From Lumbricus rubellus (taxonomy: Eukaryota > Annelida > Clitellata > Crassiclitellata > Lumbricidae), in NCBI GenBank assembly GCA_945859605.1, contig OX243811.1:62230976-62294975 (forward strand): 64,000 bases of DNA, in the 5' to 3' direction. Each line of letters begins with the position of its first letter. Within the stretch, counting starts at the first letter, position 1. Positions 1 through 64,000 of the stretch are shown one piece after another. Below the pieces are notes generated by a model. That model saw only the letters and a list, made by a program, of their open reading frames with translations. It did no database searches and was not told the DNA's origin. Position numbers and translations under genes: made by a program.

Positions 1-2225
1 CAGCATATGATTAGCATATTATAGGCCCTACAATTTATGCAATAATATTTAGGGCCTATATAGAATCAGTCATAATTAGGCCTACGACAAAAGCAAATCC
101 CTGACAAGACAGAAAATTGAACGTCGTCGAGTGCTGTAGCCTAGTCAGTGTTCTTCGTAAAATTATACTATAAGGTCCTATAAGCTTATGTTAGCAGACG
201 TTATAGCTCCAGCCAGAGCATTTTATTCATTTATTCATGAAATTTAACATATCTTACGGCTGCTGGTAAAATAATGGCTGCTATGGCCGATGCGTCTTTA
301 ACCGGGAGTAATTATTGAAGAGGTCACTTCATAATTATTAGTTTTATTACGCAACGCTCGAGGGTGATAATTTTGTTATTAATTTTATACTGTGGTGGGG
401 TCATTGAAAACGTTGCGAAACGTTACGTGGATGGGTGTGGGGAGTTGAACGCTACGTGATGCCTTTACCAATAGGTGCATTGTAAACGAATTTTAAATTA
501 TGTTTCTTCGTTTATCATCAATCGAGATGACAAACCGACAGGGTCCTTAGAACTTTTTATTTCACCGTTTTTGGACTGGGAGCGCTTCTGAGTGGCTTTT
601 TGAAGGGCCGATATAGGGGCGCTATATAAATTCTTGAAATGAATGAATTTAAAAAACACTACCCGTTACAATGCAGACAAAATCAAATACACAGTCAGAC
701 AGCCAATATTAGGCCTACGCCGGTCTGAAGAAGTTTTAAAATACATGGCTAGCTTTTGTAGCCTATACTATTATATGGGGTTACGTCAGTGTCGGTTGAG
801 ACAAGTTATAGCCTATAGCTACTGAAGGCCTACGTGGCAATGGCATGTGTTCCAGCAGACAGACATAAGAAGCCCGTTCTCAGCGAAATTCAAGATGTCT
901 GACATTTCTGTCACCGAGTTTGAAAGAAAACCCATTCTTCGAAGTGGTCCCGGTGGCACCCTATCTAGCTGCAACTTTTCAGGTGAATAGCTGTGAAACC
1001 ATGGCGATGGTATAAAAATAGGAAAACTGGAGTTTCGGCCCCCCATTCTCCTCCTGGTGGTAGAGATTCGCCAACTCCTCCACTGGGTGGACCTGACAGT
1101 CCTCTGTCTAAATGCAAAGTTTCACATCAATAGCTGCAAAAAATTTGGCCCCCTACAAAAAATGCCCAACTCTGGCCCCATTATGTTAGAAATTCGCCAA
1201 CCCCTGCACTGGCTAATTCTGATGGACCCCTGTCTAGGTGCTAAGTTTCAGATCAATAGCTGCGATAGGCCTACTGTGGGCGTGCATTCTGAAAAAAGTC
1301 ATATACATAATTATACATCCTAAATTATAGATAATATATCTAATTATAGATAATCATGTAATCACAGGGCAGAGCTAGGTGAGTCAAGGTTTTTGCTCAA
1401 TGTTCCTACGCAGTAACCATCTCATCCGTGTGCATTACACACTGGCCTCATCAACAAATCTATTAGAAGAAAGTACTGAACATAGATTCTGACCAGACTG
1501 GATTATATTCCAACTGCTTACGACTTTGAGAATCTGGCGTCAGTTTCAAAGTGATGATGATCGACATTGTGATATAAGTGGCAGAGAAGTCGTTGAAGGA
1601 CTAGAAAATCTGTTGGTTACCATTGTTCAATGCAATCTGCCAAAGCTTGTACCACAAATTCCACCACTACACTACAATCAGCTTCTTACAAGTGGCTTAG
1701 GTGGCCAACTGCCATTTACGCAAATCAAGGTAACCAACATCACAACCACCATTTACTTAGGCAGCACAATTGTGTAGTACTGTAGGTGCTATAACAAGTA
1801 ACTACATGTAACTGCCTATAGATAACTAACCAACTTGGTAACCCATCTGATGACTTTTGTCAATTTTTTGCAAACGGATACATTAATAAATTAGTCATTG
1901 CAGTTGACCGGATTTTTTGACATGGAGGTAATGCGCAAATGCATAGTGTTTTGATGCGATTGTACAATGTGTGCTAAATAAATATATTTGAAAGCTCCAC
2001 CAAGTTATATCTTCCATGCAATTCTAAATGCATGCCTTAAAATATTCTCTTAGGCAGCCATATCTCAAGTGTCAAATTACAATGAAGCTGCATAATAATG
2101 AGGTCATGTTGTAAGGCAGAATTCAATTTCAGATTTATCAATTTTGAATGTCATAACATTCCAAATGGTGTCATACGAGATTTGTTAATGTAGTGAAGCA
2201 GATCTTATGGGGTACATGTTGACAA
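1..2225. other. Non-coding flank with decayed repeats
   Basis: No gene is supported here. The stretch holds a short LINE-type 3' tail near 570-645 (GGGAGCGCTTCTGAG followed by GCGCTATATAAAT) and a degenerate tandem repeat near 940-1275. Short open frames are present but lack family similarity or splice context. Confidence 0.6.
940..1275. repeat. Degenerate tandem repeat of about 110-120 bp
   Basis: Two clear copies and a poorer third share, in order, GGCCCC, GAAATTCGCCAAC or GAGATTCGCCAAC, CACTGG, CTGTCTA, AAGTTTCA and ATCAATAGCTGC. The plus-strand open frame at 1057-1323 shows the same internal duplication and is best explained by it. Confidence 0.6.
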
Positions 2226-3659
2226 CTATAAGATTCTGTACTTTGCCCTGCGAGTTTTCATTTTCTTGCCTTCTAATGGTAGAATTCCACTGTTAGCTTT
2301 GGTGTTTGACTGGTCACCTTCAGTCGAAAGATATGTCGGGTGACTTCCTGATTTGATGACTGGGTTCACGGAATGTACGAGCATCTCCAAACCATGCAGC
2401 GATGGCTTGGATGATGCGCGTTGCTGAGCAAGGCATGAGCCGGTTGCAAGCGTAACCACGTGATGTGGTGCTCGTGGCTTGTACGTTTGTGGATTCCGTC
2501 TCGTTGGAAATTGTGGCATTCCAGACGGACAGTCATTATCGTTAGAAGAGGCAACTTGCGATCCAAGAAAATCACCAGTCCTTGCGTTCAACCACGCATC
2601 TGAGTTTCTTGCGGCGTTTCTTGCGCATTGTGTCGGGTTTGAGTCAGCGTTGCTCGCATCAGACGATTGATCTAAGTGAGTTGCTGAACCTAGATTTGGC
2701 AGAGCACCGGTATGCGCAAGCGTTTGATGCATAAACTTGATTTTCTGCATTATCTCAAGATCAGCTGATGATTTGATTCGACTGATGTCACCAGCCGTTC
2801 TCTGTGTTCGTGTGTCGCTCTCGCCGTGCAACAACCATGCGTCATTCGGAACGTTGCAATGCGCATCATATTCAAAATAGTCTTGTTTTGGCTTCGAGAG
2901 ACCTGAAGTCGAAAGAACAGAATGGAATGAAGAAGGTCGACTTGGAACAACGTTGGACGCGTTCGTCTGAACATTTGGAAGATTGTTCTTCGTTCGTATG
3001 TGAGTGCCAAAAGCGTTTGCAGACAGGGACTTTTGGACATCAGACTTTTTAGGTTTATCTGCCCCAGGTTGCCTTGAGCACTCGTTACGATGTGCAGTGT
3101 CCTCAACTGAATCTAGTTTCTCAGATGGCACCAGATGAGATAAATAGCGTTGGAATTCTAGAAGCAGCTGTAAATTCTGCTCTTCCTCCAGTTCCTGCGT
3201 CGTCTTATTGATGGTGTTCCTGTTCGTATGCCTTTTACCTTGCATCTGCACCGATCTCTTATGCTTACTGTAACAACCGTTTGCTGGCTGGTATGCGAAT
3301 GTCTTTTTGTTGATGCAGGCATCCCGAGGTAGACTGTAATCGAGACGCTTATCTACATTAGTATCATTGTGCTTGGAGTGTTTCTGTTGGTTAGAATTGT
3401 GTAACAAGCTGTCACTGGACAGGAACATCTTGTCGCCTGATGCTTGATGTATGTGCGACGCCTTGCTGGAATTATTTTGCGAACAGTGTACTGGTAGACT
3501 ACAGCAGTTCATACCAGAGAGGAGTTTTGAGCATGATTCGTTTGTAGGTTCACTACTGGATTCGTCAAGTTTCAACAGTTGCATTGTAACGTAACGGTCT
3601 TTGTCATGATTTACATGAATCTCTGGAATGTCATCCGTTGGCTCCTTAGTCATTTTCAT
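2226..3659 (-). CDS. Uncharacterised 477-residue protein
   Basis: A single uninterrupted frame of 477 codons, much longer than chance at this base composition. An in-frame TGA lies about 30 bases upstream of the ATG, so the Met at 3657-3659 is the likely start. A possible acceptor (TTTTTAG) near 3711 hints at a 5' UTR intron. The protein is hydrophilic and rich in Ser, Asn, His and Lys. It has no signal peptide or membrane segment that I can see. The only compact segment is a short helical stretch near residues 155-172 (ELEEEQNLQLLLEFQRYLSH). The C terminus is basic (KKMKTRRAKYRIL), which could be a nuclear targeting signal. I do not recognise a family. It is divergent from CDK10, about 2.5 kb away. 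It could be a fast-evolving nuclear or germline protein, but that is inference. Confidence 0.6.
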   Translation of the reverse strand: MKMTKEPTDDIPEIHVNHDKDRYVTMQLLKLDESSSEPTNESCSKLLSGMNCCSLPVHCSQNNSSKASHIHQASGDKMFLSSDSLLHNSNQQKHSKHNDTNVDKRLDYSLPRDACINKKTFAYQPANGCYSKHKRSVQMQGKRHTNRNTINKTTQELEEEQNLQLLLEFQRYLSHLVPSEKLDSVEDTAHRNECSRQPGADKPKKSDVQKSLSANAFGTHIRTKNNLPNVQTNASNVVPSRPSSFHSVLSTSGLSKPKQDYFEYDAHCNVPNDAWLLHGESDTRTQRTAGDISRIKSSADLEIMQKIKFMHQTLAHTGALPNLGSATHLDQSSDASNADSNPTQCARNAARNSDAWLNARTGDFLGSQVASSNDNDCPSGMPQFPTRRNPQTYKPRAPHHVVTLATGSCLAQQRASSKPSLHGLEMLVHSVNPVIKSGSHPTYLSTEGDQSNTKANSGILPLEGKKMKTRRAKYRIL

Positions 3660-4902
3660 TGCTTGCTGGCTTCTAAGAAGATCTGCTCGAGCTCAGATTT
3701 GATGAAAATTCCTAAAAATAGTAAGAATATGAATTCCATGTAGTTAAATGAGTCTGTTGCTTATATGGAAGAAAAGTCAAGAGGCCGAACATATTCTGGA
3801 TGATCATACTAGAGCACAAAGAAATATTTTGAAAGGTAAAGACCCCACACACATTTACATGAAACCAATTTACCTCAGCAATATACTGATGACAACCTGA
3901 TGCACATGTAGGTATGAATATGTAATGTGTTGCTGCAATAATTGGATTTCAACCTTAGTTTTGAAATGCATTACATAACTGACCATAATTTCACTAAGAT
4001 GATGCTTCAGGCATTATGATAATGGCTTTGCACTTTAGGTCATTTTAAGTGATTACAGTAGAGTACTTAAAAAATATCGGTCATACAGCAATGCCTGCAT
4101 GGTCCAAAGCTTGATGCCGCAGAATGAAGTGACTGTAACTTGCTACTAATCAATCAATCAATCAATCAATTTTCGTTTAATCAAAACTTCAGGCTGGCAG
4201 AACGCAGCATGTTACATACAACTATTATTACAAAGGTTTTATATATAAGTTCAGTTTATAAAAGCAACATAAAAATTGCATTATTATTTGCATATAATGT
4301 AGCGATGCAACTGAATGCATCGCGTAGGAATAGGCCTACTGCTGCCTCACAACTCTGATGCGCCCCTGAATAAGCTGGTGCTCTACACTTCTACGACTGC
4401 TAGATGTAAATAATAATGTTTTAATAGAATACAATAGTTTACGACGACTTAAAATTAAATTTGTTGGTTGTGTTTACCAATAAAACGTGACTGATACAAG
4501 AAACTTAATGAGTACAAGAATGCATGCTGATTTCATACCAGTCGCAATGAAGTCAATAGTTTTTTAGTCTCTCAAGCATTTTGCGTTATGACATATCACT
4601 AAACGTTATATCGTTATTTTATCTCCATCGTTATTTTACTTATAATAATAATAATATTATGGTTTTATTTACAAACACAAGACGCCATATCGCAGCCATA
4701 GTATCAGAATGTGAAAAATGAGAGCCCATTGCATCAAGTATCAGGTTACATACTTACTTAAAAGTAATTGGCCAATATTCAATTATTATTTACAACTAGT
4801 GAATGAACATAAATCGTACGATCACTGCTTGGAAAACACATGCGCATTTCAAGGGTAATAAAACCAATTAAACAATTTGAACAAAAGCTAATTTTAACGG
4901 CT
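3660..4902. other. Intergenic, no gene seen
   Basis: AT-rich sequence with a short (AATC)n run near 4146-4170 and a fragment around 4350-4415 (AAGCTGGTGCTCTACAC). That fragment resembles, in reverse, the dispersed repeat also present near 25.9, 31.0 and 44.7 kb. Confidence 0.5.
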
Positions 4903-5334
4903 GTGACTAGCGGACCGCCAGGCGGCCCTCGAATTTTAAATACTAGCGGACCGCGAGTCACGTGTTACAACCTGTCACATGACTGGCGGCCGTCCAATAC
5001 GGAATACTAGCAAGCCGCCAGGCTTTCTATTTACACCAATCCACAAGAGTTTCTAATGACTAAACTAACCCTAACACTAACCCTAACCGACCCTCACGAC
5101 GCCTAACCTGAACCTGACCAACACTCACGAAAAGATTGGTTACTTACTCTGTTTCTCGTAATTTTCTAAGTAATTAAAACAAGAAAACTTTTGTCCGACA
5201 TAAAACCAACTATCGGTAACTGCCGCCATTGTAACAATATTCAAGAATCAAGACTCGTCATGTGACAGGTTACACGTGACTGGCGGTCTGCTAGTATCTG
5301 AAATTCGACGGCCGCCTGGCGGTCCGCTAGTCAC
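4903..5334. mobile_element. Palindromic MITE with telomere-like core
   Basis: The first ~78 bases (from GTGACTAGCGGACCGCC) are repeated in inverted orientation at the end (ending GGCGGTCCGCTAGTCAC) at roughly 90% identity. The centre carries CTAACCCTAACACTAACCC followed by CGACCCTCACGACGCC. A flanking duplication is not clear. No coding capacity; non-autonomous DNA element or foldback. Confidence 0.8.
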
Positions 5335-6169
5335 TTCGAATTTTAACAGACTGATTCTATTTTGACAAGTCCGATACTCAAGCACCCTGCATAACTACAA
5401 AACCCGATATAACTAAATTCATGATCCGAAATAGGTTGGATATAATATCCGTAGTCTTTCGCAGTGTTCGCGAAAAGTTATGCGATTAAGAATTTTAAAT
5501 CGTAAAATTGCTTTATTCCAGTTTTCACTCTAAGCAATCCGTGTATAAATTGCAGGAATACCTAAGCATCGGTAGCACCATATCGTTTCTAATTCTTATA
5601 ATTTACAAACGGCGTGAACTTCTAATATCGCCCGGACTCAGTTTGCGGCACACCATGGTTTGCGGATAACCCGTTAAAAACAAAGTGCAATAATCCAAAG
5701 CCACGAGCGGTAATATAATATAAGAGCTGTGTATGCTCGCCAACCCACTTGTTTTTTCTGAAAGTTTACAGGAACTGGCTAGCACTTCCCGTTTTACGTA
5801 TGATGCAGTTTTACCATTCATGCTAGCTTAGGGACAAACAGACAGAACAGGCTGAACAACAGCTTTTGCGTTAGCTGGAGAATGCAGCGAAGGCTATCGA
5901 TCATAGTGCTCAGAAATGGATGAGAGTAAAGAGTGATTATCTAATCGGCATGCTCAGAACATTAGTAGAATAGGCCGACAGACTCTTTGAAATTAACCAT
6001 TGAATTCAGTTTTAAAATTGAAATGCACCATTTTTGTGTATGGAAGCTTGTATGCCTGTTAGCTATTTTTTATAATTTGAAGGTATAAATTGAATTTTTC
6101 CGTTTATTTGAAGGCTAGTGAGGCATTCTGGTGTAAGATTGCGTATTTTATCTAATATTGTAGATTTTT
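5335..6169. other. Probable CDK10 5' region
   Basis: No coding exon or repeat recognised. It lies directly upstream of the CDK10 start and probably holds its promoter and 5' UTR. No TATA box or clear initiator could be assigned. Confidence 0.4.
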
Positions 6170-9100
6170 ATGGCTAGTAAAGATGCGAGAGTTGGAAAAG
6201 ATGTCGATGATGATAGTCTATCACCACCTGGGACAGGAGGGAACTCGGGACTTTTGGTCTCCATAAGCACTGGCAAACACTGGCAGATTCCAGAATATCT
6301 TAAGGTTATCTTATAAAATATACATCATTACTTATCTTGAATTTTATTTACTCCATCCTTGTTTGCACAACTGTGAGATCTCACATGCTGATGCATTAAC
6401 CTGGTCTGGTTTTATCACATCCGAGTCTCCGAGTACATGTGGGATGTACTCCACTGGCTCCCTTACCCACAGTGCATTACATACAGACTTTCCGTCTTGG
6501 TCCGGCGCTGTTTTGAGGGTTTGGCTCCTTTATACTTGCAGGAGCTTTGTTGCTCGACCACGCTTGTTCAATGCCGCTGCTCTCTCCGCTCAGCTGCGCA
6601 AGCGGAACTTATTGTTCCACGCTCTCGGACTGCAATCAGGCAGCGCCGTGCTTTCTCCGTGGCTGGCCCTGCGACCTGGAATGAGCTCCCTGTTATCCTT
6701 CGTCAAATACCTATTAGCCTTTCTACTTCTACTTCATTTCTTTCTCTTCTCAAGACTGTCTTATTCGACCGGGGTTGGACTGGGAGCGCTCCTGAGTAGT
6801 AACCTTGAAGGAGCGCTATATCAAATTCTCAGTAAATAAATAAATAAATAAATAAAACATGAATACTTTCAAGTTACTTTATTACTGTTTTTATCCTTTT
6901 TACCTTATCATTTCTATCTCATACAGTTCCAAAGATACACATCTGTGTTTTTTGACCGCGTTATTATGATTAAATATTAGTGATTATACACTCTTTGACT
7001 GTTCTTAATTCAATGTTCTTTTAAATAGTGCTTTTGCAAGTGGTTCAATAGAGAACATACAATTTAAAAAATGTGTATGTGGTTGGTAGAATGGTTAACT
7101 TGGTTTTGAACCCATACTCTCCGTGTTACAGGCCAACTGCTCTAACCAAATAGCCGTCATGCCCCTTAGATGTTAATGGTACCTCTCCTATTATTTCCAC
7201 ATTGTTTGCTTGCAGATGAACTTATACTACAATAATATTAATAGGCTCTACCATAGCTTAGGTTGGAGAGGGAGGAGCTTTGGAGAGGGAGATTGTAAAA
7301 TATAGTTAGTTGAATGCATGCATACTGATAGGAGAGAGGGCGGGGAGGGGGTTTAAGCAGGAAAACATGATGAGTCTTCTATGCCAACTGTTGGTCAATT
7401 ACGTCATGTTGCACATTGACCATTTATAGCTGAACTGAAACTTTCGTGTCGCTTATAATGTTACCTATGACTTTGAAACATTTCTTTGACGTTTGTTAAA
7501 CTGTTCTTGTTGTTTTTGGCAGCCCGGTAAATGCCGAAGTATAACGGAATTTGAGAAGTTGAATCGCATTGGAGAAGGCACCTATGGGATTGTCTGTACG
7601 TTCTAGTTTAATATTAGACTTTCAACGGTCATTTAATAAACAAATCATACAGTTGTTTGCTCATCCCTGTAAAATAATTATGATAGTCTAAGATAACTTA
7701 ACTATTTTTGTAAAGAAGTTGATTTGATAGGGTGTGTCTAGATTTCAAATCAAAGGGCTTCAAATTCGTGCGTATGCTGATTTATGCATTGCATGTAGTT
7801 GCTAGCTTTTTTAAAATTTATACATATTTTATTTAATAAATTGCTTGAATTTTGTGATATATTTTAAGATAGGAGCACACTATAATTATTATTTCTTTTG
7901 TATATGCATTTTTTTAATCAACTTAAATTATGATGATGATTTAAATTTGTTTTGATCAAAGACAATGCTCTTTACAAATTTATTGTTTTGTTTAAGAAAA
8001 CATTTCTAAAGTTTCTGGACTTCATCACTCACTCTATTTGCAGATCGAGCGTTGGACAACAAAACGAATGAAATTGTGGCGCTAAAGAAAATGAGAATGG
8101 AAAATGAAAAAGAAGGTATTTTAACGATGAAATCTGGAATTTTAGTTTGTAGAATTTTGTTATTTGCTCTGAGTTATTCTGTTCTAGTGTTGGAACTGCT
8201 TATGCTGGTAATAACGCAGTATGCATCTAGCATTGGTACTCAAAACAGATCAATTGTTATCTGTTGAATTCAAAAGATCTGTCCTATGAGTCTGAAGATT
8301 GAGGTTGAGTTTTGGAATAGCAAAATTAAGAAGCATCATCAATGCTCAAATAAAAACATCAATGAATGGATGGAATGCTATTCTAAGTATTATTTATTTA
8401 TTTCTTGACATACATATTGGGCTTTTGAAGTTCACTTTTCACTTTGAATTGAGGCTTATTTTGATGAAACGTTCAGAACAAACAGAAGATATCTTGTGAC
8501 TCCATTTAAAAAAAACATTTAAAAAGTTGTAGGTCTGCAAATTAGTCTAGCAATATCTGATTTTTTCTGTGCTATAAGTAAGTGTTTGTGTTTAGTTTAA
8601 ACATTTGTTTTGAATCGAGTTCTACTGATCAAAATCCTTATCTGCGGTTGTGTATGCATGTTTAATTGCTAGGTTTTCCGATCAGTGGTCTGCGCGAAAT
8701 CAACCTCTTACTCAACATACGACATCAGAATGTTGTGCAGCTCAACGATATTGTTGTTGGAAGGCACTTGGAAAGGTCGGTAAAACCATTTTTTCAACAT
8801 GGTTTAAACTTTCAATTCTTCTCATCGTATGTACAATGTACATGTCATGGCTGAACCGATCGGAGATTTGTGAAGCTCTCAACTTGAGACACATGTGTAA
8901 AATTGTGTACTTGTGGAGTTTTACTTGCGCTGCATTTCTTTTTGCACTGATTATTTTATATGGTGTAAATAAAATATTACTTATTAACCATGTGAGATAG
9001 TTCTTATTTGTGGCTGTTTGAGTTATCAATCTTGTTTGGCTTCTACTTGTGGTGTGCAGTACTTACTACTTATAATGTTTCTGAGGCCAAGAGCAGTAAT

Positions 9101-12100
9101 GGTAGAGTTAGAATGAATTTGATAAATTCCTACATCTTGCCAGTGTGGATTTCTGTTGTTACTTATTGGAGATAGTTTATAATTATTATGAAGCGATTAA
9201 CTTTTTGGATTTTTTGCAGGATATAATGTTGCCATAACTCAACTTATTTTAGATTAGCTCGTCTCTGCCTATTTAAAATAGGTAATCATTCTACACAGTG
9301 TGTTGCATGTGTGCTTGTCAGTTTTTAATTAATCTACTTATTTACTTGCTTTTATGTGTGTTCTATGACACCTGTAAGATACTGCCAACACTGTTGGAAC
9401 TCATGACCTTCTCATTAAATCTAAAACATAGATCTTAAATGAGGGATTGTTTCTATCGTTGTAGCAGGTGGAACAGTTTTCAAAGAATGTTGTTAGGGAA
9501 GGTTTCTCTGCGATGTAGCATGAACCTGTCATGCCAGAGTCGTCTTAAGTTGCCTGATATTAATGGTAATTGCCCAAGGCCTTAGAGTGATATTTCTATT
9601 AGTATTTTTTTTCTATTAGCACTTTTGCTGTCGTCTTCTATGTTGTGGAATTTTCTGTTAACTGCAGCATCTTTCTGTTGATGGAGTATTGCGAACAAGA
9701 CTTGGCAAGTCTTCTTGATAACATGCAGCAACCTTTCACAGAGGCACAGGTGCGATCTGTTGAAATTCTGTGTTTTATACATAACATAACATAACATTTT
9801 TTATTCAGCAACCAACACAAACTTTACAGATACTGTAATTCTACATCATATATGTCTTATGTCGGATCGCACAGGAGACCCAAAAGGGGCCAAAGGTCCC
9901 GCTAGCCAGGGCCACCTGAGAGAATTGCTTTAGAAAAATTCAGCACGGCCGACTGGAAAAATAAAGCAGCTTTATGAACAAAATATCTTAACTAGCATAC
10001 TAATACAAAACAAAAGGTGAGTTAGAAAAGTGGAATAAAGTCAGTGCAGTCATATACACGAAAAACAAGTGCACACTCCCGTATGAAGGTGAATTAACAG
10101 TAATTCCCCAGATTGGTAGAGGTCTACATTCCTTGTTGGATGAAGGTAGAAAGCTCCCGTTTAAAGAGACGAAGAGACGGCAGGGAGCGAATATCAAGAG
10201 GAATACTATTCCATGTTCTTGGTCCAATACATTTAATAGATGCAAGCCTTGTATTAGTGCGGGCAAAGGGAATATAGAAAGGGTTAGTATTTCTCAAGCC
10301 ACGCTCTTGAATATCAATTCTGAATTTGAAGTAATCTTTATAGGTAGCTGGTAGTTGATTATGAATATATCGATACATAAATATTCCAATTTGTAATTGC
10401 CTTATTTGATCTGGTTGCAGTATTTTTAGACCTAAAAATTCTGCTTTCGTGTGGGCTCCATAAGGGATTTTTGCAACAAATCGTATTGCCCATTTTTGGA
10501 GGACAAGAATTTTCGAGAGGTTTGACTTATATGCAGAAGCCCAAACAATGTTACAGTACGATATGTATGGATGTATGAGTGTATAGTAGAGTGAGGTTCT
10601 GGTCTGTGGTGGGAGATGTACTTTTATGTACTCGTATATAATAATAGTAGTAGTAATAAATAAAAATAATAAAGATAATAACGATAAATAATAATAAATA
10701 TAATAATAATCCCAACTTTAGATTAGTTTTAACGTCTGAGGAATCATATGCTTTGGCTAAACAATAACGATAATAATAGTAATATGCTTTGTTTTATGGT
10801 TGTAGCAGAGCCAAGGTTCAGACCTGTAGAGGGTGCTGTACATGAGTTCAAAGTCACTGTCAGTAGTTTTTAATTGTATATTTAATATTTATATAGTTGC
10901 CTCATGTGACCACCCAAGTATATCAAGGCATAGTTATTCAACAGATCTAGGGAGATCTGTGTCTTGAGCTGAAAATATTCAGTCTAACCGTGGCAGAAAG
11001 GAAGAGCTTTCGAATTTTTGTTGAAGATGCATATAGACTGCATAGCTAAGGAAACGTGATGCAGATCAAAAGCGATATCTTTCAACTGAAAAGCATACTG
11101 CACTGCATTATCAGGTTGCAATCAAAAGTAACGACTAATTAATTCATGTTGAACAGTGGAATGCTGAAGAAACCTTTTTGTTCGAGTTTTAAGATGCGTC
11201 TCCTTAGTTGCTTTAGATTACCACGCTAAGCGCATTTGAGATATTGTTAAAAGATGATTTACAGTTAGCCAGATATGTATGCATAATTTCTCAGAACTTT
11301 TGATGGTTTCTGTAGGTGAAATGTATAATGATGCAAGTTTTCAATGGACTTGAATATCTTCATCATCGCTACATAGTACACAGGTTAGTCAAGAACTCTC
11401 ACTACTTCAGTACTGCACTATGGTAGTAAAATTATATGGCAGCACTTTAGTATGGTACTATATGTGCTGTAGCATAGTAGTACTTAGATGGTCTTGAAGG
11501 AATGGTATGTATACAACCACCTAATTAATAATAATAATAATAAAGGGTATATGTTGTTGTGCTGTAATGTAGCATTACTGTAGCTTACAATCGTATATCC
11601 TTAGTAACCTATGTTGTAGCACTGTAGCACACCACTACTTTAAAGTCAGACTGTTAGATCATGTGGTGACATATTATAGTGTTATTGCAATAGATATTTT
11701 GCTTGAATTTATTATCTTATGTTTACGTAGAATCAATATCATACGACACCAGGGATGCAAGGGTTTTCTATGTAAGCATATTGTATTGATGATTATCTTA
11801 AGGTCAGTATTATGCAGTGATCACCTTAGATGATTGCCAGTTTTCATTACATAATGCAGAAACCAGTCGTGTATTATGACAGCCATAGATGAAAATATTG
11901 ATTGTAAATGTGTGTAGGAGCATATGCTGTGTGCTTGTCAACTGCTTCTGCAGAAGTTTTGTTGTTTTTCTTTTCATTGCAGGGATCTGAAAGTGTCAAA
12001 TCTTCTGATGACAGATACTGGCTGTGTTAAGATTGGTCTGTATCTGATATGTTGTCAAATTATGCATATAATAAGAGGTTACTTAGCAGAATGTGCTCCT

Positions 12101-15100
12101 TTTTATACCATGACCATGTGGCCTTAATCCTGCTCAGCTTTCAATGAATTCTTACTTGGGGTTGAAGAGATTTTTGAGGATAGATAACCAATGTTCTCCA
12201 TAGCTGATTCGTTGTTCTTTGACAGCAGTGTACTGCCAATGTGCTCATTTTTATAGATGAGTTTACTAAAGGGCACAAGAGAAGAGATGTCTTTTTGTCT
12301 TAGTGAGGATATTAAGATGCCCAATTTGCGAGAAAATTTCGAGATTTTCTTTCTCAGTCAAATTCAATTTTTCAGATTACGAACTTTCTGTTTGTTTATT
12401 TAAGTTTGTTTATGTGTGAATGTTTGTTTCAGCTGATTTTGGTTTGGCCAAGAAGTATGGTGTTCCTCTTCAGCCAATGACTCCGAAAGTTGTAACTTTA
12501 TGGTAGGTGTGTGATCATTTCCATGATCATAGGCAATTCTGTCAGCTTCAGGATGATCTATCACCATAACTAGATGTTTCTAGATGTGCACAATGGTAGA
12601 TTTTCCTGCAGTAAATTTGCTAATGCGTGTCTCAGTAATGGTACTCATGTCATTAAAATCAACAATTAATTTCTTACTTTGTTTTATCATGCCTTTCTTA
12701 ATTTTTTTCAAGTTAATTGATTCCATTCTTAGGCGTTTTGTATAGTTATCTCTTATTTGTCTTAGTTGTATTGTTCTTTCATTATAAGACATTATTGCTT
12801 GTTACATTGAAGAACTTGAGTACCTGTTCTGTTTTGAGCCTATTGTTCATATTAGCCTACGATACTCTCTTTATTTAAGTTTTTGTTTGTATTATTTGGA
12901 GTAATGTAACAAAATGAGACTGCAACCCTTTGTTTCTGCCATTATACCTTAATAGCCTAAACTTAAACTTTTGTAATTAGTATATTAAGATTACTTAATT
13001 TAAATTATCTTATTTAGGTATCGTGCTCCAGAGCTGCTGCTTGGCTCGAAAATTCAAACAACGGCCATAGATATGTGGTATGTGTGATTGTACTATTGAA
13101 CTGGTTTTTGTTATAATTTATCAGCTCTTCCTGAGAGTGTCAATTGTTTGACCATCACTTGATGTATAAAGACTTTTCTTTTCAATATATAATTTTATTG
13201 TTGCTGAGTAGTGAATATTGTTAGTTGTGCATGATACCATCTTCTTCATGAGCAGTTTTATGTCTTTCTAGAAAATGTCTTTCTGTTTTATTGTCAAATT
13301 CATTATCAATTTTAATTTCATTGACTGATTTGATTTAAGCAAATCAGTGTTAGTGTACATTTGTAAAGTTTAAACACAGAATTGTTGTTTTGAACTAAAG
13401 TTGGATAATAATTTGTGTGCAGATGATCTGTTAGTTAATGATTTGTATTACTGCAATTATGCTGAACTGCCTACAAGAGACAATAACTTTCGATGCCTAA
13501 AATGGCTTGTTGAAATCGAAAACTGACTTGTAATGATTAAAAACTAACAAGGTCTCATCATAGTTGACTGCATTGAAATATGGTACATGTGGTGTCAGGT
13601 TTCTTCTGTTTGAAGAATTTAAAATGTCTGCAGCTCAGCAGTTTAAATAGTCTTATATTAAATTTTAAAAATGTTGTGCTTTATATGTTGAAGGGCTGGT
13701 GGTTGCATATTGGGTGAGCTGCTCGTCCATCGACCGTTATTACCTGGAAAATCTGAGATTCAACAAATTGATCTAATTATCGAAATGTTTGGTACGCCAA
13801 ATGAACAGATTTGGCCGGTGAGTTCATTGATTAGTTTATGAATTGCTCTTCACTATGGTAAGGGTCTTAATTTTTATGTAGGCCTGTTAACCAATTGTAA
13901 ATGGAAAATAACAGATTGCGCTGAATATCAATGTGATCTTTAGACGATGATGAAGCACTGACAGATACGGGGAAAAATCACAGCTTGTTGTTAAAGCAAG
14001 AGATATACGAATATTTCAAATTATGGTGCTGTAGCATTGTAGAATTCTTTAGATTAGACTAATTGGATTAGTTTCGTTTTAGCAGAATTTGGCTTTCACA
14101 ACGTTTGTGGATTTGGAAAATGATCTGTTTACAACAGATGACTAATCAATTTCTGCCTACAGTGTACTTAGAAACTGCGATTGAAAACCTTCTTCATTTT
14201 TTCTGCATCATTCAGGGCAGATAAATTTGGTGCCTACGTTTGTTAATTGTAATTTGTGCATCGTTTCATCTTGTAAATTTATGTTATCCTAAATATCTCA
14301 GCCAAAGCTGTATCAGAATCAGATGGACTTATTGACTAGCGCTAATGAAGAGCGCTTTAGAACAGCTTTTAGAAGTTGATTCACAATTTTCTAAATACAT
14401 ACATGTTGCATACTTAGGTGAATACATATGAGCATTTGTACTCGAGCTGCAACACATCGAGCACTTCTAAGTAAAAAAACTTTAATTTTGTTTGAAATCA
14501 AAATATAATTTACAGAAAATAAAAGGATTAAAATCTATGCAGGTCTACAATACGTATGTACAAGAATACATACGCTGCATACTTCATATGTTCATTGTGC
14601 CTGAAAGACTGTATACATGCTGCAGTTTGTATTTTAAAGGGTTTTTCGAAGTTGCCTGCTCTCGAGAACTGCTCTCTCAAACATCAACCGTAAGTCTGGC
14701 ATTTCTTGCTGTCTTGCATTTGTTTTTTTAATTTTGAAATTTAAATTATGACAGTGTTTAAATGACAGTGTGTGTTTGAACCTGGTATGCATAATTAATA
14801 GCTCTTGTGTAGAGATGTAAAAAAACATGGTTTTTTTGGCGTTGAAATATTTCAATGAAATATTTCAGTTTTATTTGAAATATTTCAGTTTTCTTTGAAA
14901 CATTTGAAATTATTTTTTTCTTTACATTTTACAACTAATTACAACCGTAATAACAGTTTATTTATTTCTCATATTACATATTATATGCATTACTGTGTTA
15001 GTGATGACCATCCTCGAGATACTCAATTTATTTCTAAGTATACCTGTTTTTAAGAATGACTTTTATGAGAGTTACATTATATGTTGAAAAACATGTTTTA

Positions 15101-18100
15101 TTCACCAAATGTCACAAATTACAGTTTGATCTAATAAAGTAGATGTTATTGTTCATTGTTATGCTTAACATTTATTATTAATCACTTGTTTTGTCATAAA
15201 TGAAATAAATGTGATTTTAGCTAAATTCTGCTAGCCTAGGACACAGTCAATCGTATAGAATTCGAAACACTTTAGTGACTTTACAAGACAAATTATAAAT
15301 CACAAATACTATGTCAACTAGACTCAATAATAATCCGGCAAACAAAATTTTACAAAAAGTTCTAAGAATAGAACTTAGAACACAAACATAAATAGTATTA
15401 TAGTACTATCAGTCAGACAGAGTAAACCATCATTAATAGTAATTATACTGTTAAAATCTGTCAGTTACAAGATTTCCTCATTGTTATTCATCATCGTCCA
15501 TGTCATCATCTTTGTTGTAATCGTCAACTAGAGATGTAAAAAAAACATAGATGTAAAAAAAACGGTTTATTGGCGTTGAAATATTTCAAAAAAACCTGTC
15601 AGAAATGAAATATTTCAAATGAAATATTTCACGCTCACATCACTACTCTTGTGATTGGCTGTTGCATGCTGAGGTTATGAGTTCAAGTCTTAGTCATGTT
15701 TGTCCCTATCTGCTCTTTTGGTTAAATCAGTGGTCAATAGTTTGAGCTGAGATTAGCCGTGTTAATTGCTTAGAAAAAGCTACCACTATCTCTACTAATT
15801 TGTGTTTTTTTTATTTAAAAAAATCTGTTTGTCATTTTATTTCAGTTTGCTTTCGTTTCATGTATAACATGTTGTTATTTACACTGTTTTACAACAGCCA
15901 AATGTTATTGAGAAAGGAAGGGTCAATCCAGCCTCAGCGGGTCCATACGACCTTTTTGGATTGATCCTTTGACTTATGCACCGATCAAACGAAAGTCATT
16001 GAGTTTGTACTGATTGCTTGTATTTTATTTTTGGTTGATGCTTCGTCAATAAACGGCTACTACTACTACTACTACTATTTTCATTGGAAATTGTGCTTTT
16101 GATGAGTTTTGTGTATATCGTACTTGCACCACGTGCTGTATTATGAGTTCAGGTTTTGCGCTTATTCCTGACGTCAGTGTTTCTCTTTGTTGCTCCTACA
16201 GTTACAATAATTTACGCCATTCTCTGCCGTGGTTGTCTGACGCTGGAATTCGTCTTCTCAATTTTCTCTTCATGTACGATCCGATGAAAAGGTACGCATT
16301 TATTTCTATGACTGAGTTTGGCGGGAACTACTTAAGGAACAATATGTTTTTGACAGAACTAGGTAAGTCATATTATACCTTTCATCATAATTTGTATGTA
16401 ATTTCTTATTCAGCATTAAGTTACTTATGCTATCTTATAGAGAGAAATCTTATATATTTTTGCCGACCATAATTGGTCTATGTCACTGGATTGATTGATT
16501 TACTGATTGATGGATCGATTGATTGATTGAGTGCATCAGTCATGTAATGGTGACTTCTAATTACCTGAACACTGCTTAATGATTCAATTTTTTCTTAATG
16601 AATTTAGCTTCATTTAATACTTTTAAAAGTCGCGTGCGTGCCAACATGCAAAAAAACATATTGAGTCAATAAATCACATTCAATATGTGACAAGATATAA
16701 TTAGGATTTTTTGTAGTATGGTCTGTTGTTGCTGTTAATAATTAGTGAGATTGTTTTGACATTGATTGCAGGGCAACAGCAAAGGAATGTATAGATAGTT
16801 CATACTTCAGACAACAACCCCATCGTACGTTTTCTGTCTCCTGTTACCAGATTTTTTCAAAAATGAAAATATGTTATTTGTCTCTTATGTTCCGACTGCT
16901 TACGTAAGAATTTTTTTAATGTGACCTATATAAATATGTAACCATGTATTTATGTACCATATATATGGGTAGATAAATATTCCATAAATGTGTATGGTTT
17001 ATATTAGTTAGACACCTTTAAGAGATTTGGAAAGGCACAAGATTCTCTTACCTATGCATGGATGGCTGGATGCATACATAAATTATGTGCTTGTAATTAT
17101 ACAGTGTGTATTTGTTAACACAAAGTTGTTGGGGATATGCTGTGAAATGTAGCTCATATAAACAAGGCTATGTATAAAAATAGTAATACTGAAAACATCA
17201 ATATGCTTGCATTATGTGTTAATCAACATAGCATGTTTAGTTACGTATTATACTTAATAGTTTGAAATAAGGAAACTATGTGTACAATATATAATATACA
17301 AAATGTAATAATAATATACCAACATGCTGATGACTTTTCATTATGTGCTGGAAATTGCTACATGTTTATCTGTAAAGAGAACTGAAATAAATTAAATGCC
17401 TCATTTAGCAAACTTTAGGGAAAGTTTTATTATTTTCATGACGTTCTGTGGTTGCAGCCTGTCCTCCGGAGCTGATGCCATCATTTCCACGTTATCGTAA
17501 CATGAAACGAAAATCATCTGCTGCTGCACTTCCGGCTCCTGCTGCTGTTGCGGTGTCCGATGCCAGGTGCCACCAACTCCTCTAGCTGTTTGGCATATCT
17601 AATAATAATATTATGTACACGAGAAGTCTGGTATGAGACCATGTCGGCCGATAAAGATTGCACGATTATTTTTATTATTATTATTATTAATCTGACAATT
17701 CCTTGTTTACCATGATTGTCATCTTGCTAAGTGACTTCTCATAATAATAATAATATTAATAATATTAATAACAATAATAATAATATACATTAATAATAAT
17801 CTTTGTTTAATTGCAAATTGACACACTGCGGTACGAGTGCAATTCATAACATGAATGGATGATCACAAGTTATTACACGAGCCGATTTAGCTGTTTTGAC
17901 AGTCACCTGCCGAATGGAAGGCTGAGCTGACCTTTGGGAGGGTATTGTATTGTATTGAAACATTTTATAAGGTAGCGGAAAGTGATCCTGCGTCCATTCA
18001 CTCTTTATGTCAGAGTTTTACCATTACTATATGTTTTTTATATGTTTTTACTTCACACGAAAATTTTATTTCACCTTCAGAATATGGATGTCACTATGCA

Positions 18101-18900
18101 ACATTTTTTATTTATTTACTTAACTGCTCATTGTTTTTGCAGTCATTATTGCTGAATCTGAAGTGTTTTCACAGTCATTATTGCTGAATCTAAAGTGCTT
18201 TCACAGTCATTATTGCTGAATCTAAAGTGCTTTCACAGTCATTATTGCTGAATCCGAGCTGCCAACTACTAAGCGTTCTCAAACAACTTAACTAAGATCA
18301 TTACATTTAGGCTGCTTATCCATAATCGTTAGAATACATATTTGTAACACTGCCAAATTGATTGTCATACTCCATGTTGTAGCATGTGAAATTTATTGTT
18401 CTGTTTTTACAGTAAAACACGGAGAAAGAGTTTCAATATGGAAGGAGTTGAGTCACGGTCCTCTCGTGAAACGTCTTTCCATGTGAGTTTCCCAAGCATC
18501 TTTGTGGATGAGCAAGTCTTTCATATACAAATGGTTGGGTCCATCAATGCTGTGTCAAGTGGTTGTATGTGTAGTCCTTCCGCTTAGCTTTGAAAGTACA
18601 TTATCAAATTCAACTAGTCAAGCTATATATTGTAAAAATCAATTATTTTACATAATTTTACTTTTAACTGGTCCAGTTATTTGGTTTTAACTAGCAGGCT
18701 GAAATTAGGACAAGTTGATGAGCTGTCACTCAATTTATCATAAATCAGTATCAAGTATTGCAACTTGTAGAATCTCTCACCCTATTCAGAATTGCTCCGA
18801 GCTCAGCCCCATCACACAAGTTTTCAGCTCTCAAGTGCTGATTGATCTGCTTCATAGTTGTTTTTTATGTGCTTGGCAGGTTAAGAAAATAAAACGGTGA
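6170..18900 (+). CDS. CDK10: Cyclin-dependent kinase 10 (16 coding exons, complete)
   Basis: CDC2-related Ser/Thr kinase; in vertebrates it pairs with cyclin M and phosphorylates ETS2. Coding exons: 6170-6304, 7523-7595, 8044-8115, 8673-8775, 9668-9749, 11316-11383, 11983-12035, 12433-12502, 13018-13077, 13694-13817, 14640-14689, 16202-16291, 16772-16824, 17458-17566, 18413-18482, 18880-18900. Every junction is GT-AG and keeps frame, giving 410 residues (human about 360). Visible motifs: P-loop GEGTYG 62-67, catalytic Lys84 in VALKK, the PSTAIRE-equivalent PISGLRE 96-102, HRDLKVSN 177-184, DFG 197-199, T-loop [14 protein letters not shown] 211-224 with Thr212. [16 protein letters not shown] and VSNLLMTD are CDK10-specific. 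The N-terminal 45 residues and the basic C tail are the divergent parts. Exon 14 read through would instead stop at 17583-17585. Introns hold a CR1-like LINE tail, a tRNA-like SINE head, a minus-strand LINE and a hAT-like MITE. Confidence 0.97.
6363..6857 (+). mobile_element. CR1/L2-like LINE 3' end (5'-truncated)
   Basis: A plus-strand frame at 6437-6799 reads as the C-terminal tail of a non-LTR retrotransposon reverse transcriptase: [19 protein letters not shown], then [17 protein letters not shown], then [14 protein letters not shown]. The 3' end carries GCGCTATATCAAATTCTC and (AAAT)n. It lies in CDK10 intron 1. Confidence 0.85.
7085..7165 (-). mobile_element. tRNA-like sequence (SINE head or tRNA pseudogene)
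   Basis: On the minus strand, TTTGGTTAGAGCAGTTGG resembles a pol III A box and TGGGTTCAAAACC a B box, at tRNA-like spacing, with CTGTAAC at the anticodon-loop position. The acceptor arms do not pair well, so a functional tRNA is unlikely. Inside CDK10 intron 1. Confidence 0.45.
9775..10620 (-). mobile_element. Non-LTR retrotransposon 3' fragment
   Basis: The minus strand encodes a reverse-transcriptase C-terminal region. Upstream of the open frame the translation gives [20 protein letters not shown] and [20 protein letters not shown]. The frame at 10124-10378 then gives [16 protein letters not shown] and [19 protein letters not shown]. The 3' end finishes in (TGTTA)n near 9778-9797. Lies in CDK10 intron 5, opposite to the gene. 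5'-truncated. Confidence 0.85.
14810..15645. mobile_element. hAT-like MITE, 836 bp, perfect 8-bp target duplication
   Basis: Termini are TAGAGATGT and ACATCACTA, close to the hAT consensus end. It is flanked on both sides by CTCTTGTG (14802-14809 and 15646-15653). Both ends carry several copies of the palindrome GAAATATTTC. A second internal terminus-like sequence begins near 15528. No transposase is encoded. It lies in CDK10 intron 11, 120 bases past the exon 11 donor. Confidence 0.88.
18140..18258 (+). repeat. 32-bp tandem repeat, about 3.7 copies
   Basis: Copies of CAGTCATTATTGCTGAATCT start at 18140, 18172, 18204 and 18236. Each later copy is preceded by TTTCACAG, an acceptor-like string. 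It lies in the intron before CDK10 exon 15. Confidence 0.85.
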
Positions 18901-20121
18901 GAGTGGAAAGGAAACAATGCTGGCAGTAGAATGACGTGAAAAAGGTGATGCTGGTGAAGCAGTTTTCCAGTGCAAGACAACCAGCTATCCATCTATGGCT
19001 TCCAGAAGACAACGGCTAAGCTGCATATCTGTTGCAGAATGACCAACCGCCAGTGTGCAACTGTGTTGTTAAGAGATGTCAAGTGTTCGAAAAGTCTAGA
19101 GCTACTGTTACATGTTCATTGATTCCAAGAATAATCTGGTGTTAACTATGAAACACTGTCAACAATGTTTGGCTTACTACAGTTAACTTATGATCTAGGT
19201 CCAGGTGTAATGGTTTATAAGTGACCTGCTGTTGTTGGTTAACGTGAAATAGTGAATAATGCTGTGAACTGATGGCAGGGTCATTGAGCACAGAATCTTT
19301 TAATTTAAGTCTTGGACTGTGATGGTGTTTCATAACGATTTCTTTGTCAAAGTGCAAATGCAGTAATATTTACAATGCTGAACTCGTAAATGTAGTAAAT
19401 GATGAGGCAAAAACTAAAAAAAGTGCTGCCAAACAAATTTCTGTCGAGGGCAACGGCCTGTGTTGTCATAGGCCCTTGTCAAATCTGGATCCATCCAACA
19501 AGCAGATGCAGCCGGTCAAGCTTCAATGATTTTTGTGAGTCTGGATTCCAACCTACATGACATAAATCTTCAACACGAACTTTTTGAACTTACTAAAGCA
19601 ATTTTGTCAATGGACTTCGGCAACGCTATATTTAGTTTGGATCATACACTTTTTGCCACATCATTTGCTACAATTGACAAATTATTGACTCACACAAGTT
19701 AGCAATTGACTTGGTTTGTGACTCACAGAGGTTAAGGCATGAGTAACAGTTGCTGATTATAAAGGAACAAAACTAGACTTGAATATGTTATTAAAGAACA
19801 GCAATGAACTGGAGAGTTAACACTGCTGTAAATTTAAGACACATGTTCATGTGTTTGCAAAATCTGTCATCAGTACACAGATGGAGTCAAGAAGTATTCG
19901 AAAAATGGGACCACATGACCTGATAAATGTGATGATGTTCAAGCATTATATTGACAATATCTGCATGCATAATTTGTCATTAGATGTGTCCACAGTACAT
20001 GTTGAAACCAATAGGTTCACAGTACATGTTGAGACTAATAGATGGTTAGACCTATTAACACAATTCATGAATACTTGGATCAATCATCAAGTTGACAACT
20101 AAGACACAACTGTTACGAGCA
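18901..20121. other. Convergent intergenic region
   Basis: Probably holds the 3' UTRs of CDK10 (plus) and the BTB zinc-finger gene (minus). A short near-duplicate of CACAGTACATGTTGA occurs at about 19990 and 20018. AATAAA lies at 18889-18894, overlapping the last CDK10 codons. No other gene is supported. Confidence 0.5.
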
Positions 20122-22304
20122 TCACTGCACTTCAGGTGAACTTTGTTTTTGTATTTCTCCCCACGCATTACTTAATTCGCATTGATTCTTGACCAAGTGC
20201 TTTCGTAAATGCAATTTCAGATGCGCCTGTTGAGTGTAAGCTGCACTACAGGTGCTACATCTGTACAGTTTCTCTCCAGTGTGCTGCTGCTGCGCATCAG
20301 TGCTCAGTCTGATAACACCAGTGAAACTTTTGCCACTGGCGTTCCAAGTGAAAGGTTGTCCGCCCATATTGGTGCACTTGTGTATTTCGAGATGTGCGCG
20401 TTGCCAAAACGACTTCTTGCAACGGTCACATGCAAATGGTTTCGTGCCGGTGTGACGCTGTTCATGAATCGCTAAAGAGTACTTGCTCGCGTAGTCTCTA
20501 TTGCAGATCTTGCACAGAAATCTGATTAAACTATTGTCCGTAGGAATTGATTCGGCGTCTTTCATATCGCCTGAAAGTTCGATTTGATTGAGATTTCCCT
20601 TCTTGTTACGCAACAAGTTGAGTTGATGTCGCTTCCTGTGTGCACGAAGGCAGCTTAAGCTCTTGAAGAACTTGTCACACAGAACACAGAAGTGCTTCCT
20701 TTGCATTGTGTGAACGGCCGCCATGTGGTCGTCAAGCGGTGTCTTCTGGGTGAAAGCACTTCCGCATAAGTGACAGAGGTGGGGCTTCACACCCGTATGC
20801 GAACGCATGTGCCGACGCAGGTTGTTCGAAAACGACTTGTTACAGATGCAGCACATGTACGGCTTCTCACCGGTGTGAACACGCGCGTGAGACGCCAAAT
20901 CACTTTTCTTCGCAAATGTCTTGCCACACGTGGTACACAGCATCTCTTTTTGTCGCTCCTTCTTTCTGTCCATGCGATGTGGCACTTTCTCGAGAATAAG
21001 CTCTGTTCGCCTGAATTTCTTTTCACAGTTAGTGCTACTGCTGGTACATGGCAGACCATGCTCTCTCGATCTTTCTGATATTTTCAAATCTGTTTGCTTG
21101 TGAATTTCTGGTTTACCTTTGTTTGGAGTACATGTAGCAATCTCAACAGCATCAACACCACCCTCGCTGCGCATCACCCATACCTTGGTCACCTCATTTG
21201 GCATCAGAGAATCATTAACGGGACTGGCCACAAAGGTCTGAACCCCATTCTCACAAACACTCTGCTCTCTGATTTCACTAAGGCAAGCAGAACTGTTTAG
21301 CTGGTCGTTTGTTGATGAACTTTGTTGATCTTCTCCACGAAATCCGTTACTTTCGGTTTCCATGGCAACATTTCTGTCTTCCATCTTAACATTTTCAGTT
21401 GAAAACTCGTCTGCATCACTAAACAGAAACACAACAACAGTAACGCAAACAATAATATCAATTTTTAGACTCTTTAACAGTTTCCACTAACTTGACTTGG
21501 CGACAGAATCTATCATCATTCATTACTTTACGTTACACTATACAATACAACTGAAATTTTATATCACATTTCTTACAAAGCTCAGAAGTGCACACAAGCC
21601 TCAACGGCACAACTGCAATTGTATTGCAGAGCTTGTGAGTGAAGGACTTGCTCAAGGTCCTTACACAGTTAGCTCCTCGGACGGGGATCAAACCCGTGCT
21701 CTCTGCTTGTTTATAAATTTGTTTGTATGCGTACTTGTCATAGAGACCCCTTCAAGCTCTCACAGGCGCTCCCTGCTACAGAGAGGACACTGCATCAGAG
21801 TTTCATGCCAAAGCGCTGAGCAATTGCGAGTGAAGGACTTGCCCAAGGTCCCTACATGGCAACTTGTACCGTTACCTTAACACACTGGCAGAAAGTTTAA
21901 ACTTTTATCCCTTGTTTACAAAACTTACCTGATAATCGTTCGATATTGGTTGCGGCCTAAGCCAAGATCCTCGAGCGCTGTCAGCAGTTCGCTCAGCTTC
22001 TCTGAACTTGCATACTTCATTGTAACTTCTAGCTTTCCAGTATAGATGAAACTCAGGGCTGTCTTTAGCACTTCAAAGTCATACCCAGTCATGTTCAGAA
22101 AGTGCAAGCCGGGTTCGGCACTAGACTCGAGGGCTTCGCGGAAAACTGAACTTGCAGCGGCCAGCACAACACTGTGAGCTTTCAGCTGTTGTTCACCGAT
22201 AACAATGACCGTGTCGCAGAATTGGTCATCTCTACGGAATGATTCCAGGCTTTTGAGCAACTGCTCGGAATGACCGCTGGACTCTACATAATCCTTAGAT
22301 CCAG
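20122..22304 (-). CDS. BTB/POZ C2H2 zinc-finger protein (two exons seen)
   Basis: Probable DNA-binding transcription regulator. The 5' exon seen, 22304-21929, has an acceptor TTTATTTACAG and a donor AG|GTAAGT. It encodes a BTB domain: [37 protein letters not shown], then [15 protein letters not shown]. The next exon, 21418-20122, has acceptor TTTCTGTTTAG; the phase joins (AG+T = Ser). It encodes an acidic linker and then C2H2 fingers with TGEKPY-type linkers. About six fingers keep their ligands. One has a shortened Cys-His spacing ([12 protein letters not shown]), one has a broken His pair (LEIHKC), and one near the C terminus has lost its cysteines (TWNASGKSF). The BTB exon starts in phase 1, so a short upstream exon with the initiator Met is missing; I could not place it. 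No specific orthologue is recognised. Confidence 0.9.
21630..21870 (-). repeat. tRNA-derived SINE copies
   Basis: Read on the minus strand, GGGTTTGATCCCC (a B-box-like string) is followed by GGACCTTGAGCAAGTCCTTC. A second partial copy at 21755-21870 shares GACCTTGGGCAAGTCCTTCA. Related sequence occurs near 56.9 and 58.65 kb. It lies in the intron of the BTB zinc-finger gene. Confidence 0.55.
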
Positions 22305-22629
22305 CTGTAAATAAAATCACGACCAATAAGCATCAATGTTTGACCAATGAATTATTTACAGGATGTAGGTCACTTTTTGAAAGAGCATTAAGATTAGTGC
22401 ACGAATAATATATATATTCACAATGCTTAATCAGTTTAACCCTTTACTGACTCATGGATTTCCAATACCATTTACTTCCCCACCCCCAACATCGGGTGTT
22501 TGCAGTGGCTGGCATGTCCATTTCAAATTACCTTTCTCCTGCACTAAGAACAAAATAATGACTCGTTTCTCCTCATCCATCTCTCACTCTTTAAAGGCAT
22601 TTCTTCCCCCCCCCCAGTTTTTTGTCCTG

Positions 22630-22975
22630 AGAGCGCTTTTGAATTGTCAATCTGCAAGAGGCAGGGCCGGATCAAGCAATGTGGGGGCCCTGTTCGGGAA
22701 ATTTTTGCCGGATAATATTGTTGGTTTTTTTTAGTCGTCTGGCGAAATTTTCGGGAAAATTATACCATTTCATCCGCCAAAAAAGTTGATGACCTTTTTT
22801 TAGTCATCTGGCGAAATTTGCTCAAAATAGAATAATTTCTCCAAAAAAATTGGGGGGCATTTTGTGGGGCCCCCTAAAGTGTAGGGGCCCCTGTTCGGCC
22901 GAACATGTTGAACATGCCTTAATCCGGCCCTGGCAAGAGGCGCTATATAAAATTTATGGATACAATACAAAATAC
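22630..22975 (+). mobile_element. LINE-type 3' tail split by a MITE
   Basis: GAGAGCGCTTTTGAATTGTC at 22630 continues at 22941 with CGCTATATAAAATTTATGG once the MITE is removed. This is the same tail type as at 570-645 and 6780-6840. Confidence 0.6.
22662..22932. mobile_element. hAT-like MITE, 271 bp, perfect 8-bp duplication
   Basis: Ends are CAGGGCCGGATCAAG and CTTAATCCGGCCCTG. Flanks are GCAAGAGG at 22654-22661 and 22933-22940. It is nested in an older LINE tail. No coding capacity. Confidence 0.9.
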
Positions 22976-23660
22976 TTTGGTAGGCGAAGGGTTATATATA
23001 ATGTCCTTGCAACCTCTCACATTGGAGGTACAATTTGAGACTGAATTAAGAAAGTTGTATTCATCGTCATGTGATTACTAATAGGAGACAGAGATTATGT
23101 ACATCAACTACAATAACAAGAGATAAAATTGCAGAGGCAGAAAGACCAATCATGTCAGTGCAAGATAGATGGCAACAAGAACTGCACACAGAGCAAAGAA
23201 GTCTCTTACATGTATTACTGAGAGATTCATTACAATCAGAGTATGACCTACAATGTACATGAGAAAGAGACATTGCATGAGAATATTAGCAAGACTGTTG
23301 AACAATTCACATTAACACCTAGAGAAAAAAATCGCATAGAGAAAAAAATTTCATTTAGCAGTACTTAACATGCCATATGTTTTGCGCATTAGAACATATC
23401 GATCAGGATATATTGCATATTAGTTCATTATTATGATACCCATAAGGTAATCACATTTCAGAATATTATATATGGGCTAAATGCCAGAAAACAACCAAAA
23501 GTTCATTTAAATTTATAACAAAACATATATTAAAAACAAAGTCAGCTTTTGCTCAGTCTGCAGAAACCATTCCATAATGGTTGGAACAGCTTTTCTTACA
23601 AGACATATTGCAAAAAATGTCGCAGTTTTCGTCCTTTAACAAGTTTAACAGGTAAGACTT
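22976..23660. other. Intergenic, no gene seen
   Basis: AT-rich sequence between the BTB zinc-finger gene and the seven-module ORF. Only short, unsupported open frames. It may carry the 3' UTR of the seven-module ORF. Confidence 0.5.
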
Positions 23661-25736
23661 TCAATTTGGAGCAGAAAAACCATAATATGCTATGATGCGC
23701 GCAAATAAGAGACGATAAAACGATAAATTATCATCTTTAGATCTTAAAGAGTTTATACTGAACGGTTTCTCACCAGTATGTGTATTTGTGCCTTTGTTTG
23801 CCTCACAGTTTCTTATATGCTTGCTGGTACTTTTGTGAGCAATAAGACCAGCTCTCTTTGTATTGACGAGTTTTATGTCACAGATTTTACACAGCACATC
23901 GTACTTTCTATATGGGTCACGCTGAATCCAGTCTTTCAGTTCGGGGTCTTTTAGCCATTCATTATTGAACGCCTGCCTGTAGTACAATTTCTTCTTTGTA
24001 ACTAGATCAGCCACGGCTGAATCTTCATGATCTAATCCCAAATCAGAACTGTTCTTGATGCCGTCTTTGCTTTTCTTTGCCTCACCGTTTCTAACATGCT
24101 TCCTAGTAGCTTTATGAGCAATAAGCAGAGTTCGATTTGTATTGACAAGTCTACGGTCACAAATTTTACACACTGCAACGTACTTTTCATTTGGATCACT
24201 TTGAATCCAGTCTTTCAGTTCAGGGTCCTTTAGCCATTCATCGTTGAATGCTTGGATGCAGTTCACTATCTTCTTTGTAGCTGGACCAGCCACAGCTAAC
24301 TCTCCACCATCCCATTTCATATCGAAATTGTTTGCTATGCTGTCATCATTTTTCTTTGCTTCACTGTTTCTTATATGCTTGCTGGTACTTTTGTGAGCAA
24401 TAAGACCATGAAGGTCTATATTAACGAGTTTGGTGTCACAAATTTTGCATAGTACATCATGCTTTTCATTTGGGTCACGTTGAATCCAGTCTTTCAGTTC
24501 AGGATCCTTTAGCCATTCGTCATTGAATGCTTCGTGATAGTTAAATATCTTCCCTGAAACGGGATCTACCAACGCCGAATCTCCACCATCCCACGTCGAA
24601 TCAAAACTGTTTGCCATGTCGTCATCGCATTTCTTTCCATTACTGTTTCTTACATGCTTGCTGGTACTTTTGTGCGCTATAAGACCAGCTCGCTTCGTAT
24701 TAACCAGTTTTGTGTTACAAATTTTACATAGCACAACGTACTTATTATTTGGGTCACACTCAATCCAGTCTTTCAGTTCAGGATCCTCTAGCCATTCATC
24801 ATTGAATGCTTGCCTGTAACACAATATCTTCTTTGTAGCTGAGCTAGCCATGACCGATTCTCCACCATCCCAATTCAAAGCAGAACTGTCCACCAAACTG
24901 TCGTCGCTTTTCTTTGCTTCACTGTTTCTTACATGCTTGCTTGTACTTTTGTGAGCAATAAGACCATGACGGTTCGTATTGACAAGTTTAGTGTCACAAA
25001 TATTACACAGCACTGCATATTTTTCATTTGGATCACGCTGAATCCAATCTTTCAATTCAGGGTCCTCTAGCCATTCATCATTGAATGCCTGCTTGTAGTA
25101 TGATTTCCTCTTTTTAGCCGGACTAGTCATGACCGATTCACCACCATCCCATTGCATATCAGAGCTGTTTTCCATGCTGTCGTCATTTTTCTTTGCTTCA
25201 CTGTTTCTTACATGCTCTCTAGTACTTTTGTGAGCAATAAGACCAGTTCGGTCTGTATTAATAAGTTTAGTGTTACAAATGCTACACAGCACTGCATACT
25301 TTTTGTTTGGTACACGCTGAATCCAGTCTTTCAGCTCAGGATCCTCTAGCCATTCATCATTGAATGCTTGGCTGTAATGCATTTTCTCCTTTGTAACTGA
25401 ACCAGCCAAAGCCAAATCTCCACCATCTGATCTCGAATCAGAAATGTTCTCCATGGCGTCATTGCTTAAATTCGTTGTCTCACTGTTTCTTACATGCTTG
25501 CTGGTACTTTTGTGTGCAATAAGACCAGTTCGCTTCGTATTAACAAGTCTTGTGTTACAAATTTTACACAGCACAGCGTATTTTTCATTTGGATCGCGTT
25601 GAATCCAGTCTTTCAGTTCAGGATCCTCTAGCCATTCGTCATTGAATGCCTGGTTGTAGTACGATTTCTTCTTTTTAGCTGAACCAGCCACAGCTGAATC
25701 TCCACCATCTGATTGAATATCGGAGCTGCTTTCCAT
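23661..25736 (-). CDS. Seven-module tandem zinc-finger-like (BED/U1-like) protein
   Basis: A 691-codon intronless frame made almost entirely of seven direct repeats of 93 residues (the first is 94), about 279 bp each. Each module has a variable acidic lead, often MENSSD then WDGG. It is followed by a nearly fixed block FNDEWLEDPELKDWIQRDPN and then CxIC...NT..R..GLIAHKSTSKHVRN. The Cys and His pairs fit C-X2-C-X14-H-X5-H, as in the BED/U1-like fingers found in hAT-transposase-related proteins. Cys and His are kept in all seven modules, and much of the DNA variation between modules is at third codon positions, so the fingers look selected. After module 7 comes HTGEKPFSI, a classical C2H2 linker, then an unrelated tail. 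A possible acceptor (GTGATGACAG) just before the ATG leaves room for an upstream exon. Function unknown; nucleic-acid or chromatin binding is inference. Confidence 0.85.
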   Translation of the reverse strand: MESSSDIQSDGGDSAVAGSAKKKKSYYNQAFNDEWLEDPELKDWIQRDPNEKYAVLCKICNTRLVNTKRTGLIAHKSTSKHVRNSETTNLSNDAMENISDSRSDGGDLALAGSVTKEKMHYSQAFNDEWLEDPELKDWIQRVPNKKYAVLCSICNTKLINTDRTGLIAHKSTREHVRNSEAKKNDDSMENSSDMQWDGGESVMTSPAKKRKSYYKQAFNDEWLEDPELKDWIQRDPNEKYAVLCNICDTKLVNTNRHGLIAHKSTSKHVRNSEAKKSDDSLVDSSALNWDGGESVMASSATKKILCYRQAFNDEWLEDPELKDWIECDPNNKYVVLCKICNTKLVNTKRAGLIAHKSTSKHVRNSNGKKCDDDMANSFDSTWDGGDSALVDPVSGKIFNYHEAFNDEWLKDPELKDWIQRDPNEKHDVLCKICDTKLVNIDLHGLIAHKSTSKHIRNSEAKKNDDSIANNFDMKWDGGELAVAGPATKKIVNCIQAFNDEWLKDPELKDWIQSDPNEKYVAVCKICDRRLVNTNRTLLIAHKATRKHVRNGEAKKSKDGIKNSSDLGLDHEDSAVADLVTKKKLYYRQAFNNEWLKDPELKDWIQRDPYRKYDVLCKICDIKLVNTKRAGLIAHKSTSKHIRNCEANKGTNTHTGEKPFSINSLRSKDDNLSFYRLLFARIIAYYGFSAPN

Positions 25737-26470
25737 TCTGTCATCACAACAATAAAGATAAATGAATTAAAGCTTGTACTAAGGAAAAAATGTGGTTTAT
25801 TGTGGTGCGGTGTGCAGCTCAGAGCTATCTTTTCCATAAACGAACATTATATTATACAAGTTAAAGACTATTTATTAAAAACTTTATCGTCAACATCATA
25901 ATTGTAATCGTATCTCCAAACTTCAAAAGCGCTATTCGAAAGTGAAGCGTAGAGCACCAGCTTATTTACAAGCACTACATGTCTAGTGAGAGGGGTTGTC
26001 CAAAGAGTAGGTATTCTGAAGGATCTCAAAGTCCAGTTTCCAGATGTTTAGAGGGGCAGAGTAGATGTCGTTTAGGTCAATAATTGGAAGATGTACAATC
26101 AGTTGAATCAAGGTAAGAGTTCTTGAGAAGGTGAGAATTTATTGTAAATGTAAATGTTCGCATCTTTCTATAGTCCCTGTATATGGACCCGAAACGAATT
26201 TCGGCCAGATCCCCAAAATCAATTTTTACACAGCCTGATGACTTTCAGGCAATAAACTGTGTGATCAACAAATGATACCAACAGGACCACAATATCATGC
26301 ATGCACTTTAATCATGAATAGTTTACTGTAGTTCAACTGCTATCTTATAGATATAGATAGATAGTTCAACTGCTATCTTATAGATAGCAGTTGAACTGCT
26401 CTCAAGTAATCAGATTTTTTGTGTATTTCGGCTTTGGGACTAAGGTTTCGGGTTGACCTCACATGACCTT
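25737..26470. repeat. Dispersed repeat, same family as near 31.0 and 44.7 kb
   Basis: 25890-26020 (ATTCGAAAGTGAAGCGTAGA, then GCACCAGCTTATTTACAAGC, then GGGGTTGTCC) matches 30985-31120, and 44690-44800 on the other strand. 26185-26300 (GGACCCGAAACGAAT, then CAACAGGACCA) matches 44855-44960. A 20-bp palindromic duplication, CAACTGCTATCTTATAGATA, lies near 26336-26390. Confidence 0.6.
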
Positions 26471-26479
26471 GACTCTACT

Positions 26480-27520
26480 ACTTTTTCAACCAATAGATTG
26501 GGTGAGATCCTTCATCACCGCTCACCTCACCCATTCAAACGAACGACACTTGGTCTCTGACTGCCGCAGTTCATCATCGTTCAATGCATCTGTTGGGCTT
26601 TGGGCTTACTTCTGTTGTCCGATATACAGACCTGCGCAAGACACTTCCCAGCTACGTAGCAAAGCAGTTAACTTTGAAAGTTCCTCAAGGATTCATGTTG
26701 GGTCCACTTCTTTTATCGAATGCTAAACACAGCCTCTGGTCACCTCCATGCTGATTATGTTCAGATCTTTGTCCAATGCTCCTCTTCTCAAACAACTTGC
26801 TCTATGCCAGTCTGCTGAATGTCTTCCTGTTGATCTCATTTGTTGGATGTCTTCAAATCGTTTTTTCTTCAACTCTTCCACGAATCAGTTGATCTGACTT
26901 GTTTAGCTATTTAAACTTGATTACGCTTTACATGTCAAGCGGTTTCCTCAATTTACTTTCTTGACAAATATCAATGACTTGGTCGTTGCTCTAGACGTAC
27001 TCTTTCCTTTTCTGCACATCTCAAATCTCTCTCGGTCTAGTTTTTATCATCTGCTACGTTTACGTGCCATTCGATGATCTGTCCCTCGTCAATTTATTCT
27101 TCTATAATACCAGTGGTTCTTAACCTTTTCAAGGGAGCCTAACCCCAAGAGAAATCCATGACCACTCACCGAACCCCTAAAGTTTGAACAATGATTTTTG
27201 AACTAATGGGAACAAAAGGAAAAAATTGTACCAAAATGTGATACCGTATTAATACATTCGATAGGCCTGCATGAACTACTAACAGAATAGCAAATGATTT
27301 TTCACTCACACTCACTGACCCTGAATAGGCCTATGTATTTAGGCCTAACTATTTCAGAGGACCTCTGCCGAACCTCTGGCACTGGCTCATCGAACCCCAG
27401 AGGTTCGGTCGAACACTGGTTAAGAAACGCTGGTTCTATACTATGGTTCATGGCTCATCTGTTTCTGTATTGAATACTGCAATTCAATACTCGTCAGTCG
27501 TCACTTTATTATTATTTTGT
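26480..27520 (+). mobile_element. Degenerate CR1/L2-like LINE reverse transcriptase
   Basis: The plus strand retains AAAGTTCCTCAAGGATTCAT, coding VPQGFMLGPLLL (canonical VPQGSVLGPLLF). Next is HADYVQIFVQC, where the catalytic YADD has become ADY, and later SSFYHLLRLRAIR-like sequence. Multiple stops and shifts. Interrupted by the MITE at 27111-27432. Confidence 0.7.
27111..27432. mobile_element. hAT-like MITE, about 320 bp
   Basis: Ends are CAGTGGTTCTTAACC and GGTTAAGAAACGCTG, matching at 13 of 15 positions as inverted repeats. The interior has AACCCCAGAGGTTCGG. A clean 8-bp duplication could not be assigned (TTCTATA occurs near both ends). Confidence 0.7.
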
Positions 27521-27686
27521 AAACGCACGAATTCTTCTGATCGGGGATGACACTCTGAATTTTCCAAAAAGGTCAGATACGGCCCACGCAAAAAGGTTAG
27601 AAAAAGTTAGATAAGGTTTTACGTAAAAAAATACTACCAAGTTTTGAAAAATTCCCACATTTGTCAAAAGTTATAATGAAATACCC

Positions 27687-28528
27687 GTAGGGGTAAACAC
27701 GTATTTTAGCGTAATTAATTATTTTAACGCTTATAACGACAGAAAAAGCGCCGTAAATAATTCCTAATGACTTGCAAAGGTCTAACTCATCTAACAGCAC
27801 ACTTAAAATTTCGTAAGAATACCAATATTCACAGAAAATACGTTTTAAAAATGTCGCATTTCCCATGCGAAATCGACGCTCGAATCGCCATTGAACCACA
27901 ACATCTAACCGGAAGTTGGGGTACGCGCCAAACCATCGACGTATATGCGACTATAAATAACGTGTACGTAGGCCTACGTCAAGACTTCGGTCCTAAGTGA
28001 AAAATGAGAAATGGAAGCTGGATGAAGGTATTTGTAGATGTGAAATAGAAGCCGGATTGATGGGAAAAAACGCTTAAGAAATCGAAGCTGGATGAGGGTA
28101 TTTCTATATCTGAAAGAGAAGCTGGGTTGACGAAAATAACGGGCAGAAATAGAAGCTGGGGTAATGAAAATAATCAAGCTGAAATTGGAGCTGGATTGAT
28201 GAAAAATAGTTACTATTGCAACAGAAGTTGGATTCATAAAACAACTGAAGCAATTGAAAAAGGTGGACTTTTACTTACTTATTTATTACGGTAATTTTTG
28301 ACTGCCGCGCGCCACTTCCGGAAAGGGTTGCAATTGAACAACAACTTCGATCGGCGGTTTGTTACGACAAAATATTAAAAAGTTTCGGTGGAAATCCTTC
28401 TTTTTAAGATATTCGAAGTATAATAATACATCACTTTGGCAATAGCACGTTGACAGAAATATTTTAAGACGCTTTTTGTGCCATTATAAGCGTTAAAATA
28501 ATTAATTACGCTAAAATACGTGTTTACC
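27687..28528. mobile_element. Palindromic-ended MITE, about 840 bp, 47-bp inverted ends
   Basis: It starts GGGGTAAACACGTATTTTAG and ends CTAAAATACGTGTTTACCCC. The inverted match continues for about 47 bases with at most one difference. Inside are repeated GAAGCTGGATGA-type units, also seen near 44.2 kb. The right end directly abuts an RTE-like LINE fragment. Confidence 0.85.
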
Positions 28529-29260
28529 CCAAGGAGTACGGTTTAAAGATAAATGTTTCAAAGACGAAGGTTATGACCAATACCGATAGGATCCTCAGGA
28601 TTTTTGTCGCGGACAGTGAACTAAAACAAGTGGATAACTTCACATATCTAGGCAGCAAAATCTCAAGCGATGCAAAGTGCTCAGTCGATATTAAGTCTAG
28701 GCTGGCCATGGGTATGGCGGTGATGGTGAAGCTTACGAAGGTCTGGAAAAACAAGTCCATTAGTACTCAAATTAACCAAGCTTCGTTTGATGAAATCCTT
28801 GGTCTGGTCAGTTGCAACCTATGGTTGCGAATCATGGGTGCTTAAAAAGGCGGAGGAAAAGCAGATACAGAGTTTCGAGAACAAATGTACCCGTAAGCTT
28901 TTGCGCATTTCTTGGACGCTCAAACTTACCACAGAGCAGGTTTATCGGCTTGCCGGAACTTCACCAGAGCTCTTGGGTTCCATCAAGGCTCGCAAACTCT
29001 CCTATTTCGGTCATATCATCAGGATTCCCCAGGCTTGCGTGGAAAAAGCCATTATGCTGGGTCACGTGGAAGGTTGTCGACGCAAGGGTAGACCGCGTAT
29101 TAGCTGGATTGACAACATTCTTGCTTGGTCCCGTCTTTCCGGATCCAATCTTCTCGCCGCTGCACGCGATAGGAGGCAGTGGAGAGCTGTAGTCCATGCA
29201 TGCGACCAACCGTCGCGCAGCGACGTCGGTGATTGACATGACATGACTTATTATTATTCT
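28529..29260 (+). mobile_element. RTE-like LINE, 3' half of reverse transcriptase
   Basis: The plus strand starts in the middle of the reverse transcriptase at KEYGLKINVSKTKVMT and runs on with QVDNFTYLGSKIS. It shifts frame once near 28785 and continues YGCESWVLKKAEEKQIQSFE, RKLSYFGHIIR and VEGCRRKGRPRISWIDNI. It stops at 29234-29236. A TGACATGACATGAC-type tail follows. The catalytic first half is missing here and lies inverted at 29985-30300. Confidence 0.85.
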
Positions 29261-29984
29261 TTGGAGTCTGGACTGCTTGCATATTACTTATTTGTGACGT
29301 CACGTGCAATTTGGCGCAATTCCGCGCAAAATCGAAAATAACTTGATAAACTAAGATAAATGATAAGTTGATCAATAACAAAGACATCAATCTTAGAAAT
29401 GCAAACAAATCAGCTTTAATGGTACAAGATCACACAAAAATACACGAACAATTTCTGAACTCAACAAAATAACAACTAAAGTGAAGAAAAGCTGTCTGCT
29501 CAGTTGGTAGTTAAGTTTAATTAAGATTAGCCTTCTGCATAACTTGTAAATGTAAAGCGCAGTGCGTCAATAAAGAAAAATATTATTATTATTATTAAGA
29601 CGTTTATTTCTCAAAACTAGCGCACTATGTACCAAAATGTTGTTAGTATGTTAGAAAATCAGCGAACGAAACCAATTATTAACAATTTAATATAGATTAA
29701 TTTCATGATTAGGCTAATTATTCATAATTTCATAAACATCGCAATTTATCGGATAAAAGATAAATTAGCTTCTGTTGAATTAAAATAGGTAACTTGGCGT
29801 TTCTTGGCTTTTTTAAGACCTCATCTTGGCTTTTCTTAAATTTTACAACGGTAACACTGATCGACGCGAACTTCCGAGAGACCGAGACTCTATGGCATAA
29901 TCGTCTATGGAAGACATTTTGTGATAGGCATGTATTTTTTTATTAATATTAAATTTTATATAGCTAATGTGTTCTTTACCCCTC

Positions 29985-30300
29985 CTTGGCAGCGGATTCG
30001 ACACGATTGACGAGCTCCTGGAGTTCCTCTGGTGATGTAGCGATCAAGAGTATGTCATCCGCGTATCTAAGATTAGCCTACTGATGGTCCTACCTCCAAT
30101 TCTGAAGCCCCCTCTGAACCCGTCAAGCGCCTTGCGCATTACATGTTCCGCCAGGATGTTAAATAGGCAAGGCGAGATGTTACAACCTTGCCGAACGCCT
30201 TTCTTAACGCGGAACCAGTTAGAGGTGATATTATCTGTGTCAAGCGCGATCGAAAGCCGTCGCTTGTCGCTACACAGATACAGAGATAATTATAGGCGAG
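29985..30300 (-). mobile_element. RTE-like LINE, catalytic palm segment (inverted half)
   Basis: The minus strand reads NWFRVKKGVRQGCNISPCLF, then NILAEHVMRKALDGF. After one frameshift near 30080 it reads YADDILLIATSPEELQELVN and ESAAKE. It ends at the same codon at which the plus-strand fragment at 28529 begins. Confidence 0.8.
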
Positions 30301-33100
30301 TAAAGGCGAGAACGGTCAAAAATACGAAAAATGGTTTTATGGTGTATTATTATTTAAAAATATGTCTACTTTCAATATCTGCAATTAAACATTTTGAATT
30401 CAAATGCTTAGTGTTGAAAAAATGACTTTTACCGCATGTGGTGTCAAAATTTGCGTTGAATCAATCGCTCCATGAGCTATTTTCAAAGTTAAAATTCGCT
30501 ACGAACGACAGAGCTATTATACGCCATATGGACTATTTCTTGTAGTCGTGTCTACCACATAATAAATTTTCCCTTCAATATGGTACTGAATGGTCCATAA
30601 AAGCTGTTTCACCCGTTTAAATGAGCAGGTTTTGGTCAAAGTTTTAAGCATTCATTATTGCTTGCCTGACAACATGGATGATTATTATTCAAGCCACGCC
30701 TCCGACCCAGTTTTCTTAGAGTCTAATTGGCTGACGAGACATATCGCGACACTGACCTTCGATCGTGCGCATGCGAGCTAGCAATTCTTTGTCTCTCAAC
30801 TTGATGTTGCTCATTTTCTTTAGTTAGGCCTACTTTCGGAGAGAAACGTTATTTTTGCGTTTGTTTCGGAAAGAATTCGTATGAAAATTATTCACACTAA
30901 GCTTAATTTACATTAGCCTAATGGAAAGTGAAATTCTGAAGCTGTTAAACTGTTCAAATAGTGATAGCCTAGGCAGGCCCTAATCGTAATCCTAGCCTTA
31001 TCTCCAAGCTTCTAAAGTGCCATTCGAAAGCCAAGTGTGGAGCACCAGCTTATTCACGAGCGCTGCGTCAAGTCAAAAGGGTTTTCCGTAAGAGTAGTCC
31101 AAAGGTGGTCCGGGTCGAGTTACCATAGAAAATGAATTCATAAGACTGTCCGATGAACACGGGTCTTATTCAGCGAAGCGATAAAGATTCCGCCGACGAT
31201 AGGAAACATGTGGTCTATTGTCTAAGTGAGTACATAATTAAAACTCTTTATAAGATTTGAAAGAGTCTCGTATTTAAGTCAGTTCTGTTTATCGGACCCA
31301 ACGTATTCCATTCATGCTTGCTTGTCGAGTCAACAAATCGCGAACAATTAGGCCTATATCGTAGGTCCCTTCACTCTTCGATATCAAAGCCTTATTTCTT
31401 TGACTAGCGGCTCATTAGCCTAATAAGCCTCCTACTCGAGTCAACAAATCGCGAACAAATGTATCATCAGACATCAGTCACAATGTTTGCATAAATTTAA
31501 TCAAATCAAGAATGGGGTATAGTAGGCTACCATATTCGAGCTTACCTTTAAGGACCTTGTTAATTATTTGTTTGTGTTAGGCTATTTAAGACTCATACAT
31601 CGTCGGTCGGTCAAAATGAAACGTCGATCTGTCCGCCTGCGCGTTAGATGCGTTGTTTGCATTAGTTTCATTAATTCAATTCAGCAGTAGATTGTATTTC
31701 TATCACAGTTTTGAAAGTAGTAGTTCGATTTTCATGCCGTTTGATGTATTCGATACAGGATATAGCCATGCATTGACCAGCAAAATTGCAGAAGAATAAA
31801 TTAATGGTTACTAAGGACTTACCCGACACAAATGTTCCGAAACTTTAAGCTCGATTTTCTCAATTGTAATGATTTAGCAAATTGCAGATTCAAATGAGTA
31901 TAACTTCAGTTAGAAATAAGATATTTTCATTCTGTAAAAAGTATTTTGAAGAAAAATATCTGTAGAATATGAATAAATAAAAGGTCCATAACCGTCATGT
32001 GACGGGAAATCATCCCCCCCCCCCCCCGTATTTATTCTGTCCTAACAGCTGCTCGTTTCTGTTTGTATAGGTTCATCAATAGTTGGACAAGTTGTTATAA
32101 TAATAAGTGGGATAAATAATATTATAGTCAGTAGATGAAGCCATAGTTATATTACTGCTAAGATTATTGTTATTTAGTGGATTATTGCTTAAATTATTGT
32201 AATTTAGTGGATTATTGCTAAGATTATTGTTATTTAGTATGCAGAAAAAAGCCAAGTAAAAAAGCCAAGGTCCTTTGAAAAAAAGCCAATATCCCAAGAT
32301 ACGATTGAAAAAGCCAAGATCTTGGGAAAAAAGCCAAGGAGCGGTAACACTGGCGTCGATGCGTCATACATTTTCACACCATAGATGATTATAGTGGAAC
32401 CTCAAACCAAAGATATTAGAGTCTACGACTCTAATATCATTGCTCAAACCACATAATTTTATTCAACCAAATTTAATTGGCAGACCCGACTTATTACTTT
32501 GTTATTACATGAAAAAGAAAAGAAGAAAAAAATGACAGAACTATCAGTTTCTGCTAATTTCTAGGTGGAGAGTACTCAGGGTAGAGGGAGGAGTTCTTAT
32601 AACTGGTTCTTCAAATGTGATTTTGGTGAAAATGCCTTAAATAAAATATGAAGGCCAGGCATACAGACGGACGGACGGACGGATAGAGAGACAGACAGAG
32701 TCAGAGAAGTTCCACTATTGCCTCAGCTTCGATCATGAATCCTTGAAATCATTAATAGGCCTAACAGTTAATTGCTTAAATTTGAGCTGGGACTAATATC
32801 GACTTTAGTCCCAGCTATGAGTATCATGCAATTGCTATTTAGTGCACTAGTAATTAGCCGGTATATTTTAAAGCTTAGACCTAACAGCTCTGCTTGTATT
32901 ATAGGCCTAGGCCTATAGCTGAGTCTAATATCGACGAGGTAGCCTATATCTGGCATTTTGCAATTGTCTTAAGAGATCGTCATTATAACATTATTATTTT
33001 AATATTCGAATATCTTGCAGACAGCGGCGCCAGTAGGCCTACATCAGGCAACTGAAAGTGATCATTCAGATTCATTCTGTACGTTCTCATGATACTGATT
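30301..33100. other. Gene-poor stretch with simple repeats
   Basis: No gene supported. Contents: dispersed repeat 30985-31120 (see 25.9 kb); a poly-C run near 32012-32026; ATTATTGTTATTTAGT units at 32160-32240; a run of AAAAAGCCAAG units at 32245-32335 ending GGTAACACTGGCGTCGATGC, echoed near 29860; and (ACGG)n near 32665-32685. Confidence 0.5.
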
Positions 33101-34137
33101 CATGATCTATAAATTCCTTTGTGTCCGTTATCCAGGGCAATACGCGAATGTGGCGCCTCTAGCGACTCTGCATGTTATGCAACATTGCATAACCAGCGTC
33201 TACATAATAGGTCAATCACCTTTTCTGCTGGGGCCAGATTCCAGGGGTGTGGCGTGCCTTATCCATCCACCATTCGACCGCAATCCTTTCCAGAAAAAGT
33301 CGGGAGCACATATGCCGTGTATGCCATAAAGTATTCGCTTTCGTGAATCAGCAATGCATAATTTATATTCAGCGCAAAGGCGTTCAAAATGTTCGCCAAA
33401 GAACCTTTGACCCCCGGCATTCAGCAATAAGCGCGTCCGTCTGAGATTTTTCCTTAAGTAATAAATTACATGTTTCTGTTTTGACTGGGTTTCAATTCCT
33501 GCGTTCTTGTCTTACATAGGGTAAAGTACTTTTACATGGAATAAAAACAGGTGATTTAGTTTTAATTAATTAGTTTCGATATGATTTTTCTGGCCTGTTT
33601 GTGTTGCAGTTGATTTATTCAATATTTTTGCTACGAATTGTGTCAACGACTTAAAAAGTCAGTGACTCGGTTAGCTGTCCAAGACTCGATGGCTTCGAGT
33701 ACCTATATAATAGGGATTTGGTTCCACGACTTATATAAACCGCCAGGCAAAACCTGGAAGCTAACATTACGCCTATGAAATTTTCTGGTTAGTTGTGTAG
33801 ATTGAATTTGCCTGGTTCAGAGTTTATAGGTGGACTTGAGATGTAGACAATAGGGTGCAAATTGTGTTGGGGGTAAGCGTGTATATCTGTAGAGGTAGCC
33901 TATGCGCATTGGGGACAGAAGTACTTATCGCATAATTATGCAGACATACTTCGGTATATAAAATATTTTACTGTATTGCCTGATTATCTCATATTATTTT
34001 ATATGTTATAACATGTTTTGTATTTTATTATTTCAAGGTGAACATCCTGTTGGAACTTAGAGTTCTGTGTTATCAAGATATTCGGATGTTGCTGTCACCA
34101 GCATCCAGGCGTGACATCCAGTAGCATGTCCTGAGAC
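33101..34137. other. Region upstream of the four-finger gene
   Basis: No coding exon recognised. An acceptor-like TTTCAAG at about 34031-34036 suggests that a non-coding first exon lies upstream and that the 5' UTR resumes there. Promoter not identifiable by eye. Confidence 0.35.
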
Positions 34138-37100
34138 ATGTCTCGTCTGTCGCAGTCTAGCAATTCATCTCATGAGGATGCCTGTGGTACGGAGGAGGAG
34201 GAGAAGACATCTCCTGTGGATCTTTGCCATTTGGATGACGTGGATACGGAGGCGATTGATGTGAGCGAATCTGCCGTTGCCATGGTGACTTCTGTTGCTA
34301 GCAGTTCTGGCAGCAGGTGCTATCGCTGCCGAATCTGCGGTGAGGTAAAGCAGAATCATCGTGGCATTGGTTCTTGCTTTGTTTCGATTCTCTATTCTGA
34401 GACGTTCATGAATCTAAGACCCACTGTGTTATATACCTATGCATTAATTTTTTATATTTGTTCTCTTATGTTTCTCTACTGCAATGTGCAATTAGAAAAG
34501 GGTATATACTTACGTACTTACTTTCTATATATATAAATCTATTAATATGCTGTGAAACTTAAAATGCTGTTATTAGGGGTAGTGTATCAAGGACTACTTT
34601 AAATCAGGGTTGTGTTAATAGTGGCAGGTTCTTTCCTGAAGCATGATTAAATCATGGATCCATAATAGACCCAGTGATGTAGTCGAGTCCACCTGAGCCG
34701 AGTCCGAGACCGAGTCCGAGTCCAGCTAAGCCGAGTCCGAGTCGAGTCCGAGTCCCAAGGGGTTCGAGTCCGAGTCCGAGTCCGAGTCACTAAGGATCGA
34801 GTCCAAGTCCGAGTCCGAGTCCGGTAACACCAAGATCCACTGAAACAGTCAACAGCTAGCATAGAAAAATATCGATACTGTATATGGAAAATAATTAATA
34901 TAAATTATCCAAATTGAACTTTAATTAAAAATACAGAATTTTATAAAGTTTTGTTCGATGATCTGGCGAAATGGAATCGATAGGCTACAAATTCTTCCAC
35001 TGTCAAACAAGTTCAACAGGGGCACTTGAGGGTCTCTTATGTTGAGATTTAGGATCAAAACTGCCACCCATCAGCAATGCCTTTGCTTTTAAAGTACTTA
35101 GCCTAAATGTTCGGAGTCTGTGGTATACATGGGGAAATGGGGTCCATCCACTGGGTCAATATCATCTGCCTTCCAATATCCTAGCACAGACCAAATAAGC
35201 TCTACGACATTGCCTGCATGATGCAATCGACAAACTTGTGTAGTAGGCCTATCTGATCTATTAATGGAGATTCAAATAAACCTCTGCGCCCGGTTCCAAG
35301 ATCAGAGATGGTCTAATAGCCACCACCCACAAATAGCCAATAGGCCTAGACACACTCAACCTCTATTCTCATTTATGTTATCCATAAACATCTAGGTGAG
35401 TTAGAAATCTATGCCCTATCTGATCAGCATATCAATGCCAAGCTTATTAAGGTGTCAATAAATCAAGTTCGATTTCGGTCGTATGCATGCCATGGATGCC
35501 TGGTTATGTAAGCCTATGTGTTTCTATAAGCTCAAGTTCAAATATTTCCTATCGCCCCTGCCGTAAACCCCACACCGACCATACAACAAATACATCTGTA
35601 ATTAACTTCGCTCGGCCTGTGGTCAGCGGTGCTCAGCCATCCGTCACATTACTTCAATGCCTGTGTCTTAATTAAACCCGTAGGCTACAAGGGGTCCTTT
35701 GTTTGAGTTGAGTGACGAACAAAGCAGACGAAATGTCTGAATTGGGTGTGTCAATACAACACGGAGAATTCGTGACTCGGACACCGAGTCACCGAGTCAA
35801 ATTTCGAGTCCAGGGCTTCGAGTCCGAGTCCAAGTCCGAGTCCTGACTGTCCGAGTCCAAGTCCGAGTCCGAGTCCGCAGAAAATCGGTCTCGAGTCGGA
35901 CTCGAGTCTTTTGCCGGACTCGAGTCCTACATCACTGAATAGACCCATTTGTGTTTTATCAGAATTCATGTCATAACTATAGCATAAGATACCAGCCTAC
36001 CACGGGGATCTGGTTGCCTCTTTAAGTGCGCCAAATATTAATATTCAGATATGCACAAGATTGCAGTACTTACTGCTGCTGCTTGGCTGCCTCTGAGAAG
36101 TTTCTCTTGAAATGGCGCTTTATAAACTCATGATTGCGATATAGACTTACAATTACGACCTGTTTTCAACACTGCCACGACCAGTTTATATTATCTGTTT
36201 CTCACGTTGTGCAATGATGTCATTTTTTTCTTTGTCCAGTTATCTATATGATGCTTTTCTGTTTCCCCTCAAGGATTTCAGCGACAAATCCACCATGTTT
36301 CTACACCTGCGTGACATGCACAGTGCTGCCGAAAAGGGCTACAAATGTGAGTCGTGCTACAAGTCATTCCCATCGAGCCAGCAGTTGACACAGCACTCAC
36401 TCGTGCACACAAACGTACGTCGATATCGGTGCCAGTACTGCGATAAAGCATTTAAGCAATTGTCGCATGTGCAGCAACACGAAAGAATACACACAGGTTC
36501 GAATTTTTTTATTGTATCGTATTGTATTTACGACAATTTATGCATGTGATTATGTTGTTAGCGAATAGGTGTAATTTTTTGGGCAATTTGGTATCCACAT
36601 GATCAGTAATTATCTCATTGGGATACCCCTTCCCAGTGGTGGCTCTACCGTAGGTTGTGGCTGGTCTGGCATATATTGACTTGCCTTAAGACCTGAATTT
36701 TTTGACATTTTTTATTTTCTTTATAAAATATTTAATTTCTTCGACTTCCTCAATTACTCCCATGACCTGATGTGACCTGCTGAAATTGTATAGCTGGTGC
36801 CGCAATTGCTAGCGACAATCACCATCTTAGAGAGGTTGGAATCCATGACAAGGCAACCATTTCTAGTCAATCACCGTACCCTATATAGTCAGCCCCCAAG
36901 TCCTTCAGGTTCTCTTGCCAATTAATTGATTATTAATTAACTGACCTGTGTTAAATTTCGATATGAAGTATGAAAATCGTTTAGCTAAAATGAATTGTTG
37001 TACCGCTGTTGTGCTTTGTTGCCAGGTGAGTTACCATACCACTGCCCCATATCATCGTGCGAGAGATCGTTTCGACAGCTGTCGAGTATGAAGCAACATC

Positions 37101-38038
37101 TAAAGGGTCACTGTCCGACATTTACTCCATCCAACTTCTCATCGGCTTTGTCACCTTCGTCATTCTTCGAGGCTGGCACATCTTTATCACCTAAGGTGCG
37201 TCGTTCCTTAGTACTGTCAACTAGAAATAGTGACCATGTCTTGCATAAGCTTCTCGCTTTTTATCTTGCTCACCTCGTGCTTTTTCTGTGACCTTTAATC
37301 TGTGCAAATGTAGTCAGATATAATGTATTTTAATCTACCTTGAAGTTCTAGGTATGCTGTGTGTTTAATAAATGAGAATAGAAATAAAATTAAATAGATC
37401 AGAATTATGAGGGTTCAAAACCCACTAACCCCTTAAGGTTGATCCGGCCTTCAACTCCCTAAGGGTGATGTCCTGTAAAATGAGCAGCAGAAGAGATGGC
37501 ACCTTGCAGACTGCCATAAGTTAAATTCAACTTGTGTTATCCTTGTTATCACCTGTTGCTACTGTATCATGCAATCTTAACTGCATGCTTGTTAGTTCGA
37601 ATTAATAAGTGAATCTTATTCATTATCAACTTATCAAAACTATGTAAATTGACTTGTATTGCTATTATATTGACTTCTTAGTTTACCGGTGACATGGTGA
37701 TTCTGCAAGAAGAAGACGAAGAATCGCCACACGCAGCAACATCTATGAGACACGAAGCACCTGACAGCAGTTGCGGCTCTTCTGCAATGAGTCTAGCAGC
37801 AGCATACTCGAGTGAGTCGGAAAACTTGGTGGAGTCGAGTCACGCGAGGGAAGAAGAGGAACGGGAAATGCCGGTGAAGAGGAAGAAGGAGGAGACGACG
37901 GAAGAGAAGACGACGGAAGAGAAGACTGGTTGCGTTACTCCTCTCTACCAACAGTCGCTCATCGATCTGAGCAGCAAACTGGGAGAAATCAAGCGAAGGC
38001 AGCGCAGACTGCGTTTGCAGGCGACCATCTTGCCCTGA
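34138..38038 (+). CDS. Four-finger C2H2 zinc-finger protein (four exons)
   Basis: Probable sequence-specific DNA-binding protein, 318 residues. Exons: 34138-34344, 36274-36496, 37026-37195, 37682-38038, with phases 0, 1, 0 that join cleanly. The first intron splits finger 1: CRICGE ends exon 1 and DFSDKSTMFLHLRDMH begins exon 2, giving a correct C-X2-C-X12-H-X4-H finger, which supports the splice. Finger 2 is CESCYKSFPSSQQLTQHSLVH-like and finger 3 CQYCDKAFKQLSHVQQH. Finger 4 has the C-X4-C form CPISSCERSF...HLKGH, joined by an HTGELPYH linker. The N terminus is acidic and Ser-rich. The C-terminal exon has an acidic block, a Lys/Glu/Thr repeat (EETTEEKTTEEKT) and a basic helix ending KRRQRRLRLQATILP. 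The finger spacing recalls the rotund/ZNF384 group, but I do not assign an orthologue. Intron 1 holds a 1.27-kb MITE. Confidence 0.92.
34672..35937. mobile_element. hAT-like MITE with GAGTCC hexamer arrays, 8-bp duplication
   Basis: Ends are CAGTGATGTAGTCGAGTCC and GGACTCGAGTCCTACATCACTG in inverted orientation. The duplication AATAGACC lies at 34664-34671 and 35938-35945. Both subterminal regions are arrays of (C/G)GAGTCC hexamers (about 34680-34825 and 35775-35925). No transposase frame. It lies in intron 1 of the four-finger gene. Confidence 0.92.
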
Positions 38039-39460
38039 CTCTGTCATCAATGTAGTATCATCGATGAAGGTGTGACCACCAATGACAGGGCCTGCTCTGG
38101 TCGCAGTAAAACCAGGACTTGATGACCACTTGGTTCACATTCGAACTTCATTGGAGGAGGATGATGTCCCACACAATTCCTAATTCAACGACTTTTCAGT
38201 TGAATCTCGAACGGTGTTATGCCATACTATATTTGTATTTCAATTTCGACGACGTGTGATTCTCATTGCACAGTTGTAGATCGGTTAGACAGTGGATTAC
38301 AATGTAGTGTCTATGACTGGATCTTGAATACAGTAGAATATTGCTTCGATGTGGGTTAGTAATCCCTTGCATCTTCAGCTTGCAATGAATATGTGCAAAA
38401 GAATACTTCTGATGAATTATAAAATTTGTTTATGATGTCAAGTTTATAAATGTGACACGTATGGATAATTTAAAATTTTCATTTATTGGGCTGCTGTTAT
38501 CTCATCTGTGCTTCAGTTAAAATATCTGTTATATTACATCACATAAAACTCATTAAGCTTTAAAATTTGCAAATTTGAACTCTTATTTTCAAATTGTGTA
38601 GTCTGTTGGCAAAGCTTTGCAAACTTGGAGATGTCAAATAAATAGGCGTTTCCTATGGTATGCTTGAGAAATGTTGCAGTTACTGAAAAACAATTTTCAT
38701 TTTCTAACTTTAAAATGAATCGTTATTGTTAGTGCCACACTTTTGTTTCTGCACGTACTATAGTACTATATTTTGTGCCATGCATTTTATATTGGTGTGT
38801 GCTATCGTGTAAGAAATATGTGCGGTATGCCAGAAACACTTTGTGAGAGATTACTGAATTGTGCAATCACTGAAAAATGACAGAATGTTGAGAAGTACAA
38901 GCTTCTGGTTACTTTGGTACATAAAGTTTTACGTATAATGTTGTCACTTAAAGCAGCACACAGTAAATGGTAGCAATTTTAATACAATCTTTAAACTGTG
39001 AAAAGGCTGTAAAACTTGCTTCCTAGCTAGATTAAATGTACTGATTATGTAAGCTTAGCTGACTTTTTTCTGGGTTTCAGAAGTTGCTTCACACCGCGAG
39101 GCAGTGAAATTGACAGTTTGTTAGAAAATAAATGAATTATTAATGTACTTTATGTAGTCAATAGAGCAATCCCATTTTGTTGACATGGTATTACACTGAG
39201 TAGTACCCGTTAACTTGTTATGTTTAATTTTTTTATTTATTTCATATAAACATTATTTTTATAGCTAGACAGATAATGAAGTTATCATTAGAATGATTAA
39301 TTATTGATTGAGATGTCTGCATTGGGACACTGAAGGCTTCAAAGAGGATATTATTGTCACCAAAAGTATTGTTGATTAACTTCCTTCCCAATGAAGAAAG
39401 GATTTGAGGGTATTAGTAAGGAATAGTTCTTTGCCAGTACATAGATTAAAAGTTTACATT
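38039..39460. other. Probable 3' UTR and intergenic sequence
   Basis: Follows the stop of the four-finger gene. AATAAA-containing strings occur near 38637 and 39128. No further gene or repeat recognised. Confidence 0.4.
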
Positions 39461-39464
39461 CATA

Positions 39465-39850
39465 ACATGGCCGGTGTGATTGTATTGTATTGTTGTATTG
39501 TGTTGTATATGACCATTTATAAAGTGCTTCTGTCAACAAAAGCCTTTCAGAAGTGCTTTCAGTGATTTCAACCCCGAGAGAAAAGGCAGGATTTGAGGTG
39601 AGAGATAGACGAGGAAAGACTACCAGAGAGAAAGGTGAAGGGAACTGATGGTGGAAATTTATTCCATGGAGAGGGACCTATCTAGGCAAAGCATCTGGGT
39701 TGAGCCATGGCAGTCCTGACGCGGGAACAAAGAGGTCAAGCTGATCAGAGGATCTAAGACGACGCAGTGAAGTGGCAGAAAGGGACAAAGTATAAGATCA
39801 CAAAGATACTTCGGAGCAAGACCTACTTGGGAATTAAGAACCTATAAAAG
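39465..39850 (-). repeat. Dispersed LINE/SINE 3' copy
   Basis: Read on the minus strand it matches the plus-strand copy at 45485-45700: CCAGATGCTTTGCCT, ACCATCAGTTC, CTTTCTCTCTGGT, CTTCTGAAAGGCTTTTG, then TTTATAAATGGTCAT and (TACAA)n. Confidence 0.75.
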
Positions 39851-41574
39851 GACTTTGAATTGTATATTGGCAGAGAAATGGAGCCAGTGAAGTTGCTCAG
39901 TCATGAATGTAGAGATGTGGGAGAATCAAGGAAGTTTAACAGCAGCATTGAGCGAATGATTCTGTGTCACTGTTTGCTGAATTTTGTCAGTATTTCTGAT
40001 CGTACAGACAAGTTGTTTAATCACAAGCTATTTAGTAAATATTGCCTTTGAGCATGGCAACATTTGTCCTATCATGTCTATTAGTTGGGCTCTTTGCATT
40101 ATAGACCTCGATTTCTGATTAATTTTTAACACGGAAATTGTTGCATTACATAACATTGTTGTTTTGAGTGATAAAAATTGTGATAATTTTCATATTTACA
40201 ACAATAAATTTTCAGTTTATTAACACACACGGCCGAAATTTAGACAATTGCCAAAAGACGAAGCTGAAAATGGGAGAAGGAAGGACGTGTCTAGGGTAGC
40301 TGTTCTGAATTCAGAGCGCTAGATTGATATATCAATACTCCAAACATCTAGAATGAACATTTTCTGTTTGAACTGCAGAGATATCTTTGAATCTAAAGTC
40401 ATGAACAAATAATATTTAATCAACTTTTGAGTAGATCTGTAGTCAACATTCGTTTGTCTTTGTGTTTTGAGGTTTTCGTGTATTACGTTTATCAATAAAG
40501 GTTATTTTCTATCGGAGCCGTGCTTTAAATTTTAACTGAATGCTATGATCTGATACAGAATAATGTGTTATTATATTGCATTTCTAGTGGTGTGCTTGAT
40601 TGTAACAAATTGCAACCTTGGCAGACAGAGGTTTCAAGATTTCTACGGTTTTTCTTATGTCCTAGTGAACTCAGCTAGAGCACATCCATCTAATTTTTGC
40701 CTGCCGGCCCCTGTTGCAACTGTATATTTCATGGAACTCCTCTGTACAAGTAAGCTCTTCTACCCCCCCTTTTGTCTTACAAAAGTTAATTAGCTGAAAT
40801 CATCTATAAAGCATTTATTTTTGTGAAGCATATTATTTTTAATTTAAAAAAGTTCTAACTGTTGTGGTTTATTGTTTAGATCTGAAAAGAATTTAATTAT
40901 GTAATCAAATGCTATAAGATTACTGTAGGATAATACACTTACAGGATTATAAATAGGCTAATGTGGACATGACGTAGCTGTAGCTTAAGTTTAACATAGA
41001 ACATGGCTACCGGTATGTAACAGATGGGATGGGGTGGGGGCAGCTGTAGCCGAACAGTGTGTCAACATGTCCTCAATAAGATCATGAAATTTGTACCTTC
41101 ATGTTTGAACGTTGCTTGGTACAGTGAGCTTGCTTCAGTGTCAATAAACCTGAATAATTATTATTATTATTATGTACAATAATTGACGAAAGTTGTATTT
41201 ATAATCATATAATTGTAGATAATATTGAGGTACAGCATACCAGTGTATAATGCAATGATGTAAACATTAGCTTGAGACTACTATCATAATCATTTTGTCA
41301 AAGTTTTCTGAAGGGCAGAGGGAAATGCTATTTCTGGAGTGGGGACTTTTCCCTCTGGAGATTACTGGATTAAACACTGGTCTTGATTATTGTGCAATTT
41401 CTGACTTACGGTCACTTAGTCTAGTAGGTTAACTTGGTGGAATCTTAGTTGTAATCTCATCTTTGAACCACATCCCGACGATTTTTTCCTGTGCAGATTC
41501 GGGATTTCAAGTTGATGACAGATATAGGTCTAGCCTACTCAGCAGTGTCCTGCCAGCACGTCTGCATGGAGTCC
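39851..41574. other. Intergenic, no gene seen
   Basis: AT-rich sequence with a short (ATT)n run near 41156-41172 that ends a probable retroelement tail. No supported coding region except the split minus-strand ORF at its right edge. Confidence 0.45.
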
Positions 41575-42480
41575 TTAACCTTTCCGCTACCTTGCGCGCC
41601 GGATATATCCGGCGCACGAAATTAATTCTATTCCCTTGCGCGCCGGATATATCCGGCATTAGTACGCCGCCTGCTATATAACTTCGGTATGCGTTTTAAC
41701 GTTGTCTGTGGTCACCTATATTACGTATAATGCAGTCTACGGTGATAAATCTCCACATCTTTGTTCTAACTCAGGGTTATCTCCAGATGTCAGGCTCAAG
41801 ACTATAGGTATATTAGTCTTTGTATGGGCTCTGTTACACATACGTTACAGCATGCATATATAGAAACATACATAAATGTATATATAAATTATATATACAA
41901 TACATACAGACCAGTCATAGGTGGATCTTTTAATAAACATCTTCCTTAGTTTACTAGACAATTCTGAGGGTAGGTTCTTGTTTTATATATTTCGTATACA
42001 TGGCTCCATCAACCACATGTTACATACATAATTATATATGCACGTACGTATGTGTATGTATGTATGCAATATGCATATATGTTTGTATACATGCATGTAT
42101 GTATGTACATACATATATATACATACATACATGCATGCCTATAAACATACATGTATGCATAAATATATGCATGCGTACATGTACATACTAACATGTATAC
42201 ATACTAACATGTATACATACATACAGAAATTTCTCGGTCAGAGGAATTATTTCGCCTCCGGTAGTTAAAAGGTTAATAGGGCCCGTATTTCGTGCAGTGG
42301 CCCAAAATACAGATCCCTTACATTAGGCTTCTGGCTTAGAAACTTATGGAAATATGGGCATTCGAACCAGCTTCGTCTAGCACAGAAACCGTCACGATAG
42401 GCCTGTAGTTCTACATCCACCGGTCCGCTCTCACCGAAGAAGTCATCCACGCATGACGCACCGACTATTTTCACGTTACA
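41507..42480 (-). pseudogene. Unrecognised ORF fragment split by a TTAA-flanked MITE
   Basis: The minus-strand frame at 42474-42277 encodes well-composed sequence (VDDFFGESGPVDVELQAYRD, then WFECPYFHKFLSQKPNVRDL). An acceptor-like TTCAATCAG lies just upstream. The frame runs into the MITE end within two codons. If the MITE and one TTAA copy are skipped, the frame continues for about 21 codons to a TGA at 41507-41509. It may be a real exon broken by insertion, or a chance ORF. I do not recognise the protein. Confidence 0.35.
41579..42272. mobile_element. piggyBac-like MITE with TTAA duplication
   Basis: Flanked by TTAA at 41575-41578 and 42273-42276. Ends are CCTTTCCGCTAC and GTAGTTAAAAGG, imperfect inverted repeats. 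The left part has two copies of GCGCGCCGGATATATCCGGC, a palindrome. The interior has a long (ATAC/ATGT)n microsatellite (about 41880-42230). No transposase. Confidence 0.8.
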
Positions 42481-42714
42481 CTGCTGATTGAACCATTAAA
42501 TTCAAGGAATATGACAAGAAAAACAGTGACGATCCGTGACGTATGTCATTATAAACTAAGGAGCTATAAGATTGTTGTATGGCCAAACGCTGGTTTTTAC
42601 TTCTATTCGGTCATCATTCGCTGACACGATCATCGATATTTATGCTCTAAATATAAATATCGATGGACACGTTGCTCACAATCACGCATGTACTGTGGTT
42701 GTTAGGAGTGCGAC

Positions 42715-42958
42715 TAATGATAATAATAATATCTTTTCTTTGATAAAATACTTGCAAACGCACAGCGCTGCACTGTACATGTACACGTTATGCAGCAATC
42801 TTAATTATACAATCTTAACTACTAACAGAACAGATAGCCTGCAGTACACGGCGTTAATAGCAGCGGAAAATGCACGTCCGCCCTACGGGGGCTCGATCTC
42901 AGTACCTTTCGCTCTCCATGCCAGTGTGCTATCCAATTCCCCAACGACCAATTAAACA
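42715..42958 (-). mobile_element. tRNA-derived SINE
   Basis: On the minus strand the head reads TGGTCGTTGGGGAATTGGAT, then AGCACACTGGCATGGAGAGC, then GAGATCGAGCCCCCG. These are A-box- and B-box-like strings at tRNA spacing. The body ends in ATTATTATTATCATTA. Confidence 0.6.
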
Positions 42959-43370
42959 ATTATTTCCAAAGATTGATGAAATATTGCTGTTTATTTGAGC
43001 CGTTATTAAAAGTCAAATCTAAGTTTGAATTAAGATGGTTTATGAAAAAGTCTGACAGATTTATTTAAACTTGGGCTATAATTCTTGGATTTGTGTGCGA
43101 ACTTCAATGTCAGAGGATCCGTCATGTGTTTACGTATGATGTAAAGAGTTGATACAGAAAACTTTTAATAATATTTTGTTTGTTAGAGCGTTCTTTTAAA
43201 ATCTTCTTTGTTTATTCTGTTTTATTTTTATACGCAAGGTGAGCAGTTGTTGAGCTCGTATTGAATTTAGTGCGAGGGTTTGCACTTCAAAACTGAACTC
43301 TCACCTCGAGTACACCGTCCAATTATCGACCTAAACGACACCCACCAACATAAACCGTAGTTTACGTTGT
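42959..43370. other. Intergenic, no gene seen
   Basis: No repeat or coding exon recognised in this short AT-rich stretch. Confidence 0.4.
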
Positions 43371-43379
43371 TTAATTATT

Positions 43380-44096
43380 CGCAGTGGCTACGGAACCGTC
43401 CGGACGGTGCCGTAATTCTTTTTCTACGGAACCGTCCAACACTTATGGGCCTACTACTGGCACTAACACCCGTTGGCCAATCAGGTTAGCGGAAAACAAT
43501 GTGGAAGAGTCGAAGACCGTAGGGGAGGAGGTTGTCGATCGGTACAATGAGCCCATCACTTTGTAAACAGTAGCCTACTGTCAAGAGCACGTGCGACACG
43601 CAGGGTCTAACGATTTTAGACGAATTGCAATGTAAAACGTTTAAAATGTCTTACAAATGACCCTACGTATGGAGGAACATTTTGCACAGGTAGGCCCTAA
43701 TTATGTATCACTTTAGCGCTTTTTATCGTTAAATTTAAGCATGGTTATAACATAGAAGACCTAGGTGTCGTTCGCGTATAGGGTATAAGGTTTCGCGTCG
43801 TGAGGGTCGGTTAGGGTTAGTGTTAGGGTTAGTGTTAGGGTTAGTTTCGTCATTAGATTCTTAAGATTTTTGCGTCGTGAGGGTCGGTTAGGGTTAGTGT
43901 TAGGGTTAGTGTCGTCATTAGATTCTTAAGATTTTTGCGTTGGTTGTTTAGCAGTTGTTGGCCAAGCTAGCCTAATAGCTTGACCATCAACTGCTAACAT
44001 CAACTACCTTCTCCCCCCCTACGGTCTTCGCCTCTTCCAGACGGTTCCGTAGAAAAAGAATTACGGCACCGTCCGGACGGTTCCGTAGCCAGTGCC
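43380..44096. mobile_element. MITE with 9-bp duplication and telomere-like core
   Basis: Flanks are TTAATTATT at 43371-43379 and 44097-44105. Ends are CGCAGTGGCTACGGAACCGT and its inverted counterpart, identical for about 50 bases apart from two terminal changes. More distant inverted similarity continues inward (GTCGAAGACCGTAGGGG). The core has two copies of a block with GAGGGTCGGTTAGGGTTAGT followed by CATTAGATTCTTAAGA. A 9-bp duplication suggests a Mutator-like or related family; this is inference. Confidence 0.88.
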
Positions 44097-44276
44097 TTAA
44101 TTATTTGGCCAAAAGTGACGTTGTTAAATTATTTGCATGTGTATAAATGATATACAAGTAATTTCTGGATCGCCAGGTTCAATCCAGCTTCCATTTCAAC
44201 TATAAATATGCCTTTATCCAGCTTCCATTTCATGTATAAAATGCCTTTATCCAGGTTCTACTTCTCAAGCGTTTTT

Positions 44277-45215
44277 CATCAATCCAGCTTCATTTTCAGC
44301 AGAATGACTACACTAACCCTAAAACTAACCCTAACCGACCCTCACGACGCCTAACCTGAGCCCTAACCGACCCTCATGCGTAAAATCCCGCTTCTATTTC
44401 GTCACTAAATAATTGTCATCGAATGTAAGAAATTGGTTGTCGGATAAAAAAGTACCGTTTTTTCGTCAATCCAGCTTCCATCTTCTCGCGTTTTCGGTTT
44501 ATATTGCTACTTCCGGTTGCGAATGTTCAGAAATTGGAATAGCGCGTTTTATGGCGCGTTATATTCATGATTTTAGGCGTTTATTAATTAAACAACGTAA
44601 ACTACGGGATATCGATAATGAAAATAATTAAACAACGTAAACTACGGTTTAACCCAGAACTTACCCTTGTATGGCAACCTAACCCGACTCGACCTCCTTC
44701 TGACTACCCTTTGGACAACCCCTCTTACTCGACGCAGAGCTCGCAAAGAAGCTGGTGCCCTGCGATTGGTTTTCGAGTGGCTCTTTAGAAGTTACTATCA
44801 ACTATAATGTATATATGTATATATCTATAGTTTAAACGGGTGCGACCCGGAACCCGAATCCCCGAAACGAATATCTTCCGGATCACCGAAATCGATTTTC
44901 TAAATGTATCCCGAATATTTGGACACTAAACTGTTATCAACAACACTAACAGGACCATTATGTTAAATAATGAATTTAACTCTGAGTAGATTTTCGGGTA
45001 AACACGAAGACTGGCTGCCCGTACTCCAAACAATATGGCCGTTAACGAATGCAATAAAATAGGGCGCGACCTATGAACGACATCGCAACATGCATCCCAA
45101 CATGCAAAGCGTGAGGGTCGGTTAGGGCTCAGGTTAGGCGTCGTGAGGGTCGGTTAGGGTTAGTTTTAGGGTTAGTGCAGTCATTCTGCTGAAATTGAAG
45201 CTGAATTGATGAACA
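44277..45215. mobile_element. Nested foldback element with telomere-like arms
   Basis: About 105 bases at 44277-44378 (from TCATCAATCCAGCTTCATTT through CTAACCCTAAAACTAACCCT) recur inverted at 45112-45215 with about 95% identity. A second inverted pair overlaps it: 44850-45095 against 45215-45420, sharing GACTGGCTGCCCGTACTCCA and AACAATATGG. The result is a large imperfect palindrome of two related repeat families. 44690-44800 is the dispersed repeat of 25.9 kb, reversed. Confidence 0.75.
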
Positions 45216-45484
45216 ATGTCGTCGATAGGTCGTGCTCTAATTCGTTGGCAGCCATATTGTTTGGAGTACGGGCAGCCAGTCTTCGTGTTTACCGTTTTTC
45301 GGGATTTCGGCCACTTTCTTCAAACTGTTTTAGGGAATCGGGCTTTTTGCGTACTTTCAGTGGATTCGGGAATCGGTTTTCGGGGATTCGGGCTGACCCC
45401 AGTTTACACCAGGTTATGTTTGGATAATCGGAAAGGTCAGGGAAACCTATGATACATTGTAATAGCTCATAATTATGACTGCCA

Positions 45485-45700
45485 TGGCTGAATCCAGATG
45501 CTTTGCCTGTATGGGTCCTTCTCTATGAAATGGATTACCACCATCAGTTCACTCCGACTTTCTCTCTGGTTGTCTTTCCTCATCTTTCTCTTGCCTCAAA
45601 TCCTGTCTTTTCTCTCAGGGCCGATTGCACTGGGAGTGCTTCTGAAAGGCTTTTGCTCAGAGAAGCGCTTTATAAATGGTCATGTACAATACACAGACTG
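45485..45700 (+). repeat. Dispersed LINE/SINE 3' copy
   Basis: Shares AATCCAGATGCTTTGCCTGT, CACTGGGAGTGCTTCTGAAA and AGCGCTTTATAAATGG with the copy at 39465-39730 (opposite strand). It lies about 80 bases upstream of the nucleobindin start codon, inside its presumed 5' UTR intron. Confidence 0.75.
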
Positions 45701-45781
45701 TTCTTGTATCAGTGATAAATGTGGTGAATCTGGATGTATTTATTTTTGTAGTTACTGAATGATTTCTTTGTTCTTTTGTAG

Positions 45782-48700
45782 ATGATTCGATCTGTCATTG
45801 TAACATCACTGATAACCGTTTACTTCCTGAATGGGGTTATTTGTCCACCCGTCACTCAACCACCACCACCACCACCAGCCGAATCAGAAGAGGATGACAG
45901 TGAGCAAAGCAAGGTTGGTACATGACCAGTGCACCTATATGTTGGGATGCCAGGGTAATGCTGTAATCAAGCTATATTGTATAAATTGGATCTCTGCAGT
46001 ATTATGTGAATGAGGATTTATGTAGCAATGCTTACTGATGACTGCTTAGCTTAGGTCACAGAAGAGGAAAGTTTCAGGATGAAGGTGAATTGAAACGTTA
46101 TTTATAGGTTTAAGATGTACATTAGAAGTCTTGTGACAGTTGAATGTTAAAGAATAATAGGAAGACTACTCTTGGTGATGGTCCTTATAAATGGTCCTCT
46201 TAGCATGGCATGCGGTCATGCCAGTGTGGGTGATGTTACCATCAGTATATGGTCCTCTCAATATGGCATATGGTCCTACTCACATGGGTTATGCTTCTGT
46301 CAGTAATCAGTATGGTCCATGATCCTGCCAGTTTGGCTGATGGTCCTGCTGGCATTGTGACTGAGTAATTGTATGCACCTAAAGTGTGTATGGCTAACTT
46401 GGAATTATATGTTTGGGTACCTTTTCACCAAGCACTGCGATTGGGTATTGGAATGACCAACCAACTAAATAGCAGTTGCTTATCATGCAGTGGCTCCCTA
46501 TTGATCAGATTAGGGTTCACCCTGTCGTAATTTTAGCATTTTTTACTGTGCAATATTTAACTAATATTGGCCATGTGAGTAATGTAATATTTTTTAGATG
46601 TAGTCTGTGCTTAGTATGCTTGATGTTTCTTTCTATCAAGGCATCCTTATAGCAGTGCTGCTATTAATTAGGCCCCCCAGAAATTTGCGCCAAGAAACTG
46701 AAAAAATTGCGCACCAAATACGAAAAATTTGCGCCAATTTTGCGCAAATTAAAAAATTATACTTTTCGCTAGTTTTTCATTGAATCAGTGTACCAAAGTA
46801 TCTATCTAACAGTATTTTTGTCATTTAGTGTAAAGCTTTGGCGTTCTAGAAATTAGAAAATGAAGCAAAAAATGCAGTTATAAAGTTTCTATAACCATTC
46901 AGACGATTGCAAAGAATTTTAATCTTGCAAAATTTATGCCCACCGAAATCTACGCTCATTAAAAATAAGCCTACATCTTCAAGATGGTATTAATTATATA
47001 TCATATGCCTATATTATAATGAATCACCAATTTACAAAACGTGTTGAATAGTAGCCTTCCGTCTTCGTGTGCACGCCTGACGTCTATAGTACTATAGATT
47101 AAATGCGTTCGTTCTGTCATAAGCTGAGACAGCACGCGACGCTGCCGTGTGATCGCTTTGAGAAACTTCGTCTAACATATTTAATCGTGTGGCCGTGAAG
47201 TTCAGGAATTTTTTATACTTTAAGTTTTGTGCATTACTACTAAAAATAACGATCTTCAACTAAAAATTCCGATATAATTTCGCCCCATTTGGTGGCCTCC
47301 ATTTTGATTATCGCCCATCGGTTTCGTTGCTATGTTGAACTGCCGCGCGCTGAAGTGATTTTTAAGTCAATCAAAGCCCAATTTATATAAATTAGCAAGA
47401 TTTTGTAAAAAATTGCGCCAAAATCGCGCGGATTGGCAATTTTTGCGCTGTTGCGCGAAACCTGGAAATTTGCGGAAAAGTTGCGTTGCGCAAGATCGCG
47501 AATTTCTGGGGGCCCTAATTAATAAAAGTCTTGTATAACATGCCTAGGACTTGGATTCCAATTTATTTCACGTTTGAAATACAGCATAATCCCAGTAAAT
47601 GCATTGTAAGGATATTCCTGTAAAGTTGAAAACGTCGTTGCAAAATTGTTCCTGTTACAGAAAATAGCCATTTTTCCTGTTGGCACCCAGTTATGAACTT
47701 GAGTGATATTCGCTGCCCAAGTAATGATATCTTATTCATCATTTTCAGTTTGTTCTTTTTCGGAAAAAAGAAAATCCTGACATTGTTGGGTGCTGGTTTG
47801 AAGAATTGTATTGAGTTTGGATTTGAGTTGTTTGTGAATTACCATTTAGTTGACTGTTTTACAGAATATGGGCCTAGAGTATGAACGCTACCTCAAGGAG
47901 GTAGTTGGAGTTTTAGAATCCGATGAGGGCTTTAGGAAGAAGCTTGAGGAGTCTAATATATCTGAGATACAGGTAACACTGCACATTGAGACCTGTGCAT
48001 GTGGAATGCTAGGATAAAGCATGATTTCGTGTATGCTTTTCAGAATTGCCTAAATTTCAGCTGAGCACATTTAGATGTGCTTAGAGACAAGCATGGAACT
48101 CGGAAGACCAAAATGTTGAGTTTTTTAAAAAAAATCTATAATTTTTGCATTGCTGACCCAGTTAAATCTATGCAAAACCTCATAGTACCCGGCAATTAAA
48201 CTGTAAACCTTTTTGGGTGCAGAGTTCATCAATATTAGCATGAAATTCCAACTATCCCATGTTTTGAAGTAAAAATAAATTATGGTGCAATGACATAAAG
48301 GATTACTGTTCATGTCATAATAGTTCAAATTTATTAAATTAAGAGTTTGAAAACATTAATTTTTATCATTAAAAGCTTATTTCTTCTGCATTTTTGGTCT
48401 ACTGTGTACAGTTATTTTATTACCGTATTTTCGCGAATATAACACGCGGGTTATATAAGTTTTTACAAACCACGCACCATACCCGCGGGGTATACTCGGG
48501 GGCGTGTTATACAAATTATTTTTTACACAGCAAAATTTTGAACCAGATTATTTTCAGGTCATGGTCAGAAACTGCTGTAAACAGGTTTTTTAACTTACAA
48601 TACAGAGGCATGGACGTCGACGAAATGATAGGGCGTAAAGTCCGAAGTCAGTACAAATATTCGTTTATTATCATTATCATAAAATGTCAGAGCCGCAGAA

Positions 48701-51700
48701 AATCACAATTGAAAATGGAAAAAATATTATTTGACTTTAAATATAAAAGTCAAATATTACTGTATATAAATTGTAATTGTCCGTCGTCTTCAATTTTAAA
48801 TAAACGAATGAACACAATATTCTGTATTATCGCTCGCACAGCGCAGGTATGGAGTTCAGGTGTGGTTGCCCAGGCTTAGCGGGCTCACACCCTTTCTGGG
48901 CTACCTATTCTTAGGGATCCTCTCTATCACTTTAGACTATCATTTTAGCTGCTCAATTCTTATGTGCTTTATATATTATTTCCTCTGATTTATTTGAGTG
49001 TTTTTTGCATTGATCTCTTTGAATAAACGAGTTTTGATTTGATTTGATTTGAAATTAAGGCTTTGAATTGTTAAAGCGCATAATTTTGCGGTTTTCACAC
49101 AGTCGTTAATCCTCCTTTTTAGTGTCATCCGCTAGCTCTTCCACATTAAAATATAAATATTGTCCACGGCATCAAAAATGAAGTACAAATTTGCCAGAAA
49201 GGCTTGCTAATTACCAAATTGTTTCATCCCAACTTCTGTGCGGTGGCATGGCGAATGCGTGAATGTCATCTGTGAACCCGTGTAAAAGTCAGAATTTCCT
49301 GGCCAAACCCACTTTATTTCGTCAATTGATATATCAAACAATTTATATTCGCTAGATTTATCAAAACTGGCGTCATTTAAAACTAGTTCTTCAAGCAAAT
49401 GGCGATTTTATACGGGAATCTATACCTCCGCAAGGGCCGCCATCTTGGATTATTCGAATATGCGTTCGTGAAAGTAACGCGCGTTCGTTCCCACTTTAAA
49501 TATAATCTTCCACTTATATACACGCTTAAGTATGTTTTCTTGGCATAAAGACGTAAATTTGCGATTTTTTAAAACATTTTCTGGTCAAAAACCGTCGTTA
49601 TTGAGAACGCCAATACTAGGCCTAAGTGTAGAGCATAAACTCGTCATTACCCCATGTCACAATAGTAGGTTATATGCTTGTAATTTAAGGTTATATGGAA
49701 GTAGGGGTTGATTAAATAAATTCTGGTTTCAATATAACTTGAATTGTCGACAAAATATTACAATGGGCGCATACTTAAATTTACTAAAAAATACTTTTAA
49801 CAAGATCGCTTTGCTTAATGAAACCGGCTTATGTCGAAGTCTTCCTTTCAAGTTAGGCCTAAAATTTTTAAAAGACGAATACCTTACCTTGTGAAGACCT
49901 AACTGGTGCCAGCAAAGAATCAGAAACAAGGTAATTCGCGCTTACAAGGAATCGTTATATTTATAATTATAGTAGACTTGATTGAAACGTTCATTTTAAC
50001 AGGAATCTTCCATTTAAAAAAAGATTATTTTAATTTGCGTTTAATTGAACCAGTTACGAATATACACAGGCAAAAATTATATAATGTATGAGTCACATGA
50101 ACGTTAGCGTACACGTTCGAGTATCACGTGTAGTTTGATGCACGAAAATGGGTGCGTCTTATAGTCGGGTGCGTCTTATATAATTCAATTTTTACTGAAA
50201 TCGCAAAAAGTAGCGGGTTATATTCGGGTGCGTGTTATACCCGTGTGCGTATTATATTCGCGAAAATACGGTAAGTTTAAGTAAGACTACTTGCCTTTTT
50301 GTAGTTTTGTTAAATTTCTTATTGCTTCGTTTTCCTGCATGCAATGATTCCACTTTTGTTCATTGTGCTGTTACTGAAGTGCATGATGCTTGTTAACTGT
50401 TTTTTGTTCATTGTTGTAAATCTCATGTAATATTGTGTGCATTATGTTTGCTGCATGTTAATGTTAATCCTTGTAACAGCTTACTTATTTTTATTTTGTG
50501 TTGTAGAAATGTCATAATTAATATCTTTTTTGTCTATCAGGTTTATTTGTTTATGTATATATTTTATTTATTTATTTATTTAGAATGTCTATATGATTGA
50601 TAGGTTAAGTTATGTATGTTGTAACAGTATTATTTTATCTCTTTTGCCTAAGTTTCCTTTTCATCAAGATCTGCAGTTTTAATTTTAGTTGCATGTGAAT
50701 TTATATGCTTTGTTGTACGCTATCTAATATGTATGCATGTGTGTTGTACACAACTTTTGCATGTTCACATTGATGCATGCTTTTTCTCCATTCTCTCATG
50801 CTTTACAGTGCTTATTGTGATTGATTTGCTTTTTATGCTGATCACTGATTCGTTTCTGTATGTCCAGCTGAGTGAGTTGACCTATGACAAGTACTTGCAA
50901 GAGGTGATGGGCTTGCTCATGACGGACACAAACTTTGCGAACGGAATGATGAAAACAGCCGGCGGCAATAAGACGCCCGAGGTTTAGTTAAACCTTTCCA
51001 AAGTTCACTTCATCATTAATATTCATGCTTTTCTTATTCACTCTCATCTCTCTGACTTACACGCATGATTATATCAGTAACTGTTATTAGGAGTTTTGTA
51101 TATATAGGATAGCCATTCCATCACAATGATCAATCAGAAAATCTGTAGTTGATGTCCAGTGGAAACTGCCGTGTGTACACATGATAATGTTGTGTGATCA
51201 AAATGGAGCAGATATTGTGGTGGTACGCTATTAAAGGAAGGATGTTGGAAAATGTCTTTACTTTCAGCCCTGATTTGTTTATGATTGAGATTTGCACATA
51301 CAGAAATTTTCTTGGCCTTTCTGTTATTTAACCTTTCTCACTATCATGTATACCCTAAGTTTATTATTCATCTCTATTAGAGCTGGTACTGATTCAAGTA
51401 ATTTTAATAAATGACTCTCCAAAATTTAGTCTCAATTAATCAATAAAATTTTATTAATTTAGTTTAAGTTACGTAAAGCATGAAAATTGTGAAAAATGAA
51501 GTCGCTGAGTTTGGTAATACTTGCTTTGTGCAAAAAATTTGTTTTTTTGCTATGAAAACAATTTGTTTTGTCGCCATCTTGAGTTTTGTATACCTCAAAT
51601 GTAAAGTGATTGCTTAATTTTTCAATCAAAAGTTTTTGCTTGCCATCATTGTTCACCATACTGCTTACTTGGAAAATGGCTGCTTGGCATCGTGAGATAA

Positions 51701-54700
51701 TTTTAAAAAATTATTCTAAAATCATTGAATTAAAATTTTCAACGATGAATAGATGAATTGTTTGTTAAAATCCGCAGCCTTTGTCTGCATTTAAATGTTT
51801 ATCATGCTTTAAATTGTCTAATCAGGAACCAGCAATCTATGCATGATTTCTCTCTGTTTTTTTATATATGAAGTTATATTTAAGAACAGTTGTGGTAATT
51901 TTAAAAGTTATTAAGTAAAATCACAGTAGCCATATTCATTAGAAAAGTCATCGGAAATGGTGTCATATTTAATTCAGTAGCCCACACATAGTTATAAATT
52001 GTTTGAATCAAGCTCATAATAATTCGTGAAATTAATTGCAAAGTTCAAAGGTTTTGCAGAATGTTAAAATTTAATAAATACATTTAAAATCATAACATTT
52101 GCAAAGCAAAAAATATGTTTTTAATAAATACATTTAAGATCATAACATTTACAAAGCAAAAATATGACTTTAATTAATAAATCAATTTAAAATCATAACA
52201 TTTACAAAGCATAAAATATGACTTTAATACCGGTAAATACATTTAAAATCATTATATAATTACAAAGCATAAAATATGATTTTAGTAAATACATTTAAAA
52301 TCATTACATAATTGCACAGTATAAGATATGACTTTAATAATTACATTTAAAATCGTAAATTAAATTACAAAGCATGAAATATGACTTTAGTAAATACATT
52401 TAAAATCATTATATAATTACAAAGCATAAATTATTACTTTATTAAATATATTATAAATCATGACATTTACAAAGCATAAAATATCACTTGCCTATTGTTA
52501 GATTAACAGAAGCTCTTGACGATTTGTTCATTCGGAACTATTCTTTGATTAGGAAATGTTTGTTGATCTGGAACTGTAGTCATGTTAATCGTCAACTCGA
52601 TCTTCGTGCGTGTAAAATCGATGTTTTTCTATCACATGCGTTTAACGCTATCCCATTTTGTATCATCACCAAGAGCAATTTTGTGTGGAACAACGATGTT
52701 GACCCAGGCCTTCAGGCTGTTATAGTTGTTTGATCGCCACGGTTTTGTGACCACGGTGTCATCTCTGTACAGGTAGGGATTTACTTTGCCTGTTAGCTCT
52801 TCTATCTTCATTTGGCTCTTTTTGCCTGTTCTCTCTTCCATCTTTTTTTCCTCTATGGCTTTGTCGACACGGTCATTAAGGTTTTTGTCATCAGGTGGCA
52901 CCAGAAGCAGAGCAATCTGATCAACACCATTTGTTGTTATAACGTTATGGCAGAAGATGATTCTGTAGTCGTTGAATTTACTGAGGGGAACCAGAGCACG
53001 CCAGTATATTTCATTGTGTATGCCTTCTTTCGGATAAAGTGTATCTTGAGGCAGAGTACCATTTCGAAGAGTCGTTGAGAGGAACACCCCAGGGCCATCT
53101 GTGATCAGGTCCACCATCATTCCATTGTAATATTTGTCGATCGGTGAAGTTTGCAGATATGTCCAGTCTGGCTGTGGGTCCGGTTGAGTCCAGTCTGTAA
53201 CATGATACGCGTATTGTATATCATGTGACATTGTGTTTTCGTTTGTCTATCTTCACGTTGTCGTTGTTCACTATGTTCAATTCAGTTGCACAGCTGGCAG
53301 TCAATAGTTCTCGACTCAGTGGTTCTGACTGCTTTTATGCACAGATTGAAAACTGCTGAATCATGTTTCTTGGAATTCCTCCTTGACTTGATGGTTTCAT
53401 GCTTTTCTTAACGACATGACCAGCAGGCAGTGTGCTACTTTTTCTCTTTCGTATTTGCCATTGTCTTATTATTAGCTCAAAACGACATGGTTATATATAC
53501 ATTTGGGTTTTAATGCCATGTTTATGCATGCACATTGCACTCGCCCACTCACACATAGTGTCACATACGCATACATGTTACTGCACATACAGGGATGGGG
53601 AGAGAGAGACAGACAGACAGAGACAGACATAGACAGACAGACATAGACAGGCAGACAGACAGACAGAGAGACAGACAGATAGAGAGAGAGATAGATAGAG
53701 AGATAGATATAGAGATAGATAGAGAGATAGATAGATAGAGAGATAGATAGAGAGATAGATAGAGAGAGAGATAGAGAGAGAGACAGAGAGAGATAGATAG
53801 AGAGATAGATAGAGAGATAGATAGAGAGATATATAGAGAGATAGATAGAGAGATAGATAGAGAGATAGATAGATAGAGAGATAGATAGAGAGATAGATAG
53901 AGAGAGAGAGATTGGTGAGAGTGTGTTAGGGCATGAGAGGTACACAAAGATGACAGTGACATTGTACTTGTCAAGCTCCTGGGTGTAATTGCTGACTGTG
54001 ATATCGAGGGTGAGCAGTGGACGCAAAGTCTGTACTCGTCATGTTTGATGTCAAATTTGCCTTCTGCTTCGTAGTTTGTACTGCGTTGTTGCGTGAGATG
54101 AGAAAGGCATCCGATATTTTTCAGAGAGTTTCCATTGACATTTCAGCGGCATGTCAAACATTCAAACCTGACAATGACATGCAGCAGTTATGTTTTATAG
54201 ACACTATCAAACAGGTCTCAGAGGTCTAGTGGGCTGTTTCTATAATGTCGCAAGACTCTTGCTTCTTAACATACCATGCATAGTTCATGATTTTCTGACT
54301 AGATTATCAGTAGGCATTCATCAGAATCTCTAAAGACCACAATAATTGGGCAACGGGCATACTATAATAATTGGGCTATATAAGTGTTCAGCAGTAGTTT
54401 TCTTTGTTTTGTATATCTAAGTAATGCCGTTAATGTTGAGTTTTTACTGCTTGTTGGTTCGAACTTAAACATCAATTTCTTTGACCTGACAAATAACTCC
54501 CATGACCCTGACACGACCTGCCGAAATTTTAAAGCTGGCACAGCCACTGCTTCTCAATCTTCTTGATCTCTAATGACATTCAGACTGTGTAAGGAAGATA
54601 CATGTATTGGGCAGGCATGAAACCCTCCATGCATACCCACATACAATACATGCATGCTTACAAAGATGTATCTGAATACGTCCATATGCTCATCTACCTA

Positions 54701-57700
54701 TATAGGCAGGGGTGGATACAGAAACTTTTAATGGGGGGGGGGCAAAAAATTCTTGGCCTTGGGTGTGGAAAAAAATTTCGTATCCGCCAAAAAAGTTGAT
54801 GACCTTTTTTTAGTCATCTGGTCGAAATTTCGGGAAAAGTATACCTCTTGTACGCCCAAAAAGTTGACGACCTTTTTTTAGTCGTCCAGTCCAAATGTGC
54901 TTATTCTTACTATACATTGTTTGAAAACTTGTTGAAACCAAATGGGGGGGGCACGATACATGGGAAGTTCTAAATGGGGGGGGGGGGGCATGGCCGGATT
55001 AGCCCCCCACTGGATCCGAAATTGTATATAGGTATATATTAATGATTTTAGTTCTCAACCTACGTAGATCAGGGATTGGGTTGAAACTTCTCCCCTTGTT
55101 CTTGTCATTTTTCATAATATTATGAGAAAACTGTGTTTATTCTTTACTTAATATATTATTGTAGAAGAATTGAAATTTTGTCACAGCTTCCCTATTAACT
55201 TTGACTCCTCTATGTATGCATGTAAGTTCATTAATTCAAGAATTTATATAGTGCTTCTTCAAGGGGACTACTCAGAAGCACTTCTGACTCTAGCATGCCA
55301 TAAAGGACAGTTTTGAGTTTAATAAAAAAAATGCTTCAGTAATAAGCAAAGAAAGTAGACGTAGCTCCTGTGAGAGCCCATTCCAGACAACTCTGCCGAT
55401 CACAAAGAAAGTATACTCTTTAAACATGACCAACTGCCTATGCTACACTTTGGTTTAGGCCTAAAAAAAAATGCTGTGTTTCCGGTAACAGAGCTAAAAA
55501 AAATTGGGTAGGTAGGTCGGAAAATATTTTTATTTTGTAAAATATTTTTATGCAGTGACTATCCGAAAAAGTATACCCCACTAGTCTTTTTTGCACGCTG
55601 AAACAAAGTACGTGTTCTAAGCAAGTATAAACTGCCTATTTCCCGACTGTCTGCACCTAAAACAGCTCTAGAAACAGTCCTATTAATTTCATTTTGTTGA
55701 CGTCTCTTATGTTATGTCAATACAAATGTTAAAAAAAGATTTTTTGAAAAAAAAATTAAATTTTTTTTTGAAAAAAAAAATTTTTTTTGGAAAAAAATTT
55801 TTTTTAATAAAATTTTTTAACAAAAATATTTGGGTCGCGGCCGTAAAAATGGGTTGGTCGCGTTACCGGAAACACAACACTTTTTTTTACGCCTTACATG
55901 ATACTTAAATAAGGATTTAAAGCATCCTTGTCAAAAACGTTGTGTTGCCCCTCATAAAAGTCTACCGTGCAGTCTCGGCCTGTCAGAAGTATCTGATTGT
56001 ACCATACATGCAAGAGTGGTCTTCAGTACATCTACTGAACTTTGGTCTTTTTGAGAATGCCTCAAACATGAACCCAATGATGACCATCTGATAAAACAGT
56101 TACATATTTGTACTTGCAGTACATGGGCTTTTTATAGATGTGCTGTGTTGGTGGTGGTGTATGCACTTATGCAGGTACCATGATTATGCACTTAAGCAGA
56201 TACCATAACATGCACTTAAGCACATACCATATGCACTTGTGCAGATACCATATGCACTTATGCAGAGACCATATGCACTTAAGCACATACCATATGCACT
56301 TGTGCAGATACCATATGCACTTATGCAGGTACCATATGCACTTGTGCAGATACCATATGCACTTAAGCAGGTACCATATGCACTTATGCCCAGCTGCAGA
56401 ATCACCTGAATTGGGACATTCCAAATTAGAGACAAACTGCATCCTCGACATTTTAATTGAAAAACATTAAAAAGACATTGAAAAAACATGTACTGGTAGA
56501 TTATGTTTGTTTATTAGAATTTTATTCTTCAACTGGTGTTGATTCAATTTAGACCGGAGAAATAGCCAAGCACTTGGACTTTGTCGGGCATGGAATTCGA
56601 ACAAAACTCGACGAAATAAAGCGAAAAGAATTGGATCGACTACGACAAATCATGCGACTTAAAGCATACTTACAGAATAGTAAGTCGTCAGTTGGGATTT
56701 GTTGGATACTTTTTTAAGAATTCTCTCTTATCAGAACACTTGTTTATGTTCCTGTGGCTTCATTCAGTTTTATTCAGTGCTTATGAATAATTATGAATAC
56801 TCATGAATAATTATGAATAATTACGAATGCTAATGAGTTATTATTATATTATGCACCATTAGCTAATGGCCAGGCATCAACCAATGGCACCGAGCAATTA
56901 TGAGTGAAGGACTTGCTCCAGTCCCTACACAGCAGCCATCCATATCATTTGAACCTATTCTGTCTGCATAATAAGATGAGTACTGTGACCATTAACTACC
57001 ATTTGTCAATTTGCCATGTTTGAATTTTAATTAGCACTCGGAATTTTGCAACTGTGCCTTTAAGCCGATTTTTAGGACATTTAGCAGCAAATGTCTATTT
57101 AGTAATAAAAGCACAATTAGTATTAATTACTGTTCAGATATAGATTTCAATTCCTCATCAAGTTCATGCTCTGTCTTCTCATTTTTAAATCACTTCATGG
57201 AGCTGCACCTGAGTACTGCGTGATTATGCCTGCTTTTTTAAGACTCATTCCTTCGGCTCCCGATCATCTGAGTGTGCGGAGGTTGAGGACATGCTTTGGT
57301 AATCGTGCTTTCCCGGCCACTGGTCCTCCTTACTTTAACACATTTCCTTCCACTGTTCAATCGACTGGCTCAGTGTGCTCTTTTAAAGCTATGCTAAAAC
57401 ACACTTGTTCTCTAAGGCTTATCTTACCTGTACACTGCCAGTGGCGGCGCCAGGATTTCAGTTTTGGGGGGCTGAACTTTCGTCAGAAAATTTTCCATTT
57501 ACACCGCCAAAATTTCTGATGAGCTTTTTTTTAGTCATCTGGTCGAAATGTTGCGAAAATTTTCCATTTTCACCGCCAAAATTTCTGATGACCTTCTTTT
57601 TTAGTCATCGTGCTTCCAATTTTTGGGGGCTGAACGTCGAAAATTGGCATTTTTACATGGCAAAAAAATGGATCGACTACTTTGGGGGGCTTAGCCCTCC

Positions 57701-60700
57701 TGCCACCGCCACTGTATGCTGCTTTGTATGGGCATCCTTGTAATGGCAGGGCCATTTTACGGCACCATATGAATTTTTGTAATTATTATTATTACTAAAT
57801 CAAATTAAGTTATTAATACAAGAGCTTCCATATGTGTTGGTACTCAGGATTATGCACCGTGTACTTCAGGAGTTATCTATAGATTACTACAGGATAATTG
57901 TGGGATTGTGTTTAAGGTTTGAGAGCATCGCATCCAAACATCGATCTTCCAGAGATCGACAAGGAACGAGTGCTCGGACATCTCGATCATGCCAATCCAA
58001 ACAGCTTTGAGGTTTCTGACCTTGCCAAGCTTATCCAAAAGGTTGGTCTTGTGTGCATGAGCCATTGCGCATATGATATTACGTAGCATATAGCACAGCG
58101 CATGGGTTACATGGCTGCCTGTGTCTCATTAGTTGCAGCGTGCGTCTGGCCTGGACCATCTCCCTTACTTTTAAAGGCTAAGTAAAATGAAGTCACCAAC
58201 ACTCCTTAATTATGACTGCCTGACTTTCAAAGCTATTTAAAAGACAATGAAACTTCACTGCATTGATGCTGTAATTTAACAGCAGTGATCACTTTACATG
58301 CAGTTTACATTGAGTGCAATATTAATCTGCAATTTTTCTGATGACTGTAGGCTTCTAAAGATCTCGGAGATATTGATAGGAAGCGAAAGGAAGAGTTCAA
58401 GAACTATGAGATGGAAAAGGAACATCTTCGGCGTCAACAGCTCCAGAGTCTCAATGAATCGCAGCGTGTCGAAGAGGAAAAGAAATTCGAGGAAATGCAG
58501 AAGAAACACGACGATCATCCGAAACTACATCATCCGGTGAGAATTGAAAACTTCAACAAATTATCAATATTTGTGGTATGTATGTATATAATGTATGTCT
58601 GTATGAGCACTTGTTATAGCGTCCCTTCTGAGAGGTGCTCTCGACTACAGTGCAGCTACTGAATCAGAGTTTCACGCCAAAGCGCATGAGCAAATGCGAG
58701 TGAATTACTTGCTCAGGGTCTCTAGGCTGTCCCTAGTTGATTACTAACAACTTTGCAATGGAAGGAAACACTGATTTGTATTATATTGGCATGTGTGTAT
58801 TAATGCGGAAGCTCTTAACAATTTTTTGGCACATTACACACCTAAACTTGCAGCCAAATTTAGACATGTGCTGTGAAAGTTCGTGACACACCAATAATCT
58901 TCACTGCACACCACCAATACACCATGTTATGCACCACACTGCCAGCCAATTCGTGACACACTACTGTGTTGTGACACACTGGTTAAGAACCCCTGCAATA
59001 AAACTATGTTTTGTTATTTGTGCTTCTTCCATTGTGGCGCTTTTAATTCTGTGTGATTCACTTTTGTAGGGTAATGAAGAACAGCTAAAGGAAGTCTGGG
59101 AGGAGTCCGACGGTTTGAACAAAAATGACTTTGATCCAAAGACCTTCTTTCATCTGCATGGTATTTACTAATCTGATCTTAATCTAACCTAATCTAATAA
59201 TGAACATTTGTAAAGCGCTTCTCATAGCAGAGCTTTTCATAAACGCTGTCAGCGTGACAGGCCCGTGAAAGAGAAAGGTCTTCAAGCAGCGAACAGATGC
59301 AGGTGAAATCCCTGCCAGAATCCTGCTGCGAATTGCAGGGAAGGGTCATTTCGCATTGAGAGACCACAATAACGAAAGCCCAATGCTGGGTTAATGAGGT
59401 TCATGAGAGAGGTACAAATAGATCAAGGCGGTCCTTTCATCACTAACTCACACTCGTATGTCTGAGTTTTGTGTGCGAGTGTGTGCATGTAAGTGTGTGC
59501 AAGTGTAGATATAGTGTAGATAACTAGATATTTAAATGTACATATGATATGAAATGTCTTATACCATACAACGGCACAGTGGTCCTTTTACTTAGTTTGC
59601 TGGTCTGTACTTCAAAGATTTCGTTCTGTGCCTCTTGTGTGTTCACCAGCCTTGTAACCGTTACCGTATGATTTGTGAATGGCTGGCACACAAACTGGAA
59701 GTTCAAAATGAAAGCCTTGCCTCCCTAAGTTGTTCCACCAGCGATATCAGAGCTTTACTCTGCTTTCCAAGCTGATTAGGATCTAGTTCCTGTTCCTTTT
59801 TGAACCTATCAAACTTTGTTCAATTAAATTTACTATCTATATCTGTTACAGTTCGCTTACATGGAATAAACATGAAAACATTTTTTAAATGTTTACGAAA
59901 ACATTTTTTAAATGTTTTCCTTGGTTTGTTTACAATTTTTCATTAATTAATTCATTCGTTCAAGTATTTGTGTAGCACCTCTTGAAGGAAGCTACTCAGA
60001 GATGCTCCCGACTCTAGCATGGCCAAAAAGAACAGTTTTCAAATGCTTGTTGAATGTATGTATGTATAATTGTATATATGGACATTTGCACGACGCTTTG
60101 CTATAACTTCACGAAGGTGTTTAAATTGTCATTGTGGTTACACGTGTGCTGCATTGTTTGCGTTGATTGTAGACACAAATGGAGATGGATTTCTCGATGC
60201 GGCTGAGGTGGAAGCGCTTTTCCAGAAGGAGGTTAGTAAGGACACTGTTGTTTAACCTTTTGTTTAACTTTACTAACCTGCTGCTGCAGCTCCATTTAAA
60301 TAGCCGTTCTTAATTTTTCTTTGAATACTGACTTCCTACTTGTCATGCATTTTTAGAGCCAATGTAATGTTTTCTTTATGCCATATGATAATGATATGCA
60401 TCATCAGTATCATCATCATTGCATATTTATTGCCATCTAATCTTAAGTTCTGGAGGGTGTTATCATGATGCATAATCAACATTAATACCATCATCATTAC
60501 CATCATCAATACTGTCATCATCAATACTGTCATCATCATCATGATGATATCGTCATCATCTTCTATACTGACAGCATCATCAATATCGTCATCATCATCA
60601 TGATGATATCGTCATCATCTTCTATACTGACATCATCATCATCAACATCGTCATCATTATCTATGTACTATCATCATCATCAATACTGTTATCAGTATAA

Positions 60701-63011
60701 TCGATATCATCATTCAATACCACCATTGTCCTCGTCAAAACAATCATCGTCATCATCATCATCATCAATACCGTCATCATCAATAATTCCTGCTGGCTAC
60801 AATTATCAGTGTATAAGGTAATTTATGACATTAGCATTCTTTTTCTAATCAAGATCATACTTTACACAGCGGTTTATGCACTCAACTATTCTGCTTGTGA
60901 TATTATGATAATTATGCGAATAATTATATAGCTCATTTTAGAGTGCAATTTGTCAAATGTTTGAAGTTGGTTTCATTTTTTTCTGCAGCTGGACAAGGCT
61001 TATGATCCGAATGCTCCGGAGGACGACATGTTGGAACGCTACGAAGAAATGAATCGAATGCGAGAACATTTCGTGAATGAAGTCGATCAGAACAAGGATT
61101 CGATGATCAGCATGCAAGAATTCATCGAGAACACGGAGAAAGAAGAGTTCAAGAAAGACGAGGAATGGGAGGTACGTGTTGGTTGAAAGGGAATGCGGAG
61201 TGACAGATTATGAGGAAGCTGTGAAGGGAATGGCATGTGGGGAAAGTTCAAAGGGAATGAGGAATGATGTTCAAAGGGAATGCGGAGTGACAGATTATGA
61301 GGAAGCTGTGAAGGGAATGGCATGTGGGGGAAAGGTCAAAGGGAATGAGGAATGATGTTTTGGGGAAGTTCAAAGGGCATGAGGACATGTTGGGAAGTTC
61401 AAAGTGAATACAGGTTTCAAGGTGGAAGGTAATCTAAGAAAGTAGGATATGATAATAAAAAATCCGATAAATTATTTCATTTTAAATATCATTTTAGAAA
61501 ATTCTAAGATATGATTCATGCATTTGTACTGACTATAAACTAAAGTTTACCATGAGAATAAGCTAATTGCAAGAAATAAACAACGATGCTACATAACCCA
61601 CCACGCGATATTTACATTGGATATCGACGTATGATACTGTGATGACTTCGAATCCAACATCATCAAATTGTAACATTTGATGATAGTGAAAATGAAAATC
61701 AACATGAAATTTATCAACGAATGATTGCTTTGCAGCCACTGGATTCGGAGGATGTTTTCAAGGAGGAGGAGTTGGTTGCATTTGAGAAGAACTACGATAA
61801 CGTTCTGCAGCAGAAAGAACTCGAAGAAGAGAAGCTGAAAAAGATTCGCATGAATCTCGATCGCATTGGACAATCTACGATGGTGAGTTTCTTACAATCT
61901 ACGATGGTGAGTTTCTTGCAATCTACGATGGTGAGTTTCTTACAATCTACGATGGTGAGTTTCTTGCAATCTACGATGGTGAGTTTCTTGTGGAGGTATC
62001 GAGAAAAAGGTTTATCCTCTTTTGTAATATTTCATGGCACCATATTCCTGCGTAAGTGCATATGGCACCTGCATAAGGGCCTATGGTACCTTCATAATGC
62101 ATATGGTACCTGCATAATTGCATAATTATGGTACCTGCATAAAAGCATATGGTACCTTCAAAATGCATATGGTACCTGCTTAAATGCATATAAAGTGCAT
62201 ATGATACCTGCGTAAAAGCACATGTGGTGCCTGGATAAAAGTGCACATAGTACTTGCATAAAAGTGCATATGGTGCCTGCATAAAAGTTCATATGGTACC
62301 TGCATAAAAGTGCATATGGTACCTGCATAAAAGTGCATATGGTGCCTGCATAAAAGTGCATATGGTGCCTGCATAAAAGTGCTTATAGATGGTATCCTTT
62401 GAACACATGTGGTACCTGCATAAGCACATCGTATCGTGTCTAAAAATTTATAGAGTGCCTGTTCCAACAAATGCTATTCAGAGGCGCTTTAAGCACAGAA
62501 GCCCCGCGGAGAAAGGAATGTCATAAGATGGCAAAGAGAATGAAAGTGAAAAGTGGCCTCATACTTCCCGGCCTTTGTGATTTTTACCTCAGATCTTAAG
62601 GGCGGAACAGTGAACATGTCAGTCCTCACTGTTGGTCATGATGGATTGCGTGATCTCTCTCTCATCATGCACTGTCACATGCCAAAATTGATCAGTGTCC
62701 ATTCAGACTGATCTAATCTACCATCAGACTAAGATGTCATCATCTATCGACTCATGTTGGTCTGTTGACATAGAGCAGAAGCAATATAGAATTAAATGGA
62801 AAGCCCACGGAACTTAGGTAACTTAAGATTTTAAGTTCATTTCTGAATGATGGCACAAAACATAGAGATGGAAAGGTAAAAGATCTACATAATGTTTTGC
62901 TATGTATAGATTGTGTGCTACTCTACGGATGACTTACCATACTCACTTATTTGTAGGTGCCACCGAATGCGAGGCAAAACGAACAGGTGGGACGACATGG
63001 AGCATCGCCAG
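45782..63011 (+). CDS. NUCB2: Nucleobindin (nesfatin-1 precursor-like), 3' end not seen
   Basis: Secreted/Golgi Ca2+-binding protein of the NUCB1/NUCB2 family; the symbol is tentative because invertebrates usually have one copy. Exons: 45782-45913, 47865-47972 (variant A), 50868-50981 (variant B), 56553-56679, 57917-58041, 58351-58536, 59070-59160, 60173-60231, 60989-61171, 61736-61882, 62957-63011 onward. All phases join. With variant A: signal peptide about 1-21 ([20 protein letters not shown]), proline run, nesfatin-like region, and dibasic KR 103-104 (DEIKRKE). Next come [20 protein letters not shown]-hand 1 [12 protein letters not shown] 257-268, EF-hand 2 [12 protein letters not shown] 309-320, and the coiled coil [14 protein letters not shown] near 368-381. 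The start ATG directly follows an acceptor (TTCTTTTGTAG), so a non-coding exon lies upstream. The last exon ends in phase 1 at 63011, and the C terminus was not found before 64000. Confidence 0.96.
46669..47517. mobile_element. MITE of about 850 bp rich in TTGCGC
   Basis: Ends are TAGGCCCCCCAGAAATTTGC and GCGAATTTCTGGGGGCCCTA, inverted. ATTAAT flanks both sides as an apparent short duplication. Both arms are full of TTGCGC(C/A) words. It lies in nucleobindin intron 1 of the coding part. Confidence 0.8.
47865..47972 (+). CDS. Nucleobindin alternative exon, variant A
   Basis: A 108-base, phase 0-0 exon (acceptor TGTTTTACAG, donor CAG|GTAACA) coding 36 residues. [20 protein letters not shown] resembles the human NUCB2 segment of the same position, and ISEIQ matches the conserved end. 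This is the canonical version. Confidence 0.93.
48423..50271. mobile_element. Tc1/mariner-pogo-like element, TA duplication, 1.85 kb
   Basis: Ends are CCGTATTTTCGCGAATATAA and its inverse, ending TTATATTCGCGAAAATACGG, flanked by TA. Subterminal (G)GTGCGT(C/G)TTATA repeats fill the right arm. The interior has no intact transposase. A minus-strand frame at 49207-49398 is unrecognised. A LINE-like 3' tail with (GATTT)n is nested at about 48845-49055. Confidence 0.8.
50868..50981 (+). CDS. Nucleobindin alternative exon, variant B
   Basis: A 114-base, phase 0-0 exon coding 38 residues (acceptor CTGTATGTCCAG). [18 protein letters not shown] aligns directly with variant A ([18 protein letters not shown]). 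The second half diverges and ends NKTPE. The donor is GAG|GTTTAGT, weaker than consensus. If the exon were not spliced there, translation would stop one codon later. Confidence 0.85.
52070..52487. repeat. AT-rich minisatellite, about 8 units of 50-57 bp
   Basis: Units share AATACATTTAAAATCAT, then ACAAAGCATAAAATATGACT. It lies in nucleobindin's long intron and ends about 145 bases from the stop of the antisense ORF. Confidence 0.85.
52632..53231 (-). CDS. Nested antisense ORF, uncharacterised 199-residue protein
   Basis: An intronless frame inside the nucleobindin intron before exon 56553, on the opposite strand. Its composition is protein-like, not repeat-derived. The N-terminal part has [20 protein letters not shown], then [20 protein letters not shown] and a hydrophobic strand [13 protein letters not shown]. 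The middle has a charged helix ([20 protein letters not shown]), and the end [14 protein letters not shown]. No signal peptide or membrane segment. The order YHVTD, then GVFLSTT, then a tryptophan strand faintly recalls ADP-ribosyltransferase-like folds, but I would not assign it. It could be an intron-hosted gene or a retrocopy; no poly-A tail is visible downstream. Confidence 0.6.
   Translation of the reverse strand: MSHDIQYAYHVTDWTQPDPQPDWTYLQTSPIDKYYNGMMVDLITDGPGVFLSTTLRNGTLPQDTLYPKEGIHNEIYWRALVPLSKFNDYRIIFCHNVITTNGVDQIALLLVPPDDKNLNDRVDKAIEEKKMEERTGKKSQMKIEELTGKVNPYLYRDDTVVTKPWRSNNYNSLKAWVNIVVPHKIALGDDTKWDSVKRM
53605..53920. repeat. (GATA/GAGA/GACA)n microsatellite
   Basis: About 300 bases of GACAGACA, then GATAGATAGAGA units. 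It produces long but meaningless Ser/Leu/Ile-rich frames on the minus strand. Confidence 0.97.
54707..55024. mobile_element. hAT-like MITE, 318 bp, perfect 8-bp duplication
   Basis: Flanks TATATAGG at 54699-54706 and 55025-55032. The left end is CAGGGGTGGATACAG, the right end ACTGGATCCGAAATTG. G-runs mark both arms, with AAAAGTTGATGACC-type repeats inside, related to the element at 22662. In a nucleobindin intron. Confidence 0.88.
55225..55420 (-). repeat. Dispersed retroelement 3' fragment
   Basis: TATAGTGCTTCTTCAAGGGG, then CTACTCAGAAGCAC and GACTCTAGCATG, recur with changes at 59955-60050. Reverse of the GAGCGCTTCTGAG-type LINE tails elsewhere in the window. Confidence 0.55.
56161..56399. 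repeat. 21-bp minisatellite, about 11 units
   Basis: The unit is approximately ATGCACTTATGCAGATACCA plus T, with variation at the centre (TATGCAGG, GTGCAGA, AAGCACA). It lies in the intron 150 bases before nucleobindin exon 56553. Confidence 0.95.
56885..56960 (-). repeat. SINE fragment
   Basis: Minus strand reads GTAGGGACTGGAGCAAGTCC, then TTCACTCATAATTGCTC, as in the copies at 21.6-21.9 and 58.6-58.7 kb. Confidence 0.5.
57155..57800 (+). mobile_element. CR1/L2-like LINE 3' end carrying a MITE
   Basis: The plus frame reads [12 protein letters not shown], then [20 protein letters not shown] and [11 protein letters not shown], the C-terminal tail of a LINE reverse transcriptase. It ends with GGCACCATATGAATTTTTG and (ATT)n. 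Split by the MITE at 57439-57714. In a nucleobindin intron. Confidence 0.8.
57439..57714. mobile_element. hAT-like MITE, 276 bp
   Basis: Ends are CAGTGGCGGCGCCAGG and TGCCACCGCCACTG. Flanks TACACTGC (57431-57438) and TATGCTGC (57715-57722) match at 6 of 8, a decayed duplication. Inside are two direct copies of TCACCGCCAAAATTTCTGAT-type sequence. Confidence 0.85.
58610..58740 (-). repeat. SINE fragment
   Basis: AGAGTTTCACGCCAAAGCGC, then GAGTGAATTACTTGCTCAGG, match the copy at 21790-21870. Confidence 0.5.
59190..59430 (-). repeat. Dispersed retroelement fragment
   Basis: TTGTAAAGCGCTTCTCATAG and the following sequence resemble the reverse of the GCGCTTTATAAATGG tails at 39.5 and 45.6 kb. Low similarity elsewhere. 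Confidence 0.4.
60390..60800. repeat. (ATC)n trinucleotide-rich region
   Basis: Imperfect CATCATCATCAT with a duplicated block (ATCATGATGATATCGTCATC, twice, 65 bases apart). Gives Ser- or Met-rich spurious frames. In a nucleobindin intron, just after EF-hand 1's exon. Confidence 0.9.
61181..61400. repeat. 87-bp tandem duplication, about 2.5 units
   Basis: GAATGCGGAGTGACAGATTA begins at 61191 and again at 61278. A shorter AAAGGGAATGAGG unit recurs within. It starts 10 bases after the donor of the EF-hand 2 exon. Confidence 0.9.
61871..61990 (+). repeat. 24-bp tandem repeat duplicating a 5' splice site, 5 units
   Basis: Units start at 61871, 61895, 61919, 61943 and 61967. Each contains ACGATG|GTGAGTTTCTT. 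The first unit spans the end of nucleobindin exon 61736-61882, so five identical donors lie 24 bases apart in one open frame. Each extra unit would add eight residues, VSFLQSTM. Confidence 0.97.
62041..62427. repeat. 23-bp minisatellite, about 15 units
   Basis: The unit is approximately GGTACCTGCATAAAAGTGCA plus TAT. It is the reverse complement of the 56161-56399 unit apart from a 2-base insertion. It follows nucleobindin exon 61736-61882 by about 160 bases. Confidence 0.95.
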
Positions 63012-63495
63012 GTTAGAATTTCTGGAAGTTTTTCGTTGTTTTTTTCGTCTTTTGACAAACATTGTGCTACTTTTTGTCTCTTGCCTCTCAAATTCATTCG
63101 TTTGATACTCGTGGTTCGAGTAAATATGTTGTCCCTTTTACCCGTGCCACTTGTTGCTGTAATCGCTTCCAAATTCTAGGTTCTTGTCTATAGAATTTAC
63201 TATCAGGTGATGTAAAGAGAGAAAATAGTCTCTGCCTTCACGAAAAAAGTGAAGAAGGCATTGTGTTTAAAGTATTCTGAGGTTGATTAACTATTTGGTC
63301 AATACAGGCCACCTGTATCTGTTCACTAGACCTGTAATAACTTGACATTCAGTATAATACATTAGCATTCATTTAACAGACTATTGAATTGATACTGATG
63401 TTATTTTATTGTTACTGGTGTCTTTGTAGATATATATGTAGTTTTGAGATTGTGTTCTGCTGTTGTTATTATTTCTATGTTAATATTATTATCAC

Positions 63496-63537
<42 letters not shown>

Positions 63538-64000
63538 ATGATTAAAATTATTATAGCCTAATTATTATGATTGTCGCTATTACTATTTTAAGTTAAGTTC
63601 TAATTAAGTATTAAATGAAAGCATATAATATATGAATAATAATCAAGGGAGAGAGGCAGTAGGAGCTTTCCTGGCTCAAATTCATTGTAAGTAGGCATTG
63701 TTATTGTCAAATCTGGGCATTAGTAATCTTTTGTCTGTTGCTACTAGTATTACATTTATAGATTTTACTGCGTTCATATTTACAGAACAGTCAACAAATC
63801 TTAATTGTTATTAATTATTTCTCAAGATATTCAAAACATTAGAATTCATCTACAATTAAGATTTGTTGACCGTTCGGTAAATATGAACGCAGTAAAATCT
63901 ATATATGTAAATTGTTTATTTTTTCATACATTTTTAAACATTCTTTGAGAGATGAGGGCCTATGTATTGTATGTATGTAATGTATGTATTGTATGTATGT
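63012..64000. other. Nucleobindin intron or 3' region to window end
   Basis: No further nucleobindin exon was found. Contents: (TTA)n at 63490-63535, an inverted repeat at 63758-63902, and (GTAT)n at the very end. Confidence 0.5.
63758..63902. repeat. 51-bp inverted repeat
   Basis: ATAGATTTTACTGCGTTCAT at 63758 recurs inverted, ending ATGAACGCAGTAAAATCTAT at 63902. The arms are about 51 bases with few differences and a loop of about 42. It is a small foldback MITE or hairpin. Confidence 0.9.

What the first reader, a model, noticed from the sequence alone, without database searches (positions are those of the whole stretch)
47865..50981. Nucleobindin has two homologous, interchangeable exons encoding the nesfatin-1 core
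Seen: exon A (47865-47972, 36 codons) and exon B (50868-50981, 38 codons) both begin and end in phase 0, sit in tandem, and encode alignable sequence (YERYLKEVVGVLESDEGF against YDKYLQEVMGLLMTDTNF). Established: in vertebrate NUCB2 this position is the mid segment of nesfatin-1 (often called M30), the part with anorexigenic activity. Inference: mutually exclusive splicing would let one gene make two versions of a peptide-hormone-like segment. I know of no described nucleobindin with this arrangement. Because both are phase 0, joint inclusion or skipping would also keep frame.
Basis: partly seen in the sequence, partly recalled or inferred. Interest (0 to 1): 0.87.

Follow-up and report, generated by a model that had tools for sequence, protein, structure and literature searches.

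The report
Swappable exons in annelid nesfatin gene
In what is likely an earthworm genome, both nucleobindin genes carry two related in-frame exons for the stretch that aligns with the active core of the vertebrate appetite peptide nesfatin-1, and splicing would likely pick one or the other, so each gene is predicted to make two versions of that core.

Summary
Exon A (47865-47972, 36 codons) and exon B (50868-50981, 38 codons) of a nucleobindin gene are homologous, in tandem, and phase 0 on both sides. The assembly matches Lumbricus rubellus (identical longest-scaffold length). A second nucleobindin gene, on contig C6, has the same A-B pair in the same order and phase. A Capitella gene model uses B alone and a Dimorphilus model has A then B, so B is older than the gene duplication. 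Transcript-sized contigs of unnamed source show an A-only form (orthologue of the window gene) and a B-only form (orthologue of the C6 gene); B joins the same two neighbour exons as A. The core of B is constrained as protein. Alternative, mutually exclusive use is the best reading but is not proven: nothing here shows both forms from one gene, and Dimorphilus is modelled with both exons together. Exon A aligns with the vertebrate M30 segment plus six residues; B keeps the hydrophobic pattern of the part needed for M30 activity and differs after it. A cluster of Rbfox-type TGCATG motifs lies before exon B in the window gene; its role is a guess. Whether earthworms release such a peptide is untested.

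The parts
45782..45913 (+). first modelled coding exon (signal peptide and start of the mature protein), ends in phase 0
   Evidence: open frame, donor GTTGGT; matched at its 3' end by P0003
47865..47972 (+). exon A: canonical nesfatin-1 core (M30-like), 36 codons, phase 0/0
   Evidence: PF25434 match; used in P0003
50868..50981 (+). exon B: alternative core, 38 codons, phase 0/0, donor GTTTAG
   Evidence: homologous to A; B-type copies in C6, P0005, P0010, P0008
50336..50779 (+). cluster of seven TGCATG (Rbfox-type) motifs in the A-B intron, before exon B; possible splice switch
   Evidence: role is a guess
47996..48001 (+). one TGCATG 24 nt after exon A
   Evidence: role is a guess
56553..56679 (+). 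next constitutive exon, end of the nesfatin-1-like region
   Evidence: PF25434 match
56619..56624 (+). Lys-Arg codons at the place of the nesfatin-1 C-terminal cleavage site
   Evidence: read from the sequence; the homology of the site is from recall and from PMC5627052 and PMC8398477, which report conserved convertase sites
57917..58041 (+). constitutive exon e5
58351..58536 (+). constitutive exon e6
59070..59160 (+). constitutive exon e7
60173..60231 (+). constitutive exon e8 (EF-hand)
60989..61171 (+). constitutive exon e9 (EF-hand)
61736..61882 (+). exon e10; the gene's 3' end beyond it was not resolved

Best explanation
This nucleobindin gene carries a tandem pair of homologous phase-0 exons, A and B, that are likely spliced as alternatives, so that one gene would make two nucleobindins that differ only in the M30-like core of the nesfatin-1 region. 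Shown: the pair is present in both nucleobindin genes of the genome; the core of B is constrained as protein; proteins of relatives hold A alone or B alone between the same neighbour exons. Predicted: both forms keep a two-helix hairpin and the hydrophobic spacing of the stretch that M30 needs for activity in rodents, while the second half of the segment changes, so partner or receptor preference would change. Guess: an Rbfox protein bound to TGCATG motifs in the A-B intron favours A and represses B, so B would be used where Rbfox is absent. That any annelid cuts a hormone from this region is untested.
For: Both exons phase 0 with AG and GT ends, all four combinations in frame. Same pair, order and phase in the C6 paralogue. 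B-only P0005 and Capitella P0010, A-only P0003, with exact joins to the neighbours. B lies on both sides of the gene duplication: window gene + P0003 100/100, C6 gene + P0005 100/99, the two pairs together 98/94, Capitella and Dimorphilus outside. B core pN 0.256 between the two genes, where constitutive exons have pS 0.80-0.99; C6 B against P0005 B 32 of 37 residues. Donors of A and B lack +5 G in 4 of 4 cases against 4 of 15 other donors, Fisher 0.018. Predicted hairpin in both forms. TGCATG cluster before B.
Against: No RNA reads could be examined. P0003 and P0005 come from different paralogues and unnamed sources, each cluster one sequence. Dimorphilus P0008 is modelled with A and B joined. 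The A-B introns are 2895 and 1489 nt and nothing in them forces exclusion. Window B evolves fast (46% identical to C6 B; full exon pN 0.411) and its donor is weak. Motif evidence for Rbfox rests on the window gene: C6 alone P 0.098, and the motif was noticed by eye first; Pfam Fox-1_C found nothing in the genome.
Confidence: 0.68

Rival explanations
1. The two paralogues have split the work: the window gene uses A nearly always and the C6 gene uses B nearly always, the other exon being a little-used remnant in each.
For: The only two transcript-like forms found are A for the window-gene orthologue and B for the C6-gene orthologue. Window B is the more diverged B.
Against: Both genes keep both exons open, in phase and with splice sites; C6 A is 83% identical to window A (30 of 36) with pN 0.081. 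Two sequences are too few to show a split.
Confidence: 0.14
2. A and B are normally joined, so the protein carries a tandem repeat of the core, with skipping of one as a minor event.
For: Dimorphilus model P0008 has A then B; the bryozoan Watersipora P0043 (isoform X1) has two A-type copies in a row. Joint inclusion stays in frame.
Against: P0003, P0005 and Capitella P0010 each have a single copy. P0008 and P0043 are annotated models that may be wrong on this point.
Confidence: 0.13
3. Exon B is a decaying or chance open frame in the window gene.
For: Donor GTTTAG lacks the usual +3 to +5 bases; the tail of window B after the core does not align well.
Against: B-type copies in C6, P0005, Capitella and Dimorphilus share nine residues with window B; with neutral change at 50% of sites the 24-codon core would keep 14 identical residues and an open frame in 5e-5 of 20,000 runs, at 40% in 2e-3.
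Confidence: 0.05

Closest known systems
NUCB2 / nesfatin-1 of vertebrates, and the NUCB precursors reported from echinoderms and oyster (PMC5627052, PMC8398477, passages read)
   Same: NUCB1_N and EF-hand domains, one core segment of the A type, Lys-Arg at the end of the nesfatin-1-like region
   Different: A second, alternative core exon; two genes in the genome, where PMC5627052 states a single NUCB copy in invertebrates
coq-2 of helminths, annelids and molluscs (PMC7434440, passages read)
   Same: Homologous tandem internal exons that swap one functional part of a protein; annelids among the animals that do it
   Different: There the two exons have equal length and exclusivity was checked with RNA-seq; here lengths are 108 and 114 (108 and 111 in C6) and no reads were seen
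Muscle myosin heavy chain clusters of mutually exclusive exons (PMC3912159, listing and abstract start only)
   Same: Tandem homologous exons used as alternatives
   Different: Muscle motor protein, several clusters; not a peptide precursor

Membership tests
Nucleobindin (NUCB) | NUCB1-like N-terminal domain | tested here: met
   PF25434 137 bits against a cut-off of 27 for the A form; B-form P0005 112 bits and P0010 109 bits
Nucleobindin (NUCB) | EF-hand pair after the N-terminal domain | tested here: met
   PF13499 35.5 bits, cut-off 30
Nucleobindin (NUCB) | Signal peptide | tested here: inconclusive
   Hydrophobic N-terminus read by eye; helix 2-19 in the model of the relative P0003; no signal-peptide program was at hand
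Nesfatin-1-type peptide precursor | Basic cleavage site at the end of the nesfatin-1 region | tested here: met
   Lys-Arg after LDEI, giving an 81-residue (A) or 83-residue (B) stretch from PPVT; start of the stretch is assumed
Nesfatin-1-type peptide precursor | Peptide is released and acts on a receptor | not testable with these tools
   Needs mass spectrometry and assays
Mutually exclusive exon pair | Tandem homologous exons of like length and same phase | tested here: met
   in both paralogues
Mutually exclusive exon pair | Each exon is found alone between the same neighbour exons | tested here: inconclusive
   A alone in P0003, B alone in P0005 and P0010, but from different genes and species
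Mutually exclusive exon pair | The two exons are not used together | tested here: inconclusive
   No joint form for the earthworm-type genes was seen, but only one sequence each; Dimorphilus P0008 is modelled with both
Mutually exclusive exon pair | Regulated choice between tissues or stages | not testable with these tools
   No RNA-seq reads reachable

The most novel reading that the evidence does not exclude
Since before the earthworm gene duplication, annelids have had a splice switch in nucleobindin that swaps just the M30-like core of the nesfatin-1 region; an Rbfox-controlled choice yields two nesfatin-like peptides of different receptor preference from each gene, up to four from the two earthworm genes.
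Probability: 0.25. Interest if true: 0.85.

Novelty: new variant of a known kind. Interest (0 to 1): 0.62.

Why it matters
The nesfatin-1 receptor and the ancient role of this part of nucleobindin are open questions (recalled). A conserved exchange of just the core would separate what must stay (the Y..YL..V...L pattern) from what may vary, and gives two natural versions of the core on one scaffold to test. The genome also holds two nucleobindin genes, against the single invertebrate copy stated in PMC5627052 (passage read).

Tried and rejected
Chance resemblance of A and B: rejected on the paralogue, the B-type relatives and the profile comparison.

More B-type proteins: a search with residues 37-84 of Capitella P0010 gave 1 hit among 4 candidates, itself; one with residues 44-150 of P0005 gave 4 hits among 148 candidates, of which only P0005 itself has B. 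The B sample is 5 sequences: window, C6, P0005, P0010, P0008. Of the 598 homologues only the best 120 were listed and could be screened.

Tree of the short segments (22 rows, 36 columns): the five B rows group at 83/78, but the bootstrap had not settled, long branches meet, and the same tree puts two vertebrate A rows beside B. I do not lean on it. The two Watersipora copies fall outside the B rows there, as long branches.

Extra nucleotide constraint on A and B: identical codons at shared residues in 28 of 42 cases against 84 of 176 in six constitutive exons, Fisher 0.038. Searches gave 0.024 with exon e8 out of register and hence uncounted. Too weak to lean on.

Rbfox: Pfam Fox-1_C had no match in the genome (it matched one bacterial control, so it is a poor test); the RRM search did not complete. 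The 567 nt before exon B hold 7 TGCATG against a mean of 1.0 in 20,000 Markov sequences, P 5e-5, but I had picked the motif by eye; a constitutive exon (e5) also has one 13 nt downstream (58054). Exclusion by the minor spliceosome or by a too short intron: judged by eye from donors and intron lengths, not computed. No fold search was run.

Full report
What is there. The window holds a nucleobindin gene on the + strand. Ten coding exons were modelled: 45782-45913, A 47865-47972, B 50868-50981, 56553-56679, 57917-58041, 58351-58536, 59070-59160, 60173-60231, 60989-61171 and 61736-61882; the 3' end was not resolved. The A form matches NUCB1_N (137 bits, cut-off 27) and an EF-hand pair. A and B are phase 0 at both ends; models with A, with B, with both or with neither stay in frame.

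Where it is from. The window is C1:62230976-62294975 of a genome of 787,420,884 bases in 368 contigs, whose C1 has 68,399,915 and C6 49,154,931 bases. The genome note of Lumbricus rubellus gives a longest scaffold of 68,399,915 bp, a span of 787.5 Mb in 380 scaffolds and a chromosome 6 of 49.16 Mb (PMC11015115, part 1 of 3 of the text read). I take the organism to be L. rubellus; the scaffold number differs by 12.

A second gene with the same pair. Exon A as a DNA query hit C6:19952348-19952445, 87% over 98 bases. The DNA there holds a second nucleobindin gene with A (36 codons, KFGLEYERYLKEVVGVLESDESFKKKLEESNISDIK) and B (37 codons, VDLLSYQKYLREVMTLLMSDTDFSQKMLDAGQELSQK), in the same order and phase, with AG and GT at the ends. 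PF25434 gave four exon matches in the genome, two in each of these genes, and none elsewhere among the 8 candidates scored. Window B as a protein query found only the two B exons at E up to 10; as DNA it found only itself.

Relatives. One search found 598 homologues and listed the best 120, which I screened by pattern and by eye. 115 have one A-type segment (LE.D) and no B; P0005 and P0010 (Capitella teleta) have one B-type segment (LM.D) and no A; P0008 (Dimorphilus gyrociliatus) has A followed by B; P0043 (Watersipora subatra, 'isoform X1') has two A-type segments; P0098 is a fragment without the region. P0003 shares 325 of 382 residues with the window A form and P0005 298 of 340 with the C6 B form. 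Their contigs have 2093 and 2621 bases for 548 and 507 codons, while the modelled part of the window gene spans 16 kb, so they are most likely spliced transcripts (inference; their source tag is 'lgn'). P0008 and P0010 are names on genome contigs, so gene models. In P0005 the upstream exon runs straight into B and B straight into the next exon, at the boundaries read in C6. Identity by exon between the C6 B form and P0005: B 32 of 37; the six exons after it 41 of 43, 39 of 41, 51 of 62, 29 of 31, 17 of 19 and 58 of 61; the first exon 31 of 47. So B is about as well kept as the rest, a little below most constitutive exons.

Age. In a tree of 25 rows built without the A/B segment, window gene + P0003 (100/100) and C6 gene + P0005 (100/99) are sisters (98/94). 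Capitella and Dimorphilus lie outside that clade, in a wider group with support 87/93. As B is found in both earthworm genes and in these two outsiders, and all share the LM.D motif, one origin before the gene duplication is the simplest account. Owenia shows A only, in two clusters from one contig; its genome could not be read.

Constraint. Between the two earthworm genes A has pN 0.081 and pS 0.508; the 24-codon core of B pN 0.256 and pS 0.444; the full B pN 0.411 and pS 0.531; four constitutive exons pN 0.055-0.198 and pS 0.80-0.99. B evolves faster than A but its core does not drift freely: 14 of 24 residues are identical, which neutral change at 50% of sites with an open frame gives in 5e-5 of 20,000 runs, at 40% in 2e-3, at 60% in none. 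The full exon is less clear: its pN nears its pS, since the tail after the core is poorly kept. Five B copies share nine invariant positions; after the second leucine of the motif 12 of 12 chosen A rows have E and 5 of 5 B rows have M.

What it would change. PMC3516497 (abstract and passages) gives M30 as residues 24-53 of nesfatin-1, PDTGLYYDEYLKQVIEVLETDPHFREKLQK, and reports that an alanine mutant of the LKQVIEV stretch loses activity while one of PHFR keeps it. Exon A aligns with M30 plus six residues. For LKQVIEV, A has LKEVVGV and B LQEVMGL; for PHFR, A has EGFR and B TNFA. Models of P0003 and P0005 (24 and 22 aligned rows, mean pLDDT 69.0 and 70.1) show two helices in each: 47-58 and 61-69 for A (block means 65-85), 51-64 and 67-76 for B (block means 62-80, and 42 before the first helix). 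A has 9 acidic and 5 basic residues, B 5 and 3. B thus reads as a second version of the same small module with a changed second half. Lys-Arg follows LDEI in the next exon; if the mature protein starts at PPVT this gives stretches of 81 (A) or 83 (B) residues. In oyster, PMC8398477 (passages) reports a conserved mid-region and a 16-residue amidated peptide from the N-terminal part, but no mature nesfatin by its method. Nothing here shows that an annelid releases such a peptide. The only solved relative found is the EF-hand part of nucleobindin 1, 1snl.

How the choice could be made. Nothing read in the introns forbids joint inclusion. The window has 40 TGCATG; seven lie within 450 nt before exon B, the densest cluster in the 64 kb, and 8 lie in the A-B intron. 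The C6 A-B intron has 3 of the 15 in that 19.8 kb, all near exon A. Pooled binomial P 1e-4, window alone 4e-4, C6 alone 0.098. The reverse motif occurs 1 and 3 times in the two introns, so the strand bias is in the window gene only. The motif was noticed by eye before the test. TGCATG is the RBFOX motif (PMC4317164, passages); that binding before an exon represses it and binding after it promotes it is recalled. The four donors of A and B all lack +5 G, while 11 of 15 other donors of the two genes have it (Fisher 0.018), as one expects of weak, regulated sites.

Verdict. A real and conserved exon pair and a good case for alternative nesfatin cores. Exclusivity, use of both forms by one gene, the Rbfox switch and any hormone role remain to be shown. 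In print: the listings (12 papers; 14; 6; 2; 3; 2) show no title or abstract start about alternative nucleobindin core exons; I read passages of PMC5627052, PMC8398477, PMC6188537 and PMC9177970 from these and found none there.

Noticed in passing
48420-50274: Stretch of about 1.86 kb with 28-nt terminal inverted repeats (96% complementary) inside the A-B intron, which looks like a DNA transposon; the TGCATG cluster lies just after it, outside.
   Followed up: partly
46662-47524: Second stretch with 28-nt terminal inverted repeats (93% complementary, 807 nt between the arms), in the intron before exon A; also transposon-like.
   Followed up: partly
61871-61990: Five head-to-tail copies of a 24-nt unit (96% matches) that holds the end of exon e10 and its donor site: five equal tandem donors 24 nt apart, so use of a later one would add 8 residues in frame each time.
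   Followed up: partly
52632-53246, minus strand: Open frame of 204 codons in the intron after exon B on the other strand; no Pfam match at E 0.01.
   Followed up: partly
P0043 (Watersipora subatra, bryozoan): Nucleobindin model 'isoform X1' with two A-type core segments in a row, the second not of the annelid B type: possibly an independent tandem duplication of the same exon.
   Followed up: partly
window gene and C6:19951000-19964000 (L003, L004): Two nucleobindin genes in one invertebrate genome, each with an orthologue in another unnamed species (P0003, P0005), against the single invertebrate copy stated in PMC5627052.
   Followed up: yes
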